Shown here one piece after another: positions 1 to 64,000 of a stretch of 64,000 nucleotides of DNA (the stretch's first letter is position 1; each line of letters opens with the position of its first letter). This DNA comes from an uncultured Ignavibacteria bacterium. Lineage in GTDB: Bacteria; Bacteroidota; Ignavibacteria; Kapaibacteriales; UBA2268. The DNA is taken from positions 124,001-188,000 of the forward strand of contig CAIOZA010000027.1 in assembly GCA_903862655.1 (NCBI GenBank). Direction: 5' to 3'. The translations under genes were made by a program, and so were the position numbers. The notes under the pieces are model-generated. The model was not told where the DNA came from, ran no database searches, and saw only the letters and a list, made by a program, of their open reading frames with translations.

Positions 1-1
1 T

Positions 2-709
2 TTATCTGCATCTCTTGCGGCTGCTGAATATAAAATTCTTCTCGTAGATATTGATCCTCAGGCAAATGCATCCAATGGAGTTGGTGTTGATTCCAGAAAA
101 TTTGACAATACTATATATGAAGTCTTAATCAACGGAAGTAATGCTAAAGATTCCATAGTGGCTACAGTTATGCCAAACCTTGATTTAATGCCATCGCACA
201 TAAATTTAGTAGGTGCTGAAATCGAGTTGGTGAATATTGAGGACAGAGAAAAGATTCTATACAAAGTTTTAGATAAGCTAAAAGATAAATATGATTTTAT
301 TATTATTGATTGTCCTCCTTCACTTGGATTACTAACATTAAATGCTCTAACTGCAGCTGATTCAATTTTAATTCCAGTACAATGTGAATATTATGCTCTT
401 GAAGGTCTTGGCCAATTATTAAATACAATTTCAATCGTAAGATACCGCTTAAATCCAAATCTTGATATTGAAGGTGTACTATTGACTATGTTTGATGGAA
501 GACTAAGATTATCAAATCAGGTTGCCGATGATGTAAGAGTCCATTTCGGAGAAAGAGCATTCAAAACTGTAATCAATAGGAATGTAAGGCTATCTGAGGC
601 TCCAAGCTTCGGTAAACCTGTAATTCTATATGATGCTCTGAGCACAGGTTCAAAAAACTATATGGAATTAGCACAGGAAATAATAATAAAAAATAAAAAG
701 CAACATTAA
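2..709 (+). CDS. parA: Chromosome-partitioning ATPase ParA (Soj), 5'-truncated by the window edge
   Basis: ParA ATPases bind DNA non-specifically when ATP-loaded and, with ParB, move replication origins apart. The frame is open from base 2, so the N-terminal deviant Walker A lies outside the window. What remains starts at the '[14 protein letters not shown]' strand (Walker A'), followed by Walker B '[11 protein letters not shown]', '[11 protein letters not shown]' and '[12 protein letters not shown]', all hallmark ParA/Soj motifs. The first in-frame ATG at 158 is internal and is not the start. parB follows 5 bp after the stop, the usual parAB operon. The visible part is 235 codons of a family usually about 255 residues long. 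The call is certain; only the N-terminus is missing. Confidence 0.95.
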
Positions 710-714
710 AAATC

Positions 715-1674
715 ATGACTAAGAAATTTAATACAGGTCTTGGCAGGGGATTGGATGCACTTTTATCTTCAGCTGTCGAATTCTCAGATCAAGGAATAAA
801 ATTCAAATCACCCGACGATGTAGAAAACACTGGGAATGTTAATTTCGTTGAGATTAGCAAGATAGTAAGAAATCCATATCAACCACGTAAGGAATTCGAT
901 AAAGAAGCGTTGGAAGAATTAAAAAAATCTCTGATAGAACACGGGTTAATTTCACCCATTACTGTTCGAAAAGCTATAAATGGGTTTGAACTTATTGCTG
1001 GTGAAAGACGTTTAAGAGCCGCTACCGAAGCAGGTTGGAAAAAAATTCCTGCGTATATACGTGAAGCTGATACTAATGTAAAGATGCTTGAATTAGCTTT
1101 GCTCGAAAACTTACTAAGAGAAGATCTTAATCCTATTGAAATGGCTAATGGCTTCGCCAGTTTGATAGAAGATTTTAATGTCACGCAAGAAGAAGTCGCT
1201 AAGAGGTTGGGTAAAGATAGAGCAACTGTTGCAAATTATCTTCGACTGCTCAAATTACCTGAATCTATTCAGGATAGCTTGAGAATGAAACAAGGTACAA
1301 TGGGTCATGCTAAAGCTATCTTAGGTTTGAATGACCGAAAAAAAATGATAAAGGCTTGGGACATAATAAATAAAAAGCAACTATCAGTTCGGCAAACAGA
1401 AGACTTTGTTCGAAACATCGAACTGGGATTAATTGATCTGGGGGATAAGTTTTCTAAAACACCAATATCAAAATCTAAAGAAAAAACTAATGTATCTTCT
1501 GATATTTTAGCTTTAATTGAAGAAAATGAGAAGATGTTACGGTTTAGATATGGAGTTAAAATTAAGATTAATCCAAAAGATGATGTTCAGGGCACGATTG
1601 AGTTTACATATTCAACAATCGATGATTTTGGTAGGGTAATGGATATTTTGCTTGAAAATAAGGATGAAAATTAG
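715..1674 (+). CDS. parB: Chromosome-partitioning protein ParB (Spo0J family CTPase)
   Basis: ParB loads at parS, uses CTP to slide along DNA as a clamp, and stimulates ParA. The 319-residue length is typical. The N-terminus carries the conserved 'GLGRGLDALL' (residues 8-17) that contacts ParA. The CTP-binding domain has 'NPYQPRKEF' (53-61), 'GERRLRAA' (96-103) and 'ENLLREDLNPIE' (131-142). A helix-turn-helix follows at about 156-180, and the C-terminal dimerisation part is at about 265-319. It sits directly behind parA, and its TAG stop abuts the ATG of the thioesterase gene, so the three are probably cotranscribed. I saw no copy of the canonical parS palindrome in the window by eye. Confidence 0.96.
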   Translation: MTKKFNTGLGRGLDALLSSAVEFSDQGIKFKSPDDVENTGNVNFVEISKIVRNPYQPRKEFDKEALEELKKSLIEHGLISPITVRKAINGFELIAGERRLRAATEAGWKKIPAYIREADTNVKMLELALLENLLREDLNPIEMANGFASLIEDFNVTQEEVAKRLGKDRATVANYLRLLKLPESIQDSLRMKQGTMGHAKAILGLNDRKKMIKAWDIINKKQLSVRQTEDFVRNIELGLIDLGDKFSKTPISKSKEKTNVSSDILALIEENEKMLRFRYGVKIKINPKDDVQGTIEFTYSTIDDFGRVMDILLENKDEN

Positions 1675-2130
1675 ATGGATATTACTATAGAAAATGTTAC
1701 ATTCATTCGTGTTAGATACGCAGATACCGATAAAATGGGTGTTGTTTATAATGGCAATTATTTTACTTTTTTTGAAGTTGGAAGAACAGAGTTGATGAGG
1801 GCTTACGGACTTCCTTATACAACTTTTGAAAACGAAGGATATATATTACCATTAATAGAAGCACATGCAAATTATAAGAATTCAGCTTATTATGATGATT
1901 TGCTTGAAGTAAATGCATGGCTGGATATCAATCAAATTGGTGCGACATTGAGATTTGAATATGAGATTACATATAAAGACAAAATCATTGCGAATGGTTA
2001 TACTTTGCACTCGTTTGTCAGGAAAGATTCTATGAGGCCTGTTAAACCTCCAAAGTTTTTTATTGAAATGATTGACGCTTTAAAAAATAATTTTTCATTG
2101 TCAACGACTTACTTAAAAGAAAAATATTAA
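1675..2130 (+). CDS. YbgC-family acyl-CoA thioesterase (hotdog fold)
   Basis: This is a 151-residue hotdog-fold thioesterase of the 4HBT/YbgC family, which hydrolyses acyl-CoA and in some bacteria works with the Tol-Pal system or phospholipid synthesis. The diagnostic N-terminal stretch 'YADTDKMGVVYNGNY' (15-29) contains the catalytic Asp17, followed by 'FEVGRTELMR'. The length matches the family (130-150). The ATG follows the parB stop with no gap, so translation is probably coupled. There are no tol-pal genes nearby, so the substrate (short acyl-CoA or 4-hydroxybenzoyl-CoA) cannot be told from context. Confidence 0.85.
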   Translation: MDITIENVTFIRVRYADTDKMGVVYNGNYFTFFEVGRTELMRAYGLPYTTFENEGYILPLIEAHANYKNSAYYDDLLEVNAWLDINQIGATLRFEYEITYKDKIIANGYTLHSFVRKDSMRPVKPPKFFIEMIDALKNNFSLSTTYLKEKY

Positions 2131-2192
2131 TTATTATTTGGTGAGATATTTCAATTCAACGACCATTTGCATTTTGAATTATAGGAAACAGT

Positions 2193-3134
2193 ATGAATAT
2201 TAAAAAATATTTATTTATTTTGTTATTGATTGTTTTATCTGCTACTGATTTATATTCCGGAGATTATCCTTTCCAATTTTTAAGATATATTTCAACAGCT
2301 CGTGCTTCTGCACTTGGAGGAGCTTTTGATGCAATAGTAAATGATCCAAACGGACTATTCTACAATCCTGCGTCAGTTTATACTGTGAAAGAAAAAAGAT
2401 TCTCAGCTTCATTTCTTAAGCATACACTAGATATCAATTCTGGCAATATATCTTTCTCGAATTATATTAATCGTGTAGGTGTACTTGCTTTGTCTGCAGC
2501 ATATTCAAACTACGGTGCATTCCAAAGGGCAAATAGTATTGGAACTCAAACAGGTACATTTAGTGCTAATGATATGGCACTAGCAATTTCTTATGCTAAC
2601 GAGCTTGATACAAATCTCTTTTATGGCGCTACTTTAAAATATATTTACGAAAATATAGATAAGTATTCATCATCTGCTATGGCTATAGATGTCGGTATTT
2701 TATATAAGCTCAAGGATGGAAGAACTAATCTAGGTGCATCAATTTTGAATGCAGGAACTCAACTTTCTTCTTTCAATGGTACATCTGAATCATTACCTCT
2801 CGATATACGTTTGGGAGTAAATCACCGATTAAAAGGTCTGCCACTGATGGTTCTTGCTTCTTTTCATCATCTAGCAGATAAATCTGATAACTTCTTTGGT
2901 AAGTTTCTGAATTTTAGTTTAGGGGGAGAATTATACATTGGACAATATGTTAGAGTAAGACTTGGATATGATAATCAGATACGGTCAGAATCTGCACCTA
3001 GCGGTGATAAAAAATTATCCGGGTTGTCGGGCGGTCTTGGGATTTTCGCAAAGTATTTTAATTTTGATTATTCTCTATCGCAAGTTGGATCCGCAGCTAT
3101 CATGCAACGATTTAGCCTGTCCCTGGATATATGA
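2193..3134 (+). CDS. PorQ/PorV-like outer-membrane beta-barrel protein (type IX secretion related)
   Basis: A 313-residue protein with a signal peptide (residues 1-22, MNIKKYLFILLLIVLSATDLYSG), then 'FLRYISTARASALGGAF' and 'NDPNGLFYNPAS'. That opening is shared by the PorV/PorQ/UPF0164 family of FadL-like barrels. The rest alternates amphipathic strands and ends in an aromatic/hydrophobic strand, 'RFSLSLDI', as in outer-membrane barrels. In Bacteroidota PorQ and PorV help type IX secretion release and anchor cargo. Two T9SS cargo proteins occur later in this window, which fits. The ATG at 2193 has an AGGA ribosome site 5-8 bases upstream. A small exported protein follows 34 bp downstream, probably in the same transcript. 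Which paralogue this is (PorQ, PorV or a lineage-specific relative) is unresolved. Confidence 0.7.
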   Translation: MNIKKYLFILLLIVLSATDLYSGDYPFQFLRYISTARASALGGAFDAIVNDPNGLFYNPASVYTVKEKRFSASFLKHTLDINSGNISFSNYINRVGVLALSAAYSNYGAFQRANSIGTQTGTFSANDMALAISYANELDTNLFYGATLKYIYENIDKYSSSAMAIDVGILYKLKDGRTNLGASILNAGTQLSSFNGTSESLPLDIRLGVNHRLKGLPLMVLASFHHLADKSDNFFGKFLNFSLGGELYIGQYVRVRLGYDNQIRSESAPSGDKKLSGLSGGLGIFAKYFNFDYSLSQVGSAAIMQRFSLSLDI

Positions 3135-3168
3135 TATTTTTGTATTACTAATAAATTTGGAAGTGTAG

Positions 3169-3588
3169 ATGAAAAATTCACTAAAAGCATTTATAATAGT
3201 TTTTGCTTTAACATCGATCGCTGTTTTTGCACAACAGCAACAACAGGTTAGTTCTGAACAATTGAAAAATCTTAAAATCAAACCGGTTTTTACATACGAT
3301 GAAATTCTTTTTTCCTACAATTTATTAAATAGTGTAGAAATTACAGGTTCAGAAGTCGATAATTTTTTTGCTGCAAGAGATGCTTTTGCTGTTGTTATAA
3401 AAGCTGCACAAGGTAAAAATAAAAAGGGGACTGATACTGATATTATCGAAATGGATATCCAAACAGCACAGATCTTTATTAATTTGATGAAAAGAGCTAA
3501 AATTACTGGTGCACAGGCAGAAATGTACAAGAAAATTCAAATGATCATTACTGAAGCTGCAAATGCAAGTAAATCTCAAGTAAAGTAG
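3169..3588 (+). CDS. Small exported protein, unknown function
   Basis: This is 139 residues with a clear signal peptide (MKNSLKAFIIVFALTSIAVFA, cleavage near 21-22), followed by a glutamine run (QQQQQ) and a predicted all-helical mature part rich in Ala, Lys and Ile. There are no cysteines, no lipobox and no motif I recognise. The start has a GGAAG ribosome site 5 bases upstream. It lies 34 bp behind the PorQ-like barrel in the same direction, so a periplasmic partner role is possible, but that is inferred only from position. The next gene is convergent. Confidence 0.6.
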   Translation: MKNSLKAFIIVFALTSIAVFAQQQQQVSSEQLKNLKIKPVFTYDEILFSYNLLNSVEITGSEVDNFFAARDAFAVVIKAAQGKNKKGTDTDIIEMDIQTAQIFINLMKRAKITGAQAEMYKKIQMIITEAANASKSQVK

Positions 3589-3623
3589 AGTGGCAAAGTC
3601 CAGTAAATCTGACTAGCTTAGGC

Positions 3624-4526
3624 TTAATTTCTTTTCATTGGTCGAATAAACATGATTAATGATAACCATTGCTTTAATGTTATCATAAGTTTGTGAATAT
3701 TAGATACTCTGATTCTATCGCAAAAAACTTTAAATTCCAAAAGTTCAATTTTATCTAGAAGACGATAATAAATCTCATCCATTATTCCAGCTGAAAATGT
3801 TGTTAGACGTTCGTCAGGAGACAAACTCTTTCTTGCTTTATGGTAATACTCTCTGGCTCTTTGAGCTTCAAATCGCATTAACTCAACAAAATTATCATTA
3901 TAGACTTCATCTATCAATTCCTGTTCTGAGTAACCAAATCTTTCAAAATCCTCAAGAGGTAGATAAATGAAACCTCTGTCCTTGTCCTGCTTGATATCAC
4001 GAAGAATGTTAGTAAGTTGAAGGGCATATCCAAGATTTATAGCATAATTCTTAGTTTCTTCATACTTATACCCAAATATTTCGATACTAATTAGACCAAC
4101 CACACTTGCAACACTATAACAATAATCCTTAAGATCATCAAATGTCCTATAACGCTTCTGCATCAAATCTCTACGGCATCCATCAATTAAGGTAACAAAG
4201 TATTGCTTGGGTATTGAAAAACGGTTTATTACGGCTACAAAAGGCAAAATAAGGGGGTTGTTTATGTTGTGATTGTATATCTCATCCAAAACATTTTCCC
4301 ACCATGCTAATCTTTTTTTAATAATGTCAACTGAATCAGCTAAGGGGTTTGGCATTCCATCGACTATATCATCGATATAACTACAAAAAGCATAAATTGA
4401 CTTAATAGCATTTCTTTCCTCTTTTGGTAGTAAAGAGAAAGATAGAGAAAAGTTTGATTTTTCCATTTTCGGTGGTTCAACTTTTTCAAAATTAGCTAGT
4501 TCTATATGAGTTATTGCATTCAACAT
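3624..4526 (-). CDS. hpnD: Presqualene diphosphate synthase HpnD (squalene/phytoene synthase family)
   Basis: HpnD condenses two farnesyl diphosphates to presqualene diphosphate, the first step of the HpnCDE route to squalene. This is a 300-residue class I all-alpha prenyl synthase. The first Mg-binding motif is 'YIDDIVD' (50-56) and the second is 'LTNILRDIKQDKDRG' (171-185), and 'GRCDLM'-like 'GCRRDLM' is at 116-122. It is the second gene of a pair: its ATG shares one base with the hpnC stop (TAATG), so the two are translationally coupled. Phytoene synthase is the alternative, but pairing with an HpnC-type paralogue favours squalene. Confidence 0.85.
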   Translation of the reverse strand: MLNAITHIELANFEKVEPPKMEKSNFSLSFSLLPKEERNAIKSIYAFCSYIDDIVDGMPNPLADSVDIIKKRLAWWENVLDEIYNHNINNPLILPFVAVINRFSIPKQYFVTLIDGCRRDLMQKRYRTFDDLKDYCYSVASVVGLISIEIFGYKYEETKNYAINLGYALQLTNILRDIKQDKDRGFIYLPLEDFERFGYSEQELIDEVYNDNFVELMRFEAQRAREYYHKARKSLSPDERLTTFSAGIMDEIYYRLLDKIELLEFKVFCDRIRVSNIHKLMITLKQWLSLIMFIRPMKRN

Positions 4527-5431
4527 TATCCAAATATAGTTTTAAGAAATATTTTAAACAAATCTGATTTTAAAAGTTTAGGTCTTTTAACAAAAATCTC
4601 TGTTTTTAGGTTCATTGATTGTTTTAATATCATGCGACCACCAGCCAAAGTAGCTCGTATTTCTAACTTGAGACGTTTATTTCGTAATAGTTTAACAAGG
4701 AATTCTCCCCTATCAAATAATTCATTCGTAAGAAAATATAATTCGTCCAGACAATTCTGAATTTTTATATTATTGGTGCATCTTAACAAGTCATCAATTT
4801 GATATTTATCAAGGTAAGATTTTGGGATGTACTGACGATTATTTCCTAAATCAACAGATAAATCTTGCCAGAAATTCGTTAACTGAAGCCCAGTGCAAAT
4901 ATAATCTGAATAAGTGTTTGTTTCCTTGTTGAATTCTCCGAAAGTTCTGAGAACTAATTCACCAATAGGATTTGCAGAATAATAACAATAATTAATCAAT
5001 TCTTCAATCTTTTCTGGTTGTTGGAATTGAACATCCATTAAGAAAGCAGTCATCAGTTTTTCAAAAGGTAATATTGGTATGGATAATTCCTGGATTGTAT
5101 TATTTAGAGCAAGAAAAATCGGATTCGATGAATTGCTTAGGCTAGGATTTAATAAGAGATTCTGAATATTATGAAGTAGATCAAATTTTTGCTGAGTAGA
5201 AAATGAATAATTTTCATCCGAGATATCATCTGCAATCCTAGCAAAACTATAAATCGTATAAATATGCTTTCTGAATTGTTTTGGAATAAGAATGGAGCCA
5301 ACCGGAAAATTTTCATAATGTGATAATGACAATCTCTCAGTAAACTTATATGCGTCTAAGAGTGATGTGCATTTAAAAATACCACCATCAGCTTCAGTCA
5401 GATCTTTTATATTTTTTGCATTATAAATCAT
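4526..5431 (-). CDS. hpnC: Hydroxysqualene synthase HpnC
   Basis: HpnC converts presqualene diphosphate to hydroxysqualene; HpnE then reduces it to squalene for hopanoids or related lipids. The protein is 301 residues of the squalene/phytoene synthase fold. It has 'ARIADDISDE' (64-73) as the first acidic motif and 'LTNFWQDLSVDLGNNR' (184-199) as the second. The 'NFWQD' form separates HpnC from HpnD ('NILRD'). It is followed by hpnD with a one-base overlap. A hairpin terminator for the upstream ppiD-like gene sits just before its start, so hpnC probably has its own promoter in that short gap. HpnE and squalene-hopene cyclase are not in the window. Confidence 0.85.
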   Translation of the reverse strand: MIYNAKNIKDLTEADGGIFKCTSLLDAYKFTERLSLSHYENFPVGSILIPKQFRKHIYTIYSFARIADDISDENYSFSTQQKFDLLHNIQNLLLNPSLSNSSNPIFLALNNTIQELSIPILPFEKLMTAFLMDVQFQQPEKIEELINYCYYSANPIGELVLRTFGEFNKETNTYSDYICTGLQLTNFWQDLSVDLGNNRQYIPKSYLDKYQIDDLLRCTNNIKIQNCLDELYFLTNELFDRGEFLVKLLRNKRLKLEIRATLAGGRMILKQSMNLKTEIFVKRPKLLKSDLFKIFLKTIFG

Positions 5432-5440
5432 TCAATATTT

Positions 5441-5474
5441 AAAAAAAGGGTTCTGAAAGCATTCAAAACCCTTT
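5441..5474 (-). terminator. Rho-independent terminator of the ppiD-like gene
   Basis: An 8-bp GC-containing stem (AAAGGGTT/AACCCTTT) with a short inner helix is followed, on the minus strand, by a seven-T run. It lies between the ppiD-like gene and hpnC, separating the two transcripts. Confidence 0.8.
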
Positions 5475-5492
5475 GAATAAAGCAGTAATCAA

Positions 5493-7667
5493 TTAAAATT
5501 CATTAAAGAATTTGGTTCTATGATCTTCAATTTTTGAATCTTCTTTTAACTTGTTAAACCATTGATAATATCCACCTGTTTTGAAGGTATTTCTTAATTG
5601 CACTAAGAAATCACCCATTTGCTTAGATGAATTATTAGCCTCTGGCACCACTTTGTTGTTAACCTGAATGATATAATAGCCTCTCTCGCCTCTGATTGGT
5701 TCACTAATTTGATTTAGAGGTGTAGAAAATACTTTCTCAGTAAAACCAAAGTCTTGCCCTAATCCGGGTACTACACCATTATTCTTAACACCGGCTGCAT
5801 TCTTTGCCTGAATAGAGGGATCAGTTGATTGATAACCTTGAATGTTGCCAATAGTTTTAACTTGAGAATATATGTTTTGAGCTTTATTCTTAAGTAAATC
5901 CAACTTTTTAGTATTTAATAATGTGTTTTTAATTTTATCCTTAACGTCTTCCAATGGAACTATCCCAGCTGTTCTCTGATCTTTTACCTGAACAACAACA
6001 ATTCCATTCTTCTTCATTTCAATTGGTTCAAGCACTTCACCAATTTTCATTTCGAATGCCTTAATTGCTATAAATTGTGATCCAAGTACTGGTTTTTCCT
6101 TTTCAAAAAATTCTGTCTCACGAGGTGTCTTATTGAAAAATTTAGAAACAGCATCAAAGCTCTCACCGTTATCAACTCTGGTTTTCAATTCTTTAGCATC
6201 TCGTCCAAGGCCCTTGATAGTCATTCTTGATATTTCGGGTTTGAGAACAATTTCTGTGAATTTAAGCTCATCGGATTGTTTATCGGTTACTTTGATAATG
6301 TGAAAGCCAAATTGTGATTCTACCGGGCCAACAATTGAACCAGTTTTAGCTGAAAATGCAGCTTCTTCGAATTCTTTAACCATCATTCCTTTTCCAAAGA
6401 AACCAACATCTCCTCCATTTTGAGCAGATCCTTTGTCGGAAGAATATTTTAGTGCAAGTTGAGCAAAATCTCCGGATTTTGTTTCAGCAAATATCTTTTG
6501 AGCTTCTGCTTGAGCACTATCTTTATTGGTGCCGAAAGGTATTAAAATATGGCTTGCTTTCACTACAAAGTTTTCACCAGAACGTCTATCGTCCAGTCTA
6601 TAGTAGCATATTCCGTCTTGCATCTGTACTGGTCCAACTATCTGATTTTTAACAAGAGTGGAAAGAATAGATAATTTTTGTGGTGATATATCTTTTACCT
6701 GAGTAAAGTCATGAACTGTACCCTTAAATTCTTCAGCTCTTTTGGTGAAATTCTTTACTAACTCTTCACCAGAATTCTTTATGTCATTATCTATCTTCTT
6801 AATAGCTTTGGATATTAATGCGGAATCGTTTGCAGAAGGAATCAAAGGAAAAAGTACATATTTGATTTTTCTTTTTTGTTTTTGGGGCCAGAGTTTTTTA
6901 TATTTTTCATAATATGTTTTGATCTCTTCATCATTTACAGTAGCATTATTATCTGCAATTAGTTTAGTATCTAGAAACAGAAAATTAACGTCAGCTGAAG
7001 AATTATCAGCTAGAAATTTTTCTTTTGCATATAAAGGCGAAACTACTGATAATGCAGAATTAATAGCTGTATTCAAACCATTTCTTAATTTTTCATCCTT
7101 TAAAGCTTTTTCAATTTTAAGTAAATCGGATCTAAAAGAATTTACTATTCTTCTCTTCTCTTCCTGTGGTGTGTTCTGAGGTAATCTGTTGAATATTACA
7201 TCCGGATTCCTCATGATTTCACGGTAGCTCTGCATGTTAAAATTACCAGTAGAATCAGTAAAAGGTTTTCTCAAAAATTCGGGAGGATTATTAAAGAAAA
7301 CATCTAACAATTCATCCTGTGTAACAGTAATTCCCATTTCGTTGGCAACCTGATTTAATAATTTGTCTTCCAGCATCTCAGACCATACAGATCTGCGTAT
7401 CTGAACATCATCAACCTCTTGTTCGTTGCCCTGAGCTTGCATCTGTTTCCTCTGTTGCTCAACTTGTTCTCTTACTTTTTCTTCAAAATCCTTATAAAGA
7501 ATTTTTTCTCCATTAACATCAGCAATAGAAGCAGTTTGAAAATTATCACCGCTTTTCATCATATTGCTCATGTCAGCATCAGATGCTACCATAAATCCTA
7601 CGAAAATGATTGCAAAAGCCGCCAGAACATATGGGGATGTCTGACGCATTCTTTCCATTGTACCCAT
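5493..7667 (-). CDS. PpiD/SurA-like peptidyl-prolyl isomerase chaperone
   Basis: This is a 724-residue membrane-anchored periplasmic folding factor. One N-terminal transmembrane helix (about 11-28, 'YVLAAFAIIFVGFMVAS') anchors it, followed by a SurA_N-type helical chaperone region (about 45-230). A full parvulin (PpiC) domain starts at 'VKASHILIPF' and includes 'GGDVGFFGKGMM' and 'GFHIIKV' (about 365-465). A second, more divergent parvulin-like segment near the C-terminus carries 'GYYIIQVNNK'. This matches PpiD of Bacteroidota, which helps outer-membrane and secreted proteins fold. The start at 7667 is preceded by AGGAG 10 bases upstream; an ATG three codons later is the alternative. It is transcribed alone, with a terminator downstream. 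Confidence 0.88.
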   Translation of the reverse strand: MGTMERMRQTSPYVLAAFAIIFVGFMVASDADMSNMMKSGDNFQTASIADVNGEKILYKDFEEKVREQVEQQRKQMQAQGNEQEVDDVQIRRSVWSEMLEDKLLNQVANEMGITVTQDELLDVFFNNPPEFLRKPFTDSTGNFNMQSYREIMRNPDVIFNRLPQNTPQEEKRRIVNSFRSDLLKIEKALKDEKLRNGLNTAINSALSVVSPLYAKEKFLADNSSADVNFLFLDTKLIADNNATVNDEEIKTYYEKYKKLWPQKQKRKIKYVLFPLIPSANDSALISKAIKKIDNDIKNSGEELVKNFTKRAEEFKGTVHDFTQVKDISPQKLSILSTLVKNQIVGPVQMQDGICYYRLDDRRSGENFVVKASHILIPFGTNKDSAQAEAQKIFAETKSGDFAQLALKYSSDKGSAQNGGDVGFFGKGMMVKEFEEAAFSAKTGSIVGPVESQFGFHIIKVTDKQSDELKFTEIVLKPEISRMTIKGLGRDAKELKTRVDNGESFDAVSKFFNKTPRETEFFEKEKPVLGSQFIAIKAFEMKIGEVLEPIEMKKNGIVVVQVKDQRTAGIVPLEDVKDKIKNTLLNTKKLDLLKNKAQNIYSQVKTIGNIQGYQSTDPSIQAKNAAGVKNNGVVPGLGQDFGFTEKVFSTPLNQISEPIRGERGYYIIQVNNKVVPEANNSSKQMGDFLVQLRNTFKTGGYYQWFNKLKEDSKIEDHRTKFFNEF

Positions 7668-7887
7668 TCTTAATTAGCTCCTAACAGATTTATAAATATT
7701 ATAATTTTAATCTTGATTTTGCATGTTTGCACTTTGAACAAGTTACAAAAATATCGAGTAATTAAGTCATTTCCAATTGATATTTCATTTATTAATTGAT
7801 TGATTAGAAATTTGCTTCAATTATTAAACTGTAATTACTTATTATTCGTTTTGTTGTTTTGAATTTTTACAAAATGAGTGAAGATTA
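7668..7887. other. Divergent intergenic region, AT-rich
   Basis: A 220-bp gap between the divergent ppiD-like and metallo-hydrolase genes. It must hold promoters for both directions. It is very AT-rich and I see no distinctive operator, hairpin or small gene in it. Confidence 0.6.
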
Positions 7888-8739
7888 ATGAAAGTTGGAA
7901 AATTTCAAATAGATGTTGTTGATACTGGTAATTTTGGTCTAGATGGTGGATCAATGTTTGGTGTTGTCCCAAAAACTATGTGGTCTAAATCTTATCATCC
8001 AGGTGACAACCTAAATCGCATACCACTTGCTGCCAGACCTATTCTCATTCAATGGGATGAACAAAAAGTTCTGATAGATACTGGGAATGGAACCAAGTGG
8101 AATGAGAAAATGACTTCGATCTACAATATTGATTTATATAAGTCTGATTTGAATATTGCTTTGAGTCCTTTTAGACTAAAACCTGCGGATATAACTGATG
8201 TAATTTTTACTCATCTACACTTTGATCATTGTGGAGGAGCTACCAGAATTGAAGAAAATAAATTATTGCCAACTTTTGTTAATGCAAAACATTATGTACA
8301 GAAAGATCATCTTGATTGGGCTTTGAATCCTCTTGAGAAAGACAGGGCATCATTTATTCGTGATAACTTTATGCCGATTTTAGAGAATGGTATGATGGAA
8401 ACTGTTGATGGCGAAGGTGATATTTTTACTGGGATTAGTGTAATTCCTGTTTTCGGACATACTCACTCTATGCAATTAATAAAAATTTCTGATGCAGGGG
8501 AGACATTATTATATTGTTCTGATTTATCTCCTACTTCAGCCCACATTCATTTACCAGTCGGATTGAGCTTTGATAATCACCCAATTATTACACTTGAAGA
8601 AAAGAAAAAGTATATATCTATGGCTTGTGAAGAAGGTTGGACAATAATCTATGAACACGATGTTTTCAAACAAGCTTCAAAAATTAGTAAGAATGAAAAA
8701 GGCTATTTTGCTGAAGAAGAAATTATTATAACTCTATAA
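7888..8739 (+). CDS. Metallo-beta-lactamase-fold hydrolase
   Basis: A 283-residue soluble MBL-fold enzyme. The dinuclear metal motif 'THLHFDHCGG' (108-117) is intact. The later ligands are visible as 'FGHTHSM' and 'YCSDLSP', and a final His in 'YEHDVF'. There is no signal peptide. The overall look ('LIDTGNGTKW', 'LAARPILI') resembles lactonase/hydroxyacylglutathione-hydrolase-like members commonly annotated only as MBL-fold hydrolases. It is separated from the Rieske gene by 2 bp and that gene from queG by none, so the three form one operon. The substrate is unknown. Confidence 0.82.
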   Translation: MKVGKFQIDVVDTGNFGLDGGSMFGVVPKTMWSKSYHPGDNLNRIPLAARPILIQWDEQKVLIDTGNGTKWNEKMTSIYNIDLYKSDLNIALSPFRLKPADITDVIFTHLHFDHCGGATRIEENKLLPTFVNAKHYVQKDHLDWALNPLEKDRASFIRDNFMPILENGMMETVDGEGDIFTGISVIPVFGHTHSMQLIKISDAGETLLYCSDLSPTSAHIHLPVGLSFDNHPIITLEEKKKYISMACEEGWTIIYEHDVFKQASKISKNEKGYFAEEEIIITL

Positions 8740-8741
8740 CT

Positions 8742-9155
8742 ATGAAAAATGAACAGGATAAATATAAAAGAATTCAGATTAATGACAATGATTACCTAAT
8801 TATAGCTAGATCTGAAGAAATTTTTGAAGGCAAAGGCAGGCAGTTTTTCTTTGGTGACGAACATGATATGCAACTGGCTGTGTTCAGAGTAAAAGGTACT
8901 CTGTATTGTGTTAATAATATTTGTCCTCATAGGCATCAGGATCAAATTCATAATGGAATCATCGATGATTTGAATATAGTCTGCCCAGTACATTACTGGA
9001 CATATAATCTTCAAACCGGGCAGAATATTAACCAAAAACAAGGGGTAAAAAGCCTGAGTTCTTACGAGATTTTTGAAAGTGATGGTTTGGTATATCTCGA
9101 GGATCCAAAAATCGACCTACCTAAATGGCGTACGAATAAGCTTGAAACTCGCTAA
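8742..9155 (+). CDS. Rieske [2Fe-2S] ferredoxin-like protein
   Basis: A 137-residue single-domain Rieske protein, with ligands C61-P-H63 and C81-P-V-H84 seventeen residues apart ('CPHRHQ' and 'CPVHYW'), the standard 2Fe-2S pattern. The size and lack of a membrane anchor resemble NirD-like or dioxygenase-type ferredoxins. There is no nitrite reductase or ring-hydroxylating oxygenase next to it. It lies tightly between the MBL hydrolase (2 bp) and queG (0 bp). An electron-donor role for QueG or the hydrolase is a guess from position. Confidence 0.85.
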   Translation: MKNEQDKYKRIQINDNDYLIIARSEEIFEGKGRQFFFGDEHDMQLAVFRVKGTLYCVNNICPHRHQDQIHNGIIDDLNIVCPVHYWTYNLQTGQNINQKQGVKSLSSYEIFESDGLVYLEDPKIDLPKWRTNKLETR

Positions 9156-10094
9156 ATGTATCAAAATAGTATCAAAAATATAATAAAGTTAAAACTACTA
9201 TCGGGCGGGATTGATCTTGTTGGATTTTCTAAATATGACTTACTTTCCAACCAAACTCAAAATTATAATAAATGGATAGAATCTGGATTTCATGCTGATA
9301 TGAGTTATTTGGAAAGAAATATAGATAAAAGGGAAGATGTTAGATTAATTAAAGAGAATGCTAAATCCGTTATCGTAACCGGACTCAATTATTATACTGA
9401 TTTTCATTATCCAAAAAATAGTTTTAAGATTTCAAGATATGCTTGGGGTACAGATTATCATGTGATATTAAGCGAAAAATTAAAAATATTAACTGATGAA
9501 TTATCTTTATTAATTCCAGAATCAGAATTTAAAAGCTATGTAGATACTGGTCCGGTTATGGAAAAGCAGTGGGCAATTTTATCAGGAATAGGGTGGCAGG
9601 GTAAAAACTCTTTAATCCTAAACAGGGGATTAGGATCTTGGTTTTTCATTGGAATAATACTAACAAATTTGGATATTGAACCAGATACTCCTTCCCAAAA
9701 CTTTTGTGGTAGATGCAATCTATGTATTTCATCTTGCCCTACAAATGCCATTGTTCAGTCAGGTGTTATTGATTCTAGAAAATGCTTAAGTTATTGGAAT
9801 ATTGAAGCAAAGTGGGATATTGAAATTCCCAAAGAAATCTCCCAAAAAAATCAAAACTGGGCTTTTGGTTGTGATATATGCCAGGATGTTTGCCCATGGA
9901 ATAAGAAGATAAAAAAAAGCCATATAGAAGAATTCAAACCAAGACTCAATCAAACTGAATTTAATCCAGAAGAAATATTAAATATGCAAAACGTTGAATT
10001 TAATACTAGATTTAAAAATTCTCCAGTCAAAAGATCTAAGCTTAATGGAATTATTAGAAATATTGAAACTATCCATAGTTTTAATGAAATATGA
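9156..10094 (+). CDS. queG: Epoxyqueuosine reductase QueG
   Basis: QueG is a cobalamin- and iron-sulfur-dependent enzyme that reduces epoxyqueuosine to queuosine in the wobble position of tRNAs for Asp, Asn, His and Tyr. At 312 residues it has the family length. It shows 'SYVDTGPVMEK' (127-137) with the catalytic Asp130. The first 4Fe-4S set is C184, C187, C190 and C194 ('CGRCNLCISSC'). The second set includes C239, C242 and C246 ('CDICQDVCPWN'), with another Cys at 210. The start codon directly follows the Rieske stop. The tRNA-Asp(GTC) later in the window would be a substrate. Confidence 0.93.
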   Translation: MYQNSIKNIIKLKLLSGGIDLVGFSKYDLLSNQTQNYNKWIESGFHADMSYLERNIDKREDVRLIKENAKSVIVTGLNYYTDFHYPKNSFKISRYAWGTDYHVILSEKLKILTDELSLLIPESEFKSYVDTGPVMEKQWAILSGIGWQGKNSLILNRGLGSWFFIGIILTNLDIEPDTPSQNFCGRCNLCISSCPTNAIVQSGVIDSRKCLSYWNIEAKWDIEIPKEISQKNQNWAFGCDICQDVCPWNKKIKKSHIEEFKPRLNQTEFNPEEILNMQNVEFNTRFKNSPVKRSKLNGIIRNIETIHSFNEI

Positions 10095-10113
10095 AGAAAC
10101 ATCAATTTTTATC

Positions 10114-10998
10114 CTAATTGATTGATTCAATCTCGTTTTTCACTTTTTCCATGTACCACTGAGGAGTACTTGTAGCACCTGTTATTCCAACTTTTTCCGC
10201 TCCAATAAACCAGTCATTGTTTATCTCTTTGATGTCTTCTATAAAATAAGATTTAGTATTAACTGATTTACACGTGTTGAATAAGCCTTTCCCATTCGAA
10301 GAATTTCGTCCGGCAACAAAAATCATTATATCATTGCTCATTGCGAATTCTTTTAATTTATCTTCGCGACCATAAACTGCTCTACAGAGAGTATCCTTTG
10401 CTATAAAGAAATCTTTGGTATCTTCAATTAAAAGCGTCTTAGATATATTTTCCTGGATAGTTGTTTTTACAGCATAAAATGTATTTTTATCCATTGTCGT
10501 CTGAGAAATCAGAACAGTCTTTTTCGTAAAATCAACAGAACTAATGACATCTTCAACACTTTTAACAACAATACATTCATCATTGCAGACTCCTCTTAGC
10601 CCGATAACTTCAGCATGTTCTTTTTTACCGAAAATTACAATCTGATAATCCTGCTGATGAAATTTGATAACACGATTCTGTAATGATGTCACCAAAGGAC
10701 AAGTTGCATCAATTATTTCAATACCTAGTTTTTTTGCAGATTCATAAGTTGAAGGCGGTTCACCATGTGCTCTGATAAGCACCTTGGAATTTTTAGGATT
10801 AATATTTTGTAAATCCTCATAGGAAATTGTTTTCAAACCTTTTTGCTCAAGTCTGTCTGTTTCTTTTGGATTATGAATGATCTGTCCTAATATATAGACA
10901 TTGTTATCTTCAATGTTGTTAAGTGTTTCTTCAGCTATTTCAACAGTACGAACGACACCCCAGCAAAAACCTGATGATTGATCTATAGTTACAAGCAT
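10114..10998 (-). CDS. ispH: 4-hydroxy-3-methylbut-2-enyl diphosphate reductase IspH
   Basis: IspH makes IPP and DMAPP in the last step of the MEP isoprenoid pathway, using a 4Fe-4S cluster. The cluster cysteines are C12 ('GFCWGV'), C100 ('DATCPLV') and C205 ('DTLCRAV'). The diphosphate-binding residues H42, H78, H128, E130 ('HAEV') and T168 are all present, as are 'SSNGKGLF' and 'GATSTPQW'. The last two forms are those found in Bacteroidota-type IspH. The length of 294 is normal. It supplies precursors for the hpnC/hpnD squalene pathway 5 kb away. It follows cmk on the same strand with a 56-bp gap. Confidence 0.95.
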   Translation of the reverse strand: MLVTIDQSSGFCWGVVRTVEIAEETLNNIEDNNVYILGQIIHNPKETDRLEQKGLKTISYEDLQNINPKNSKVLIRAHGEPPSTYESAKKLGIEIIDATCPLVTSLQNRVIKFHQQDYQIVIFGKKEHAEVIGLRGVCNDECIVVKSVEDVISSVDFTKKTVLISQTTMDKNTFYAVKTTIQENISKTLLIEDTKDFFIAKDTLCRAVYGREDKLKEFAMSNDIMIFVAGRNSSNGKGLFNTCKSVNTKSYFIEDIKEINNDWFIGAEKVGITGATSTPQWYMEKVKNEIESIN

Positions 10999-11054
10999 AA
11001 TTGTAAATCAAATAAATGTAAAATAATTAGTAAATAAGACGAATTTAATCCTAA

Positions 11055-11738
11055 TTATAGTTTATTTACTTCATTTATGCAATGTAATGCAAAATTGTAA
11101 ATTAGATCTGTCTGTTCAGCTATTGTAATACTTGATGTATCAATTTCAATTGCACCATCTGCTCTCCTAAGAGGACTAATTTCTCTATTGCTATCATATT
11201 CATCTCTTTCCAAAAGAAGCTTCTTTATTTCCTTTTCATCTGCCTGCATACCTGATAATTTCATTTCAAGAGTCCTTCTATGTGCTCGAGTTTCTGCAGA
11301 AGCTATCATATAAATTTTTAGATGAGCATTAGGAAAAACAACTGTTCCAATATCGCGTCCATCCATCACAACTGCTCCCTTTTCTCCAAGTTTTCTCTGA
11401 ATATCTACTAATTTATCTCTTACGATTCCATTAGCACTAACAGGACTTACAAATTTTGTAATTTCAGGAGTTCTGATCAGGTCACTAACATCTTCGTCAT
11501 TGAGGTAGGTTCTTTGTCCTTTTACAGTATTTTCAAGACTAATGGTAATGCTATCCATAAGTTTCCTAAAATCATCATCTTCAAAATTGAGATGTTCTCT
11601 TTGGAATGCTAAAGCAGTGGCTCTATACATGGCTCCTGTATCAATGTAAATATAACCTAACCGTTTCGCTACTTCACGTGCAGTTGTTGATTTACCTGAA
11701 CCTGATGGCCCATCAATAGCAATAATAATATTATTCAT
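11055..11738 (-). CDS. cmk: Cytidylate kinase
   Basis: Cmk phosphorylates CMP and dCMP. The 227-residue protein opens with the P-loop 'GPSGSGKSTTA' (10-20), then 'YIDTGAMYRA', 'DGRDIGTVVFPNA' and the lid 'AETRAHRR', all family signatures. Its start overlaps the end of the upstream HAD phosphatase gene by 8 bp, so the two are coupled. cmk next to ispH is a recurrent arrangement in many bacteria. The call is firm. Confidence 0.95.
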   Translation of the reverse strand: MNNIIIAIDGPSGSGKSTTAREVAKRLGYIYIDTGAMYRATALAFQREHLNFEDDDFRKLMDSITISLENTVKGQRTYLNDEDVSDLIRTPEITKFVSPVSANGIVRDKLVDIQRKLGEKGAVVMDGRDIGTVVFPNAHLKIYMIASAETRAHRRTLEMKLSGMQADEKEIKKLLLERDEYDSNREISPLRRADGAIEIDTSSITIAEQTDLIYNFALHCINEVNKL

Positions 11739-12447
11739 AATTAACCTTAAAGTGATTGACTATAGTGGAAATTACTTTTTGATAATTGGAAAAATTTTCA
11801 AAAGTATAATTTGGTTTAAACTCATTTAATTGTTCGATACTGAAGTTACCAGTAGCAGTGCATATGACAGGTATATTATTATATTTTGCACATTCAATAT
11901 CTCTGGGTGAATCTCCTAGTATGATTGTGTTCTTTTCACTGAATTGAATTTCTGTTGAATTATTATTAGCTCTTTGAATTGCTAAATTTGGTAATAGATT
12001 TCTATCAGCAAATTCACATCCAAAAGAACCGAAGTTAAAATAATTATTAAGTCTTACGGCATTTAGTTTAGAATAGGCATTAGATTTGCAATTTCCAGTT
12101 AATAAAGCAAGCGTAACTGATTCTAATTCATTTAGTTTTTCAATTAATTTTCGGATACCAGGTAGAACTTCAAAATTTTTCTCAATGCAAAATTCGGAAA
12201 AATGAATATTTAAATCCGCCCAAAAATTTTCTATATCCTTTGCAATAATTCCGAAAGGAATTTTCAAATTTTCTAAAATTTCCTGTAAAATCTTTAAATC
12301 AGTCATACCTGAAAAATCTGGTATGCTTGAGTCAGGAACATTCAAAGTTAAATATTTTTCGAGAAAGTCAATAAATACTTCCTTTCCAAGTTTACGGTTG
12401 AACTTAAGAATTGTACCATCAATATCAAATAGGACTAGAATTTTCAT
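11731..12447 (-). CDS. HAD-superfamily phosphatase (phosphoglycolate phosphatase-like)
   Basis: A 238-residue HAD hydrolase with a helical C1 cap. Motif I is 'LFDIDGTIL' (7-15), motif II is 'LLTGNCKS', and motif III/IV is 'ILGDSPRDIECA'. This is the pattern of phosphoglycolate-phosphatase/pyrophosphatase-like enzymes. The substrate cannot be told from sequence. It overlaps cmk by 8 bp. A hairpin terminator for the upstream ssb lies between ssb and this gene's start. Confidence 0.85.
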   Translation of the reverse strand: MKILVLFDIDGTILKFNRKLGKEVFIDFLEKYLTLNVPDSSIPDFSGMTDLKILQEILENLKIPFGIIAKDIENFWADLNIHFSEFCIEKNFEVLPGIRKLIEKLNELESVTLALLTGNCKSNAYSKLNAVRLNNYFNFGSFGCEFADRNLLPNLAIQRANNNSTEIQFSEKNTIILGDSPRDIECAKYNNIPVICTATGNFSIEQLNEFKPNYTFENFSNYQKVISTIVNHFKVNYE

Positions 12448-12461
12448 TTTTTATATGATAG

Positions 12462-12493
12462 AAAAGGGCTATCTGATATTTCAGATTAGCCCT
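12462..12493 (-). terminator. Hairpin terminator after ssb
   Basis: A seven-base stem AGGGCTA/TAGCCCT is extended by an inner TCTGA/TCAGA helix, with TTTT following on the minus strand. It lies between the ssb stop and the HAD gene start. The T-run is short, so some readthrough into the HAD-cmk-ispH genes is possible. Confidence 0.6.
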
Positions 12494-12514
12494 GAGTTTC
12501 AAATATATTTCAAA

Positions 12515-12934
12515 CTAGAAAGGAATATCATCATCATCGGTTGAAGATACAGTATTTTCAGAAACAGTTTTTTCTCCAAAAGATTCAGATGAACTGTATG
12601 GTTTAGGATCCAGTAAAATAAGATCACGAGCTAAGACTTCTGTGCGATAGTGAGTTACTCCATCTTTTTCATAAGTTCTGGTTTGGTTCTTGCCTTCAAT
12701 ACATATTTTACTACCTTTTTTTATATACTTAGATGCTTTTTCAGCAAGAAAATCCCATAAAACTATACTATGCCATTCTGTAGAATCTTTCCATTCACCT
12801 GTTGACTTATCTTTATAGCTTTCAGATGTCGCTAATCTAAGTGTACAAACTTGTGACCCAGATGGAATAGTCTTAATTTCTGGTTCCTGCCCAACGTTAC
12901 CAATTAAAAGAACTTTGTTCATACTATTTGCCAT
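12515..12934 (-). CDS. ssb: Single-stranded DNA-binding protein with acidic tip (SSB-1)
   Basis: A 139-residue OB-fold SSB. It opens 'MNKVLLIGNVGQEPE', has 'STEWHSIVLW' in the core, and ends in the canonical acidic tip 'DDDDIPF', which binds partners such as RecO, PriA and Exo I. The ATG has GGAG 5 bases upstream. It lies 37 bp downstream of a second ssb paralogue on the same strand. This copy has the complete set of features expected of the housekeeping SSB. Confidence 0.93.
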   Translation of the reverse strand: MANSMNKVLLIGNVGQEPEIKTIPSGSQVCTLRLATSESYKDKSTGEWKDSTEWHSIVLWDFLAEKASKYIKKGSKICIEGKNQTRTYEKDGVTHYRTEVLARDLILLDPKPYSSSESFGEKTVSENTVSSTDDDDIPF

Positions 12935-12971
12935 GGCTTCTCCATTTTCGATATTTATTTATAAAAGTTAG

Positions 12972-13430
12972 TTATTTGACTTCGTCATTTAGATGTGAAT
13001 CGAAAACATCTTCTGAAGTTAAAAATTCATGAGATAAAAATTCAGATTCAAATGCTTGGTTAAATACTTCTTCGCTTATTGAAATTCCATCTTTCATTTT
13101 GCGTTCGAGTATTATTAAGTTTTGAGCAATTATTTCTGTGAAATGCTTCTTTTGACCATCTTTTTCAAAGGTTCGAGTTCTAATTTTTCCTTCAATAAAA
13201 ATCCTATCACTTTTTCTTAACAATTGAGCTGCAATCTCAGCTAATCTATCCCAAAGAACTACACTATGCCAGTCGGTCACTTCCTGCCATTCATTCCGTT
13301 TATTCTTATATGTTTCTGTTGTGGCTAATCTAATTGTGCAAACTGATGTACCTTGTGGTGTTCTCCTTAATTCTGGGTCCTTTCCGATATTGCCAATGAG
13401 CGTAGCTCTGTTCAGGCTTCTTGCTGCCAT
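12972..13430 (-). CDS. Second single-stranded DNA-binding protein, no acidic tip (SSB-2)
   Basis: A 152-residue OB-fold SSB clearly paralogous to its neighbour ('LNRATLIGNIGKDPE', 'VTDWHSVVLWD', 'IFIEGKIRTRTFEKDG'). Its C-terminus ends 'DSHLNDEVK' and lacks the terminal D-D-I-P-F partner-binding tip, although the tail is acidic (SEEVFNQAFESEF). It has GGAG 7 bases before the ATG. Paralogues of this type serve in competence (SsbB-like) or as mixed-tetramer partners in other bacteria. Here the role is unknown. Cotranscription with SSB-1 is likely. Confidence 0.88.
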   Translation of the reverse strand: MAARSLNRATLIGNIGKDPELRRTPQGTSVCTIRLATTETYKNKRNEWQEVTDWHSVVLWDRLAEIAAQLLRKSDRIFIEGKIRTRTFEKDGQKKHFTEIIAQNLIILERKMKDGISISEEVFNQAFESEFLSHEFLTSEDVFDSHLNDEVK

Positions 13431-13506
13431 TCATTCTCTCCTTAGTATAATTTACTCTACTTGGCTTCAATCCACTACTAACCAAAATTCAGAAGTATAG
13501 ACGAAA

Positions 13507-13533
13507 ATTCAAATAAATATTATTTATTTGAAT
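13507..13533. repeat. 27-bp perfect AT-rich inverted repeat
   Basis: Thirteen-base arms around a single central base form a perfect palindrome between the DUF1207-like gene and ssb-2. On the minus strand it is followed by TTTT, so it may be a weak terminator for the outer-membrane gene. A regulatory operator upstream of the ssb pair is the other reading. Confidence 0.5.
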
Positions 13534-13550
13534 AGTACTAAATAGAAAAA

Positions 13551-14372
13551 TTACCAATGCATAACCTGAAAGCCAATTCCGGGGTAATTATCTATTTCAT
13601 TATAAAATTCACCATGAATACTTCTACCTGAAAAATAGTATGCTCCAACGAAAATTCCATAGTGAGAACTAGTATGAAAAGTGAATCCTGCTTGAAAAGC
13701 ATTTTGAACAATATAAGTCCTATCAACTCCAACTATTTTAATATCATAACCTGCGGTCAATACAAGCGAAGGATTGATTATGTATTCATACTCAATTCCC
13801 AGTTGTGGAATGAATGGATCGGGGTTTTTGGGTTTAGTAGAAAAAACATAATTAACTCCCATGTAATATCGAAAATCTTTATAAAAGTTAGCAATTATGA
13901 TATCTACAAACTCTCTTGAATAAACAAAAGGTAGTTTAAGGAATTTATTGTTGCTTGTAAAACCATCCACTAAATGGGAAGATATGTGTGCCAATCTAAT
14001 TCTCGCTGTAGATCTCTGAGAAATGAAATTCATATTCATTGAATAATTAATCCCAAAATAATAGTCAGATGTTTCAACAGGAAATTTGAAATTGCCTTCT
14101 GATCTAAGTCTTGTATATGTGAAAAAGTCAGCACCAATTGCCGCTATACTGCCCGCACAAGGGAACCTCATTAAGTCAAAAGTGGCACCTATATCAAGTC
14201 TTAATCTTTTATCTTTAAAATCGCCAATTGAACCAATTCGTCCTTCGTAAGGATTAGCAATTAACGGTTTAAAAAGCAATCCATCATCAGCATATAAGTT
14301 AACAGAAAAAATGAATATTAATATGATTATTACTATTCTTACATCTGCTTTTAAGTTTAAAACAAGTTTCAT
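13551..14372 (-). CDS. Outer-membrane protein, DUF1207-like
   Basis: A 273-residue exported protein with a hydrophobic leader (about 9-28, 'DVRIVIIILIFIFSVNLYA') followed by 'LLFKPLIANPYEGRIGS'. That opening resembles DUF1207 proteins ('lf.pliAdPr...'). The remainder is a series of alternating amphipathic strands (for example 'DYYFGINYSMNMNF', 'GIEYEYIINPSLVLTAGYD') ending in 'GIGFQVMHW', an aromatic last strand as in outer-membrane barrels. It is shorter than typical DUF1207 members (about 400), so this could be a trimmed or related family. Its function is unknown. It has its own upstream intergenic region. Confidence 0.6.
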   Translation of the reverse strand: MKLVLNLKADVRIVIIILIFIFSVNLYADDGLLFKPLIANPYEGRIGSIGDFKDKRLRLDIGATFDLMRFPCAGSIAAIGADFFTYTRLRSEGNFKFPVETSDYYFGINYSMNMNFISQRSTARIRLAHISSHLVDGFTSNNKFLKLPFVYSREFVDIIIANFYKDFRYYMGVNYVFSTKPKNPDPFIPQLGIEYEYIINPSLVLTAGYDIKIVGVDRTYIVQNAFQAGFTFHTSSHYGIFVGAYYFSGRSIHGEFYNEIDNYPGIGFQVMHW

Positions 14373-14700
14373 TAGGTTAATTCCAAAAAGCCAAGTTGTT
14401 ATTCGATTTAATTAGATTCTGTATTTACAAATATACATTTTTTGATTTTAAAAAATGCAATTGCTAAAACAGCTCTTAGAAAAAGTGAAAAATTAATTTT
14501 TGAATTATAAATAAACATTACAAATTAATCGTTTTTACTTGATATTCGTGATTGTTTTTGGTAGATTTGAAATATCTTAAGCTTAATAGTGAATAATTTA
14601 TTAAAATTTTTTAAGCAACTTTGAATATAAACAAATAATACATATATTGCAGTAATACATGGTAGAAGCAAATTTTTTTTAAAGTTTTTAGGGAGGCATT
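14373..14700. other. Divergent intergenic region with probable promoters
   Basis: A 328-bp, extremely AT-rich gap between the divergent DUF1207-like gene and the lipoprotein gene. A TATATTGCA element (14643-14651) with a TTTG about 20 bases further upstream lies 50 bp before the lipoprotein start and is a candidate promoter. The same nonamer occurs 40 bp before the sugar-nucleotide gene at 34994. A strong GGGAGG ribosome site precedes 14701. I see no RNA gene or ORF here. Confidence 0.4.
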
Positions 14701-15009
14701 ATGCAGAAGAGGAAATTTTTCTCAGTTGCAACTATAGGATCAATGGCTATTGCTTGTGCGCTGTTTCTTGGGAGTTGTTCCAATAAGATCACTGAAGAAC
14801 AACTAAAGCAAATTAAAGAGCTTAGATCCCAGGAAAAGAGTTTAACAGAGAATATCTCAAAGAAAAAAGATGAAAAAACTAAATTAGAAGCTGAGTTGAA
14901 TGCACGCAAATCTGATTTAAAGAAATGCGAAGATGAAAACAATCTCATCAAGCAGAAATTAGCAACTTGGCCTGATATCTGGCCTGATTGGAAACCAGAA
15001 CAGAAATAA
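14701..15009 (+). CDS. Small coiled-coil lipoprotein
   Basis: 102 residues. The signal peptide ends in a lipobox 'LFLGSC', giving a lipidated Cys26. The mature part is a charged heptad-rich coiled coil (about 32-85, rich in Lys/Glu/Leu), then a Trp-rich tail 'WPDIWPDWKPEQK'. A single internal Cys occurs in 'DLKKCEDEN'. The strong GGGAGG ribosome site suggests abundant expression. It lies 44 bp before a LysM protein whose coiled coil also contains an 'LKNC' element, so the two look like partners. The family is not recognised by name; it resembles Lpp-type structural lipoproteins only in form. Confidence 0.7.
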   Translation: MQKRKFFSVATIGSMAIACALFLGSCSNKITEEQLKQIKELRSQEKSLTENISKKKDEKTKLEAELNARKSDLKKCEDENNLIKQKLATWPDIWPDWKPEQK

Positions 15010-15053
15010 TTTCTAATTTTCTTAATTTTGTTTAATAACTTTTGGAGATAATA

Positions 15054-15848
15054 ATGAAAAAAATATATTCTTTTATACTAATTTTAATTTTTACTTCTTT
15101 TGTCGTTGGTTCTCTTTATTCACAACAGGCTCCTCCGCCTAATAAAGCCGATGAAGAATTGACAAAAGATGAAGCCATTTTCAGAATTAATGAATTTCAG
15201 ACAAGCATACAAGATCTCACTTCTAAATTGTCTGGTTTTGATGCTGATATTGTAAGACTGAAAGGTGAATTAGCACAATCAAATACATCTCTTAAAAATT
15301 GTAGAGATGCTTATTATGCTCTTATTGGAGCCACAGACGCAGATATTGCAAAATATCGTCAGCAACTTGGTGTTATAGAAGGTAAAATTCGCCAAATGCA
15401 AAGATTATCTGATGATGAATTAGCGGATAAAACTGATGAAATTAAAGCTCTTGAAGAAGAACTTAATAAAATGAGAATGGTCAAAATCTCTGTACTTCCT
15501 GAATTTTATAACAAAATTATTTCATTAGCACGTGATGCTAAAGGCCTTTACAAAGAAAAGAAAATAAAGGGTTATACAGTTGGAACATGGGCAGAAAATC
15601 GTGACTGTTTATGGAACATCGCAGGGAAAAATGAGATATATGGTGATCCATTCCAGTGGCCAAAGATTTGGCAAAGCAATACAGACGTTATCAAGAATCC
15701 TGACATTATTCAGCCAGGTTGGATATTGAAAGTTCCACCTACAGGTCCAAAAACACAGGATGAAATGAAGGCAGAACGTAAATATTGGAGAAACAAACGC
15801 GCAGCTATGGAAAAAACAAATGAAGAAACGCCTAAAAAGGGTGAATAA
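15054..15848 (+). CDS. Exported coiled-coil protein with C-terminal LysM domain
   Basis: 264 residues: a signal peptide (about 1-23), a coiled coil (about 40-145) with one Cys in 'SLKNCRDAY', a basic linker, and a C-terminal LysM-type domain ('YTVGTWAENRDCLWNIAG' to 'PGWILKVP') that should bind peptidoglycan. The ATG at 15054 has GGAG 6 bases upstream; the longer frame begins at a TTG inside that leader and is not the start. With the lipoprotein just upstream it could tie outer membrane and peptidoglycan together, which is inference. A strong terminator follows. Confidence 0.78.
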   Translation: MKKIYSFILILIFTSFVVGSLYSQQAPPPNKADEELTKDEAIFRINEFQTSIQDLTSKLSGFDADIVRLKGELAQSNTSLKNCRDAYYALIGATDADIAKYRQQLGVIEGKIRQMQRLSDDELADKTDEIKALEEELNKMRMVKISVLPEFYNKIISLARDAKGLYKEKKIKGYTVGTWAENRDCLWNIAGKNEIYGDPFQWPKIWQSNTDVIKNPDIIQPGWILKVPPTGPKTQDEMKAERKYWRNKRAAMEKTNEETPKKGE

Positions 15849-15876
15849 TTTCTGATTTGTTATTTAGAAGTTTAAT

Positions 15877-15915
15877 ATAAGCCCCGTATTTTTGCTACGG
15901 GGCTTATTTTTTTTT
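15877..15915 (+). terminator. Strong Rho-independent terminator
   Basis: A 12-bp perfect stem containing GCCCCG/CGGGGC, a 7-base loop, and a run of nine T after the right arm. It ends the lipoprotein-LysM transcript, just ahead of phoH. Confidence 0.93.
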
Positions 15916-15951
15916 AGTAAATTTGTTTTTTATTTAAATACTTTATTTAAA

Positions 15952-16923
15952 ATGGAATTGATAGAAAAAATAATTGAACTTGATTTTGCAACACTTCCAG
16001 CTCTGGTTGGACCTAACGATGTTTTCATGAAACTTATTGAAAATAAAATTAATTTATTTTTGAATTTAAGAGGTAATATTCTAAGTGTAAAGGGAACACA
16101 CGAAGAAGTTAATTTGGTTTCGATTATTTTTAATGAGCTTTCTTTCATTTTGAAAAAAAATGGTACTTTAGAGAAGAATGATGTTGAGACGGTTCTAGAA
16201 TTAACTAGTACAACTCAAATACCTCAAAGACTTACTGCTGGCCTAAATGCTACTGATAGTATGATTTATTGGGGTTCAAAGGAAGCAATCAAAACTAGAT
16301 CACCAAAACAGAGAACATACTGTGAAAAAGTTCTGAATAACGATATGGTTTTTGCTATTGGACCGGCAGGCACTGGAAAAACTTATCTTGCTGTTGCTAT
16401 GGCATTAGCGGCTTTAAGAAGAAATGAAGCATCAAAGATTGTCTTATCCAGACCTGCAGTTGAAGCAGGGGAATCGCTAGGATTCTTGCCGGGTGATCTG
16501 AAAGAGAAGTTAGATCCATATTTAAGGCCATTATTGGATGCTCTTTATATTATGTTGGGACCAGAAAAACTTAAAATTTTGACAGATAAGAATATCATAG
16601 AAATAATACCATTAGCATATATGCGAGGCAGAACTATTTCAAATTCTTTTATTATCCTTGATGAAGCTCAAAATGCAACTATCACTCAGATGAAAATGTT
16701 TCTAACCAGACTAGGTGAGAATTCTAAAGCAATTATAACAGGTGACATTACACAAATTGATTTGCGGAATAAAAGAGATTCCGGATTGATAAATGCTAAT
16801 AAGATTCTACATAATATTGGAGGAATTGAATTTGTATATTTCGATGAGATGGATGTTGTGCGTCACAGACTTGTTACCGAAATTATTAAGGCTTATGAGA
16901 GAGAAGAAAATGAACATATTTAA
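15952..16923 (+). CDS. phoH: PhoH-family ATPase
   Basis: 323 residues from the ATG at 15952; the frame extends 20 codons further upstream, but only through the terminator, starting at a TTG. The PhoH domain has Walker A 'GPAGTGKTYLA' and Walker B 'FIILDEAQNAT', with 'LSRPAVEAGESLGFLPGD' between. The N-terminal part resembles the short PhoH-like (YbeZ) subfamily, linked in many bacteria to RNA/ribosome metabolism beside ybeY. Here ybeY is not adjacent; cdaA follows after 45 bp. Confidence 0.9.
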   Translation: MELIEKIIELDFATLPALVGPNDVFMKLIENKINLFLNLRGNILSVKGTHEEVNLVSIIFNELSFILKKNGTLEKNDVETVLELTSTTQIPQRLTAGLNATDSMIYWGSKEAIKTRSPKQRTYCEKVLNNDMVFAIGPAGTGKTYLAVAMALAALRRNEASKIVLSRPAVEAGESLGFLPGDLKEKLDPYLRPLLDALYIMLGPEKLKILTDKNIIEIIPLAYMRGRTISNSFIILDEAQNATITQMKMFLTRLGENSKAIITGDITQIDLRNKRDSGLINANKILHNIGGIEFVYFDEMDVVRHRLVTEIIKAYEREENEHI

Positions 16924-16968
16924 TATAAAAAAAATACTCAAACTAATAATTACTCTAAATAACAATTT

Positions 16969-17739
16969 ATGCTTGAACTTTTTAAAATAGGATTTATAAC
17001 AATTTCTCTGATTGATCTTGCTGACATCTTAATAGTTGGAATCATTTTTTATTCTCTTTACCGAGCTTTAAGAGGCACTGTTGCTATTCAAATATTAATT
17101 TCAATGGTCTTAATGGTGTTTTTATCATTTGTGACTGAAGCTTTAAATTTAAAAGCCGTTAGTTGGATTATTAAAACCATTACTAGTATATGGTTAGTAG
17201 CATTTATCATTCTTTTTCAACCTGAAATAAGAAGACTTCTTATGATTATTACAAGATCACAGGTTTTCAGAATGTTTATTAAACCTCAAATATCCAAGAC
17301 ATACGATGAAATTGCTGAAGCTGTGGAAGAAATGTCGGAAAAACATATTGGAGCATTGTTTGTTTTTCCTAGATCACAGAATGTTACAATGACTCTGGAT
17401 TCTGGAATTGAACTTCAATCTATAGTTACTAAAGAATTGCTGTTATCAATATTTAATACAAAATCACCTTTGCATGATGGTGCTGTTATTATTGAGAATG
17501 ATCTTATTATTACAGCCAAATGTATTTTACCATTATCTACTGCCACATCAGCTGAAGGTAAACTTTTAGGGACGCGTCATAGAGCTGCTCTTGGATTATC
17601 GGAACAAGTTGATGCACTAGTCCTGATAGTTTCAGAAGAAACTGGGGCAATATCGTTTGCTATAGAAGGAAATATCGAATACAACATACCTAAAAAGGAT
17701 TTCAAAAGATTATTAATAGAAAAATTAACGACAAAATAA
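16969..17739 (+). CDS. cdaA: Membrane diadenylate cyclase CdaA (c-di-AMP synthase)
   Basis: CdaA makes the second messenger c-di-AMP from two ATP; this nucleotide controls potassium and osmotic balance. The 256-residue protein has three N-terminal membrane helices (about 8-30, 38-57, 64-84) and a DAC domain. The catalytic 'LHDGAVII' (168-175) and 'GTRHRAALGL' (201-210) motifs are both intact. The usual partner genes ybbR/cdaR and glmM are not adjacent; it sits between phoH and pcm. No c-di-AMP phosphodiesterase or receptor is visible in the window. Confidence 0.93.
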   Translation: MLELFKIGFITISLIDLADILIVGIIFYSLYRALRGTVAIQILISMVLMVFLSFVTEALNLKAVSWIIKTITSIWLVAFIILFQPEIRRLLMIITRSQVFRMFIKPQISKTYDEIAEAVEEMSEKHIGALFVFPRSQNVTMTLDSGIELQSIVTKELLLSIFNTKSPLHDGAVIIENDLIITAKCILPLSTATSAEGKLLGTRHRAALGLSEQVDALVLIVSEETGAISFAIEGNIEYNIPKKDFKRLLIEKLTTK

Positions 17740-17746
17740 AGAATAC

Positions 17747-18412
17747 ATGTTAAAAATTTCACCTTATAAACTCAATTTGTTTAAAAATAAACGATACGAA
17801 TTAGCTACTGTTTTGAAGGATAAAGGAATTAAGGACAAATCTATAATCGAAGCAATAGCTTTTTTGCCCAGAGAATTATTTGTTCATCAGAGTTTAATTG
17901 CCCGAGTTTATGAAGACACAGCTCTTCCAATTGATTTCAATCAAACAATATCTCAGCCCTATACTGTTGCTTATATGACCGAATTACTTCAAATAATACC
18001 AGGTCAAAAAGTTCTTGAAATTGGAACTGGAAGTGGTTATCAGGCTTGTATTCTCGAGCTTCTTGGAGCTAAGGTTTATTCAATAGAAAGAATTGAAGGT
18101 CTGTTCCTCCAAACTAAAGCACTTTTAGCCATTTTGGATTCTTCAGTCACACTTCGTTTAGCTGATGGTACTCTGGGTTGGCCAACATATCAGCCTTATG
18201 ATAAAATAATAATTACTGCTGCAGCACCTGAAATTCCGATTAAATTAATTAGTCAATTAGTTGTTGGTGGAATGATGATTGTGCCGGTTGGAGCTAAAAA
18301 TGTACAATCTATGCATTTACTAGAAAAGGTTGATGAAGAATCATATCTGGAAACAAAACATGATAATTTCAAATTTGTTCCATTGATTGGTAAAGATGGA
18401 TGGACTGAATGA
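17747..18412 (+). CDS. pcm: Protein-L-isoaspartate O-methyltransferase
   Basis: Pcm repairs isoaspartyl damage in aged proteins using SAM. It is 221 residues. 'FLPRELFV', 'TISQPYTVAYMTELL' and the SAM-binding 'VLEIGTGSGYQACIL' are the standard sequence, followed by 'DKIIITAAAPEIP'. It begins 7 bp after cdaA and overlaps miaA by 4 bp (ATGA), so cdaA-pcm-miaA-dacB look cotranscribed. Confidence 0.93.
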   Translation: MLKISPYKLNLFKNKRYELATVLKDKGIKDKSIIEAIAFLPRELFVHQSLIARVYEDTALPIDFNQTISQPYTVAYMTELLQIIPGQKVLEIGTGSGYQACILELLGAKVYSIERIEGLFLQTKALLAILDSSVTLRLADGTLGWPTYQPYDKIIITAAAPEIPIKLISQLVVGGMMIVPVGAKNVQSMHLLEKVDEESYLETKHDNFKFVPLIGKDGWTE

Positions 18413-19374
18413 TCGATGTGAATGGATTGATATTAAAGAACATCCTTATTGTTATTCTCGGTCCAACAGCTTCCGGTAAAACAGATTTATCCATTAAATT
18501 AGCTGAATTGATGCCCATTGAAATTATTTCAGCTGATTCCAGACAGATTTTTAAAAAATTGGATATTGGTACGGCTAAACCTAGTCTGATCCAACTTGAA
18601 AAAGTGAAGCACTATTTTATTGATGTTCTTAACCCTGATGAAAACTACAATGCTGGTAAATTTGGTCAAGATGCTCGAATAGTTTGCCAGAAAGTACTAT
18701 TAAATCGTAAGATTCCAATAATAACTGGAGGAAGCGGACTCTATATAAAATCATTATGTGATGGATTATTTGATGACAATATTAATGATGATGAAATGAA
18801 TCAGGTTAGAGTCTTTAGAAATATTCTAGAAGATAGATTAAAATCTGAAGGTAAAGAATCCCTTTTCAACGAACTATTCTTAGTTGATCCTGTCTCAGCA
18901 GAAAAATACAATGATATGAATCCCAGAAGAATAATACGTGCTCTAGAATATTTTTATTTACACAAAATTCCAATCTCAGAATCTCACAAAAAGCAAAATA
19001 CCAATGTACCATTTGAACCAATTTATTTTGGTATAGATTTTGAACGTGAAATGCTTTATAAGAGGATTAATCTTAGAACTGAATTAATGTGGGAAAATGG
19101 TTTAGTAGAGGAAACAAAACAGGTTCTTAAAAGTGGTTATAGTTCTGATCTTAATTCTTTGAATACTGTCGGTTATAAGGAAGCAATTGATTATATTGAA
19201 GGTAAAATTTCTGAAAATGAGGCAATTGATTTGATAAAACAAAACACTAGACGTTATGCAAAGAGACAAATGACTTGGTTTAGAAAAAATCAAAATATAA
19301 ATTGGATAAATCCGAATGAGATTGAGCCTATTGAATTTATAAAAAATAATCTTAAAAATAAATATGGAATCTGA
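18409..19374 (+). CDS. miaA: tRNA dimethylallyltransferase MiaA
   Basis: MiaA transfers an isopentenyl group to A37 of tRNAs that read UNN codons, including the tRNA-Ser(GGA) 1.8 kb downstream. The 321-residue protein has the P-loop 'GPTASGKT' (18-25), 'ISADSRQIFKKLDIGTAKP', 'GGSGLYIKSLCDG' and 'RRIIRALEY', ending with 'TRRYAKRQMTWFRK'. It overlaps pcm by 4 bp and abuts dacB. It consumes DMAPP from the IspH pathway. Confidence 0.95.
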   Translation: MIDVNGLILKNILIVILGPTASGKTDLSIKLAELMPIEIISADSRQIFKKLDIGTAKPSLIQLEKVKHYFIDVLNPDENYNAGKFGQDARIVCQKVLLNRKIPIITGGSGLYIKSLCDGLFDDNINDDEMNQVRVFRNILEDRLKSEGKESLFNELFLVDPVSAEKYNDMNPRRIIRALEYFYLHKIPISESHKKQNTNVPFEPIYFGIDFEREMLYKRINLRTELMWENGLVEETKQVLKSGYSSDLNSLNTVGYKEAIDYIEGKISENEAIDLIKQNTRRYAKRQMTWFRKNQNINWINPNEIEPIEFIKNNLKNKYGI

Positions 19375-19375
19375 T

Positions 19376-20998
19376 ATGAATATCATTAATAAAAATATAA
19401 AACCAAAATTTCTTTTTCTTCTTGTTATTGTTGCGATAATTGCTAGTATTTGCATGAAATCACAGAATACAGAAGAATACAGAATCCAAACATTTACTCC
19501 TGAAGACAGCATTAAATCTATTAAATATTTATCTGCACAGATTTCTAAAATAATATCAGATCCTGCATTAAAAAACTCAAAATATGAAATTGCTGTATAT
19601 TCATTAGAAAATAAAAAGTACTTTTTCAAAAAGAATATTGATGAATTCTTAACACCAGCATCGATTACAAAATTATTTACTTGTTTAACCGCACTTCATT
19701 CATTAAGTAATGATTTTAAAGTTAAAACTAGTGTTTATACCACAGGCGATATAAAAAATGGAGTTTTAAACGGAGATATCTATATTTATGGACGAGGTGA
19801 TGCATTACTTAAAACTTCTGACATTGAAAATCTTGTTGCCATAATTAAATCTAAAGGAATTTCTGAAATTATGGGTAATGTATATGCCGATGGATCATAT
19901 TTTGATAAAATTGAAAACAGAGTTGAGTATAGTGGTGATAGAGAAGTTGTTCAGGCTATCCAACCTGTTACAGCCCTTTCCATTGAAAATAATCTTGTGA
20001 CTGTAACTGTCGAAGGAATTCCACAGGGGAAAGCAAAATACTCGTCAGTTAAGACTAATCCACCATCTGATGCATTTATTATTCAGAATTCATCTAAGGT
20101 TCTAGGGGATAATGTTGAGCACAAAAGAGGCCAGAAACAAGGAAATTTAATTCAAAAAGAAAAAATGATTGAAGAATTTGGTGGACCTATAAGATTCATA
20201 AATGCTTCTGTAAAAAATGCAATCCATATATCTCAAAAGAGCGATGTCAACAATGTTCAGACATTTCAGATATCAGGTAATATCGATGCAGGTCAAACAT
20301 ATTCATATAAGTATTTTATATCAGATCCAGTTAGGGTTATTGCTGGCACATTTAAACGAATATTAACCAATAATGGCATAATGATTCACGGAACTTTTGG
20401 GGAGAAAGAACTTAAAACTTCCAATAATTCAAAACAATCTATGATTGCAGAATTTGAAAGATATCTTGTTGATATTATAAGTCCAACTATGAAGAATAGT
20501 GATAATTATTATGCAGAAAATATTTTTAAGATAATTGGTGCTAACTCTGGAAAAATGAGAGATAATGCTAAAGAAGCAAAACAAATTATTTTGAAGGTTC
20601 TCGATACCATAAATATTCCATGTATCGATTGTCAATTTAACGATGGATCGGGTTTATCTCGCCGTAATAAGGTTTCTGCCGAATCTGTGATAAAGTTACT
20701 AGAATCTACATATTACTCGCCTCTAAGACGTATTCTTGACACTACTATGGCTATTGCAGGTTATGATGGTACAATTCGGAACAGAATGGTTGGCACATTA
20801 GCCGAGCAAAACCTTAAAGCCAAAACTGGAACTCATAGTAATGTAAGCGGTCTATGCGGAATAGTAAAAACACTCGATGGAGAGCCAATTGCTTTTTCAT
20901 TTATTTTTAATGGTGCAAATGTAGGTGTTTATAAGCAAATAGAAAATCAACTCGGTATTTTGTTGTCAGAATTTTTCTATTTCAATCGGGATAATTAA
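19376..20998 (+). CDS. dacB: D-alanyl-D-alanine carboxypeptidase/endopeptidase DacB (PBP4 type)
   Basis: A peptidoglycan-trimming penicillin-binding protein of peptidase family S13, 540 residues from this ATG. A signal/anchor helix (about 13-27) leads into the periplasm. Active-site motifs are complete: SxxK as 'SITK' (about residue 96), SxN as 'NSDNYYAEN', and 'KAKTGTH'. 'DGSGLSRRN' is also typical. The start is uncertain by four codons: an ATG at 19364 overlaps the end of miaA, while 19376 lies one base past its stop. Confidence 0.92.
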   Translation: MNIINKNIKPKFLFLLVIVAIIASICMKSQNTEEYRIQTFTPEDSIKSIKYLSAQISKIISDPALKNSKYEIAVYSLENKKYFFKKNIDEFLTPASITKLFTCLTALHSLSNDFKVKTSVYTTGDIKNGVLNGDIYIYGRGDALLKTSDIENLVAIIKSKGISEIMGNVYADGSYFDKIENRVEYSGDREVVQAIQPVTALSIENNLVTVTVEGIPQGKAKYSSVKTNPPSDAFIIQNSSKVLGDNVEHKRGQKQGNLIQKEKMIEEFGGPIRFINASVKNAIHISQKSDVNNVQTFQISGNIDAGQTYSYKYFISDPVRVIAGTFKRILTNNGIMIHGTFGEKELKTSNNSKQSMIAEFERYLVDIISPTMKNSDNYYAENIFKIIGANSGKMRDNAKEAKQIILKVLDTINIPCIDCQFNDGSGLSRRNKVSAESVIKLLESTYYSPLRRILDTTMAIAGYDGTIRNRMVGTLAEQNLKAKTGTHSNVSGLCGIVKTLDGEPIAFSFIFNGANVGVYKQIENQLGILLSEFFYFNRDN

Positions 20999-21021
20999 TA
21001 TAAAATCATTTAAGATCAAAG

Positions 21022-21037
21022 GGTAATATATATTACC
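21022..21037. repeat. 16-bp perfect palindrome downstream of dacB
   Basis: GGTAATATATATTACC is its own reverse complement. It lies 24 bp past the dacB stop and about 155 bp before tRNA-Ser. There is no T-run, so it is not a classical terminator; it may be a weak hairpin or an operator. Confidence 0.4.
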
Positions 21038-21192
21038 TACAATGCAATTATTGAATACTATTCCACCATGAATTAAGTCTATAAAATATTTTACTTGATT
21101 TTCAAAGACTTATTGATTTATTCTTATTATTTTCTTTTATTTCTTCCAATTGTGATAAAATATAAAATAAATTCCTTAAATTTGTATTCTTT

Positions 21193-21279
21193 GGAAAGGT
21201 GCAGGAGTGGTTTAACTGGCACGCCTGGAAAGCGTGTGTACTCTAACGGGTACCGTGGGTTCGAATCCCACCTTTTCCG
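21193..21279 (+). tRNA. tRNA-Ser (GGA)
   Basis: An 87-nt cloverleaf. The acceptor GGAAAGG pairs with CTTTTCC and the discriminator is G. The anticodon arm is CACGC/GCGTG with GGA at 21227-21229. It has the long variable arm expected of a serine tRNA, and the T-arm is GTGGG-TTCGAAT-CCCAC. CCA is not encoded. A TAnnTTTG-type element (TAAATTTG, 21177-21184) just upstream resembles a Bacteroidota -7 promoter box. Confidence 0.95.
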
Positions 21280-21311
21280 CAAATAAACGCTCTAAAGTTA
21301 GAGTGGAAGCC

Positions 21312-21341
21312 AAAAAGCCTGATTGAGAAATCGGGCTTTTG
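21312..21341 (+). terminator. Terminator after tRNA-Ser
   Basis: An 11-bp stem (AAAGCCTGATT pairing with AATCGGGCTTT, one G-T pair) with a 4-base loop and TTTT-G-TT after it, about 30 bp past the tRNA. Confidence 0.8.
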
Positions 21342-21433
21342 TTATTAAAGGGACGTTACAGTGACGTTTCTTGATATTTATTATCAAATGGACACTATTT
21401 TCTTTACCAAAAAATAAAAAACCTTGTTTCTAA

Positions 21434-21538
21434 AAACTCTCCGGCTTTACCTGGCAAGGCTACCAGAACGGCTACTTTATTTCCTCCGTTGCCAGTTCCA
21501 CTAAATCAAAGATTAAGAAGTATTTGGAGGAGCAGTAA
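21434..21538 (+). pseudogene. Relic of an IS200/IS605-type (Y1) transposase C-terminus
   Basis: Between tRNA-Ser and the large adhesin gene, one frame reads KLSGFTWQGYQNGYFISSVA and then STKSKIKKYLEEQ before TAA. This is the shape of the C-terminal end of Y1 (HUH) transposases, where 'F.WQ.GY..FSVS......V..YI..Q' is conserved. The frame is closed by a TAA immediately upstream (21431-21433), so only 34 codons remain and the catalytic HUH motif is absent. Base composition here is more GC-rich than the flanks. I read it as a decayed insertion sequence. A chance match is possible, since the piece is short. Confidence 0.5.
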
Positions 21539-21723
21539 AAAATTCTCATTTTAATCTTTAGAAAATTGCAGAATTTTAATTATTTAAGGCCTTTATTTAT
21601 TTGTTTTCTTATTTAAATTATTTATTTTAATCACTCTATCTAAGTTCTTTTTATATGTTTTGTCCAATTAATTTTGATGACATACACTTAGTTTGAAATA
21701 ATTTTTAACAAGTTGGAGACAAA
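21539..21723. other. AT-rich leader of the adhesin gene
   Basis: 185 bp between the transposase relic and the large T9SS protein. It should contain the adhesin promoter and holds a GGAG ribosome site 5 bases before 21724. I see no other feature. Confidence 0.5.
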
Positions 21724-24438
21724 ATGAAGCTATATACGTATATTTTATTTTTCTTGTTATCCCTATCAATTTGTGTTGGACAGTATGATACAGAATTCTG
21801 GTTCGCAGTTCCTCCAATAGTACCAAAATATTCAACAATACTATACAAACCTGTTTTTCTTAGATTGATGACGAAAGATAAATCTTCCGAAATTACTATT
21901 TCAATTCCGGCAGATCCTTCGTTCAAACCAATTATTGTTTCTTTAGATGCAAATTCCTTGTCTAATGTAGATCTGACGCCATTTATCGATCAATTGGAAA
22001 ATAGGATTACAAACACAATTTTGAATAAAGGACTAAACATTAGATCAACAGAGAGTATAATTGCAATCTATGATTTAGTATCATCACCAGCTGATGCTGA
22101 GTTCTGGTCTTTGAAAGGTAAAATAGGTCTTGGAGAATATTTTGTTGTTCCTGGTCAGAACTCTTATGATAATAATTCATCTTATACTCCAATTTTGCCC
22201 AAAAATACTGTTATAATTGTAGCCAGTGAAGACTCAACTGATATATTTGTAACCCCTTCTAATAATGCCATTGGACATGTTGCAAATATTAAATTCAAAA
22301 TAATATTAAATAAGGGTCAAACGTATTGTTTGGAATCTGAATCACAGTTGGCTTCCAAGAATTTAACTGGAACAGTTGTTGAATCTACAAAACCAATAGC
22401 CATTACAATGTCGGATGATCTGTTAACCGTTGGTAGTTGCCAAGATGCTATAGGAGATCAAATACTACCTTTTAAAAGTTTAGGTAATGAATATGCAATT
22501 GTACCGGGAAATTTAGATACAGAAATGCTATTAATTATTAGTACTGAACAAAATAATGAGATCTTAATTGATGATTTAAAAGTTAAAGTCATGAATAGGA
22601 ATGAAGTTTATTACCATAACTTTTCAGAAAATACTTACATCAAGTCAAAATATCCAATATATGTTTTTCATTTTACTGGTGTTGGATGTGAAATTTCAGC
22701 AACAACTATTCTACCATTTACTTGTAGTGGAATTAAAGAAGTTTACTACAATTTTGATAAAGTAGAATTTGGCAATAATAATGCTATACAGTACCTAATT
22801 GTCGTTCCTGCAGAAGGAGTAGATCAGTTTTATATAAATGGAAATCAAAAGATTACTGGTATATTTAAACCATTTCCATCTAAGGCTGACATTGTCGGTG
22901 GAATTATATCCATTAATAATTATGAATATAACAAACAATTAACATTATCAAATAAAGTTTCAACTTTTAGCGTTGGATTTCTTGTTGGAGGAAATACGGT
23001 TCCTGGAGCTAAATATGTTTATTTAAATGATATTCAAAATGACAACAGAATTGAATTCAAAATTAAATTACCTGAAATATATTTGACTAATTCTGATTCA
23101 ATTGTCAATTTACCAATTTATCTAGAGGCAAAATCGGATAAGTTTCCGATTATATTAAATGATTTATCAATATCATTCGAAACTGACGATGCTCTCCTAA
23201 AGGCATTAGATTTAAATAATGGGACTTTTACTGAATCTAAATTCAATAACAAGTATGAGATTAAATGTAATTTTCCATTTATAAAGTTAAAAAACCAGCT
23301 TACTTTGATTGATACAATTTTCTGTAAAATAATAAAGGCTGACAAAAAAAATCACAATATTGCTGTTACAAGTAATAGTCTGACTAAAAATCCTTGTAAT
23401 ACGGTACAGTCAAATATAGGAATATTAAATTTTACCTGTGGCACTTCATCATTTACTTACGATGGATTTTTTGATGTGAAAGACCTCAAATTCTCTGGAG
23501 TAGCTCATCAAAATACTGATTATATAAGACTCACTAATAGTAGAATTAACGAAGTCGGATCAATTATTTATAAGATACCAGTTTCATTAACAAATTCCTT
23601 TTCTTCTTCTTTTAGATTCAGATTGTTAAGTGGAACAAATAACAACTGCTATGATAACTCTTTACCAGGAGCTGATGGGTTGGCTCTGTTAATTTATAAT
23701 ACTTCCATTGATGAATTCGGTTATAATGGTGGTGGAATCGGATATGAGAATTTAAGGAATTGTTTTGCAATTGAATATGACACATTTAGCAATGATAGCA
23801 ATCAGATTGAAAATTATTATGATCCGAATGGTAATCATATAGCTATTCAAAAATCAGAAAACAAGGAATATATTAGTTCTAAACATACCCAAGCCTTCAA
23901 TTTAGCTCTAAATGATAAAATTCTAAAACTGAAATCTGATGGTACAATTTATTATTCAACTGTTGATTATAATTCAAAAGATAAGACATTAAAAATATTT
24001 CTCGATTCAATAGAAACTTTCTCGACTCCAGTCCTTGAAATGAGTAATTTTAATTTTTCAGATTATATTAATTTAATTAATAATGAATTTGCTTATTTGG
24101 GCATTTCTTCTGCAACCGGATGTGCATTTGAGATTCATGATATATTATATTGGGATTTTTGTTCAGCAAAAAATAGTGTTTTTAACGATATCGTAGAAAA
24201 TATTAACTATTTGGATATTACTTCATCAACTGGCAGAGATGTTTATTTTAATGAAGCTTTTGTTCTTAATGGCAAATTAATCGAACTGTTTAATATTTAT
24301 GGGCAAAAGACTGTAGATCAATTCCAAATTATAACAGATAATCATTTGATTCTTTCCGAAAATTTATCAAATGGAGTGTATTTCTTAACCATTAACTTAG
24401 GTCAGAAGAAATTAATAAAAAAAATACTCATTTATTAA
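21724..24438 (+). CDS. Large secreted adhesin-like protein: IgGFc-binding-type region, L-type lectin domain, T9SS sorting domain
   Basis: 904 residues with a signal peptide (about 1-19). Residues 20-435 start 'YDTEFWFAVPPI' and contain 'VVESTKPIAITMSDD', the layout of the IgGFc-binding N-terminal family found in many T9SS proteins. About 585-810 is an L-type (legume-like) lectin domain with 'GADGLALLIYN' and 'NCFAIEYDTFSND'. The last 80 residues ('LIELFNIYGQK', 'ENLSNGVYFLTI', 'KKILIY') are a type A T9SS C-terminal signal. It is predicted to be displayed on the surface or released, binding glycans. It follows a transposase relic and ends 11 bp inside the end of the convergent FkbM gene. Confidence 0.82.
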   Translation: MKLYTYILFFLLSLSICVGQYDTEFWFAVPPIVPKYSTILYKPVFLRLMTKDKSSEITISIPADPSFKPIIVSLDANSLSNVDLTPFIDQLENRITNTILNKGLNIRSTESIIAIYDLVSSPADAEFWSLKGKIGLGEYFVVPGQNSYDNNSSYTPILPKNTVIIVASEDSTDIFVTPSNNAIGHVANIKFKIILNKGQTYCLESESQLASKNLTGTVVESTKPIAITMSDDLLTVGSCQDAIGDQILPFKSLGNEYAIVPGNLDTEMLLIISTEQNNEILIDDLKVKVMNRNEVYYHNFSENTYIKSKYPIYVFHFTGVGCEISATTILPFTCSGIKEVYYNFDKVEFGNNNAIQYLIVVPAEGVDQFYINGNQKITGIFKPFPSKADIVGGIISINNYEYNKQLTLSNKVSTFSVGFLVGGNTVPGAKYVYLNDIQNDNRIEFKIKLPEIYLTNSDSIVNLPIYLEAKSDKFPIILNDLSISFETDDALLKALDLNNGTFTESKFNNKYEIKCNFPFIKLKNQLTLIDTIFCKIIKADKKNHNIAVTSNSLTKNPCNTVQSNIGILNFTCGTSSFTYDGFFDVKDLKFSGVAHQNTDYIRLTNSRINEVGSIIYKIPVSLTNSFSSSFRFRLLSGTNNNCYDNSLPGADGLALLIYNTSIDEFGYNGGGIGYENLRNCFAIEYDTFSNDSNQIENYYDPNGNHIAIQKSENKEYISSKHTQAFNLALNDKILKLKSDGTIYYSTVDYNSKDKTLKIFLDSIETFSTPVLEMSNFNFSDYINLINNEFAYLGISSATGCAFEIHDILYWDFCSAKNSVFNDIVENINYLDITSSTGRDVYFNEAFVLNGKLIELFNIYGQKTVDQFQIITDNHLILSENLSNGVYFLTINLGQKKLIKKILIY

Positions 24439-25330
24439 TGTAGCCCTTTTCAATATCTAAAGTTGCTGTTTTGGACTTATGTATTAATACTATGTTGTCG
24501 ATGTTGTGCTTGTAGTCAAAGTCTGAATACTGAAGACTTCCATTATCGAGAATATTATAAGAAACATAGCCAAATTCATTAAAAAGTTTTTCTTTTATTT
24601 CTCTAGTAGAAACTTCTCTTAAATTTTGAATAGTATTATTCATTTCCATTAAAATTATTGGCATATACTCTAACATAGTCGATCTCATTCCTTCCAAAAC
24701 TTCAATCTCGGCACCTTCTACATCTATTTTAACAAAATCAATTTTCAATAATCGTTCATTTTTAATAAAATCATCAAGTTTTAAGGCTTCTATTTCTTCA
24801 TAGTTTTCTGAAAGAATCTGATCATTGAAAATTGTTGAGTGTGAACCTTGGTTATTATCTTTGGAAATATATAACTTGATTTTGCCGTCAAAGTTACTTA
24901 ATGCCTTTTTAATTGGTTTTATCTTTAAACCCTTATTCAAAGATATATTTTCTAATAAGCTTTCATAATTATTTTTTTCTGGCTCAAAAGAATAAACAAT
25001 ACCGTTGTTATTAAGATGTGAAGCGAAGTTCAAAGAAAGATAACCAATATTTGCTCCAATGTCAATAATGATATCATCAGGTTTTATTAATTTTTCAATA
25101 CATTTAATAGTTGATGGTTCGAATGCATTAAATAAATACAAATGAGACTGAATATACTCACTAGTATCCAGAGCCATTCTAAATCTGTTGGCAACCTTAA
25201 TGATATCTTTCTCATTGCTTTTTGTAGCAGCATAAGGATAAAATAGTTTTTTTAAAATTGTATATTTACCGTATTCTCTTTTATATAATTTACCAAACTG
25301 TCTAAATAAAAGCCTAAGAAATTTTCTCAT
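24428..25330 (-). CDS. FkbM-family SAM-dependent methyltransferase
   Basis: 300 residues. The SAM-binding core is 'IIIDIGANIGYLSLNFA', followed by 'SFEPEKNNYESL' and the family signature 'DFVKIDVEGAEIEVLEGM'. FkbM enzymes O-methylate sugars or small molecules, and this one lies behind a flippase, so surface-polysaccharide methylation is plausible. The start is the ATG at 25330, with GGAAG 5 bases before it; a longer reading begins at TTG inside that site. It overlaps the flippase by 17 bp. Its end overlaps the convergent adhesin gene. Confidence 0.85.
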   Translation of the reverse strand: MRKFLRLLFRQFGKLYKREYGKYTILKKLFYPYAATKSNEKDIIKVANRFRMALDTSEYIQSHLYLFNAFEPSTIKCIEKLIKPDDIIIDIGANIGYLSLNFASHLNNNGIVYSFEPEKNNYESLLENISLNKGLKIKPIKKALSNFDGKIKLYISKDNNQGSHSTIFNDQILSENYEEIEALKLDDFIKNERLLKIDFVKIDVEGAEIEVLEGMRSTMLEYMPIILMEMNNTIQNLREVSTREIKEKLFNEFGYVSYNILDNGSLQYSDFDYKHNIDNIVLIHKSKTATLDIEKGYINK

Positions 25331-26630
25331 TTTTACTTCCAATTATTTTAATAAAATGATAAGAATCTTTAATCGATCTAAATAAATCTAAAAATTTGAA
25401 ATTCATTTTTAATGTTGAATATATAAAAGCTAATATTCCCAAAACAAAATAATAAATACTTAAAGATAATGCAAGGTAATTTGATGAGCCCAAAACTCCG
25501 AAAATAATAATTGTACTAAAGAAGAAAATATTGCTGATTGTAACGAAATTAATGATGGTCTTGAGTTCATTTTTGGCAGTTAAAATTGAGTAAATTGATA
25601 TAAATGCCATAAAAGGAACACCTAATATCATATAATTAAAATAGTTAAGTGACATAATATACTTGGAAGGCAAAATAGCGTGGAAAATAATGGAACTACC
25701 TCCAAGCAAGAGAATAATAACAGAAAGGCTAAATAAAATAAAAATAAATGAAACAGATTTGGTTAATAGATCAGAAAGAGCTTTTTGATTATTGTTTGTT
25801 ACTTGCTTAACAGCGGAAGGATAAATTAAACCATTCATAGCATTAATTATTTCATCGAAAACTCGATAAATATTTTTAGCAGCAGAATATAATCCAACAA
25901 TTTCGAGAGAAAAGAAATATTTGATTGTAAATATATCCAATTGCTTGGGCATAGAATGTAAAACATTAGTTATTGTCATTGGAATTCCAAATTTTGTTAT
26001 TTCTTTAACATTATTTAGATTAAACTTTTCAAATTTCAATTCCTTCCTAATGAGATATATTGCGAATAATGAACTTAGACCGGAACCAACTAAATAGAAA
26101 ATTGATAAATCTGAAAATTGTAATACATGAAACTGTGAAATTCTATATAATATTAATAATGAAATTGTGCCAAAAAATAGGAGATTAACGAAAAATAGAA
26201 ACTTCATATTCTGAATTCGATAAATAATTTTTTGACAATAAGATCTTGGTATAAATGCCAAACTCAGCATTGGCAAGAAAGCCCCTATCTCTTTTATTCT
26301 ATCTTCGTGGAACAATAATGCTAAGCCATCACGAAAAATATAAATCAGTAATGATACTGTCATAGTTAAAGATACATGAATAATTAAAGAAATGAGGTTC
26401 ACCTGATTTTTGCTTTCCTTGTTCATTCCAAACTGTATTAGACTTTGGAGTGCAAACGAATCACTTATTGTGAAGATCCAGGTATGAAGGGCTATTAGAA
26501 GTGAAAATAATCCGAATTCTTTAGGTGCTGTATAATTCATGACTATTATCATCACAAAACCATAGATAAGAAATAGCCCCTTATCCAGAAGAGACCATGA
26601 AATTAACCCGATATGATCCTGTGCTTTCAA
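25314..26630 (-). CDS. Polysaccharide flippase (Wzx/MATE-like membrane protein)
   Basis: 438 residues with about twelve to fourteen hydrophobic helices throughout and few charged loops, the profile of oligosaccharide/lipopolysaccharide flippases ('FGLFSLLIALHTWIF', 'VGLYSAAKNIYRVFDEIINA'). It should move lipid-linked sugars across the inner membrane. The only usable start in frame upstream of the first helix is a TTG at 26630, 12 bp past the glmS stop and without a clear ribosome site, so coupling to glmS translation is likely. It is followed by the FkbM gene with overlap. Confidence 0.82.
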   Translation of the reverse strand: MKAQDHIGLISWSLLDKGLFLIYGFVMIIVMNYTAPKEFGLFSLLIALHTWIFTISDSFALQSLIQFGMNKESKNQVNLISLIIHVSLTMTVSLLIYIFRDGLALLFHEDRIKEIGAFLPMLSLAFIPRSYCQKIIYRIQNMKFLFFVNLLFFGTISLLILYRISQFHVLQFSDLSIFYLVGSGLSSLFAIYLIRKELKFEKFNLNNVKEITKFGIPMTITNVLHSMPKQLDIFTIKYFFSLEIVGLYSAAKNIYRVFDEIINAMNGLIYPSAVKQVTNNNQKALSDLLTKSVSFIFILFSLSVIILLLGGSSIIFHAILPSKYIMSLNYFNYMILGVPFMAFISIYSILTAKNELKTIINFVTISNIFFFSTIIIFGVLGSSNYLALSLSIYYFVLGILAFIYSTLKMNFKFLDLFRSIKDSYHFIKIIGSKNEKIS

Positions 26631-26642
26631 ATATATTTTAAT

Positions 26643-28475
26643 TTATTCAACAGTAACACTTTTAGCCAGATTTCTGGGTTGATCAACATCTCTTCCAAGT
26701 TCAACAGCCATGTAGTATGCCAATAGCTGTAGTGGGACAACACTTAATATTGGGATTAACATAGGTAATGTTTCGGGGATATAAATCACGTGATCAGCAA
26801 ACTTGCTGATTTGAGAGTCTCCTTCGGTAGCAATCGCTATAACCGTACCTTTTCTCGCTCTAACTTCTTCAATATTCGACAGCATCTTTTCATAAATTTC
26901 ATCCTTAGTAGCAATGAATACAACAGGCATATCCTTGTCTATAAGTGCAATGGGACCGTGTTTCATTTCTGCTGCAGGATAGCCTTCTGCATGAATATAT
27001 GAAATCTCCTTTAATTTGAGAGCCCCTTCAAGAGCAACTGGAAAATTGTAACCTCTTCCGAGGTAGAGGAAATTTTTAGATTTATAGAATTTATGAGCGA
27101 TATCTTTTATATTATCAGCATTTTCAAGTATTTGATTAATTTTTTCCGGTAAAAGGCTGAGTTCTTTTGCAATTCTTTGCCCTTCAATTATGGGTACCCG
27201 TCTCATTCTTCCCATATAAAGAGAAAACAATGCCAGCACGGCAAGTTGAGATGTAAATGCTTTGGTTGAGGCCACACCAATTTCCGGACCAGCATGGATG
27301 TAAACTCCTGCTTCAGTTTCTCTTGAAATGGTACTTCCAACAACATTAACAATACCGATTACTGTGGCATTTTTTTGTTTTGCTTCCTGAATAGCAGCTA
27401 AGGTATCTGCTGTTTCTCCACTCTGAGATATAGCAATAATTAAATCATCTGGAAGAATAATTGGATTACGGTATCTGAATTCTGATGCATACTCAACTTC
27501 CACAGGAATATGGCAAAGATGCTCAATCATGTACTCACCGACCAAAGCCGAATGCCATGATGTTCCACAAGCAGTAATAATTATTCTTTTAGCATTTCTA
27601 AGTTTTTCTTCAATTATGCTCAAGCCACCTAGCCGAGAATTACCTTCATCGATAAGTAATCTTCCACGGAAAGCGTCCGTTATCGTCTGAGGTTGTTCAT
27701 TGATTTCCTTGAGCATGAAATGATCATATCCACTTTTTTCAATTCTACCAAGGTCATATTCGATCTGATGAATAACATTTGTAGTTGTTTCGTTGCCAAT
27801 AGTTTTTGTAGAATATCCATTTGCATCAAGTACAACCATCTCATTATCAGCAAGATAAATCACTTGACGTGTGTATTGGATAATAGCTGAAGTATCAGAG
27901 GCAAGAATTAATTCATCATCACCAATACCGAGTACCATGGGACTACCTCGTCTAGCAGCAATGATTTTGTCCGGTTCATAATTCGAAATGATCGCTATTC
28001 CGAAAGTTCCTTCAACTTCAGAAAGGGCTAATCTTACAGCTTCTTCAAGGTCTTTCACCTGTGAATAAATATAGCTGATGAAGATAGTAAGTACTTCTGA
28101 GTCAGTTTGAGATTTGAAAGTATATCCAAGTTCAATTAGTTTCTGTTTGAGTGTAGAATAATTTTCTATAATTCCATTATGAACAAGAGAAATGTTGTTG
28201 AAAGAATCGGAATGTGGATGAGCATTTATATCGCTTGGTTCTCCGTGTGTTGCCCACCTAGTGTGAGCTATACCTATCTTGGAAGAAAGATTGCGATCCT
28301 CAATGATTCCTTTGAGTGCTTCAACCTTTCCAACTTTTTTAAATGTTTTAATTGAATCATTCTCAAAAATCGATATGCCTGCAGAATCGTAACCTCTATA
28401 CTCAAGCCTGTTTAAGCCATTCATCAAGACATTGACAGCATTTTGATTACCAATATATCCAACGATTCCACACAT
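26643..28475 (-). CDS. glmS: Glutamine-fructose-6-phosphate aminotransferase GlmS
   Basis: GlmS makes glucosamine-6-phosphate for peptidoglycan and lipopolysaccharide. The 610-residue length is exact for the family. The N-terminal glutaminase begins 'MCGIVGYIG' with nucleophile Cys2, and contains 'HTRWATHG' and 'SHNGIIEN'-type 'LVHNGIIEN'. Two SIS domains follow ('ACGTSWHSALVGEYM', 'SQSGETADTLAAI', 'LGRGYNFPVALEGALKLKE'). It ends 'DQPRNLAKSVTVE'. I see no glmS ribozyme in its leader. Confidence 0.97.
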   Translation of the reverse strand: MCGIVGYIGNQNAVNVLMNGLNRLEYRGYDSAGISIFENDSIKTFKKVGKVEALKGIIEDRNLSSKIGIAHTRWATHGEPSDINAHPHSDSFNNISLVHNGIIENYSTLKQKLIELGYTFKSQTDSEVLTIFISYIYSQVKDLEEAVRLALSEVEGTFGIAIISNYEPDKIIAARRGSPMVLGIGDDELILASDTSAIIQYTRQVIYLADNEMVVLDANGYSTKTIGNETTTNVIHQIEYDLGRIEKSGYDHFMLKEINEQPQTITDAFRGRLLIDEGNSRLGGLSIIEEKLRNAKRIIITACGTSWHSALVGEYMIEHLCHIPVEVEYASEFRYRNPIILPDDLIIAISQSGETADTLAAIQEAKQKNATVIGIVNVVGSTISRETEAGVYIHAGPEIGVASTKAFTSQLAVLALFSLYMGRMRRVPIIEGQRIAKELSLLPEKINQILENADNIKDIAHKFYKSKNFLYLGRGYNFPVALEGALKLKEISYIHAEGYPAAEMKHGPIALIDKDMPVVFIATKDEIYEKMLSNIEEVRARKGTVIAIATEGDSQISKFADHVIYIPETLPMLIPILSVVPLQLLAYYMAVELGRDVDQPRNLAKSVTVE

Positions 28476-28588
28476 TTTTGCCTCAAATCAAGTAATAAAA
28501 TAATGAAAAAGACGTTTTTTGCATTTTTCCAATGCAATTATAAGCAAATTTAAGTAATTTTGCTGATACTCAAACTGTATTGAGATTA

Positions 28589-30457
28589 ATGAAAGAACTT
28601 TTTACTAATGTTCCGGCATTTAAATATTTATTATTTTTTATGTCTGGCTTTTTATTCAGCTTATATCTTAACCTGGATCTTAAATATATTTCAGTAATAG
28701 GCATAATCTCGTTGTTTTCGTTAATCTTTGCTTTAACCAATAAAAAACGTAATCTTATTTATTTTATATCAGTTTTTGCTAGTGGATTGATATTAGGGAA
28801 TTCCTTTCAATCTAATTCAATTTCTTATCCAAATAAAATAATTCCTGATTTCCCAGGAATATTTAAGGGTAGGGTAGAAGCAATTGTGAGAAATAACAGC
28901 CAAAGTATTCGCTGTTTTATTCAAGGAAGTATCTCCTCCAAGGTGATTAGAGAGCAAGCCAATTCAAAAATATTTTTAAGAATTCATAAGGTAGACTCCT
29001 TTGAATTGAATGAGGGGGATAGCATAATAGCTGATATTCTGCTAAAGGTTCCTCAGTCAGCTCAATTTCTTGAAGATTTCGATGAAAGAAATTATGCTAA
29101 AGCAAATGATGCTCAATGGTTCGGATATTGTTCTTCTAACAGTCTAGCCGTACTTTCTAAAGCTGGGGCTTTCGATAAACTAGTTAATAGTATTCGAAAA
29201 GAAATAAATTTCAGAGTGAATCTCCTTTTCTCACCAAAGAATGCCGGAATAGTAAATGCTTTAATAACTGGAAATAAGTCAGGTATTGATTCTGAAACAA
29301 GCCAAGATTTTTCTTTTTCAGGCACTGCTCATGTACTAGCTGTTAGTGGTTTACATATTGGAATTATCTCAACAATAATAATAATAATTTTATCCTTTAT
29401 AAGAATCCGTTGGTTAAAATTTTTAATTTTTTCAATTTTTTTAGTATTATATATTTTAATAACTGGCTATCAGGCTTCTGCAATAAGAGCTGGTGTGATG
29501 TCAATGATAATCTATTTTGCATACTTATTGGAACGAAGAATAAACATACTTAACATTCTTTCATTTGGAGTATTAGGAATATTGATATTTCAGCCATCAT
29601 TATTATTCTCCCCGGGCTTTCAGATGTCCGTCGGTGCCATTCTTGGTATTGCAGTTTTCTATCCTCTGACGAATGAATTTATAAATAAATTCATAACTTC
29701 AGAAAATCCTATGATAATTTTTGCAAAACAATCAATATCGGTTTCAATTTCAGTAAATTTAATTGTTTCACCAATTGTAGCTTATTATTTTGGTTTTTAT
29801 TCTAACATTTCTCCAATAGCAAACCTTTTCATAATACCTTTAATTTCGGTTGCGACAATCTTTGCCATTTTTTCAATTCTGTTGTCTTACATATCTATTG
29901 GAACATCATTATTTTATACCTTTTCCACCGATTATCTAATAGATATTTCAAGAAATCTAACTGAATATTTTGCAGAAATTAAATATGCGGTGATATCAAC
30001 TGAGTCAATAATCCTTATAACCGTCTTAATCTCAGTTTCTATGTTATATATTTCTCAAAGCAGTAATATTAAGGTTTTTCTTTTTAGATTAGTGTTAAGT
30101 TCATTAGTTTTTCTAATGTTATTAAACCTTAGTACGGTTTCAAGTGAAGTACAAATATTTCCAAGACAAAATACTATAGTGCTTTCCATTCCACAATATA
30201 AAAATAAAAAAATATTTTTAGTTCTGGATAGGAAACCTAAACAATATCCATATTTGGATTATTCTCTTTATAAATATATTAAAAGACAAGATATTAATAG
30301 TGTTATACTGATAAATGGTAACAAAGGAATAAGATTAGTTGATGAATTAAATAAAGATAGAAAAATTGAATATTTTTTCGTTGATTTATTAACTGTCAAT
30401 AAAATAATAAAGAATTACAAATTAGATAATAAAATATATCAACAAATATCTTTATAA
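28589..30457 (+). CDS. comEC: ComEC/Rec2-family DNA-uptake channel, short form
   Basis: ComEC carries transforming DNA across the inner membrane. 622 residues from the ATG at 28589 (a TTG three codons upstream is less likely). There are two or three N-terminal helices, a DUF4131/OB-like region (about 60-190), then the ComEC core with the signature 'GTAHVLAVSGLHIGI' and about nine helices. The C-terminal 110 residues are soluble, but I cannot find the 'DVGQGD' and HxHxDH motifs of the usual metallo-beta-lactamase nuclease domain. It is divergent from glmS and 2 bp before pgeF. Confidence 0.85.
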   Translation: MKELFTNVPAFKYLLFFMSGFLFSLYLNLDLKYISVIGIISLFSLIFALTNKKRNLIYFISVFASGLILGNSFQSNSISYPNKIIPDFPGIFKGRVEAIVRNNSQSIRCFIQGSISSKVIREQANSKIFLRIHKVDSFELNEGDSIIADILLKVPQSAQFLEDFDERNYAKANDAQWFGYCSSNSLAVLSKAGAFDKLVNSIRKEINFRVNLLFSPKNAGIVNALITGNKSGIDSETSQDFSFSGTAHVLAVSGLHIGIISTIIIIILSFIRIRWLKFLIFSIFLVLYILITGYQASAIRAGVMSMIIYFAYLLERRINILNILSFGVLGILIFQPSLLFSPGFQMSVGAILGIAVFYPLTNEFINKFITSENPMIIFAKQSISVSISVNLIVSPIVAYYFGFYSNISPIANLFIIPLISVATIFAIFSILLSYISIGTSLFYTFSTDYLIDISRNLTEYFAEIKYAVISTESIILITVLISVSMLYISQSSNIKVFLFRLVLSSLVFLMLLNLSTVSSEVQIFPRQNTIVLSIPQYKNKKIFLVLDRKPKQYPYLDYSLYKYIKRQDINSVILINGNKGIRLVDELNKDRKIEYFFVDLLTVNKIIKNYKLDNKIYQQISL

Positions 30458-30459
30458 TT

Positions 30460-31188
30460 ATGAAATTTCAAATATTAAGTAATGATGTCTTCCAAAGATT
30501 TAGTATTATCTCTGGAGTTACTCAAGTCAACAAAAAAATATTTCCTGAAAATGGTTTTTCTTTGGCTTCAAATGGAAAATCTTCCTCAGATCAATTTATG
30601 AGAAACCTAAATTATTTTGCTTCAAAAATAGGATTTACAGTCAATCAAATTAAATCAGTAAATCAAGTCCACGGCGATAAAATTGAAGAAGTTAACACTG
30701 ATTCTTTTGTTGTGGACGCAGATGCAATGATAACGAGGGAGAAGAATTTACTGCTAATGATAAAAATTGCTGACTGTGCAGGGATACTAATTTATGATCC
30801 TGTTAAAGAAATTATTGCTGCAGTTCATTCAGGTTGGAAGGGAACAAGTTTGAATATTGTACCCAAAACTATCAATAGAATGATTAATGAATTTGGATGT
30901 AGTCCAATAAATTTACTTGTTTATATTTCTCCTTGCGCCTCAGGGAAAAATTATGAAGTTCAGCAAGATGTTGCAATACTATTTCCTCGGTCTACAATAC
31001 AAATTAGCCCATCAAAATATTTATTTAGTAACAGACGAGAGATAAAGTATCAACTAGATTCAATGTCCATTCCAAGAGAAAATATAGAGGTTTCCGACAT
31101 TTGTAATGTAGAAAACATTAATTTTCATTCCTACAGAAGAGATAGGGACTTATCTGGAAGAATGGGAGTTTTCATTGCAATGAGATAA
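30460..31188 (+). CDS. pgeF: Peptidoglycan editing factor PgeF (YfiH/DUF152)
   Basis: PgeF hydrolyses wrongly built peptidoglycan precursors carrying L-Ser; the family is also called polyphenol oxidase/laccase-like. It is 242 residues with zinc ligands H71 ('VNQVHGD'), C106 ('IADCAGIL') and H123 ('AVHSGWKG'), all conserved. 'PCASGKNYEV' replaces the more usual 'P.I....YEV'. It starts 2 bp after comEC, so the two are cotranscribed. It converges with the penicillin-acylase gene with a 2-bp gap and no terminator. Confidence 0.9.
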   Translation: MKFQILSNDVFQRFSIISGVTQVNKKIFPENGFSLASNGKSSSDQFMRNLNYFASKIGFTVNQIKSVNQVHGDKIEEVNTDSFVVDADAMITREKNLLLMIKIADCAGILIYDPVKEIIAAVHSGWKGTSLNIVPKTINRMINEFGCSPINLLVYISPCASGKNYEVQQDVAILFPRSTIQISPSKYLFSNRREIKYQLDSMSIPRENIEVSDICNVENINFHSYRRDRDLSGRMGVFIAMR

Positions 31189-31190
31189 CA

Positions 31191-33710
31191 TTATCTTGAA
31201 GGTAAGAACTCGATTCCTAATTTGAAATCAGAAGTTGGTTCTCTTTTAGTATTAATTTTAACGTATCCGCTATTTAAAAATAGTAAAATTTGGTCTGTAT
31301 AATTAGGACTAACTGGATCTCCAGATGCTCCTCCAGGTAAACTAGAATAAATAACAGAATCCTCCATGTCAGCAATAAATCTTCCAGAAACACCAACGGT
31401 AACTTTATAGGGGTTATAAAATTTCCAGTCGGCTTTGCTTATTGTTGTGAAATTACCACCAACCTGATATGGTCCTGAATTAACACTTGGTTTTAGGAAT
31501 TTATTTTCAGAAAATGTATGATTAAGTTCGAGAGTTTGAAGTTTGTTAAACTTCCAGTTATATATGTTTGAATCGTTGAAATATTGAGCTAACTCTTTTA
31601 TTGCTTTGGAATATGCACGTATTACTATACTATTTCTATCTTCTATCCATTGAGTACGATTATCATCAAAAAATATACTATCATTGTTCATAACCATATC
31701 ATAGATTTTCATAGACGATATTGAAGTAACATAAGAATAATTCCAGAGAAGTTTCTCCCCAAGTTCATCTACAAAGGTTTCATATATCAAATTTTTAAAA
31801 AATGATGAATATATGGATGGTGCAACAGATCCTGGAGAAAAGACAAAATCCCATTTTTTAAGAATCCAAACACTTTGTTTTGTAAGATTATCTAATGTAT
31901 TAATTTTAGATTCAAGTATAGGAAGAACAATTTGCATCATTTTCTGAGCATAAGGTGATAATATATCAGATTGCATTAATTGTACATCTCTAACCGTAAA
32001 CTCCTTTTGTTCATGGATAATTTGGTAAATTCTTTCAATTCTCGAGGGAGGTTCAAAGTAATTTGACATATAGTAAGAACTGTTATGAGATGTTTTATTA
32101 TTTGAACTTGCAACAAATTTCTTACTTGGATTAAAGATTTTGGGTAATTGGTTAGGATAAATAAACCCTTGCCAATCTTTATTCCCAAGCCAGGTTGGTG
32201 TAGGTAATAGGGGATTAGATTCTCTACGAATAGGAATGATTCCCACCGGAAAAATACCCATATTTCCCTTTATATCTGCATAAGTGAAATTTAATGAAGG
32301 GGAACCCCAATTATTCAGGGAATTTGTGAATTGATTCCAATCTTTTGCTTTGAGAATCTGATAAAGAGCTGTAGCCTCATAAGTAGGCTGTTGACCTGTC
32401 CAAGAGTAAGTTAAACAGTAATTTCTAAAATACTGATTATTTTTATCGTAGTATAGATTATTCGTAATATTAGATGGCTTACGCAATAAATGAAAATCAG
32501 AAATTACTGAAGATCTTTCAGTAGAGCGAATATAGTATGTATAAGGTTCTCTATTTTTTATTTTAATCGTATCCGCTTTAAAATTAAACTTGCGCTTCAA
32601 TCCTGAGGAATTATAATAATTATTTGGGTTTATACTATCAACCTTGTCAATGAAGAAATCACAATCATCAAGCATTACATTTGTTATACCCCAAGATATG
32701 TTATCATTTCTTCCTATTAGAAAGAAAGGGATACCTGGTAAAGTAAAGCCAGTAACATTAATATCATTAGAAGTTAAATGAATCTGATACCATTTTGGCG
32801 GTAATCCTAGAGATAAATGGGGATCATTTGCTAATATTACACCATTTGAAGATTTACTCTTTTTTAAAACCCAGGAATTGCTACCACCATTGGAATTATT
32901 TTTATATTTATTCTCAAAAAATGAAAGTAATTGACCAAACGTTTTTGAAACAATTGTTCTTGTTTCTTGATCCATTACACCTAGCTTTAATGTAGTATCA
33001 ACCTTATTAATAATTTTAGGATTATTTACTAATGAATCATCTAGAACGCAAGGTCCCCAAGATGGATATGGCTTAACTAATGAAGTTGCTTTTTCATTTC
33101 CGATTTTGGTTGCAATTTCGCCTATAGTTATGTCATTCATAAACCCTACACTCATATCAAATGCCATTAGTCTACCAATAAGAATACAATCGATGGGTGT
33201 CCAACTATATGGAATGTAATTAAGGGTTTGGAATTCAAAAGGTAGAGTTTTATAATTATTTTTTAAATAAAAGTTTACACCGGCTGAATATGATGTCAAA
33301 GCATTTAAAACAGTTTTGTTCAAATTATTTGTTATCTTTTGAGATACTGTTTTTAAATCTAATCCTCTGAAGAATTTATCGAAATCCAATGTTTCATCTC
33401 CAAATACTTCAGATAGTTCACCTTTGGCAGTTCTTCTCATCAAATCCATCTGCCATATTCTATCTCTAGCATGAATATAACCCATCATAAAAAAAGCATC
33501 ATTTTCATTTTTTGTAATTATGTGAGGTATCCCAAATTGATTGAAATACACCTTACAAGAATCGAATACTTTTTCAGTTTCTAAGAAAAGTTTTGAAGGT
33601 GGCAATGATAAGCTAGAAATTTTTAAAATAAAAAATAGTACTGAAATAAGAATTATCAGTGTTGAAAGTAAGATGGCAAAAGTTTTATTTAAAAAGTATC
33701 TTCTAAGCAT
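31191..33710 (-). CDS. Penicillin acylase family N-terminal nucleophile hydrolase
   Basis: 839 residues from the ATG at 33710, with an N-terminal hydrophobic signal/anchor (about 8-30). The alpha-chain part has 'GIPHIITKNENDAFFMMGY' and 'HARDRIWQMDLMRRTAKG'. The beta chain would begin at the Ser of 'GGSNSWVL', where the precursor self-cleaves, and continues 'ANDPHLSLGLPPKWYQ'. The C-terminal 'GGASGDPVSPNY' is typical. Members hydrolyse amide bonds in penicillins, acyl-homoserine lactones or other N-acyl compounds; the substrate is unknown. It lies 14 bp after the epimerase gene. Confidence 0.88.
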   Translation of the reverse strand: MLRRYFLNKTFAILLSTLIILISVLFFILKISSLSLPPSKLFLETEKVFDSCKVYFNQFGIPHIITKNENDAFFMMGYIHARDRIWQMDLMRRTAKGELSEVFGDETLDFDKFFRGLDLKTVSQKITNNLNKTVLNALTSYSAGVNFYLKNNYKTLPFEFQTLNYIPYSWTPIDCILIGRLMAFDMSVGFMNDITIGEIATKIGNEKATSLVKPYPSWGPCVLDDSLVNNPKIINKVDTTLKLGVMDQETRTIVSKTFGQLLSFFENKYKNNSNGGSNSWVLKKSKSSNGVILANDPHLSLGLPPKWYQIHLTSNDINVTGFTLPGIPFFLIGRNDNISWGITNVMLDDCDFFIDKVDSINPNNYYNSSGLKRKFNFKADTIKIKNREPYTYYIRSTERSSVISDFHLLRKPSNITNNLYYDKNNQYFRNYCLTYSWTGQQPTYEATALYQILKAKDWNQFTNSLNNWGSPSLNFTYADIKGNMGIFPVGIIPIRRESNPLLPTPTWLGNKDWQGFIYPNQLPKIFNPSKKFVASSNNKTSHNSSYYMSNYFEPPSRIERIYQIIHEQKEFTVRDVQLMQSDILSPYAQKMMQIVLPILESKINTLDNLTKQSVWILKKWDFVFSPGSVAPSIYSSFFKNLIYETFVDELGEKLLWNYSYVTSISSMKIYDMVMNNDSIFFDDNRTQWIEDRNSIVIRAYSKAIKELAQYFNDSNIYNWKFNKLQTLELNHTFSENKFLKPSVNSGPYQVGGNFTTISKADWKFYNPYKVTVGVSGRFIADMEDSVIYSSLPGGASGDPVSPNYTDQILLFLNSGYVKINTKREPTSDFKLGIEFLPSR

Positions 33711-33724
33711 AAGTATCAAATCTT

Positions 33725-34711
33725 CTAAAACCAGTTATTCTGTTTATACCAATTAATTGTTGATTTTAATCCATCATCAAGTGATATGAGTTGTTTAAAT
33801 CCAAAATCAGTTTTAGATTTTTCAACAGAGCAAGTCCAGTAATTCTGTACAAAATCTCTTCCTTTATCGATATTAAATATTGGTGGTTTTTCACTAAATT
33901 TACCAAAAAATTCAGATAAACTAGCAATAGTAAACACAACAAGATGAGGAATATGGATTTTAACAAACATATCTCTATTAAGAGCTGACTTTATTGAATC
34001 CATTATTGTATCCCAACTGTAAAATTCTTCTGAAGCGACAAAATATGTTTTGCTAATTGTATTTTCAGAAAAAGCAGAATCAATAATTCCCTTTACTAGA
34101 TCATCGGAATGAATAAAATTTACATACTTCTGATTAAAACCAATTAATGTTCCTAATCCTTTGTTTGCAAGTTGAAAAATTTGAAAAGTAGCTGGATCTC
34201 TTGGTCCATATACTGCAGGTGGTCTGATAATTGTAATTGGTAACTTGTTCTGAAAACTATTTACAACATCTTCAGCAGCTTTTTTACTTCTTCCATAAGC
34301 AGTTATTGGGTTACATATATCATCTTCAGTAATTGGCTTTGCAAATGAATGTGCTGGTCCAGCCGCAGTTTGACTGCTTACATGTAAAAATCTTTTTATA
34401 TTTGGAGCCGATTGTATGGTAGCTTCCAGAAGATTTCTAGTTGCATCACAATTTCCCTTTAAGTACTCATGATCATTTTTAGCCGCAACAACACCTGCAA
34501 CATGAAAAATATAATCAACATTTTCAACTGCTTTGCATAAAGAGTCAACATCAGATAAAGAAGCTTCCATTGTTTCTATATTCTTATCTTTAAGCCATCT
34601 TAAATTACTAGTCTTCCTAAAGATACATCTAACATCCATTCCTAGCTCAATTAGAGCATCAGTTACATGTGAACCAATAAATCCTGTTGCACCGGTTACT
34701 AAAGCTTTCAG
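33725..34711 (-). CDS. NAD(P)-dependent epimerase/dehydratase family protein, apparent CTG start
   Basis: An extended short-chain dehydrogenase, 328 residues if it begins at CTG 34711. The nucleotide-binding 'LVTGATGFIGSHV' lies right at that N-terminus, and the catalytic 'YGRSKKAAED' (YxxxK) and 'HVSSQTAAG' follow. The first ATG (34639) would remove the whole Rossmann glycine motif. The frame has a TAA 39 bases upstream of the CTG and no ATG, GTG or TTG in between. CGGAG stands 6 bases before the CTG, an ideal ribosome site. The function is probably sugar-nucleotide or 3-beta-hydroxysteroid-dehydrogenase-like reductase; the substrate is unknown. Confidence 0.8.
   Translation of the reverse strand: MKALVTGATGFIGSHVTDALIELGMDVRCIFRKTSNLRWLKDKNIETMEASLSDVDSLCKAVENVDYIFHVAGVVAAKNDHEYLKGNCDATRNLLEATIQSAPNIKRFLHVSSQTAAGPAHSFAKPITEDDICNPITAYGRSKKAAEDVVNSFQNKLPITIIRPPAVYGPRDPATFQIFQLANKGLGTLIGFNQKYVNFIHSDDLVKGIIDSAFSENTISKTYFVASEEFYSWDTIMDSIKSALNRDMFVKIHIPHLVVFTIASLSEFFGKFSEKPPIFNIDKGRDFVQNYWTCSVEKSKTDFGFKQLISLDDGLKSTINWYKQNNWF
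34706..34711 (-). promoter_or_regulatory. Ribosome site that decides a CTG start
   Basis: On the minus strand CGGAG (34718-34722) is followed by AATTTT and then CTG-AAA-GCT. Homologues normally read M-K-A-L-V-T-G-A-T-G here, so CTG occupies the position of the initiator. This is inferred from spacing and family alignment. Confidence 0.6.
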
Positions 34712-34993
34712 AAAATTCTCCGATAAAAATAATGAAAATTCGAATTACAAAATTAAATATAAGAGATGGATAAATCAGAATTATTTTGATAAAGCAAACA
34801 CTTTTGAAAAAATGTATCCATTGCTAATCTTAGATTTAAAAAAAGGAACTAGGTCAAAAATTAAAATATATTTTCAATTTGAATGTTTTTTGGAATTAAT
34901 TAATGATTTTAATTGAAAATATTTTCTAAAAATGAGTAAAATCAATATATTGCATAATCTATAATCATTTTATTTTTTGTATATGGTATTAAT

Positions 34994-37501
34994 ATGAATA
35001 AAGCAGTAATAATGGCGGGTGGATTTGGAACAAGATTAAGACCTTTAACTATGACTATACCTAAACCTATGGTGCCAATTTTAAATATTCCAATGGTTCA
35101 CCATATTGTTAATCTTTTGAAAACACATAATATCACAGAAATTGTATCTGTTCTATATTTCCAACCGGAAGTCATAACCAATCATTTTGGAGATGGTTCT
35201 CATTTTGGAGTTGAGATGCAGTATGTTCAGGCACACGCAGATTATGGAACCGCTGGAGCAGTAAAGAATGCATATGAGTATTTAGATAAAAGATTCATTA
35301 TTATTTCTGGTGATGTACTGACTGACTTTGATTTAACAAAAGCCATCGAATTTCATATTGAAAATAAATCTAAAGCTACAATTCTATTAACCAGAGTTCC
35401 ATCACCACTTCAATACGGTATCGTTATGACGGACAAAGATGGAAAAATTACACGCTTTCTTGAAAAGCCTTCATGGGGAGAAGTTTTTTCAGATACAATT
35501 AATACTGGAATTTACATACTCGAGCCGGAAGTACTTGACCTTATACCATACCAGGAAGAGTATGATTTCAGTAAAGATCTTTTTCCGGAAATGCTCAGAT
35601 TGAAGATGCCACTATATGGATATGTTGCAGAGGGATATTGGAAGGATGTCGGCAATCTTAATGAATATCAACAGGGGCAAATTGATGCTCTTCATGGAGA
35701 TGTAAAACTAAATGTTCTTGATTTTAAAAAAAATAATTTAAAAATTGGTAAACATTCAAAGATTTCTCCAACGGCAAAATTATCTGGGAATGTTGTTATT
35801 GGCGATAATACTGTAATTGGAGACCAAGTTGTTTTGATTGATTCTGTTATTGGAAGCAATGTTGAAATAGGTATGGGTAGCCGTTTATCTGGTGTTACCC
35901 TATGGGATAATGTAAAAATTGGAAATTTTGCTGATATTACAGACAGCGTTATTTGTAATGATACTTCGATAGGTAACTCTACCACAATAGCTGAAAATGT
36001 TTTTATATCTGTTGGATGTTCAATCGGTAATGGTGCTAAGTTAATGGCTAACATTAAACTCTGGCCTCTGAAGCATGTAGAGGACGGAGCCACCTTATCA
36101 AGATCAATGGTCCAGGAAGAAAAATGGTTAAGAGAACTATTTACTGATGCCAGAATTACCGGCATTTCAAATATCGAAATTCACCCAGAATTCTGTTCCA
36201 AGCTAGGATCAGCTATTGGTCTTACTTTTGGTAAAAATGTTACCTTACTTGCCTCTAGAGATCCTGACAAAGTATCTAGAATAATGAAGCGTGCCATTAC
36301 AGCTGGATTATCTTCCGTAGGTGTTAATGTTAACGATCTTCAATCAACATCAATTCCACAAACTAGGCAAGAGCTAAGGACTGGTAAATATGCAGGTGGA
36401 CTTCACGTGAGACGATCTCCAAGGAATCCTGATAAAACCGATATTATTATTTTTAACAAAGAGGGAAGAGATATTCCTATTGCCAGAACAAAAACAATTG
36501 AAAGATATTTCTTCGGAGAGGATGTTCATAGAGTTCATCATAATGAGATAGGCCATATATATTATCCCGAAAGAACTAATGAAATATATATCAATCGGTT
36601 CCTTCATTCAGTAAATATTGATTTGATTCAACAAACTAAATTCAAATTGTTAGTTGATTATTCTTATGGATTAGCCTCAACAATCTTTCCATATATTTTA
36701 GGTCAAATGCACGTAGATTCATTATCATTACATGATTTTATTGATGCCACTCGGAGGTATTCTCCCAATACAGACAGTCATAACCCAGCTGATGATGAAG
36801 TTTCAACTATTATGAGATCTCTTCGGTATGAACTTGGATTTGTTATTGATCCAGGAGCTGAGAAAATTTCATTAATTGATGGTAGGGGAGTTCGTTACGA
36901 TCATCAAAGGCTATTATCTTTAGTCGTTAAATTATTCCTAGAAACCAACAAAGAACGGGAACCATATAAAATAGCAGTTTCAGTTTGTGCAAGTAAAGAA
37001 ATTGATTTAATTGCGAAAGATTATAATGTTGAAGTAATCAGAATAAAGAATAACCATTCTGCGATGATGGAATCTACTCGTGAAACCGATCAACATTTCG
37101 TTGGTGGTCTTTATGGTGGATTTATATTTAGTGACTTTTTATTTGCAAATGATGGTATGTTTTCAATTGCTAAAATATTAGAAATGCTAGCAATAACAAA
37201 AAGAGAAATTTTTGATTATGATAATGAGTTACCTAGAAGGTATCAGCATCAGACAATCGTAGATTGCCCTTGGGAATTCAAAGGTATGGTTATGAGGAAA
37301 GCAATGGAATATTCTGAAAGTTTTAGTAGAGAATTAGTTGAAGGAATAAAAATATTCATTGATGATGATTGGATTCTGATGATGCCAGATCGTGAAAATC
37401 CAGCTTTCCAAGTCATAGCCGACAGCGGAAATTATGATACTGCCCAGTCGATAAGTAAGAAATATGGAGCTCTTGTTACTCATTGGATCGAAGAAGCATA
37501 A
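34994..37501 (+). CDS. Mannose-1-phosphate guanylyltransferase-like protein fused to a degenerate phosphomannomutase domain
   Basis: 835 residues in three parts. 1-235 is a nucleotidyltransferase with 'MAGGFGTRLRPLTMTIPKPM' and 'GYWKDVGNL'. About 250-365 is a left-handed beta-helix of hexapeptide repeats ('GDNTVIGDQVVLIDSVIG'). About 380-835 is homologous to phosphomannomutase/phosphoglucomutase. The first domain should make GDP-mannose or a similar sugar nucleotide. In the third domain the catalytic serine loop reads 'HVRRSPRNPDKTD' in place of TASHNP, the metal loop reads 'DPGAEKISL' in place of DxDxDR, and the sugar loop reads 'GGLYGGF'. It is therefore probably regulatory. Similar fusions are known in several phyla. 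Confidence 0.85.
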   Translation: MNKAVIMAGGFGTRLRPLTMTIPKPMVPILNIPMVHHIVNLLKTHNITEIVSVLYFQPEVITNHFGDGSHFGVEMQYVQAHADYGTAGAVKNAYEYLDKRFIIISGDVLTDFDLTKAIEFHIENKSKATILLTRVPSPLQYGIVMTDKDGKITRFLEKPSWGEVFSDTINTGIYILEPEVLDLIPYQEEYDFSKDLFPEMLRLKMPLYGYVAEGYWKDVGNLNEYQQGQIDALHGDVKLNVLDFKKNNLKIGKHSKISPTAKLSGNVVIGDNTVIGDQVVLIDSVIGSNVEIGMGSRLSGVTLWDNVKIGNFADITDSVICNDTSIGNSTTIAENVFISVGCSIGNGAKLMANIKLWPLKHVEDGATLSRSMVQEEKWLRELFTDARITGISNIEIHPEFCSKLGSAIGLTFGKNVTLLASRDPDKVSRIMKRAITAGLSSVGVNVNDLQSTSIPQTRQELRTGKYAGGLHVRRSPRNPDKTDIIIFNKEGRDIPIARTKTIERYFFGEDVHRVHHNEIGHIYYPERTNEIYINRFLHSVNIDLIQQTKFKLLVDYSYGLASTIFPYILGQMHVDSLSLHDFIDATRRYSPNTDSHNPADDEVSTIMRSLRYELGFVIDPGAEKISLIDGRGVRYDHQRLLSLVVKLFLETNKEREPYKIAVSVCASKEIDLIAKDYNVEVIRIKNNHSAMMESTRETDQHFVGGLYGGFIFSDFLFANDGMFSIAKILEMLAITKREIFDYDNELPRRYQHQTIVDCPWEFKGMVMRKAMEYSESFSRELVEGIKIFIDDDWILMMPDRENPAFQVIADSGNYDTAQSISKKYGALVTHWIEEA

Positions 37502-37517
37502 ACTTTATTTATTATAC

Positions 37518-37553
37518 TGTTACATCTACCTTAATATTCAGGTAGGTGTAACA
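37518..37553 (+). terminator. Strong hairpin after the sugar-nucleotide gene
   Basis: A 14-bp stem with one G-T pair and an 8-base loop, 17 bp past the stop. No T-run follows, so it may be an inefficient terminator or an RNA-stabilising hairpin. Confidence 0.55.
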
Positions 37554-37652
37554 ATAATTAATTGATATTTTTTGCGTCCTATATTTTCAATTACAATAAT
37601 TCCTAATAATTTGATTTAAATCTTCATGATTTTTAATAATGGACAGTAAAAA

Positions 37653-40600
37653 ATGATATATCCAAACACAGCATTTGAAGAAGAACTATATTTTCAATTC
37701 ATTAGAGAACCAGAATCTGTTTCTCCGGAATGGCGTCAATATTTCAATCTTAAGAAAACAACAACTAACAACTTTGAAATTTATCCTGACAATAAATCAA
37801 CCGATGCATTTATTGAAATTAAAAAAATGGAAACTTCAGCTAATTCCAATGGAGCAGAACTAGAAAAATTAAATTCACTACAATCAAAAATTGTTGAGAA
37901 TATGCACAATAGTCTGGAAATACCAACCGCTTCTTCTGTAAGGATGATTCCAGTTAAAGCACTAGATGAAAATAGAAGAATAATAAATAAATACTTAACA
38001 AAACTAAAACGCCAGAAAGTTTCATTTACTCATATTCTTGCTTGGGCTGTAGTTCGAACGTTGCAAAAATATCCACAATTAAATTGTTCTTACGAACAGA
38101 AGGATGACATTTCATATCGTGTTCATAAAAGTTATATCAATTTTGGTTTAGCTGTTGATATAACACGAAAAGATGGAAGCCGAATGTTAATGGTTCCAAA
38201 TATCAAATCTGCTCAAAATCTTACTTTTCTAGAGTTTATTGAATCTTTCGATTCAATATTAACTAAAACAAGAAATAACAATATAAGTCCTGATGATTTG
38301 TTTGATACGAGTGTTACTCTGACGAATCCAGGTATGATTGGTACCACATTTTCAAATCCCAGACTTATGTCTGGACAGGGACTAATAATTGCATGCGGTG
38401 CAATAGATTACCCTATGGAATTTCAGTCTGTCAGTCCTTCAGTACTGACAAAACTAGCAGTATCTAAAACAGTCACAATTACTAATACTTATGACCATAG
38501 GATTATCCAAGGTGCTGAATCAGCAGAATTTCTTTCATACCTTCACAAACTTCTTATTGGCTCTGAGTTTTTCTATGATCAAATTTTTGCAAGTTTAAGT
38601 ATACCGTTTGAGCCTGTAAGGTGGTCGGTCGACCAATCCAAGGTTAATAGATTAGGCGAACCCGATCAATTTGAAATCATTGAAAAAAGTTCTCATGTTG
38701 TTCAATTAATAAACGCATTTAGAGTACGTGGGCATTTGCTAGCATCGGTTAATCCCTTAGGATTGTCCTCATATTATTACCCTGAACTCGAACCATCGTA
38801 TTATGGCTTTACTATTTGGGATCTTGACAGAGTATTTCATGCTGATGATACATGGACAGAAAATAATCTACCATTACGTGACATTATAGAATTATTGCGA
38901 GAATCATATTGTGCGAATATCAGTATTGAGTTTATGCATATACAGGATCCGGATAAAAAGGAATGGGTTAAACATCATGTTGAAACAACTAGATTTTCTC
39001 ATGAGTTTTCAAGATCAGAATTATTAAAGATTTATGAAAAGATAGTAGAAGCAGAAGAATTTGAGAATTTTATTCACATAAAATTTGTTGGTTCAAAAAG
39101 ATTTTCACTTGAAGGAAGCGAATCATTTATTGTTCTGGTTAATAAAATTTTCGAACTAGCAGCTGATAATAATTTAAACTCAGTTGTAATGGGTATGGCG
39201 CACAGAGGTAGATTGAATGCTCTTGTCAATCTTATGGGTAAATCAGTTGAAAAAATATTTAAAGAGTTTGAAGGATATGTGGATCCTGATTCATATCAGG
39301 GCTCAGGGGATGTAAAATATCATTTAGGTGATAGAGGTGTTTTCAATTCTAGACATGGAAAATCAGTAAATGTTATTCTTGCCTCAAATCCTAGCCATCT
39401 TGAACTTGTGAATCCAATTATTGAAGGTATGGCTAGAGCTCTCGATAATCAAATTCATGATGATTCATTTACAAGAAATCTTCCTATTCTTGTTCATGGT
39501 GATGCAGCATTTGCTGGACAGGGGATTGTTCAAGAAACTCTTAATCTATCACAACTTGAAGGCTACAAAACTGGTGGAACAATTCATATCATTATTAATA
39601 ACCAAATAGGTTTTACTACAAATTCTCTTGATGCAAGATCAACTTTGTATGCTTCTGATGTTGCAAAAATGATCCAGGTGCCGATTATTCATGTAAATGG
39701 CAATGATCCTGAGTCAGTTGCTACAGCAGCTATATTTGCCTATGATTTCAGAGAAAAATTTGGATGTGATATTATTATCGATATGTTATGCTATAGGAAA
39801 TATGGGCATAATGAGTCAGATGAGCCTGCATATACTCAACCTTTACTTTATAAAAAAATTAAAGCGATGAGTCCAATAAGTAAAATTTTTGCTTCTGAAC
39901 TTATCAAAGGAAAGATAATTGAGAAAGAAGAAATTGATTTAATTTTGAAAAGGAAACGCGATTCTTTAAATGAAGCATTTGTTAATAGATCCTCCATCAA
40001 ATCTACTAAGAAAAACAGTCATACTGTTGATAAATTATTGGCTGATGAACAGTTAAGAACAGCTGTCAATTCTGAAACATTAAAAATGATAGCTGATAAA
40101 ATTACTAACTATCCTACTAATTTCCATGTAAATCCTAAGCTTCAGCTTTTACTCAAAAAGAGAAAGGAAATGGTTCAATCAGATCAATCTGAAATAGATT
40201 GGGCTATGGCAGAAGCTTTAGCCTTCGGGTCACTACTAGTTGAGAGTAAAGAAATTCGCTTTACAGGTCAAGACTGTCGGCGTGGAACATTCAGTCAAAG
40301 GCATGCCGTTTTCACCGATATAGAAACTGAGGATCAATATATTTCGTTAAATCATATTTCAAATAATCAATCAAATATCAAGATATTTGATAGTCCTCTC
40401 TCCGAACTTGCTGTATTAGGTTTTGAGTATGGATATAGTGTTTTGTCTGGTAATTCATTAGTAATCTGGGAAGCACAGTTTGGCGATTTTGCAAATATGG
40501 CACAAGCTATGACAGATCAGATAATTGTATGTGCTGAATCAAAATGGTCTCAAACTTCGAATCTTACAATGTTACTTCCTCATAGTTATGATGGACAGGG

Positions 40601-41228
40601 TCCTGAACATTCAAGTGCACGTTTAGAAAGGTTTCTTCAACTTTGTGCAGAAGATAATATAATCGTTGGCAATTTTACTACTCCAGCAAATTATTTTCAC
40701 GCTTTAAGAAGGCAGTCATTAAGTACTATAAGAAAACCTATGGTCTTAATGACTCCCAAAGGTATGCTACGTCATCCATTAGCAGTTTCCTCCATAACTG
40801 ATCTATCAGAAGGAAATTTTAAGCATGTAATCGATGATTCTTTTGTTAATCCAACAAATGTAAAAACAATTACATTCACTACTGGTAAAATCTATTACGA
40901 GCTCCTAGCTAAGCGTCAGAATGAAAAGATAGATAATGTTGCCCTAGTTAGAATCGAACAGCTCTATCCATTGCATACATCTCAAATTGAGGCAATTCTA
41001 GCAAAGTACAGTAGTGCTGAAAATATTATTTGGGCTCAGGAAGAACCCAAGAACATGGGAGCATGGTCATTTATATCTCCTAGGCTAAGTGAATTGATTC
41101 AAGGTAAAATGAAAATTATTTATATAGGTAGAAAAGCAAGTGCCTCAACAGCATCTGGTTCTTTTGTGATTCACTCAGCAGAGCAAAAAGAAATTATTGA
41201 CAATGTAATGTCATATTCTACAAAGTAA
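37653..41228 (+). CDS. kgd: Fused E2-E1 2-oxoglutarate dehydrogenase/decarboxylase (Kgd/OdhA type)
   Basis: 1191 residues. The start 'FEEELYFQFIREPESVSPEW' is the E1 N-terminal helix. About 60-310 is an E2 succinyltransferase catalytic domain without a lipoyl domain ('MIPVKALDENRRIINKYL', 'TYDHRIIQGAESAEFL', with active His near 280). About 340-1191 is the thiamine-diphosphate E1 ('MGMAHRGRLNALVNLMGKS', 'GDVKYHLGDRG', 'NNQIGFTTN', 'EAQFGDFANMAQ'). This layout is the actinobacterial Kgd/OdhA type and is also found in some FCB bacteria. It feeds the TCA cycle. It appears monocistronic, with a bidirectional terminator behind it. The lipoyl-E2 and E3 partners are outside the window. Confidence 0.93.
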   Translation: MIYPNTAFEEELYFQFIREPESVSPEWRQYFNLKKTTTNNFEIYPDNKSTDAFIEIKKMETSANSNGAELEKLNSLQSKIVENMHNSLEIPTASSVRMIPVKALDENRRIINKYLTKLKRQKVSFTHILAWAVVRTLQKYPQLNCSYEQKDDISYRVHKSYINFGLAVDITRKDGSRMLMVPNIKSAQNLTFLEFIESFDSILTKTRNNNISPDDLFDTSVTLTNPGMIGTTFSNPRLMSGQGLIIACGAIDYPMEFQSVSPSVLTKLAVSKTVTITNTYDHRIIQGAESAEFLSYLHKLLIGSEFFYDQIFASLSIPFEPVRWSVDQSKVNRLGEPDQFEIIEKSSHVVQLINAFRVRGHLLASVNPLGLSSYYYPELEPSYYGFTIWDLDRVFHADDTWTENNLPLRDIIELLRESYCANISIEFMHIQDPDKKEWVKHHVETTRFSHEFSRSELLKIYEKIVEAEEFENFIHIKFVGSKRFSLEGSESFIVLVNKIFELAADNNLNSVVMGMAHRGRLNALVNLMGKSVEKIFKEFEGYVDPDSYQGSGDVKYHLGDRGVFNSRHGKSVNVILASNPSHLELVNPIIEGMARALDNQIHDDSFTRNLPILVHGDAAFAGQGIVQETLNLSQLEGYKTGGTIHIIINNQIGFTTNSLDARSTLYASDVAKMIQVPIIHVNGNDPESVATAAIFAYDFREKFGCDIIIDMLCYRKYGHNESDEPAYTQPLLYKKIKAMSPISKIFASELIKGKIIEKEEIDLILKRKRDSLNEAFVNRSSIKSTKKNSHTVDKLLADEQLRTAVNSETLKMIADKITNYPTNFHVNPKLQLLLKKRKEMVQSDQSEIDWAMAEALAFGSLLVESKEIRFTGQDCRRGTFSQRHAVFTDIETEDQYISLNHISNNQSNIKIFDSPLSELAVLGFEYGYSVLSGNSLVIWEAQFGDFANMAQAMTDQIIVCAESKWSQTSNLTMLLPHSYDGQGPEHSSARLERFLQLCAEDNIIVGNFTTPANYFHALRRQSLSTIRKPMVLMTPKGMLRHPLAVSSITDLSEGNFKHVIDDSFVNPTNVKTITFTTGKIYYELLAKRQNEKIDNVALVRIEQLYPLHTSQIEAILAKYSSAENIIWAQEEPKNMGAWSFISPRLSELIQGKMKIIYIGRKASASTASGSFVIHSAEQKEIIDNVMSYSTK

Positions 41229-41248
41229 AAGAATCTATCGACACTATT

Positions 41249-41288
41249 AAAAAAAGAGGACTTCTCAATTGAGATTGTCCTCTTTTTT
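41249..41288. terminator. Bidirectional terminator between kgd and the lipoprotein gene
   Basis: AAAAAAGAGGAC pairs with GTCCTCTTTTTT, and the loop itself folds as TCTC-AATT-GAGA. A and T runs on either side serve both converging genes. Confidence 0.9.
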
Positions 41289-41305
41289 CTTAATTAAACA
41301 AATAA

Positions 41306-41992
41306 TTATTTTATTGGAATTGTATCAAGAGATAATTTTTTCCCATTTGAATATTCAATTAAAGTTGGTTGCCAGCCTGCATATAGATTAGGAACTTTTT
41401 TGTCTAACATATCTCTTAATTTAATGTCATTTTGGTTTTTTTCATCGAATGGAAAAGTTGAATTAAATTGCGATAAAGTATTTGCTTTAATTTCCTGTGT
41501 AACATTGATTCTAAAACCACGAATCATTTGATTAGTTTCATCAACGAATTTTAATAAACCAACAACATGTTTAATATCTTGTTTAGATTTATTTTGAATT
41601 GCAAAACCAAATACATTGAATTTTTTATCACCCTCATCCTTTGATTGCCATCCTAAATATTTAAAACCATGAGAAACCTGAACAGCAGTTGTTACTAATC
41701 CAGAAACACTTGATTCTCTAAGGAAATCTCTTTGTGCATCAATAATTTGACCGATGGTTTTGCCATTGAGAGAATCTAATGTCATAGAATTGCGAGCAAG
41801 ACTTGCTGAAAACATTTCAATATCTTCATTTTTTAATGCTTTATCGATCTTCATTTTGTCAATGATATCTGGAATATTTGTTGTATTGAAAATTTCAGAT
41901 TTAATAGGTGAGTTATCCACTTTTGTGCAGGAAGAAATGAGTAAAAGTGTGCCGAATAAGCCAGAAATAATCAAAACTAAAGTGCTCTTCAT
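41306..41992 (-). CDS. Predicted lipoprotein, unknown function
   Basis: 228 residues from the ATG at 41992, with GGAG 5 bases upstream; the longer frame upstream is not needed. The signal peptide ends in a lipobox 'LLLISSC'. The mature protein has a helical first half and a beta-rich second half ('FNVFGFAIQNKSKQDIKHVVG', 'GFRINVTQEIKA') that resembles an FxLYD/DUF-type domain of periplasmic lipoproteins, where 'I.V.N.S...I....' patterns recur. I do not recognise a named family. It stands alone between a terminator and ppx/gppA. Confidence 0.68.
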   Translation of the reverse strand: MKSTLVLIISGLFGTLLLISSCTKVDNSPIKSEIFNTTNIPDIIDKMKIDKALKNEDIEMFSASLARNSMTLDSLNGKTIGQIIDAQRDFLRESSVSGLVTTAVQVSHGFKYLGWQSKDEGDKKFNVFGFAIQNKSKQDIKHVVGLLKFVDETNQMIRGFRINVTQEIKANTLSQFNSTFPFDEKNQNDIKLRDMLDKKVPNLYAGWQPTLIEYSNGKKLSLDTIPIK

Positions 41993-42075
41993 AAAGTCTC
42001 CAAGATAAAATTTATAAATCAATTGTTCAATATTCAATTATTTTAAAAACAAAAATAAGTATAAGTAAACTAATA

Positions 42076-42996
42076 TCAATTTTTTTCTAAATCATCGATC
42101 ATTCTTTTTAATAATCCAAATCTTAATCCTTTACCACTAACAATACAACAATTTTGTTGGAAGTGTTTTAAAGCTTCAATCAATATCAATGTTCCAGTTG
42201 TTATGACATCAGCTCGTTTAGGGTGTATATTCATTTTATTAATAATGTAGTTGATATCGTTCGATATAAACTTATCCAATAAATTATTTAGTGCTTCGGT
42301 GGATAGAATATATCCATGAACTCTTTCAAAGTCATATTCTTTTAGCTTTAAATCTGCAAAAGCCAAAGTTGTTGGAGTTCCTGCAACTGCATAAAATGAA
42401 GTGAATTTTTCTGGAATAATTGTTTTTTTTATTTTATCTCTAATAAAATCAATTATATTTGACAATTCAATTTGAGTGGGTGGATGAGTTTTGATAAATC
42501 TTTCTGTCAGTCTAACTGCGCCAATTTGTAAACTTGATTTACTTGATATTAGACCATTTTCACCAGTAATAAATTCAGTAGATCCACCTCCGATATCTAT
42601 TACTAAAGAATGATTTAAATTCTCAACTGTACCCATAAAGCTCATTTGGGCTTCAACTTTGCCAGTAATAATTTCAAAGTCGGCATCAATAGCAGTTTTT
42701 AAATCTTCAATAACCGAATCTGAATTCTGGGCATCTCTTAATGCACTGGTACAAACTATTTTAATTTGACAAACTGAATATTTTTTGCAAATATCTGAGT
42801 AGTTATTTAAAATGGTTCTTGCTCTGTTAATTGCCTCATTTTTGATAGTTCCTGACTTGTCAAGATCCTCACCTAGTCTAGCTATATCATGATAATCGCC
42901 AAGTATCAATGGTTCTCTGCCCGGTTTGATATTTGCTATAACCATTAAAATTGTATTGGTACCAATATCAATTGCAGCAATATTCTTGTCTAACAT
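42076..42996 (-). CDS. Ppx/GppA-family phosphatase (exopolyphosphatase)
   Basis: 306 residues of the actin-like ASKHA fold. 'AIDIGTNTILMVIA' (9-22) is the phosphate-1 loop and 'LVIDIGGGSTEFI' is the phosphate-2 loop. 'CTSALRDAQNS' and 'AGTPTTLAFADL' complete the family pattern. Short members of this length act on polyphosphate or pppGpp. It starts 4 bp past the prmA stop on the same strand, so they share a transcript. Confidence 0.88.
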   Translation of the reverse strand: MLDKNIAAIDIGTNTILMVIANIKPGREPLILGDYHDIARLGEDLDKSGTIKNEAINRARTILNNYSDICKKYSVCQIKIVCTSALRDAQNSDSVIEDLKTAIDADFEIITGKVEAQMSFMGTVENLNHSLVIDIGGGSTEFITGENGLISSKSSLQIGAVRLTERFIKTHPPTQIELSNIIDFIRDKIKKTIIPEKFTSFYAVAGTPTTLAFADLKLKEYDFERVHGYILSTEALNNLLDKFISNDINYIINKMNIHPKRADVITTGTLILIEALKHFQQNCCIVSGKGLRFGLLKRMIDDLEKN

Positions 42997-43000
42997 TTTG

Positions 43001-43849
43001 TTATGCCCTAAAATGAACAGCTATCCATTCATCTACATTCATTGTTTCAATATGTACAAACCCAGCCTTCTCTGCAGCTTTTATGATATCTGATTTATCA
43101 TAGATTAACACACCTGAAATAATTAAATCTCCATTTGTATTCTCAAGTGCTTTTTTAAATTTTGAAAATGAAGGAGTTAAAAGGTGTGTGTACATATTCG
43201 CAGCTATTCCATCACACTCAGGTAGTTCAATATCTAGGATGCTTGCTAATTTAAGATCAATTTCGGTGGTAATATTATTAAGTGCTAGATTCTCCTTAGT
43301 ATTTTCTATCGACCACTCGTCGAAATCAAAAGCAAACACATAGCTTGCACCAAGTTTAATTGCAAGAATTCCAAGCACACCTGTACCTGTTCCTGCATCT
43401 ATCCACTTTGATCCAAGTTTTACTGAATTTTCTAAGAATGTACACATCATTCGTGTCGTTGCATGATGACCTGTGCCAAATGACATTTTTGGATTTATTA
43501 CTAGCTTGATATCATTAGTGATCTGATCAATTGCCCATTCGGGTGTAATGGCAATTCTGTCATTAATAATTATTGCAGAAATAGATTTTTCCCATTCCTC
43601 ATTCCAATTTTTATCATAAATAATTTCTTCTTTAATGATTTTCGCATCCGGACTGGTTTTATTTAAATCTTCAATTAACATCCGCTTCACGGTGTCATTC
43701 CATAATATTTCCGGAATTGTGATGATAATTTCATCAATTTTCTCTTCAATACCAGTTATTGGATAATTTGAAATAAATCCGTAAGCTATTTCAAAGGATT
43801 CTTCAGGTAATGAAACAAAAATATTTATATAGGCTTTTTCGTGATTCAT
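43001..43849 (-). CDS. prmA: Ribosomal protein L11 methyltransferase PrmA
   Basis: 282 residues. The N-terminal substrate-recognition part is divergent. The methyltransferase core has 'KMSFGTGHHATTRMM', 'WIDAGTGTGVLGILAIKLGA' and 'GIAANMYTHLL' in place of the common N-I-L-A motif ('ANI...L'). PrmA trimethylates L11. It lies divergent from kdsC and upstream of the Ppx/GppA gene. The variant 'ANMYTHLL' keeps the catalytic Asn. Confidence 0.9.
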   Translation of the reverse strand: MNHEKAYINIFVSLPEESFEIAYGFISNYPITGIEEKIDEIIITIPEILWNDTVKRMLIEDLNKTSPDAKIIKEEIIYDKNWNEEWEKSISAIIINDRIAITPEWAIDQITNDIKLVINPKMSFGTGHHATTRMMCTFLENSVKLGSKWIDAGTGTGVLGILAIKLGASYVFAFDFDEWSIENTKENLALNNITTEIDLKLASILDIELPECDGIAANMYTHLLTPSFSKFKKALENTNGDLIISGVLIYDKSDIIKAAEKAGFVHIETMNVDEWIAVHFRA

Positions 43850-43957
43850 ATATTAAATTTTGTAATTTATTATTAGTGTATTAGGTTTTATTTTTAATTT
43901 GCACTTGAAAAAAAGTTTGAATACAAAACTATGTAATAATTATAGGAACCCAAAATT

Positions 43958-44467
43958 TTGACAGAAAAATTAAAAAATATAAAAATGCTTGTAATGGATG
44001 TTGATGGAACTTTGACCAATGGTAAGGTCTTTTATTCAAAAAATGGGGAAGAGGTAAAAGTTTTTTCAATAAGAGATGGCATGGGAATCGAATTATTGAG
44101 AAAGGGTGGAATTATGACTGCAATCATTACAAGTGAAAATTCCGAAATTGTCACTGCCCGAGCCAATAAACTTAATATAGAACACGTCATTCTAGGTAGT
44201 CGCAATAAAAAACAAGATTTAAAAGATTTATCTTTGAAGGTTGGAATTAGCATTGATTCCATGGCATTCATTGGTGATGATATTAATGATATCCAGGCTA
44301 TGCAGGTAGCAGGAATTGGTGCATGTCCTAAGGATTCCACTGAACAGGTTCTTATGATAGCAGATTATATTTGCACCCATGAGGGAGGCAATGGGGCAGT
44401 AAGAGAATTAGCTGAAAAAATATTATTATCACAAAACAAACAAATAACATTACCAGAAAGTTGGTAA
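43958..44467 (+). CDS. kdsC: 3-deoxy-D-manno-octulosonate 8-phosphate phosphatase KdsC
   Basis: KdsC removes phosphate from Kdo-8-P for lipopolysaccharide core synthesis. 169 residues of the cap-less HAD type: motif I 'MDVDGTLTNGKVFYS', 'FSIRDGMGIELLRKGGI', motif II 'IITSENSEI', and motif IV 'AFIGDDINDIQAM'. It is taken from TTG at 43958, with AGGAA about 10 bases upstream, because homologues have about ten residues before the HAD motif. An ATG at 43985 is the alternative. Its presence supports an LPS-bearing outer membrane. YrbI-type sialic-acid phosphatases are close relatives. Confidence 0.88.
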   Translation: MTEKLKNIKMLVMDVDGTLTNGKVFYSKNGEEVKVFSIRDGMGIELLRKGGIMTAIITSENSEIVTARANKLNIEHVILGSRNKKQDLKDLSLKVGISIDSMAFIGDDINDIQAMQVAGIGACPKDSTEQVLMIADYICTHEGGNGAVRELAEKILLSQNKQITLPESW

Positions 44468-44485
44468 TTGAAAGGAAAAGTCATT

Positions 44486-44905
44486 ATGTCTAACAAAGAA
44501 AGCAATTATTTGAGAGGATTCGCTGCTGGTGCATTAATCGGTGGTCTTGCTGGTGCATTAACTGCGTTGTTGTTTGCTCCCAAAAGTGGCAAAGAACTTC
44601 GTCAGGATATTTCGGAAAAATCTTCCGAAATATATGATAATGCATCAGAGTATTTTGAAAATATCGAAGGTACTGTAGGAGCGGTTGTATCATCAACAAT
44701 GAATGAAGGTAAAGTTAAAGCTCAGAGTATTGTTGACTCTGCTAGAAGACAAGCTGAAAATATTTTAGAAAATGCCGAAAAGGTTGTGTCTGATGCAAAA
44801 TCAAAAGCATATTCTTTAAAAGATACTGTTGAGAATAAATTAGAGAATTTTAAAGATGCTACAAAAGCTGGTGCAGAAGCCTTCAAAACAGAAATGAAAA
44901 GTTAA
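44486..44905 (+). CDS. YtxH-domain envelope protein
   Basis: 139 residues from the ATG at 44486 (GGAAAAG upstream); the frame continues 6 codons further to a TTG. The N-terminal glycine-rich helix 'GFAAGALIGGLAGALTALLFAPKSGKELR' is split here by function: a membrane or hairpin segment, then 'APKSGKELRQDI', the YtxH signature. The rest is a long amphipathic Ala/Lys/Glu helix with repeated 'AENILENAEKVVSDAKSKA' style heptads, like late-embryogenesis-type stress proteins. It is 27 bp before the DUF948-like gene, and the two commonly occur together. Confidence 0.85.
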   Translation: MSNKESNYLRGFAAGALIGGLAGALTALLFAPKSGKELRQDISEKSSEIYDNASEYFENIEGTVGAVVSSTMNEGKVKAQSIVDSARRQAENILENAEKVVSDAKSKAYSLKDTVENKLENFKDATKAGAEAFKTEMKS

Positions 44906-44932
44906 TTTATTAAATTTTTTTGAGTAATACAC

Positions 44933-45349
44933 ATGGATATTAACACCGTAGCTGTATTGGGTTTAATCTTAGCGGTAATTGTATCGTTATTTCTAATTTT
45001 ATCCCTAAGATCACTAACGAAACTTCTACAGGAATCAACAAATTCAATTACAATCTTAACTAAAGATGTTTCAAAGAACCTTACAACACTTACAAATGAT
45101 TTTACCGAATTAAAGGTTAAAATTTCTGAAACTCTTGATGGAGTTAACATAGCTACAAAACAATTGACAAACACTGCACAGAACTTAGATAATGAAGTAC
45201 AGAAAGCAAACGATATAATTAACACAGTCAGTAGTTTGGTAAATTTAGTTTCACATAAGATATATCCACCATTAAACTATGCTGCAACTTTAGTCAGTGC
45301 ATCTACAAAAGCTGTCAGTACATTTGTTGATTTCTTTACCCGTAAATAG
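44933..45349 (+). CDS. DUF948-like single-pass membrane coiled-coil protein
   Basis: 138 residues: one N-terminal membrane helix (about 6-27, 'VAVLGLILAVIVSLFLILSL'), then a long polar coiled coil (about 30-100) and a hydrophobic tail. This is the layout of DUF948 proteins, which usually sit next to YtxH genes as here. The role is unknown, possibly envelope stress. A hairpin terminator lies 20 bp past the stop. Confidence 0.72.
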   Translation: MDINTVAVLGLILAVIVSLFLILSLRSLTKLLQESTNSITILTKDVSKNLTTLTNDFTELKVKISETLDGVNIATKQLTNTAQNLDNEVQKANDIINTVSSLVNLVSHKIYPPLNYAATLVSASTKAVSTFVDFFTRK

Positions 45350-45366
45350 ATACCAAATACAAAATT

Positions 45367-45402
45367 AAAAAAAAAACCTCAATCATTGTTTGAGGTTTTT
45401 TT
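45367..45402. terminator. Bidirectional terminator
   Basis: CCTCAA/TTGAGG is flanked by a 10-A run on the left and a 7-T run on the right, so the hairpin ends both the DUF948-like gene and the converging DUF6580-like gene. Confidence 0.88.
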
Positions 45403-45437
45403 GTAATTGTATGTAAAGTTATTGAAATGTTAATATT

Positions 45438-45980
45438 CTAGGATAATTGCGGCTTAACAATATATTTTTCAGCTACAAGATAAGCTCCAAAGAAAATTGA
45501 TGTAAAGAACAAGTCACCCATTAGAGAGAAACTAAACATTTCAACAGGTGTATACCTAAAAAATGGTAGACCCATCAAATAGGCCTGGTTTAAACCTGCC
45601 AAATTTAGAGGATATAAACCACTACTTAACCAAAAGGCAAAGTTGGTTAGTAAATAAAATATTAAAGATGCTGAAAGTGAGGTTAACAGGATTCTTGATA
45701 TTTTTATATTCGATTTTAATGACATCCCGAGAAGTACACTTATTGCAAAAGCAAGATATACTGACCAAATTGCACTATAAAAACCAAAAAATAGATCAGT
45801 GATCAGCATTGTAACAATTGGTACAGCGAAAGCAATTCTTTTATCAGAAAAAACGGCTCCACCAAAAATTGCCATTGCCATAATCGGTGTAAAATTAGGG
45901 GGATGTGGAAGAAATCTTGATAATCCGGCAGTTATTATCAAGACGATAGCATAAAAGTAGCGGTTTTTTAAAATATTCAT
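45438..45980 (-). CDS. DUF6580-like integral membrane protein
   Basis: 180 residues with five or six membrane helices. The conserved opening 'GLSRFLPHPPNFTPIMAMAIFGGA' region (about 19-42) followed by 'TDLFFGFYSAIWSVY' is typical of DUF6580, a family of small membrane proteins common in Bacteroidota and Acidobacteria. The fold resembles the S-component of ECF vitamin transporters, but no transport role is shown. It stands alone. Confidence 0.72.
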   Translation of the reverse strand: MNILKNRYFYAIVLIITAGLSRFLPHPPNFTPIMAMAIFGGAVFSDKRIAFAVPIVTMLITDLFFGFYSAIWSVYLAFAISVLLGMSLKSNIKISRILLTSLSASLIFYLLTNFAFWLSSGLYPLNLAGLNQAYLMGLPFFRYTPVEMFSFSLMGDLFFTSIFFGAYLVAEKYIVKPQLS

Positions 45981-46068
45981 TTCGTAACCTATATTTAATT
46001 ATTTTGAAAAATTAGCAATTGTAAGTATTCAATTAATGTTAGTTTACATAATGTAGATTATATTGCAT

Positions 46069-46251
46069 TTATTTATCTGATTGATTTTCAGATTTATCGT
46101 CTGATATTAACAATCTAAGTGCTTTGATGAATTCAGGATCATTGTTGTTAATTTTCTGAATAAGCTTCGATTTAATTTCTTCTAACATGATTTTTTTTAA
46201 TCTTAAATCATTTGCATCATCTCTACTTAGAAATTTACCTTCTTCCATCAT
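46069..46251 (-). CDS. Small helical protein downstream of pyrC, unknown
   Basis: 60 residues from the ATG at 46251, which lies 2 bases past the pyrC stop; a GTG at 46266 would overlap pyrC. It is highly charged and helical ('MMEEGKFLSRDDANDLRLKK'), ends in a polar tail, and has no membrane helix. Clean spacing after pyrC suggests a real cotranscribed small gene, but no family is recognised and no ribosome site is seen. Confidence 0.45.
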   Translation of the reverse strand: MMEEGKFLSRDDANDLRLKKIMLEEIKSKLIQKINNNDPEFIKALRLLISDDKSENQSDK

Positions 46252-46253
46252 CT

Positions 46254-47537
46254 TTATAATTGACACTTATGGATTTTATTATTGTTTATCACATAAACTG
46301 GCTTACCTGTTAATTCAAAGTTATGGAACGGAGTGTTCTTTGATTTCGATTTAAACTCTGACTTGTCTACAGTCCATTTTGCGTACGGATTAAAAATCGT
46401 AATATTCGCAATTTCACCAACTTTAAAGTTGATTTCTTTCAATTTAAGTATTTTTCTTGGGTTAACAGACATCTTTTCAACTAACAGCTCTAAAGTTAAA
46501 TTTCCGGACTTTACTAGATAATTAAGTGATAACCCAACAGCTGTTTCTAAGCCAATAATGCCGTTTGGAGCTTTATCGAATTCAACATGTTTCTCATGTA
46601 ATGAATGTGGTGCATGATCTGTTGCAATACAATCGATAGTTCCATCTACTAATCCTTCAATAAGGGCATCTATATCATCCTGAGTTCTTAATGGTGGATT
46701 CATCTTATGTCTTGTATCGTAATTTGTAAGAACTTCATCAGATAAAACAAAATGATGTGGGGTTACTTCACATGTGATCTTTTGCCCACGTTTCTTTGCT
46801 TCCTTTATGATATTTACAGCTCCTTTTGTGCTAATGTGGGATACATGATATTTCATGTTACCACAATAATCAGCTAACTTAATATCACGATCAATTATTA
46901 TTTCTTCTGCTATATGAGGATATCCTTTTAAGCCTAATTTTCCTGAAATTACTCCCTCATTAGCTGAAAAATTTTCAGTTAAAGAGTGATCTTCGCAATG
47001 TTGCGAAATTAGTAAATCTTTAGTTCCAGCATATTCGAATGCTCTTCTCATAACATCTGAGCTCATGACACAATCGCCATCATCAGTAAACATTCTAACA
47101 CCATATTCATTCAATTCGAACATAGGAGAAATAGCTTTACCATGTCTCCCCTGTGTTAAAGTACCCGATACCTCAATATCAACCAAATGATTCTTAGCTT
47201 TATTTCTAATGAATTCAACGACCTGTGGGTTATCAATTGGAGGATTAGTGTTGGGCATACATAATACTCCAGTAAAACCACCATTCGCAGCTGAATTTGC
47301 TCCTGATTCTATATCCTCTTTGTACTCATACCCTGGTTCTCTAAAATGAACGTGCATATCAAAAAAGCCTGGAGAGCAGACTAAATCATCAGATAAGACA
47401 GTTTCAGTTTCTTGTTCAATACTAGCTTCTTCTTTGCCAATATATGCGATTAGACCATCTTTAACCCAAATATTGAGTTTTTCATTCAAATTATTATAAG
47501 GATTAATTACGAGAATTCCTCTAAAATAAATATTCAT
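46254..47537 (-). CDS. pyrC: Dihydroorotase PyrC (type I)
   Basis: PyrC closes carbamoyl-aspartate to dihydroorotate in pyrimidine synthesis. 427 residues from the ATG at 47537, with GGAG 5 bases upstream. Zinc ligands are visible in 'DMHVHFREPG', with 'ISQHCED', 'YHVSHISTKGAV' and 'CIATDHAPHS'. This is the class I type close to allantoinase; the 'HFREPG' motif and 'MPNTNPPID' favour dihydroorotase. A small unknown ORF follows. Confidence 0.93.
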   Translation of the reverse strand: MNIYFRGILVINPYNNLNEKLNIWVKDGLIAYIGKEEASIEQETETVLSDDLVCSPGFFDMHVHFREPGYEYKEDIESGANSAANGGFTGVLCMPNTNPPIDNPQVVEFIRNKAKNHLVDIEVSGTLTQGRHGKAISPMFELNEYGVRMFTDDGDCVMSSDVMRRAFEYAGTKDLLISQHCEDHSLTENFSANEGVISGKLGLKGYPHIAEEIIIDRDIKLADYCGNMKYHVSHISTKGAVNIIKEAKKRGQKITCEVTPHHFVLSDEVLTNYDTRHKMNPPLRTQDDIDALIEGLVDGTIDCIATDHAPHSLHEKHVEFDKAPNGIIGLETAVGLSLNYLVKSGNLTLELLVEKMSVNPRKILKLKEINFKVGEIANITIFNPYAKWTVDKSEFKSKSKNTPFHNFELTGKPVYVINNNKIHKCQL

Positions 47538-47639
47538 TCTTGCTCCAGCTAACAAATTCAATGTGATACATTTAAAAAAATACAAATTAGTAAAAAGAAA
47601 TAAATAATAATCTACAAGAAAAAAAAAGAAATTAATTTT

Positions 47640-48206
47640 TTAAGTATGATTACATTCAGTATGCCTAAAACAATCAATCAGATGATCATTGACCATGCCT
47701 GATGCTTGCATGAACGCATAACATATAGTAGATCCTACAAATTTAAATCCACGTTTTAAAAGATCCTTACTCATCAAATCTGATATTTCAGTCTTTGCTG
47801 GTATCTGTTTCGCTTCAGTAAATTTATTTACGATAGTTTTTCCAAAAGAAAATTGCCATATATACTGATCGAAAGTTCCGAATTCCTTCTGGATATCAAG
47901 AAACGCTTTAGCGTTTTGGATTGTAGCGTTAATTTTTAGTTTGTTTCTAATAATTCCACTATTATTCATAAGTGATGTAATTTTATTTTCATCATATATT
48001 GAAATTATTTGAGCATCAAAGTTTTCTAAGGCTATTTTAAAATTTGCTCTTTTATTCAGTATTGTCGACCAACTTAAACCTGCTTGAAAGGCGTCAAGAA
48101 TAATGAATTCAAAAAGCTTTCTATCATCATGAAGAGGTGTTCCCCACTCTTCATCGTGATATTTAATCATTAGTTCATTATTTCCTGGCCATGAACATCT
48201 ATTCAT
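47640..48206 (-). CDS. tag: DNA-3-methyladenine glycosylase I (Tag)
   Basis: Tag removes 3-methyladenine from alkylated DNA. 188 residues from the ATG at 48206, with AAAGGTG upstream; the start overlaps the end of the thioredoxin-fold gene by 8 bp. The zinc site of the family is complete: C4 ('NRCSWPG'), His in 'YHDEEWG', and the C-terminal 'DHLIDC'. The residue equivalent to the catalytic Glu of E. coli Tag ('LEGQQAGLSW') is Asp here ('LDAFQAGLSW'), which retains the carboxylate. Confidence 0.92.
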   Translation of the reverse strand: MNRCSWPGNNELMIKYHDEEWGTPLHDDRKLFEFIILDAFQAGLSWSTILNKRANFKIALENFDAQIISIYDENKITSLMNNSGIIRNKLKINATIQNAKAFLDIQKEFGTFDQYIWQFSFGKTIVNKFTEAKQIPAKTEISDLMSKDLLKRGFKFVGSTICYAFMQASGMVNDHLIDCFRHTECNHT

Positions 48207-50088
48207 CTGTTTCACCTTTAAGAAAGTCAATTCTCTCAATTATTTCATCAATTCTATTTTCCTGTGGACTGAGTCCATTGAATCTGTAAGCTACATTGCC
48301 TTCCCTATCAATTATCATTAGAGTTGGCATACCAGTTACTGTATAATTTATATATGCTTCATTTAAATAATCGGTATAAATTGGAATATTCAATTTGTTT
48401 TTATTAACAAAATCTGTAATTGTATTCTTCTCAAGATTTTTCTGGAGAAGAATTATTGGATATATGAGTACATCGCTGCTGCTCTGATAATGAGTATATA
48501 AACTCTCAAGTTTGGAAATATAGTCGACGCAAGGATCACAATCAAAGTTCCAAAAGTAAAGAACCAGAATTCTTCCCTGGAAAACTGACAATTGTACGTT
48601 AACATCATTATATGTAGAAATTGATGGGAATTTCAATTTATCACTACATCTTTCAAAATTAAGTTGGTCTATTTTTCTGGCAAATGCTAAATTATCCAAA
48701 TTTGATTTATAGTCAGAAAAGGCTTGTAGGGAAAATAATTTAGAATGAACGACACTATTAAGGCTATCATTATAAGATATATTAATATCATGTACATAAC
48801 AATATTCATTTAATATTAAATAATCACTATAATTAGCATTTAAATAAAATAGATCAGAAATAGTCTTCAGTAAAGTGTTGTTAATAGATCTTAGATTATA
48901 ATCTTTATAGATATGATAAATAATAGTGTTATCTAATGTGATGCGATATTTTAAGTATAATATGTCAAGTATCATATTATTAATATTGTTAATGGCATCA
49001 ATTGAAGAATTTAAAGATTGGTTGATAACCAATTTAATATTTAATTTTGATATTGCAGAATCAATGAATGCCAATGCCTCACTTTTCTTCTCAGAATCTG
49101 ATAATGATAATTCAAATGAATTGTTAAAAGTCAGGTTCTCAGCAAATTGGTAGAGTACCTCTGGTGGTGTTGCGGGTAAATTTAATAATGCATGGATTTC
49201 TGGGTATTTCTTTGTTTGCAAATAAGATTTAATCAAAGCAAGATATACACGTTCATTATATTCTGAAGCAGGATGCTTACGTAAAAAGGATAAAGATTTA
49301 TCAACAAAACTATCAAATTTTTCTATTTTAGATAATGTTTCAAAATCATGATCTTCCGCTAATTTTGAATTAGGGAAATCTTTAGCAAATTTTAACTCAA
49401 TGTCAAGAGCCTTTTCCTTGTTGCCAAGAGTTCTTAGTGCTTTGCTAATTGCCGTAATATCATCTTCAGATTGATAATTAATATTAGTTGAACTAATTAT
49501 TCTTTTCAATCTGTCGTCGTATTCAGTCTTCTGAATTTTAAAGGTTTCATACTGAAGAGATAATAAGGCAATCTTAACTTTAATATTATCAGGATAAAAG
49601 GTCAGTTCTTTTTCAAGATTAGAAATGGCTTTTTCAAAAGAAGGATTGCGGCTGCAGTTTTTAGGAAAGCTTCCTAGATAGGAGAATCCAGATTTAAAAT
49701 ATCCTCCTTGTTTGACCATTTTTGAATCATTGTAAACCAAGAAATCCCAATATTCTCCTTCTTTTGTATCAAAATCATACCGATCACCAACTTTAATTAA
49801 GCCAAATAATGTATTCTTAGGAATAACGAAGCTACCTTTTAAAGTATCTTTAGCATATTTTTTAAGTGTTATGTTTGCTAATTCAGGTACATTTGAGTTT
49901 TTATTAAACAAATATAGAAACGCAAAAAGACTGTCACTTTGCTTGAACATGGTCTTAAGTGAATAAGTAAAAAATAAAGTATCGTTCTCAATTGGCTTTA
50001 CTTTATTAAACTTTAGTTCGTTTGCTTCAAGTGAAATAGTCAATATAATTAATAGAATTAGCGTGGAAAAGCTATATATCTTTTTCAT
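48199..50088 (-). CDS. Exported thioredoxin-fold (TlpA-like) protein with helical-repeat N-terminal region
   Basis: 629 residues with a signal peptide (about 1-22). A long helical region with TPR-like repeats (about 150-330) leads to a C-terminal thioredoxin/TlpA domain (about 490-629). The active site is 'CDPC' in 'WNFDCDPCVDY', and the cis-proline loop is 'VTGMPTLMIIDREG'. It is probably a periplasmic or outer-membrane thiol-disulfide oxidoreductase of the kind common in Bacteroidota. It overlaps tag by 8 bp. The start has AGGA 9 bases upstream. Confidence 0.82.
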   Translation of the reverse strand: MKKIYSFSTLILLIILTISLEANELKFNKVKPIENDTLFFTYSLKTMFKQSDSLFAFLYLFNKNSNVPELANITLKKYAKDTLKGSFVIPKNTLFGLIKVGDRYDFDTKEGEYWDFLVYNDSKMVKQGGYFKSGFSYLGSFPKNCSRNPSFEKAISNLEKELTFYPDNIKVKIALLSLQYETFKIQKTEYDDRLKRIISSTNINYQSEDDITAISKALRTLGNKEKALDIELKFAKDFPNSKLAEDHDFETLSKIEKFDSFVDKSLSFLRKHPASEYNERVYLALIKSYLQTKKYPEIHALLNLPATPPEVLYQFAENLTFNNSFELSLSDSEKKSEALAFIDSAISKLNIKLVINQSLNSSIDAINNINNMILDILYLKYRITLDNTIIYHIYKDYNLRSINNTLLKTISDLFYLNANYSDYLILNEYCYVHDINISYNDSLNSVVHSKLFSLQAFSDYKSNLDNLAFARKIDQLNFERCSDKLKFPSISTYNDVNVQLSVFQGRILVLYFWNFDCDPCVDYISKLESLYTHYQSSSDVLIYPIILLQKNLEKNTITDFVNKNKLNIPIYTDYLNEAYINYTVTGMPTLMIIDREGNVAYRFNGLSPQENRIDEIIERIDFLKGETDE

Positions 50089-50116
50089 GTTTAAAATCCT
50101 ATATTTAACATAATTT

Positions 50117-50968
50117 TCAAAATCTTTTTTTAATTTTATTGTTTTTAAGTTCTTCTTTAATTAATTCGAAAGCTTCGTCAGATGAATTTACGAACTTAAA
50201 TAAACTCATGTCTTCTTTACTAATCATGCCCATTTCAATAAGGTAATCAAAATTGATAATCTTATTCCACCAATCTTGACCATAAAGAACAATAACCTTA
50301 GGTTTACTCATCTTTCCAGTTTGCCGCAAAGTAAGAATTTCCATCAGTTCATCAATCGTTCCGAATCCTCCAGGAAAAACAACCATTATCTGAGCTAAGT
50401 AAACCAGCCAAAATTTCCTCATGAAAAAATAATGAAACTCAAAATTCAATTCTTTGTGGATATAAGGATTTGGATGTTGTTCAAATGGTAAACTAATATT
50501 TAATCCAATTGATGAGCCTCCGGCTTCAAAAGACCCCCTATTGGCCGCTTCCATTATCCCAGGACCACCACCGGTGGATATATGAATCTGATCTTGCTTA
50601 GGAACTGAATTAGACCATTCGGTTAGTCTATATGCCAAAACACGAGCATCCTCATAATATTGGGATAACTTCAATTTATTTTGCGATATCCTTAGTTCTA
50701 CATTAAGTTCATCAATTTCAGAATTTGTATTTGTTTGAGTTAGCTTTTCATTTAGAATACTAATTTTTTCTAATAAAAGTGCTTCCGGATGAATTCTGGC
50801 AGAGCCAAAGAAAATTACAGTCCGTTTTATACCAAAAGCCTTTAATTTTTGTTCAGGATATAGATATTCGGATATCAATCGAATTATTCTACCCTCACTG
50901 CTATGAATGAAGTTCTTATTATCGTAGGCTTTAAAAGTTGATTTGTTATATTTATTTATCTGATCCAT
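50117..50968 (-). CDS. LOG-family protein (TIGR00730, cytokinin-riboside monophosphate phosphoribohydrolase-like)
   Basis: 283 residues with the Rossmann-like lysine-decarboxylase-type fold. 'STGGGPGIMEAANRG' and 'PGGFGTIDELMEIL' are the two signature motifs; the Glu and Arg of 'MRKF' and the E of 'IDE' form the active site in LOG enzymes. Members cleave nucleotide monophosphates at the N-glycosidic bond. This long form, with an N-terminal helical extension containing 'RTVIFFGSARIHPEALL', is common in bacteria. It starts 2 bp after the ABC exporter gene. Confidence 0.87.
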   Translation of the reverse strand: MDQINKYNKSTFKAYDNKNFIHSSEGRIIRLISEYLYPEQKLKAFGIKRTVIFFGSARIHPEALLLEKISILNEKLTQTNTNSEIDELNVELRISQNKLKLSQYYEDARVLAYRLTEWSNSVPKQDQIHISTGGGPGIMEAANRGSFEAGGSSIGLNISLPFEQHPNPYIHKELNFEFHYFFMRKFWLVYLAQIMVVFPGGFGTIDELMEILTLRQTGKMSKPKVIVLYGQDWWNKIINFDYLIEMGMISKEDMSLFKFVNSSDEAFELIKEELKNNKIKKRF

Positions 50969-50970
50969 AT

Positions 50971-52743
50971 TTAATTATTTAAATTTTGAAACTGTAATTG
51001 ATATAATTTGGAATAAATTCCACCATTTTCCAAAAGTTCTTTATGGGTTCCTATTTCTCTTACCTGTCCGTGATGCAAAACTAAAATTTTATTAGCTCTC
51101 TTGATAGTTGAAAGTCTATGGGCTATTATTATGGAAGTTTTATCTTTTAATAAGTTTTGAAGTGATGATTCAATTAATCTTTCTGTTTCAGTATCAATAT
51201 TTGAAGTTGCTTCATCTAATATCAAAATATCTGGTTTATTAAAATAAGCTCTAGCAAAAGAAATTAATTGTCTTTGGCCAGAAGATAAGGTTGAACCACG
51301 TTCCATCACCTCGTTATCATATTGATCGGGTAAACCTTCAATAAATGAATCAGCACCAACAGCTAAAGCTGATTTACGAATATCATCATTGTTAAAGTCT
51401 TTCCCTAGATGTATATTATCAGATACAGACCTTGAGAAAAGAAATACGTCCTGCATAACCAAAGAAATTTGACTTCTTAATTCTGTTAAATTAATGGATC
51501 TTATATCCCTGCCATCTATAAGAATTTGTCCAGAGTCATAATCATAAAATCTTAACAGTAGATTAATCAATGTTGACTTCCCAGAACCGGTAGCTCCAAC
51601 AATAGCTACAGTTTCGCCTTTTTGTACAAAGAAATTAATATTTTTTAGAACTTCCTTTTCTCCATCATAACTAAAGCTAACATCTTTAAATTCTATACCA
51701 GATTTTAATCCAAGAAAATCTGATGGTTGTTCTTGTTGAGGAGTGATGTCATCAGTATCAAGAAGATCGAAGATTTTTTCGGCAGCAGCCATAGCACTTT
51801 GAAGCGTAGTATATTTTTCTGTCAAATCCCTGATTGGTCTAAAGAACATTTCAGTGTATTGAAGAAAAGCGATAAGAGTACCTATTGTCATTAATCCTGA
51901 AAGGATGTTACCAGCTGTATACCAAATAACAATACCTAGTGAAATTGTGCTTATTATTTCAATTATTGGAAAGAAAGAGGCATAATAAAATACTGTGCGA
52001 ACCCATAAAACTCTATTTTCACTATTTATAGAATCGAATTCATTCGACTTATCACTCTCTCTATTAAATAATTTTATAATCGATATTCCGCTCAGATACT
52101 CGTTAAGAAAAGAATTCATCTTTGCTACATTTAATCTGATGCCTCTAAAGATTGATCTAACTTTTTTCCTGAATATTGAGGTAGATAAAATAAGTAAAGG
52201 AAGAATTGATAATGTTATAAGACTTAGTTGCCAATTAATAAAAAACATAAATCCTACAATCCATACAATAAGAAGACAATCAGCTATTATCATCACAACA
52301 CCTGATGAAAACATCTCATTCAAGCCTTCAATATCATTAGTAACTCTAGTAACTAACCGTCCAACCGGATTTTTATCTAAAAATCTGAAATTTAATTTTT
52401 CGATATGATCAAATAAGTTCAATCTTATATCTAGCAGAACTTTCTGGCCTACCCATTGCATAAGGTATGTCATTAAAAATTGCATTATTCCATGGAAAAG
52501 AATTGTCCCTGTTATTAGAACAATAATCTCAACTAATCCAGAAAGGTTAGAAGTTGCAATATATTTGTCAATTGCTATTCTGGTTAGATAAGGTCTTAAA
52601 GGTCCAAGCGCTGAAGTTAAAATTGTTATAAATAAAGCGAAAATTACATATTTCCTATATGGTTTCAGAAATACAAATAGTCTTTTAATTAGCTTCCAAT
52701 CTAAAGCTTTAATTTCATCATCTTTTTGTTGTTGATTTATCAT
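50971..52743 (-). CDS. ABC exporter, fused membrane-ATPase (MsbA/MdlB type)
   Basis: 590 residues. Six membrane helices span about 25-330, with 'RVTNDIEGLNEMFSSGVV' as the family's coupling region. The ATPase (about 355-590) has Walker A 'GATGSGKSTLI', Q-loop 'SLVMQDVFLFSRS', signature 'LSSGQRQLISFARA' and Walker B 'ILILDEATSNID', so it is a complete half-transporter that works as a homodimer. The substrate is unknown (lipid, drug or peptide). It lies 3 bp behind the SDR gene and 2 bp before the LOG gene. Confidence 0.92.
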   Translation of the reverse strand: MINQQQKDDEIKALDWKLIKRLFVFLKPYRKYVIFALFITILTSALGPLRPYLTRIAIDKYIATSNLSGLVEIIVLITGTILFHGIMQFLMTYLMQWVGQKVLLDIRLNLFDHIEKLNFRFLDKNPVGRLVTRVTNDIEGLNEMFSSGVVMIIADCLLIVWIVGFMFFINWQLSLITLSILPLLILSTSIFRKKVRSIFRGIRLNVAKMNSFLNEYLSGISIIKLFNRESDKSNEFDSINSENRVLWVRTVFYYASFFPIIEIISTISLGIVIWYTAGNILSGLMTIGTLIAFLQYTEMFFRPIRDLTEKYTTLQSAMAAAEKIFDLLDTDDITPQQEQPSDFLGLKSGIEFKDVSFSYDGEKEVLKNINFFVQKGETVAIVGATGSGKSTLINLLLRFYDYDSGQILIDGRDIRSINLTELRSQISLVMQDVFLFSRSVSDNIHLGKDFNNDDIRKSALAVGADSFIEGLPDQYDNEVMERGSTLSSGQRQLISFARAYFNKPDILILDEATSNIDTETERLIESSLQNLLKDKTSIIIAHRLSTIKRANKILVLHHGQVREIGTHKELLENGGIYSKLYQLQFQNLNN

Positions 52744-52746
52744 TTA

Positions 52747-53469
52747 TTACCTGGCTAAATGGTATCCGCCATCAATTATCAAATCTTGACCCGTTATATA
52801 CTTTGATGCGGTTGAAAAAAAATAAATACCATCGAAAATATCATCTACGTAGGCTGATCTTCCCATAGGAATCCTGTCATTTGGTAAAGACCAAGTTTCG
52901 TCCGGTCCTTTTTCTTCTAGTTGTATTTCTCCGGGGCAAATGCAATTAACGGAAATCTTCGGTGCTAATTCGCGAGCTAAAGCTCTTGTCAATTGAATTA
53001 CCCCAGCTTTCGAAACATTATAAGGTATTCTGCCTTTCCAAATCTCATGGCCACCTAGAGAGCCAATATTGACTATTCTACCGCTCTCCTTAACAAATGT
53101 TGAATAGACTTTGGAAGTATAGAATTGTGAAGATAAATTACTATCAATTACGTGCTTCCATAGTGAATCATCAATCTCATTAATTTTTTTTATAGTCGGA
53201 TATACGCCTGCATTATTGATCATAACATCAGGAACACCAAAATTTTGAAAACAATTTTCGAAACCAGTTTGAATTTCATTTAAATTGGTCACATCACATT
53301 TAAACTTGATAACTTTGATATCAAAGTCCTTCAATTCAATTAATGTATTTTCGGATTCAGCAGCTGAATTATTATAACAAAAGGCAACATTCCAACCTTT
53401 TTTAGCAAATTCTATGCATAATCCGTGACCTAATCTTTTGGCACCTCCAGTTATAAGAACAGATGGCAT
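52747..53469 (-). CDS. Short-chain dehydrogenase/reductase
   Basis: 240 residues, classical SDR. The cofactor loop is 'LITGGAKRLGHGL', 'NNAGVYPTI' is the core Asn motif, and the active site is Ser in 'NIGSLGGHE' with 'YNVSKAG' (YxxxK). It ends 'SKYITGQDLIIDGGYHLA'. The 'GGAKRLG' loop is like that of pteridine/dihydromonapterin reductases (FolM/PTR1) and 3-oxoacyl-ACP reductase relatives. The substrate is not certain. It is the first gene of the SDR-ABC-LOG run. Confidence 0.88.
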   Translation of the reverse strand: MPSVLITGGAKRLGHGLCIEFAKKGWNVAFCYNNSAAESENTLIELKDFDIKVIKFKCDVTNLNEIQTGFENCFQNFGVPDVMINNAGVYPTIKKINEIDDSLWKHVIDSNLSSQFYTSKVYSTFVKESGRIVNIGSLGGHEIWKGRIPYNVSKAGVIQLTRALARELAPKISVNCICPGEIQLEEKGPDETWSLPNDRIPMGRSAYVDDIFDGIYFFSTASKYITGQDLIIDGGYHLAR

Positions 53470-53592
53470 TTATTTTAACAAGTTTTAGTTAGTAATTTCG
53501 TTAATTAAATAATAATTGATAATTCATATATCAGAACAGAAAAACGGTGATAAATGAATAAAATTGAAATAAGCAGAAAAATAAATTAAAAA

Positions 53593-55638
53593 ATGACATT
53601 CAAAATTCTTTTATTTGCTATAATAGGATTCTTTTCTATAGATGCTTCTTTAGCACAAATAAGAACATTTCGTGTTTTTTTTGTTGATAAAGGACCTGAA
53701 AAATTTGAATCTGGATCAGATTTATACTTAAAAACTTACAAATCGCTCACACCAAAAGCCATTACCAGAAGATCGAAAGTTTTGCCATACGATAATTTAA
53801 TTGATATTACAGATGTACCGGTTTATGAAGAGTATATAAATTTAGTTCATAAATTCGGAGCTAAAAAGCTTCTCTCGCTTAAATGGAAAAATTATATTGT
53901 TATTGAATGCGACACTTTGATATCTGCTGTCATAAGTGATTTACCTTTTGTAAAAAAAATTGTACCAACTTCTTCAAAGATGCTTATTCAGACAATTGAT
54001 TCTCCTGCACATATTCAAAAGAAATTTGATATTTCAGAAATTTTTATTGAAAATTCACTTGATAATTGTGGTTTGTTCCAATATGGAGATTCTTTTTTTC
54101 AAAACTCTATAATTAATTCTGATAAACTACATAATATTGGAATAAGTGGTGATTCGATAATTATTGGAATATTGGACAATGGTTTCAAATGGCGAAACCA
54201 TATAGCTACTAAATCTTGTAACGTCATAGCCGAATACGATTTTGTTCAACTTGATTCTGTAACCTCAAACCAAGGAGACGATCCAAGCAATCAGGATGGA
54301 CATGGTACTTTGGTTTTTTCTACGATTGCTGGATATTATCCCGGGAAACTTATTGGTACTGCTCCAAATGCAAAGTATTACCTAGCCAAAACAGAATCGA
54401 TGAATGGAGAAACAAGAATTGAAGAGGATAATTATGCTGCTGCCATCGAATGGTTAGAGTTGCAGGGTGTTGACATCACTACTTCATCTTTAGCATATAA
54501 TAGTTATGATGCTTCAGAAGAACCCTATTCCTATGATCTTGATTTTAATGGCACTTCTACCATTTCAGCTTCAGCAATCAACGAAGCCGTCAAACGTGGT
54601 GTGATATGCCTTAATGCCGCAGGTAATTCAGGACCAAATCCGAAAACGCTTAATACACCTTCAGATGCAGATAGTGTTATATCTGTTGGCGCACTTATGC
54701 AATCAAATAATATTATTTCTCCGACTAATTTTACATCAAGAGGTCCAACAGGATCCGGCAAAATTAAACCTGATCTATCTGTCCTTGGGTATAAAGTTGT
54801 ATGTGTCAATCCTGATTCTTCAGATGGATTTATTTCAGCAAATGGTACTTCATTAGCCACACCTCTTCTTGCTGGAGCTATTGCACAAATCCTATCTGCT
54901 TTTCCCGAGACGAAACCATGGGAAATTCGTGATTACTTATTTAGAAGTTCGTCTGGTTACCCTGACAAAAATATAAATATTGGTTTTGGTTATCCGGACA
55001 TAATGCGAACTCTCAGAAATGCTGGCACAGTTATCTCACCACCAGCAACTTATCCAATAGATGAATTCCAACGTATTGTATTTTTTATCTTACCTGATGC
55101 TTTTCTCAGCCACCAACCGGTTTTAACAATTAAATTCAAATCTTACCAATATACTTATCAACTTTATCAAACAAGAATTGCTGATCAATATGCTTGTGAT
55201 ATTCCTATTGTATTATTTGAAAATGATACAGCAAGATGTCGCTTATCAGTTACTAGTTCCCTATCCTTAAGAGAATACCCATACTTAAAAGATGATTACT
55301 TTATTTTAACTAAGAATATGATTCATTATCCTTGTGGAGTAAATCCGTTAGATTATCAAAAATATGAAACAGAATCAAATCTTTTCATCTATCCAAACCT
55401 TATCGACGTGACTACATCTATAATTAATCTTAGTTATTTAATCAGATCAAGTACCGATGCTTCAATTAGAATTTATAATTCTATCGGAAATGAAGTTTAT
55501 CGGCAAAATTTGAACGGTAGAGAGGCTGGAGTAGGTAATACAGAAATAGATGTAAAGTTGTTATCTAGTGGAATGTACTTTGTTTATTTCATCACAAATA
55601 CTCAAAAATCAATAACAAGCTTCTTAATTGTTAGATAA
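53593..55638 (+). CDS. Secreted subtilisin-like serine protease (S8) with T9SS sorting domain
   Basis: 681 residues: a signal peptide (about 1-20), a prodomain-like region (about 25-165), a peptidase S8 domain with Asp near 193 ('IGILDNGFKW'), His near 235 ('NQDGHGTLVF') and Ser near 417 ('ANGTSLATPLLAG'), and oxyanion 'NAAGNSGPNP'. The C-terminal 80 residues ('LFIYPNLIDV', 'IRIYNSIGNEVY', 'LSSGMYFVYF') form a type A T9SS signal. It should be secreted through the outer membrane and either anchored or released. It stands alone upstream of two tRNA genes. Confidence 0.92.
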   Translation: MTFKILLFAIIGFFSIDASLAQIRTFRVFFVDKGPEKFESGSDLYLKTYKSLTPKAITRRSKVLPYDNLIDITDVPVYEEYINLVHKFGAKKLLSLKWKNYIVIECDTLISAVISDLPFVKKIVPTSSKMLIQTIDSPAHIQKKFDISEIFIENSLDNCGLFQYGDSFFQNSIINSDKLHNIGISGDSIIIGILDNGFKWRNHIATKSCNVIAEYDFVQLDSVTSNQGDDPSNQDGHGTLVFSTIAGYYPGKLIGTAPNAKYYLAKTESMNGETRIEEDNYAAAIEWLELQGVDITTSSLAYNSYDASEEPYSYDLDFNGTSTISASAINEAVKRGVICLNAAGNSGPNPKTLNTPSDADSVISVGALMQSNNIISPTNFTSRGPTGSGKIKPDLSVLGYKVVCVNPDSSDGFISANGTSLATPLLAGAIAQILSAFPETKPWEIRDYLFRSSSGYPDKNINIGFGYPDIMRTLRNAGTVISPPATYPIDEFQRIVFFILPDAFLSHQPVLTIKFKSYQYTYQLYQTRIADQYACDIPIVLFENDTARCRLSVTSSLSLREYPYLKDDYFILTKNMIHYPCGVNPLDYQKYETESNLFIYPNLIDVTTSIINLSYLIRSSTDASIRIYNSIGNEVYRQNLNGREAGVGNTEIDVKLLSSGMYFVYFITNTQKSITSFLIVR

Positions 55639-55734
55639 TTGAAAAAAATTATATTTTTTCTTTGTATAATAGAAAATATTTCTTATTTTTGTTTCTCTTT
55701 TGAATGTATAATTCATTGTCTCAATTTTGAATTT

Positions 55735-55807
55735 GGGCCCATAGCTCAGCTGGGAGAGTGCTTGAATGGCATTCAAGAGGTCAGGAGTTCGATCCTCCTT
55801 GGGTCCA
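55735..55807 (+). tRNA. tRNA-Ala (GGC)
   Basis: 73 nt. The acceptor GGGCCCA pairs with TGGGTCC and the discriminator is A. The anticodon arm is CTTGA/TCAAG with GGC at 55768-55770. The T-arm is AGGAG-TTCGATC-CTCCT. CCA is not encoded. It is 12 bp before tRNA-Asp. Confidence 0.96.
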
Positions 55808-55819
55808 CACAGATTGTTT

Positions 55820-55894
55820 GGGGTTGTAGCTCAGCTTGGTTAGAGCGCCAGTCTGTCACACTGGAGGTCGCGAGTTCGAGCCTCGTCGGCCCCG
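55820..55894 (+). tRNA. tRNA-Asp (GTC)
   Basis: 75 nt. The acceptor GGGGTTG pairs with CGGCCCC (two G-T pairs) and the discriminator is G. The anticodon arm is CCAGT/ACTGG with GTC at 55855-55857. It is cotranscribed with tRNA-Ala. G34 is a substrate site for queuosine, the pathway that queG in this window completes. Confidence 0.96.
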
Positions 55895-55901
55895 CAAACA
55901 G

Positions 55902-55932
55902 AAAAGGGTTTTTTTTAAAAACCCTTTTTTTT
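55902..55932. terminator. Bidirectional terminator after tRNA-Asp
   Basis: AAAAGGGTTTTT/AAAAACCCTTTT is a 12-bp stem with a 3-base loop. The T-run extends beyond the right arm, and A bases on the left serve the converging VOC gene. Confidence 0.88.
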
Positions 55933-55938
55933 ATTTTC

Positions 55939-56298
55939 TTACTTGTTTTTCTCTATCAAACCAAACACTGTTCCCTCACAGTCTTTTGCATATGCCATTT
56001 TGCCAACATGAGGAATTTCGAGTTTGTCGATCAAAATTTTGCCTTCATTTTGCTTAATTGATTCAATCGAATGGTCTAAGTCAGGAACATCTATTATACT
56101 GACAATGCTTCTAACTCCATTTTGATTTAAGAAATCAGAAAATTCATTATGACAAAATGGATTCTCTTCCATTTGAATTTTCCATAAATTTTCGGTATCA
56201 CTACTCTGTTGAATATCCCAATTAAACACATTTTTATAAAAATTAATGAGTTTTTCGGGCTTTTTGACAGGAGAAGTAAAATTTATGTATTTTCCCAT
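55939..56298 (-). CDS. VOC-superfamily protein (glyoxalase/bleomycin-resistance fold)
   Basis: 119 residues, a single VOC domain with two beta-alpha-beta-beta-beta modules: 'INFTSPVKKPEKLINFYKNVFNWDI' region at 5-29 and 'VGKMAYAKDCEGTVFGLIE' at the end. The final Glu of 'GLIE' is a usual metal ligand. Small stand-alone members of this kind have no assigned substrate. It converges with the tRNA operon and is divergent from rex. Confidence 0.8.
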   Translation of the reverse strand: MGKYINFTSPVKKPEKLINFYKNVFNWDIQQSSDTENLWKIQMEENPFCHNEFSDFLNQNGVRSIVSIIDVPDLDHSIESIKQNEGKILIDKLEIPHVGKMAYAKDCEGTVFGLIEKNK

Positions 56299-56424
56299 CC
56301 ATTATTACCGTAAATATATTAATATTAAATTTTCGGATATATATTTCATTACTTTAATTTTTTTTTTTTTAATACTTTCTGTAATTTCCATGTGAATTCA
56401 TTAACAAAGTTAAATAGGATCGAA

Positions 56425-57036
56425 ATGATAGTCTCAGAAAGAGTTATACAAAGATTAGTTCTGTACAGAAAAATTCTTCAGAATTTATTAACAGATGGTG
56501 TTACAAAAATTTACTCACACGCGCTTGGTGATTTTGTAGATTCTACTCCTGCACAAGTTAGACGGGATATTATGAATATTGGGTATAAGGGAACTCCTGT
56601 TCATGGATATGATATTTCTTTATTGATTTCCAGCATTTCTGATTTCGTAGATCCCACTCAAACTCGTAATGTTTGTATTATTGGTTTAGGAAATTTAGGG
56701 AAAGCTATCCTTGATTATTGTCATGCAAGAAATTCAAAAATAAACATCATTGATGCTTTTGATAAAGATCCGTCCAAAACTAATATTGAAATAAATGGAT
56801 GTAAAAGTTATCACATAAACGAACTTGAAACAAAAATTGAAGATGATAGGATTGAGCTAGCCATTCTTTCTGTTCCTATTTCTGAAGCTCAAGCTATTGC
56901 GGAAAGATTGATAAGAGCCGGAATAAAAGGCATACTAAATTATTCACCTATTGAATTAAGATTACCTGAATATATCTATGTTGAGAATAGGGACATGATG
57001 CTGGCTCTTGAGAAAGTGGCTTATTTCGCAAAATAA
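56425..57036 (+). CDS. rex: Redox-sensing transcriptional repressor Rex
   Basis: Rex reads the NADH/NAD+ ratio and represses fermentation and respiratory genes. 203 residues from the ATG at 56425, with AGGA 6 bases upstream, matching the family start ('ISE..I.RL..YR..L'); a GTG at 56392 would add 11 residues. The winged helix includes 'STPAQVRRDI'. The NAD-binding domain has 'CIIGLGNLGKAIL', and 'GIKGILNYSPIEL' matches the family 'GIkaIlNFaP..l'. I could not find a TTGTGA-TCACAA-type operator by eye in the upstream gap. Confidence 0.93.
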   Translation: MIVSERVIQRLVLYRKILQNLLTDGVTKIYSHALGDFVDSTPAQVRRDIMNIGYKGTPVHGYDISLLISSISDFVDPTQTRNVCIIGLGNLGKAILDYCHARNSKINIIDAFDKDPSKTNIEINGCKSYHINELETKIEDDRIELAILSVPISEAQAIAERLIRAGIKGILNYSPIELRLPEYIYVENRDMMLALEKVAYFAK

Positions 57037-58062
57037 TTATTCGATAATTGATTGTACTGCCTCCATTACTGCATTAACTTCAATAGTATTCATACAATTA
57101 AAATGTCCTTTAGGACATTTTTTTTTACCTATATGAGTGCAGGGCCTGCATTTCATATCATTCTGAACAATTCTATTATTTACCATATACGGAGAGAAAC
57201 CAAACTCAGGAATTGTTGATCCAAAAATGGCAACAGTAGGAACCTGTCTAGCTGCTGATATATGCATAATTGAAGTATCATTTGTAATAGTTAAATCAGA
57301 GTCATTTATAATTTCTGCTGAATCAAGCAAACTTATTTTTCCTGCAAATGTTTGGCAATTAGTTCCCACAGAATCACAAATTTCTTGGCAAAGTTTCTCA
57401 TCTTCACTCCCCCCTATTAGTGAAATATTTGAGTAATATTTATTCACCAATTCTTTGCATAATTCAATATACTTTTCTTTAGTCCAACGTTTTGTGAAAT
57501 GATGGGCACCAGGAGCAATTGCTATTTTCAAAATATTACTTGTCAATATCTCTTTAAAAGGGTATGTTTTATTCTTCAGATCCTTTTTCAGCCAAAACTC
57601 AAGACCTAAACCGTCAGGAAGAATACTTAGCTCATTTAGCGAATTAACATATAGATCAGGAATTTGCAGGTAATCTTTAACTTTATACTTAAAGTACACA
57701 AGTTTAATTTTGTATAACCTTCTTTTATTAAATTTATAAACATGTGCTTGTACAGCAGAAGTTAGAATCTTTGAACGCAAATTGTTCTGTAAATCAATAA
57801 TCAGATCATAATTTGATTCTTTAATAATATTATCTTTGAACTTTAATATTTCATTTATACTTAATGATTTATCATATTCAATAAGAATGTTAATATTTGG
57901 GTTAAATTTCAATAAATCGAAATTTATTTTAGTGGTCATAAAATCTATTCGAGAATCAGGATAATAATTCTTTAATATCCTGATTAATGGAGTAGTTAGC
58001 AGAACATCTCCAATAGAACTGAGTCGTATAATTAGAATTGAGCTTGGAAATATTTTATTCAT
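57037..58062 (-). CDS. Family 9 glycosyltransferase (ADP-heptose:LPS heptosyltransferase-like)
   Basis: 341 residues, GT-B fold. It opens 'ILIIRLSSIGDVLLTTPLIR', typical of heptosyltransferases. The donor-binding half has 'APGAHHFTKRW' and 'TNDTSIMHISAARQVPTVAIFG', and the C-terminus contains the Cys-rich 'CRPCTHIGKKKC' stretch frequent in the family. It is likely involved in LPS core assembly, in line with kdsC. It converges with rex with no gap, and is divergent from the STAS gene. Confidence 0.88.
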   Translation of the reverse strand: MNKIFPSSILIIRLSSIGDVLLTTPLIRILKNYYPDSRIDFMTTKINFDLLKFNPNINILIEYDKSLSINEILKFKDNIIKESNYDLIIDLQNNLRSKILTSAVQAHVYKFNKRRLYKIKLVYFKYKVKDYLQIPDLYVNSLNELSILPDGLGLEFWLKKDLKNKTYPFKEILTSNILKIAIAPGAHHFTKRWTKEKYIELCKELVNKYYSNISLIGGSEDEKLCQEICDSVGTNCQTFAGKISLLDSAEIINDSDLTITNDTSIMHISAARQVPTVAIFGSTIPEFGFSPYMVNNRIVQNDMKCRPCTHIGKKKCPKGHFNCMNTIEVNAVMEAVQSIIE

Positions 58063-58158
58063 AATATCAAAACTTTTATTCTTTTATTTTCAAATTTAAG
58101 CAAAAGTATTTATTTTTATATTAATTGAATTTGTGTCATCTAAAAATCATTTTAAATT

Positions 58159-58503
58159 ATGAAATACTCAATTGAAAATATCGACAATATTGTAATATTT
58201 GTGTTAAAAAATGAAGTAGTAGATTCAAAAATATCTGCTGATTTAAAGGCTAAGCTATTAATTACATGTCAACCAGATATTGAAGCTTTAATATTGGACA
58301 TTACACATGTTCAGACCTTTGATAGTGCTGGTATTGGTTCTGTCCTTCTTGCTGAAAGGCAGTTAGCAGAATACGAGGTTCCTATGCTTATCGTAGGAGC
58401 AAACTCATTTATACATGAAATGTTCAAATTATTGAGATTAGACGAATTATTTGACTTCTATCCAAATGTAGAAGAAGCTTTAAAAGATCTTGAGAATGCA
58501 TAA
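58159..58503 (+). CDS. STAS-domain protein (anti-sigma factor antagonist-like)
   Basis: 114 residues, one STAS domain. The loop 'TFDSAGIGSVLLAE' has the Ser of 'DSAG' at the position phosphorylated in SpoIIAA/RsbV. It is probably a partner-switching regulator, but no anti-sigma kinase, phosphatase or sigma factor gene is next to it. Alternative roles of lone STAS proteins include lipid-transport (MlaB-like) complexes. A terminator follows. Confidence 0.82.
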   Translation: MKYSIENIDNIVIFVLKNEVVDSKISADLKAKLLITCQPDIEALILDITHVQTFDSAGIGSVLLAERQLAEYEVPMLIVGANSFIHEMFKLLRLDELFDFYPNVEEALKDLENA

Positions 58504-58522
58504 AAATAATAAAAATACAAAT

Positions 58523-58549
58523 AAAAAAACCGGCAAATTCGGTTTTTTT
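58523..58549. terminator. Bidirectional terminator between the STAS gene and nuoC
   Basis: AAAAAAACCG/CGGTTTTTTT, a 10-bp stem with a 7-base loop. It overlaps the last bases of the nuoC gene. Confidence 0.85.
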
Positions 58550-59078
58550 ATTTTAGATCCCCATACTTCTCAGGATAAGGTGGCAATGGCAGTGCTTCGG
58601 GGATTCCCATTAATGGGAAATCTTTTCTAAGTGGATATAAAGGATCTCCACTATCAGGATCTACAAAATCCTCAGGCATATAAAACCTTCTAAGGTTAGG
58701 ATGATTCTCAAATTTTATTCCATACATGTCGAAAGTTTCTCGCTCATACCAATTAGCACTTTCCCACACGTCAATCATGGAAGGACAGAAAAGGTGTTTC
58801 TCATGAATTGGAACTTTAATTCTTATTCTTTCTTTTGAAGTATTTGAATATAGAAAATAAACAACTTCATATCTGAAACCTGGCTTTGCCCAATCAATTG
58901 CGGTAATGTCAATGAGCATATCAAACTTTGTTTCTGGGTTATCTCTTAACTCGAAACATAAATCTTTAATTTTATCAACTGAAATTGTTGTGGACAATTG
59001 CCCTCTATGCTCCGTAATTATATGCTCCGGAGATACAGCGTTTATAACTGAAATCAAAAAATCTCTTTTAATCGACAT
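58548..59078 (-). CDS. nuoC: NADH-quinone oxidoreductase subunit C (NuoC)
   Basis: The 30-kDa-type subunit of the peripheral arm of complex I, 176 residues from the ATG at 59078; the frame goes on 23 codons to another ATG, but homologues start near here. The family pattern 'WYERETFDMYGIKFENHPNLRR' is cut here to 'WYERETFDMYGIKF', then 'HPNLRRFYMPEDF' and 'PLRKDFPL'. No nuoB, nuoD or other nuo gene is adjacent: it is flanked by STAS and hflX, both on the other strand. There is no evident ribosome site. Confidence 0.9.
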   Translation of the reverse strand: MSIKRDFLISVINAVSPEHIITEHRGQLSTTISVDKIKDLCFELRDNPETKFDMLIDITAIDWAKPGFRYEVVYFLYSNTSKERIRIKVPIHEKHLFCPSMIDVWESANWYERETFDMYGIKFENHPNLRRFYMPEDFVDPDSGDPLYPLRKDFPLMGIPEALPLPPYPEKYGDLK

Positions 59079-59218
59079 AAAACGTTTATTATTATTATCA
59101 ATAAAAATATTAATTTGCAAGTTAGCAAATTGATTTGAAAAATACAATTATAATAAGACTGTCTTATAAACAATACAAAATTCATTTCGTTAATTCATAA
59201 TTATTTTTGATTTTTAAT

Positions 59219-60490
59219 ATGTTTGATAATATTCCTAAACTAGAAAGAGCCGTAATAGTTGGATTTGGAAAAAAGGGTGGCAATAGAATTATTATTAATG
59301 AACATCTCAATGAACTGTCTTCTTTAGCCAATACAGCCGGTGCTGAAATTATTGAAACCTTCTACCAGGAGCTTGAGAGTGTTAATCCTTCTACAGCTAT
59401 TGGCAAAGGAAAAGCCGAAGAGATCGCAGAATTTATTTCCAACAATGACATTCAACTAGCATTATTCGATGAAGATTTAACTCCAGCTCAAGTGAAAAAT
59501 CTCGGCAAGTTGTTTGACGTTAAAATTATTGACAGGAGTGCATTAATACTTGATATTTTTGCCAGAAGAGCTCAATCACTTGAAGCAAAAACACAAGTTG
59601 AATTAGCACAGTTACAATATATGCTTCCGCGTTTAACCAGGATGTGGACTCACTTGTCAAAGCAGTTTGGTGGTATTGGTACAAAAGGTCCTGGTGAAAC
59701 TCAAATTGAAACTGATAGACGCATCATCAAAACAAGTATCCAAAAACTACAAAAAAAGCTATTAGAAATTGATACTCAACGTGAACAACAGCGTAGAGGT
59801 AGAGAAAATTATCCACGCTTTGCACTTGTTGGTTATACAAATGCCGGAAAATCTACACTCATGAATACTATAACAGATTCAGGAGCTTACGTAGAAGATA
59901 AATTATTCGCAACTCTTGATACAACGGTCAGATCGTTTGATCTTCCTTCCGGAAAGAAGGCACTTCTTTCCGATACTGTTGGATTTATTAGAAAATTACC
60001 AGCAAATCTTGTAGCTTCTTTCAGAAGTACTCTTGCAGAGGCCTCAGAAGCCGATTTCTTGATTCATATTGTAGATGTTTCTAATCCTTTTTTTAGAGAT
60101 CATATTCATGTGGTTAATGAAACTCTCGAAAATTTAAAAATAATTAATAAACCTGCGATTATAGTTTTAAATAAAATTGATCTTCTTGAGGATAAATCTT
60201 TATTAAATATTCTTGAGCAAGAAAACCCATTTTCTGTTTTATTATCTGCAAGCAGAGGAATTAATCTCTCAAATCTATACGCTATGATGCAGAAATTCAT
60301 AGATGAATTTTCTCAGAATATCAAATTAATACTACCTTATGCAGAATCACAATTATTAACTAAAGTATATGAACAAAGTGATGTTGTAGAAAGAAATGAT
60401 TCAGATTATGGCTTCGAATTAACTCTTAAAGTAAATAAAGAACAGAAGAAGATCTTTAATCATTTATTTTCAAAGTATATAGTAGATTAA
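59219..60490 (+). CDS. hflX: GTPase HflX
   Basis: HflX splits stalled or hibernating 70S ribosomes. 423 residues from the ATG at 59219 (a TTG four codons upstream is less likely). The N-terminal HflX domain ends in 'GGIGTKGPGETQIETDRR'. The GTPase domain has G1 'GYTNAGKST', G2/G3 'LDTTVRSFDL' and 'LLSDTVGFI', and G4 'VLNKIDLL'. It is divergent from nuoC and 29 bp before mfd. Confidence 0.95.
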   Translation: MFDNIPKLERAVIVGFGKKGGNRIIINEHLNELSSLANTAGAEIIETFYQELESVNPSTAIGKGKAEEIAEFISNNDIQLALFDEDLTPAQVKNLGKLFDVKIIDRSALILDIFARRAQSLEAKTQVELAQLQYMLPRLTRMWTHLSKQFGGIGTKGPGETQIETDRRIIKTSIQKLQKKLLEIDTQREQQRRGRENYPRFALVGYTNAGKSTLMNTITDSGAYVEDKLFATLDTTVRSFDLPSGKKALLSDTVGFIRKLPANLVASFRSTLAEASEADFLIHIVDVSNPFFRDHIHVVNETLENLKIINKPAIIVLNKIDLLEDKSLLNILEQENPFSVLLSASRGINLSNLYAMMQKFIDEFSQNIKLILPYAESQLLTKVYEQSDVVERNDSDYGFELTLKVNKEQKKIFNHLFSKYIVD

Positions 60491-60519
60491 TAAAATCGGT
60501 AATATTTTCAAAGAAATAA

Positions 60520-63500
60520 ATGTCAAAACAACAATTAGTCAAAATCGAAAACCTCATTGATAAAAGTTTTATCAATACATGTTTACATTCGATTCAAATA
60601 AAAAAATCAACATCTGTTAAATTTTTACATGGTTCTTTGAAATCAATTTTAATCAATTCTCTTTTCAAGTCAATTGATTCAACGTTTGTCATAATCTGTG
60701 ATTCAGATAAATCTGCTGACGATTATTATCATGATTTTACCGGACTAATCGACTCATCTTTGATTTCAGTTCTAATCAATAATAAGCGGAACTCAAGGCT
60801 TGATATTCTTGATTCTGAAAATCAACTTTCCTGGCTAACAGAGGGATTGACAACAATCCTACAAAATAATAAGAGTATAATAATTACTACACCTGAGCTA
60901 TTCTCTGAACTTATTCCTAAACCAGAGAATATTACTTCACATAAAATTGATCTTAAAATTGGAGCTGAGATCGAATTCGAAGATTTTGTGCAGAACTTCC
61001 TGCTTAACGGATTTGAAAAAAAAGAATTTGTTTCCTCTCCAGGAGATCTAGCTTTACGTGGTGGGATTCTGGATATTTTTCCAATTGGCAGAAGTAATCC
61101 CATAAGAATTGAATTTTATGGAAATGAAATTGATTCTTTAAGAGATTTCGAACCCTTATCGCAACGTTCTATCCAAACTTATCAGGAAATATCAATTATA
61201 GATAAAATATTCCATTCCGATGACAATGAATCAATGATGGGATCGATGTTGGACTATTTAGCACCTGACACTATCTTTATAAAAGATTATTCAAATAGTC
61301 AGGATAATAATGATCCAATAGAGGAAATACTGGAGAAGTTTAAAGTATTAGCTTTCGACCAGCTTGGAGAGAGCGATATAATCATAAAATCAAATCAACA
61401 GCCAATTGTAAATCAATCTATAAAGAAACTAATATATCAATTAAGAAAGTTAAAATATTATAAATACACAATCTCAATTTCGGCAGAAAGTTTCATCCAT
61501 CTAGAACGAATTAAAGATCTGATATTTAATAGTTTTTCTGAAGATACACCTGATTCGGAATTATTCGATTTAGCTTCTTTTAATGATACTGTTGATTCAA
61601 TAATTTGGTTAGAAAATCCACTTTCTAACGGATTTATAAGTGAAACACTTTCGCTAGCAATTTTTACCGAGCATGAGGTCTTTGGAAGACTTAGATTTCA
61701 GGACAATAGAAAACGTGGCAAAAATTCTTCAGGTTTATCCTTAAAACAGCTAAAAGATCTGAATATTGGTGATTATGTTGTGCATACAGATAAGGGAATA
61801 GGACGTTTCGATGGAATTGAAACGGTCTTGTTAGGTGGCACAAATCAGGATTGTGTACGAATTGTTTTTGCTGATGGTGACATATTGTTTGTTCACCTCA
61901 ATTATATTCATAAGCTCCAAAAATATACGGCCGAAGAAGGTGTTTTACCAAAGCTATCGAAATTAGGCTCAGCTGAATGGAATCGCAAAAAGGACAAAAC
62001 CAAAAAGAAACTCAAGGATATTGCTCGTGAATTGATAACGCTTTACGCTCAGAGAAAGTCTCAACCTGGATTTGCATTCCCATTGGATACAATATGGCAA
62101 AAAGAATTTGAAGCATCCTTCATGTATGACGATACTATCGATCAGGCTAAAACGACTAGAGAAGTAAAGAGTGACATGGAGAGTGATACTCCAATGGATA
62201 GGCTTGTCTGTGGTGATGTTGGATTTGGCAAAACTGAAATAGCCATTCGTGCTGCTTTTAAAGCTGCTCAGACCGGCAAGCAAGTTGCGATTCTTGTTCC
62301 TACAACAATTTTAGCGCAACAGCATTATATGACATTTAAAGATCGATTACATAATTATCCGATTATCGTTGATGTTATATCAAGGTTTAGATCTTTACCT
62401 GAACAAAAAGAGATTGTTTCTAAGACAAATTCTGGAAAAATAGATATATTAATTGGTACTCACCGCTTGCTCAGTAAAGACATCAAATTTAACGATCTTG
62501 GTCTTCTGGTAATAGATGAAGAGCATAGATTTGGAGTTGGTGCTAAAGAGAAATTACGAGAACTTAAATCAAGCATTGATACCTTAACTCTTACTGCGAC
62601 TCCTATCCCCCGTACCCTGAATTTCTCCCTTATGGGCGCTAGGGATCTAAGTGTTATTGAAACACCTCCCAGGAACAGATTACCAATAATTACTGAAATC
62701 TTGATGTGGGATTCTGAATTTTTAAAGAAATCTATAAACTACGAAATCGATCGTGGTGGTCAAGTATTCTTCGTCAGTGACAGAATAGATGACCTAGAGA
62801 AAATAAAAATCGATCTCAATATGCTTTTACCACATCTGAGATTTGGTCTTGCTCACGGACAGATGAAATCAAGTGAACTTGAGAGAACAATGGAAAAATT
62901 CATTGAAGGAAAATTTGATGTATTAGTTACTACTAAAATTGTAGAATCTGGTTTGGATATTCCCAATGCAAATACGATTTTTATAAACCGTTCTAATAAA
63001 TTTGGACTAGCTGAACTTTATCAACTAAAAGGAAGAGTTGGAAGATCAAATACTCAAGCATACTGTTATTTATTGATCCCGCCAACAAAAAGCTTATCTT
63101 CAGTTTCCCTAAAACGACTACAGGCTATTGAAGAGTTTTCTGATTTGGGAAGTGGGTTTCAACTTGCTATGAGAGATCTCGAGATAAGGGGTGCAGGAAA
63201 TCTGCTTGGACCAGAACAAAGTGGATACATTAATGATATTGGATTTGAACTTTATCATAAATTACTCGATGAAGCTGTTAGTGAGCTTCGTCACAATGAA
63301 TTTGCCGATTTATTCAAGACTCAAATAACAAAAGACTCTAGTTACCTAAATAATGATGAAATTCAAATAGAATTGGCAAATGATGCGTTATTGCCTGGAA
63401 CTTACATTGAGAGCGACAAAGAAAGATTTTATTATTATAAGCGTCTCTTTGATATAAAAGAGAATGCTGATCTGTTAACAATAATAGAAGAAATAAATGA

Positions 63501-63810
63501 TAAATTTGGAAATCCACCAAAGGAAGCACAGGAATTATTCTTTGCTGTAAAACTTAGAATTTCTTCATTGGGTACTGGTTTCACTAAAATTGAGATTAAA
63601 AACAGAAAATTAAAAGCTGAGTTCCCAGAAAAAGAAAATTTAAAATTTTATGAGAATGCTTTTCCATATATTATCGATTATATTAATACTCTAAGCGGTG
63701 CGACACTGTTACAGGATAAAAAGAAGCTACTTTTGGAAATTCCTATTAATAGCAAAAGTGAAGCTATAGAAATAATGTGGAGAATAAAAAAATCTATTGA
63801 ACTAATTTAG
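60520..63810 (+). CDS. mfd: Transcription-repair coupling factor Mfd
   Basis: Mfd removes RNA polymerase stalled at DNA damage and recruits UvrA. 1096 residues. The N-terminal UvrB-like module (about 1-300) includes 'LRGGILDIFPIG'. The RNAP-interaction domain is about 410-480 ('IGDYVVHTDKGIGRFDGIE'). The translocase domains have Walker A 'GDVGFGKT' (about 564), 'DEEHRFGV' (about 665), 'TATPIPRTL', and 'VESGLDIPNANT'. The C-terminal TRCF regulatory domain is about 970-1070. tsaB follows after 10 bp. Confidence 0.97.
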   Translation: MSKQQLVKIENLIDKSFINTCLHSIQIKKSTSVKFLHGSLKSILINSLFKSIDSTFVIICDSDKSADDYYHDFTGLIDSSLISVLINNKRNSRLDILDSENQLSWLTEGLTTILQNNKSIIITTPELFSELIPKPENITSHKIDLKIGAEIEFEDFVQNFLLNGFEKKEFVSSPGDLALRGGILDIFPIGRSNPIRIEFYGNEIDSLRDFEPLSQRSIQTYQEISIIDKIFHSDDNESMMGSMLDYLAPDTIFIKDYSNSQDNNDPIEEILEKFKVLAFDQLGESDIIIKSNQQPIVNQSIKKLIYQLRKLKYYKYTISISAESFIHLERIKDLIFNSFSEDTPDSELFDLASFNDTVDSIIWLENPLSNGFISETLSLAIFTEHEVFGRLRFQDNRKRGKNSSGLSLKQLKDLNIGDYVVHTDKGIGRFDGIETVLLGGTNQDCVRIVFADGDILFVHLNYIHKLQKYTAEEGVLPKLSKLGSAEWNRKKDKTKKKLKDIARELITLYAQRKSQPGFAFPLDTIWQKEFEASFMYDDTIDQAKTTREVKSDMESDTPMDRLVCGDVGFGKTEIAIRAAFKAAQTGKQVAILVPTTILAQQHYMTFKDRLHNYPIIVDVISRFRSLPEQKEIVSKTNSGKIDILIGTHRLLSKDIKFNDLGLLVIDEEHRFGVGAKEKLRELKSSIDTLTLTATPIPRTLNFSLMGARDLSVIETPPRNRLPIITEILMWDSEFLKKSINYEIDRGGQVFFVSDRIDDLEKIKIDLNMLLPHLRFGLAHGQMKSSELERTMEKFIEGKFDVLVTTKIVESGLDIPNANTIFINRSNKFGLAELYQLKGRVGRSNTQAYCYLLIPPTKSLSSVSLKRLQAIEEFSDLGSGFQLAMRDLEIRGAGNLLGPEQSGYINDIGFELYHKLLDEAVSELRHNEFADLFKTQITKDSSYLNNDEIQIELANDALLPGTYIESDKERFYYYKRLFDIKENADLLTIIEEINDKFGNPPKEAQELFFAVKLRISSLGTGFTKIEIKNRKLKAEFPEKENLKFYENAFPYIIDYINTLSGATLLQDKKKLLLEIPINSKSEAIEIMWRIKKSIELI

Positions 63811-63820
63811 GGTTTTATCT

Positions 63821-64000
63821 ATGACTTCTGATAATTATATATTAATAATTGAGACTTCAGGCAACACTTGTGGTGTGGCTCTTTCCTGTGATAACACTAT
63901 CATTGCCGAGTATAACGTTTTCAAACAGAATTCACATGACAAAGTTTTAGCTGATTTAATAAAGAGAATTGTAAATGATTGTGATATTTCTTTTGATCAA
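63821..64000 (+). CDS. tsaB: tRNA threonylcarbamoyladenosine biosynthesis protein TsaB, truncated at the window end
   Basis: The first 60 codons are present. 'YILIIETSGNTCGVALS' near the N-terminus and 'NSHDKVLADLIKRIV' are the standard TsaB opening, an inactive ASKHA-fold partner of TsaD in making t6A37 of tRNAs. It starts 10 bp after the mfd stop. The remainder lies outside the window. Confidence 0.85.
   Translation, partial: MTSDNYILIIETSGNTCGVALSCDNTIIAEYNVFKQNSHDKVLADLIKRIVNDCDISFDQ

Follow-up and report, generated by a model that had tools for sequence, protein, structure and literature searches.

The window, by which we mean the whole stretch of 64,000 nucleotides that was analysed, carries on its minus strand an epimerase-like gene whose reading frame appears to open at a CTG codon. 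An acylase-like gene lies directly downstream, and a sugar nucleotidyltransferase fusion diverges from the other side. The features are as follows.

31191-33719, minus strand: penicillin-acylase/PvdQ-like gene, directly downstream of the epimerase gene (weak NF051460 match)
33725-34711, minus strand: extended-SDR/NAD-dependent epimerase-dehydratase gene with an intact frame of 328 codons and a stop, CTG being the proposed start
34637-34639, minus strand: first in-frame ATG, the start for gene callers limited to ATG/GTG/TTG; it drops 24 residues, including TGATGFIG
34708-34723, minus strand: possible 6-pair hairpin UCGGAG-AAUU-UUCUGA, spanning the ribosome site and the CTG (-4.1 kcal/mol, not significant)
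34709-34711, minus strand: proposed CTG start codon, aligned with the usual start codons of relatives
34718-34722, minus strand: CGGAG, probable Shine-Dalgarno site, six bases (AATTTT) before the CTG
34745-34747, minus strand: preceding TAA in frame, reading upstream of the CTG
34994-37501, plus strand: sugar-1-phosphate nucleotidyltransferase/phosphomutase fusion, the divergent neighbour

The epimerase gene ends with its stop codon at 33725, and its 328 codons are free of internal stops and frameshifts. As the initial annotation had claimed, no ATG, GTG or TTG lies between the cofactor motif and the preceding in-frame TAA when the codons are read on the minus strand. The 11 codons between that TAA (34747) and the CTG at 34711-34709 (TTC GAA TTT TCA TTA TTT TTA TCG GAG AAT TTT) contain no in-frame ATG, GTG, TTG, ATT, ATC or ATA, and the frame then runs CTG AAA GCT TTA GTA ACC GGT GCA ACA GGA TTT ATT GGT. 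An in-frame start further upstream is rejected on the ground that the 11 codons back to the TAA hold no table-11 start, and the CTG is the only table-11 start that retains the glycine motif TGATGFIG. A start in a shifted frame is likewise rejected, as the 88 bases upstream, inspected by eye, lack ATG and GTG in every frame and have TTG only at their far end and directly before the TAA. The CGGAG that had been described six bases before the CTG is indeed present at 34722-34718, with the spacer AATTTT. The first ATG (34639) lies 24 codons 3' of the CTG, and it is here that an ORF listing with the usual starts begins; a run of 23 further codons lacking ATG, GTG and TTG is expected in about 35% of cases and is by itself unremarkable. 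The placement of the CTG, on the other hand, goes beyond chance, because CTG makes up only about 1% of triplets in the sampled genome, coding and non-coding alike, yet it falls on the exact start codon of 65 of 68 relatives. The promoter scan returned 11 sites against 9.2 expected and is uninformative, and the same scan found no terminator.

Judged from its profile matches, the predicted product is an extended-SDR enzyme (NAD-dependent epimerase/dehydratase-like). Read from the CTG, it matches PF01370 (Pfam Epimerase) with 117.8 bits against a gathering cut-off of 20.9, covering profile positions 1-222 of 240. Read from the ATG at 34639, the score falls to 79.1 bits and the match begins only at profile position 24, so that ATG-based calling does lose the cofactor site TGATGFIG, as had been predicted. 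The nearest curated family is TIGR03466 (HpnA), to which residues 2-326 give a full-length match; the score of 139 bits stays below the TIGR03466 cut-off of 367.65, unlike that for PF01370, and identity with HpnA, the hopanoid-associated sugar epimerase, is rejected. Relatives with solved structures are putative oxidoreductases and epimerases.

Orthologues were found at E<=1e-40 in 56 of 60 related genomes (own genome counted). A search for closer relatives took in 54 genomes of the family and 123 of the order, among which the source genome is the sole member of its genus and the nearest relative of the epimerase is 58% identical; a wider search, through named genomes, turned up 7 loci, the best at 40% identity. 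Orthology of the relatives is supported by conserved neighbours: at 57 of the 68 loci in relatives the acylase-like gene adjoins the epimerase orthologue. The nucleotidyltransferase neighbour has a strong match in 23 of 68, with L102 (a 22-residue piece) and L018 (a 25% match) excluded from the count. The residue-1 codon, as aligned in the 68 relatives (G057, G012 and G076 having been left out for a missing N-terminus), is ATG in 52, GTG in seven, TTG in six, and CCT, CAA and GAT in one each; the last three all carry an ATG one or two codons upstream. The claim of the initial annotation that the CTG sits at the position of the family's initiator Met thus agrees with the ATG, GTG or TTG aligned there in 65 of the 68. 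CTG itself is found at this codon in none of the 68. In sum, the aligned codons fix the position of the start firmly and make the CTG private to this lineage as sampled.

In a tree of 50 rows the epimerase groups with L012 (support 88/90), whose start is also shifted, by two codons. We note that the L012 and L009 orthologues have moved their starts upstream to an ATG, by two codons and one codon respectively, with CAA and CCT left at the usual position.

Usual start codons at this position in relatives had been named in advance as evidence against a CTG start, and, taken literally, such codons are what the relatives carry. But the relatives are distant, coming from other genera and sharing 58% identity at best; as such they locate the start and do not show the CTG to be wrong. 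What stands of the original proposal is the exact family position, the intact motif, the Shine-Dalgarno spacing and the coding signal; what counts against it is the ATG, GTG or TTG at the same codon in relatives, which leaves room for an error in the base or a mutation in the recent past.

The sequence upstream of the CTG resembles a ribosome site by the standards of its own genome. GGAG occurs at -18 to -4 in 19 of 188 sampled ATG genes, compared with 2 of 188 in the control interval -60 to -46, and its distance from the start is mostly 5-7 bases; at the epimerase CTG the distance is 6. Among the orthologues, 7 of 13 GTG/TTG starts have a Shine-Dalgarno tetramer before them, compared with 8 of 52 where the start is ATG (Fisher p 0.007, with relatedness not corrected for), and the corresponding counts for Shine-Dalgarno trinucleotides are 9 of 13 and 19 of 52 (p 0.058). 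Since the tetramer is commoner before GTG and TTG, the pairing of weak starts with good ribosome sites looks like a habit of this epimerase family. This excess fits the compensation of GUG and UUG starts by stronger Shine-Dalgarno sites that is described in PMC5622118.

We scanned the source genome, a draft in 148 contigs, for coding signal extending from the preceding stop to the first ATG, GTG or TTG. The scan covered 1,117,015 of 4,070,917 bases and 751 gene-like ORFs (402,286 bases and 311 ORFs in a first pass), and the epimerase ranks first of the 751. The second rank is held by prfB (510.6 bits; L074 on contig C139, 1057-2115, plus strand), whose programmed frameshift is familiar from other bacteria; as a positive control, it indicates that the scan picks up unusually decoded genes. 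Like the epimerase, prfB shows coding signal ahead of its first usual start. The two differ in that the prfB start of other bacteria lies in another frame, whereas no upstream frame of this kind exists for the epimerase.

The fourth rank is a metallophosphoesterase gene (L145 on contig C85, 6150-7202, plus strand) with no ATG, GTG or TTG before its metal-binding motif, the first ATG lying inside that motif. The only table-11 start before the conserved N-terminal stretch, and the likely start on the reading of this frame, is an ATT at 6153-6155 that follows GAGG at a distance of six bases; ATT and ATC codons located further inside the frame are possible starts too. A search of 39 other genomes gave orthologues in 4: one starts at a TTG placed one codon 3' of the ATT, another at an ATG a few codons upstream, and two further upstream. 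With orthologue starts so scattered, and mostly upstream, the ATT case is weaker than that of the epimerase. The count of such genes is a lower bound, as CTG starts with an ATG soon after them escape detection.

Taken together, the position of the CTG, the ribosome site and the coding signal lead us to favour, with a probability of about 0.76, translation of the epimerase from the CTG at 34711 as a lineage-specific change, the full-length enzyme being made with fMet and with good Shine-Dalgarno help. The CTG would descend from an ancestral start, ATG, GTG or TTG, altered by a base change, a single transition being enough in the case of TTG. The GGAG would pair with the tail of 16S rRNA and bring the CUG into the P site, to be read there by the ordinary initiator tRNA via a weak first-position pair; with this tRNA so paired, the N-terminus of the protein would most likely be fMet and not Leu. 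The N-terminus predicted from the CTG is Met-KALVTGATGFIG (KALVTG after Met removal), and that from the ATG at 34639 is MDVRCIF. We infer that the CTG is used in the cell and that, helped by the good Shine-Dalgarno site, fMet initiation proceeds at a lower rate, with lowered expression. Counting against this reading, none of the 68 relatives has CTG at the codon, and no relative among the 54 family and 123 order genomes exceeds 58% identity, which is too distant to show the CTG as fixed and old.

Altered initiation machinery was considered and rejected, because an ordinary IF3 gene and an initiator-type tRNA are present. One IF3 gene scores over the cut-off in the genome, and its ORF is able to begin at TTG. 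The infC frame (L163 on contig C121) opens TCT TTG AAG AAA GTT ATT AGC, from which TTG or ATT, and not ATG, is probably the start codon of infC itself. One tRNA-Met, in which GGG/CCC flank the anticodon loop and the first position is unpaired, has the traits of an initiator tRNA.

The alternative that survives best, though we consider it unlikely, is that the C is an artefact of the draft assembly, of consensus or of strain, and that the population carries TTG, GTG or ATG. The genome is indeed in 148 contigs, one wrong base would be enough, and a usual start lies at or within two codons of the position in all 68 relatives; but the remainder of the frame is intact, with no further sign of error, and the second odd start in the genome, that of the metallophosphoesterase, would need another error right at a start codon.

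CUG starts are inefficient, and the gene might instead have lost its start recently, being weakened or disappearing and making at most the short form from the ATG at 34639, without the cofactor motif. We regard this as improbable. The confinement of the CTG to this lineage (none of 68 relatives) and the weak first base pair at CUG, as described in PMC11497404, agree with such a loss, and N-terminal conservation reflects past selection, which would outlast it. Set against this, no stop or frameshift has entered the 328 codons, the conserved gene neighbour is retained, and so is the GGAG at the right spacing. That the CTG and hairpin form a deliberate low-output or temperature-dependent control element is very improbable: the hairpin pairs the GGAG with the start region at -4.1 kcal/mol, and the opening energy there is matched or exceeded by just 8% of 188 sampled genes, but folding in 51-, 81- and 131-base contexts is no better than that of shuffled sequences (z +0.67 to +1.53).

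If translation does start at the CTG, it is rare but of a known kind, since published switches to CUG are few yet recorded. Those given in PMC5622118 (Belinky, Rogozin, Koonin 2017) amount to 2 of 61,358 ancestral AUG starts, 1 of 5,080 GUG and 1 of 2,468 UUG, and in each case, as proposed for the epimerase, the start codon of a conserved gene was replaced by CUG; the epimerase differs in that its CTG, possibly not fixed, comes from a draft genome without close relatives. CUG departs from AUG in the first base of the codon. CUG initiation is also on record in PMC11497404, where structures obtained with a variant initiator tRNA have a weak first pair but the correct frame.

A CTG start here would bring new insight into initiation only if it turned out to be regulated, or if the genome were shown to contain many such starts. 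It is conceivable, but doubtful, that near-cognate initiation is more tolerated in this genome, in view of the CTG epimerase and the ATT metallophosphoesterase found in the sampled quarter, each with a GGAG/GAGG-type site six bases upstream, in which case CTG- and ATT-started genes of the lineage may be systematically truncated by gene callers. If true, the epimerase itself would be a clean further example of CTG initiation, its codon fixed by the family alignment, and pipelines limited to ATG, GTG and TTG would yield an epimerase without its cofactor site.
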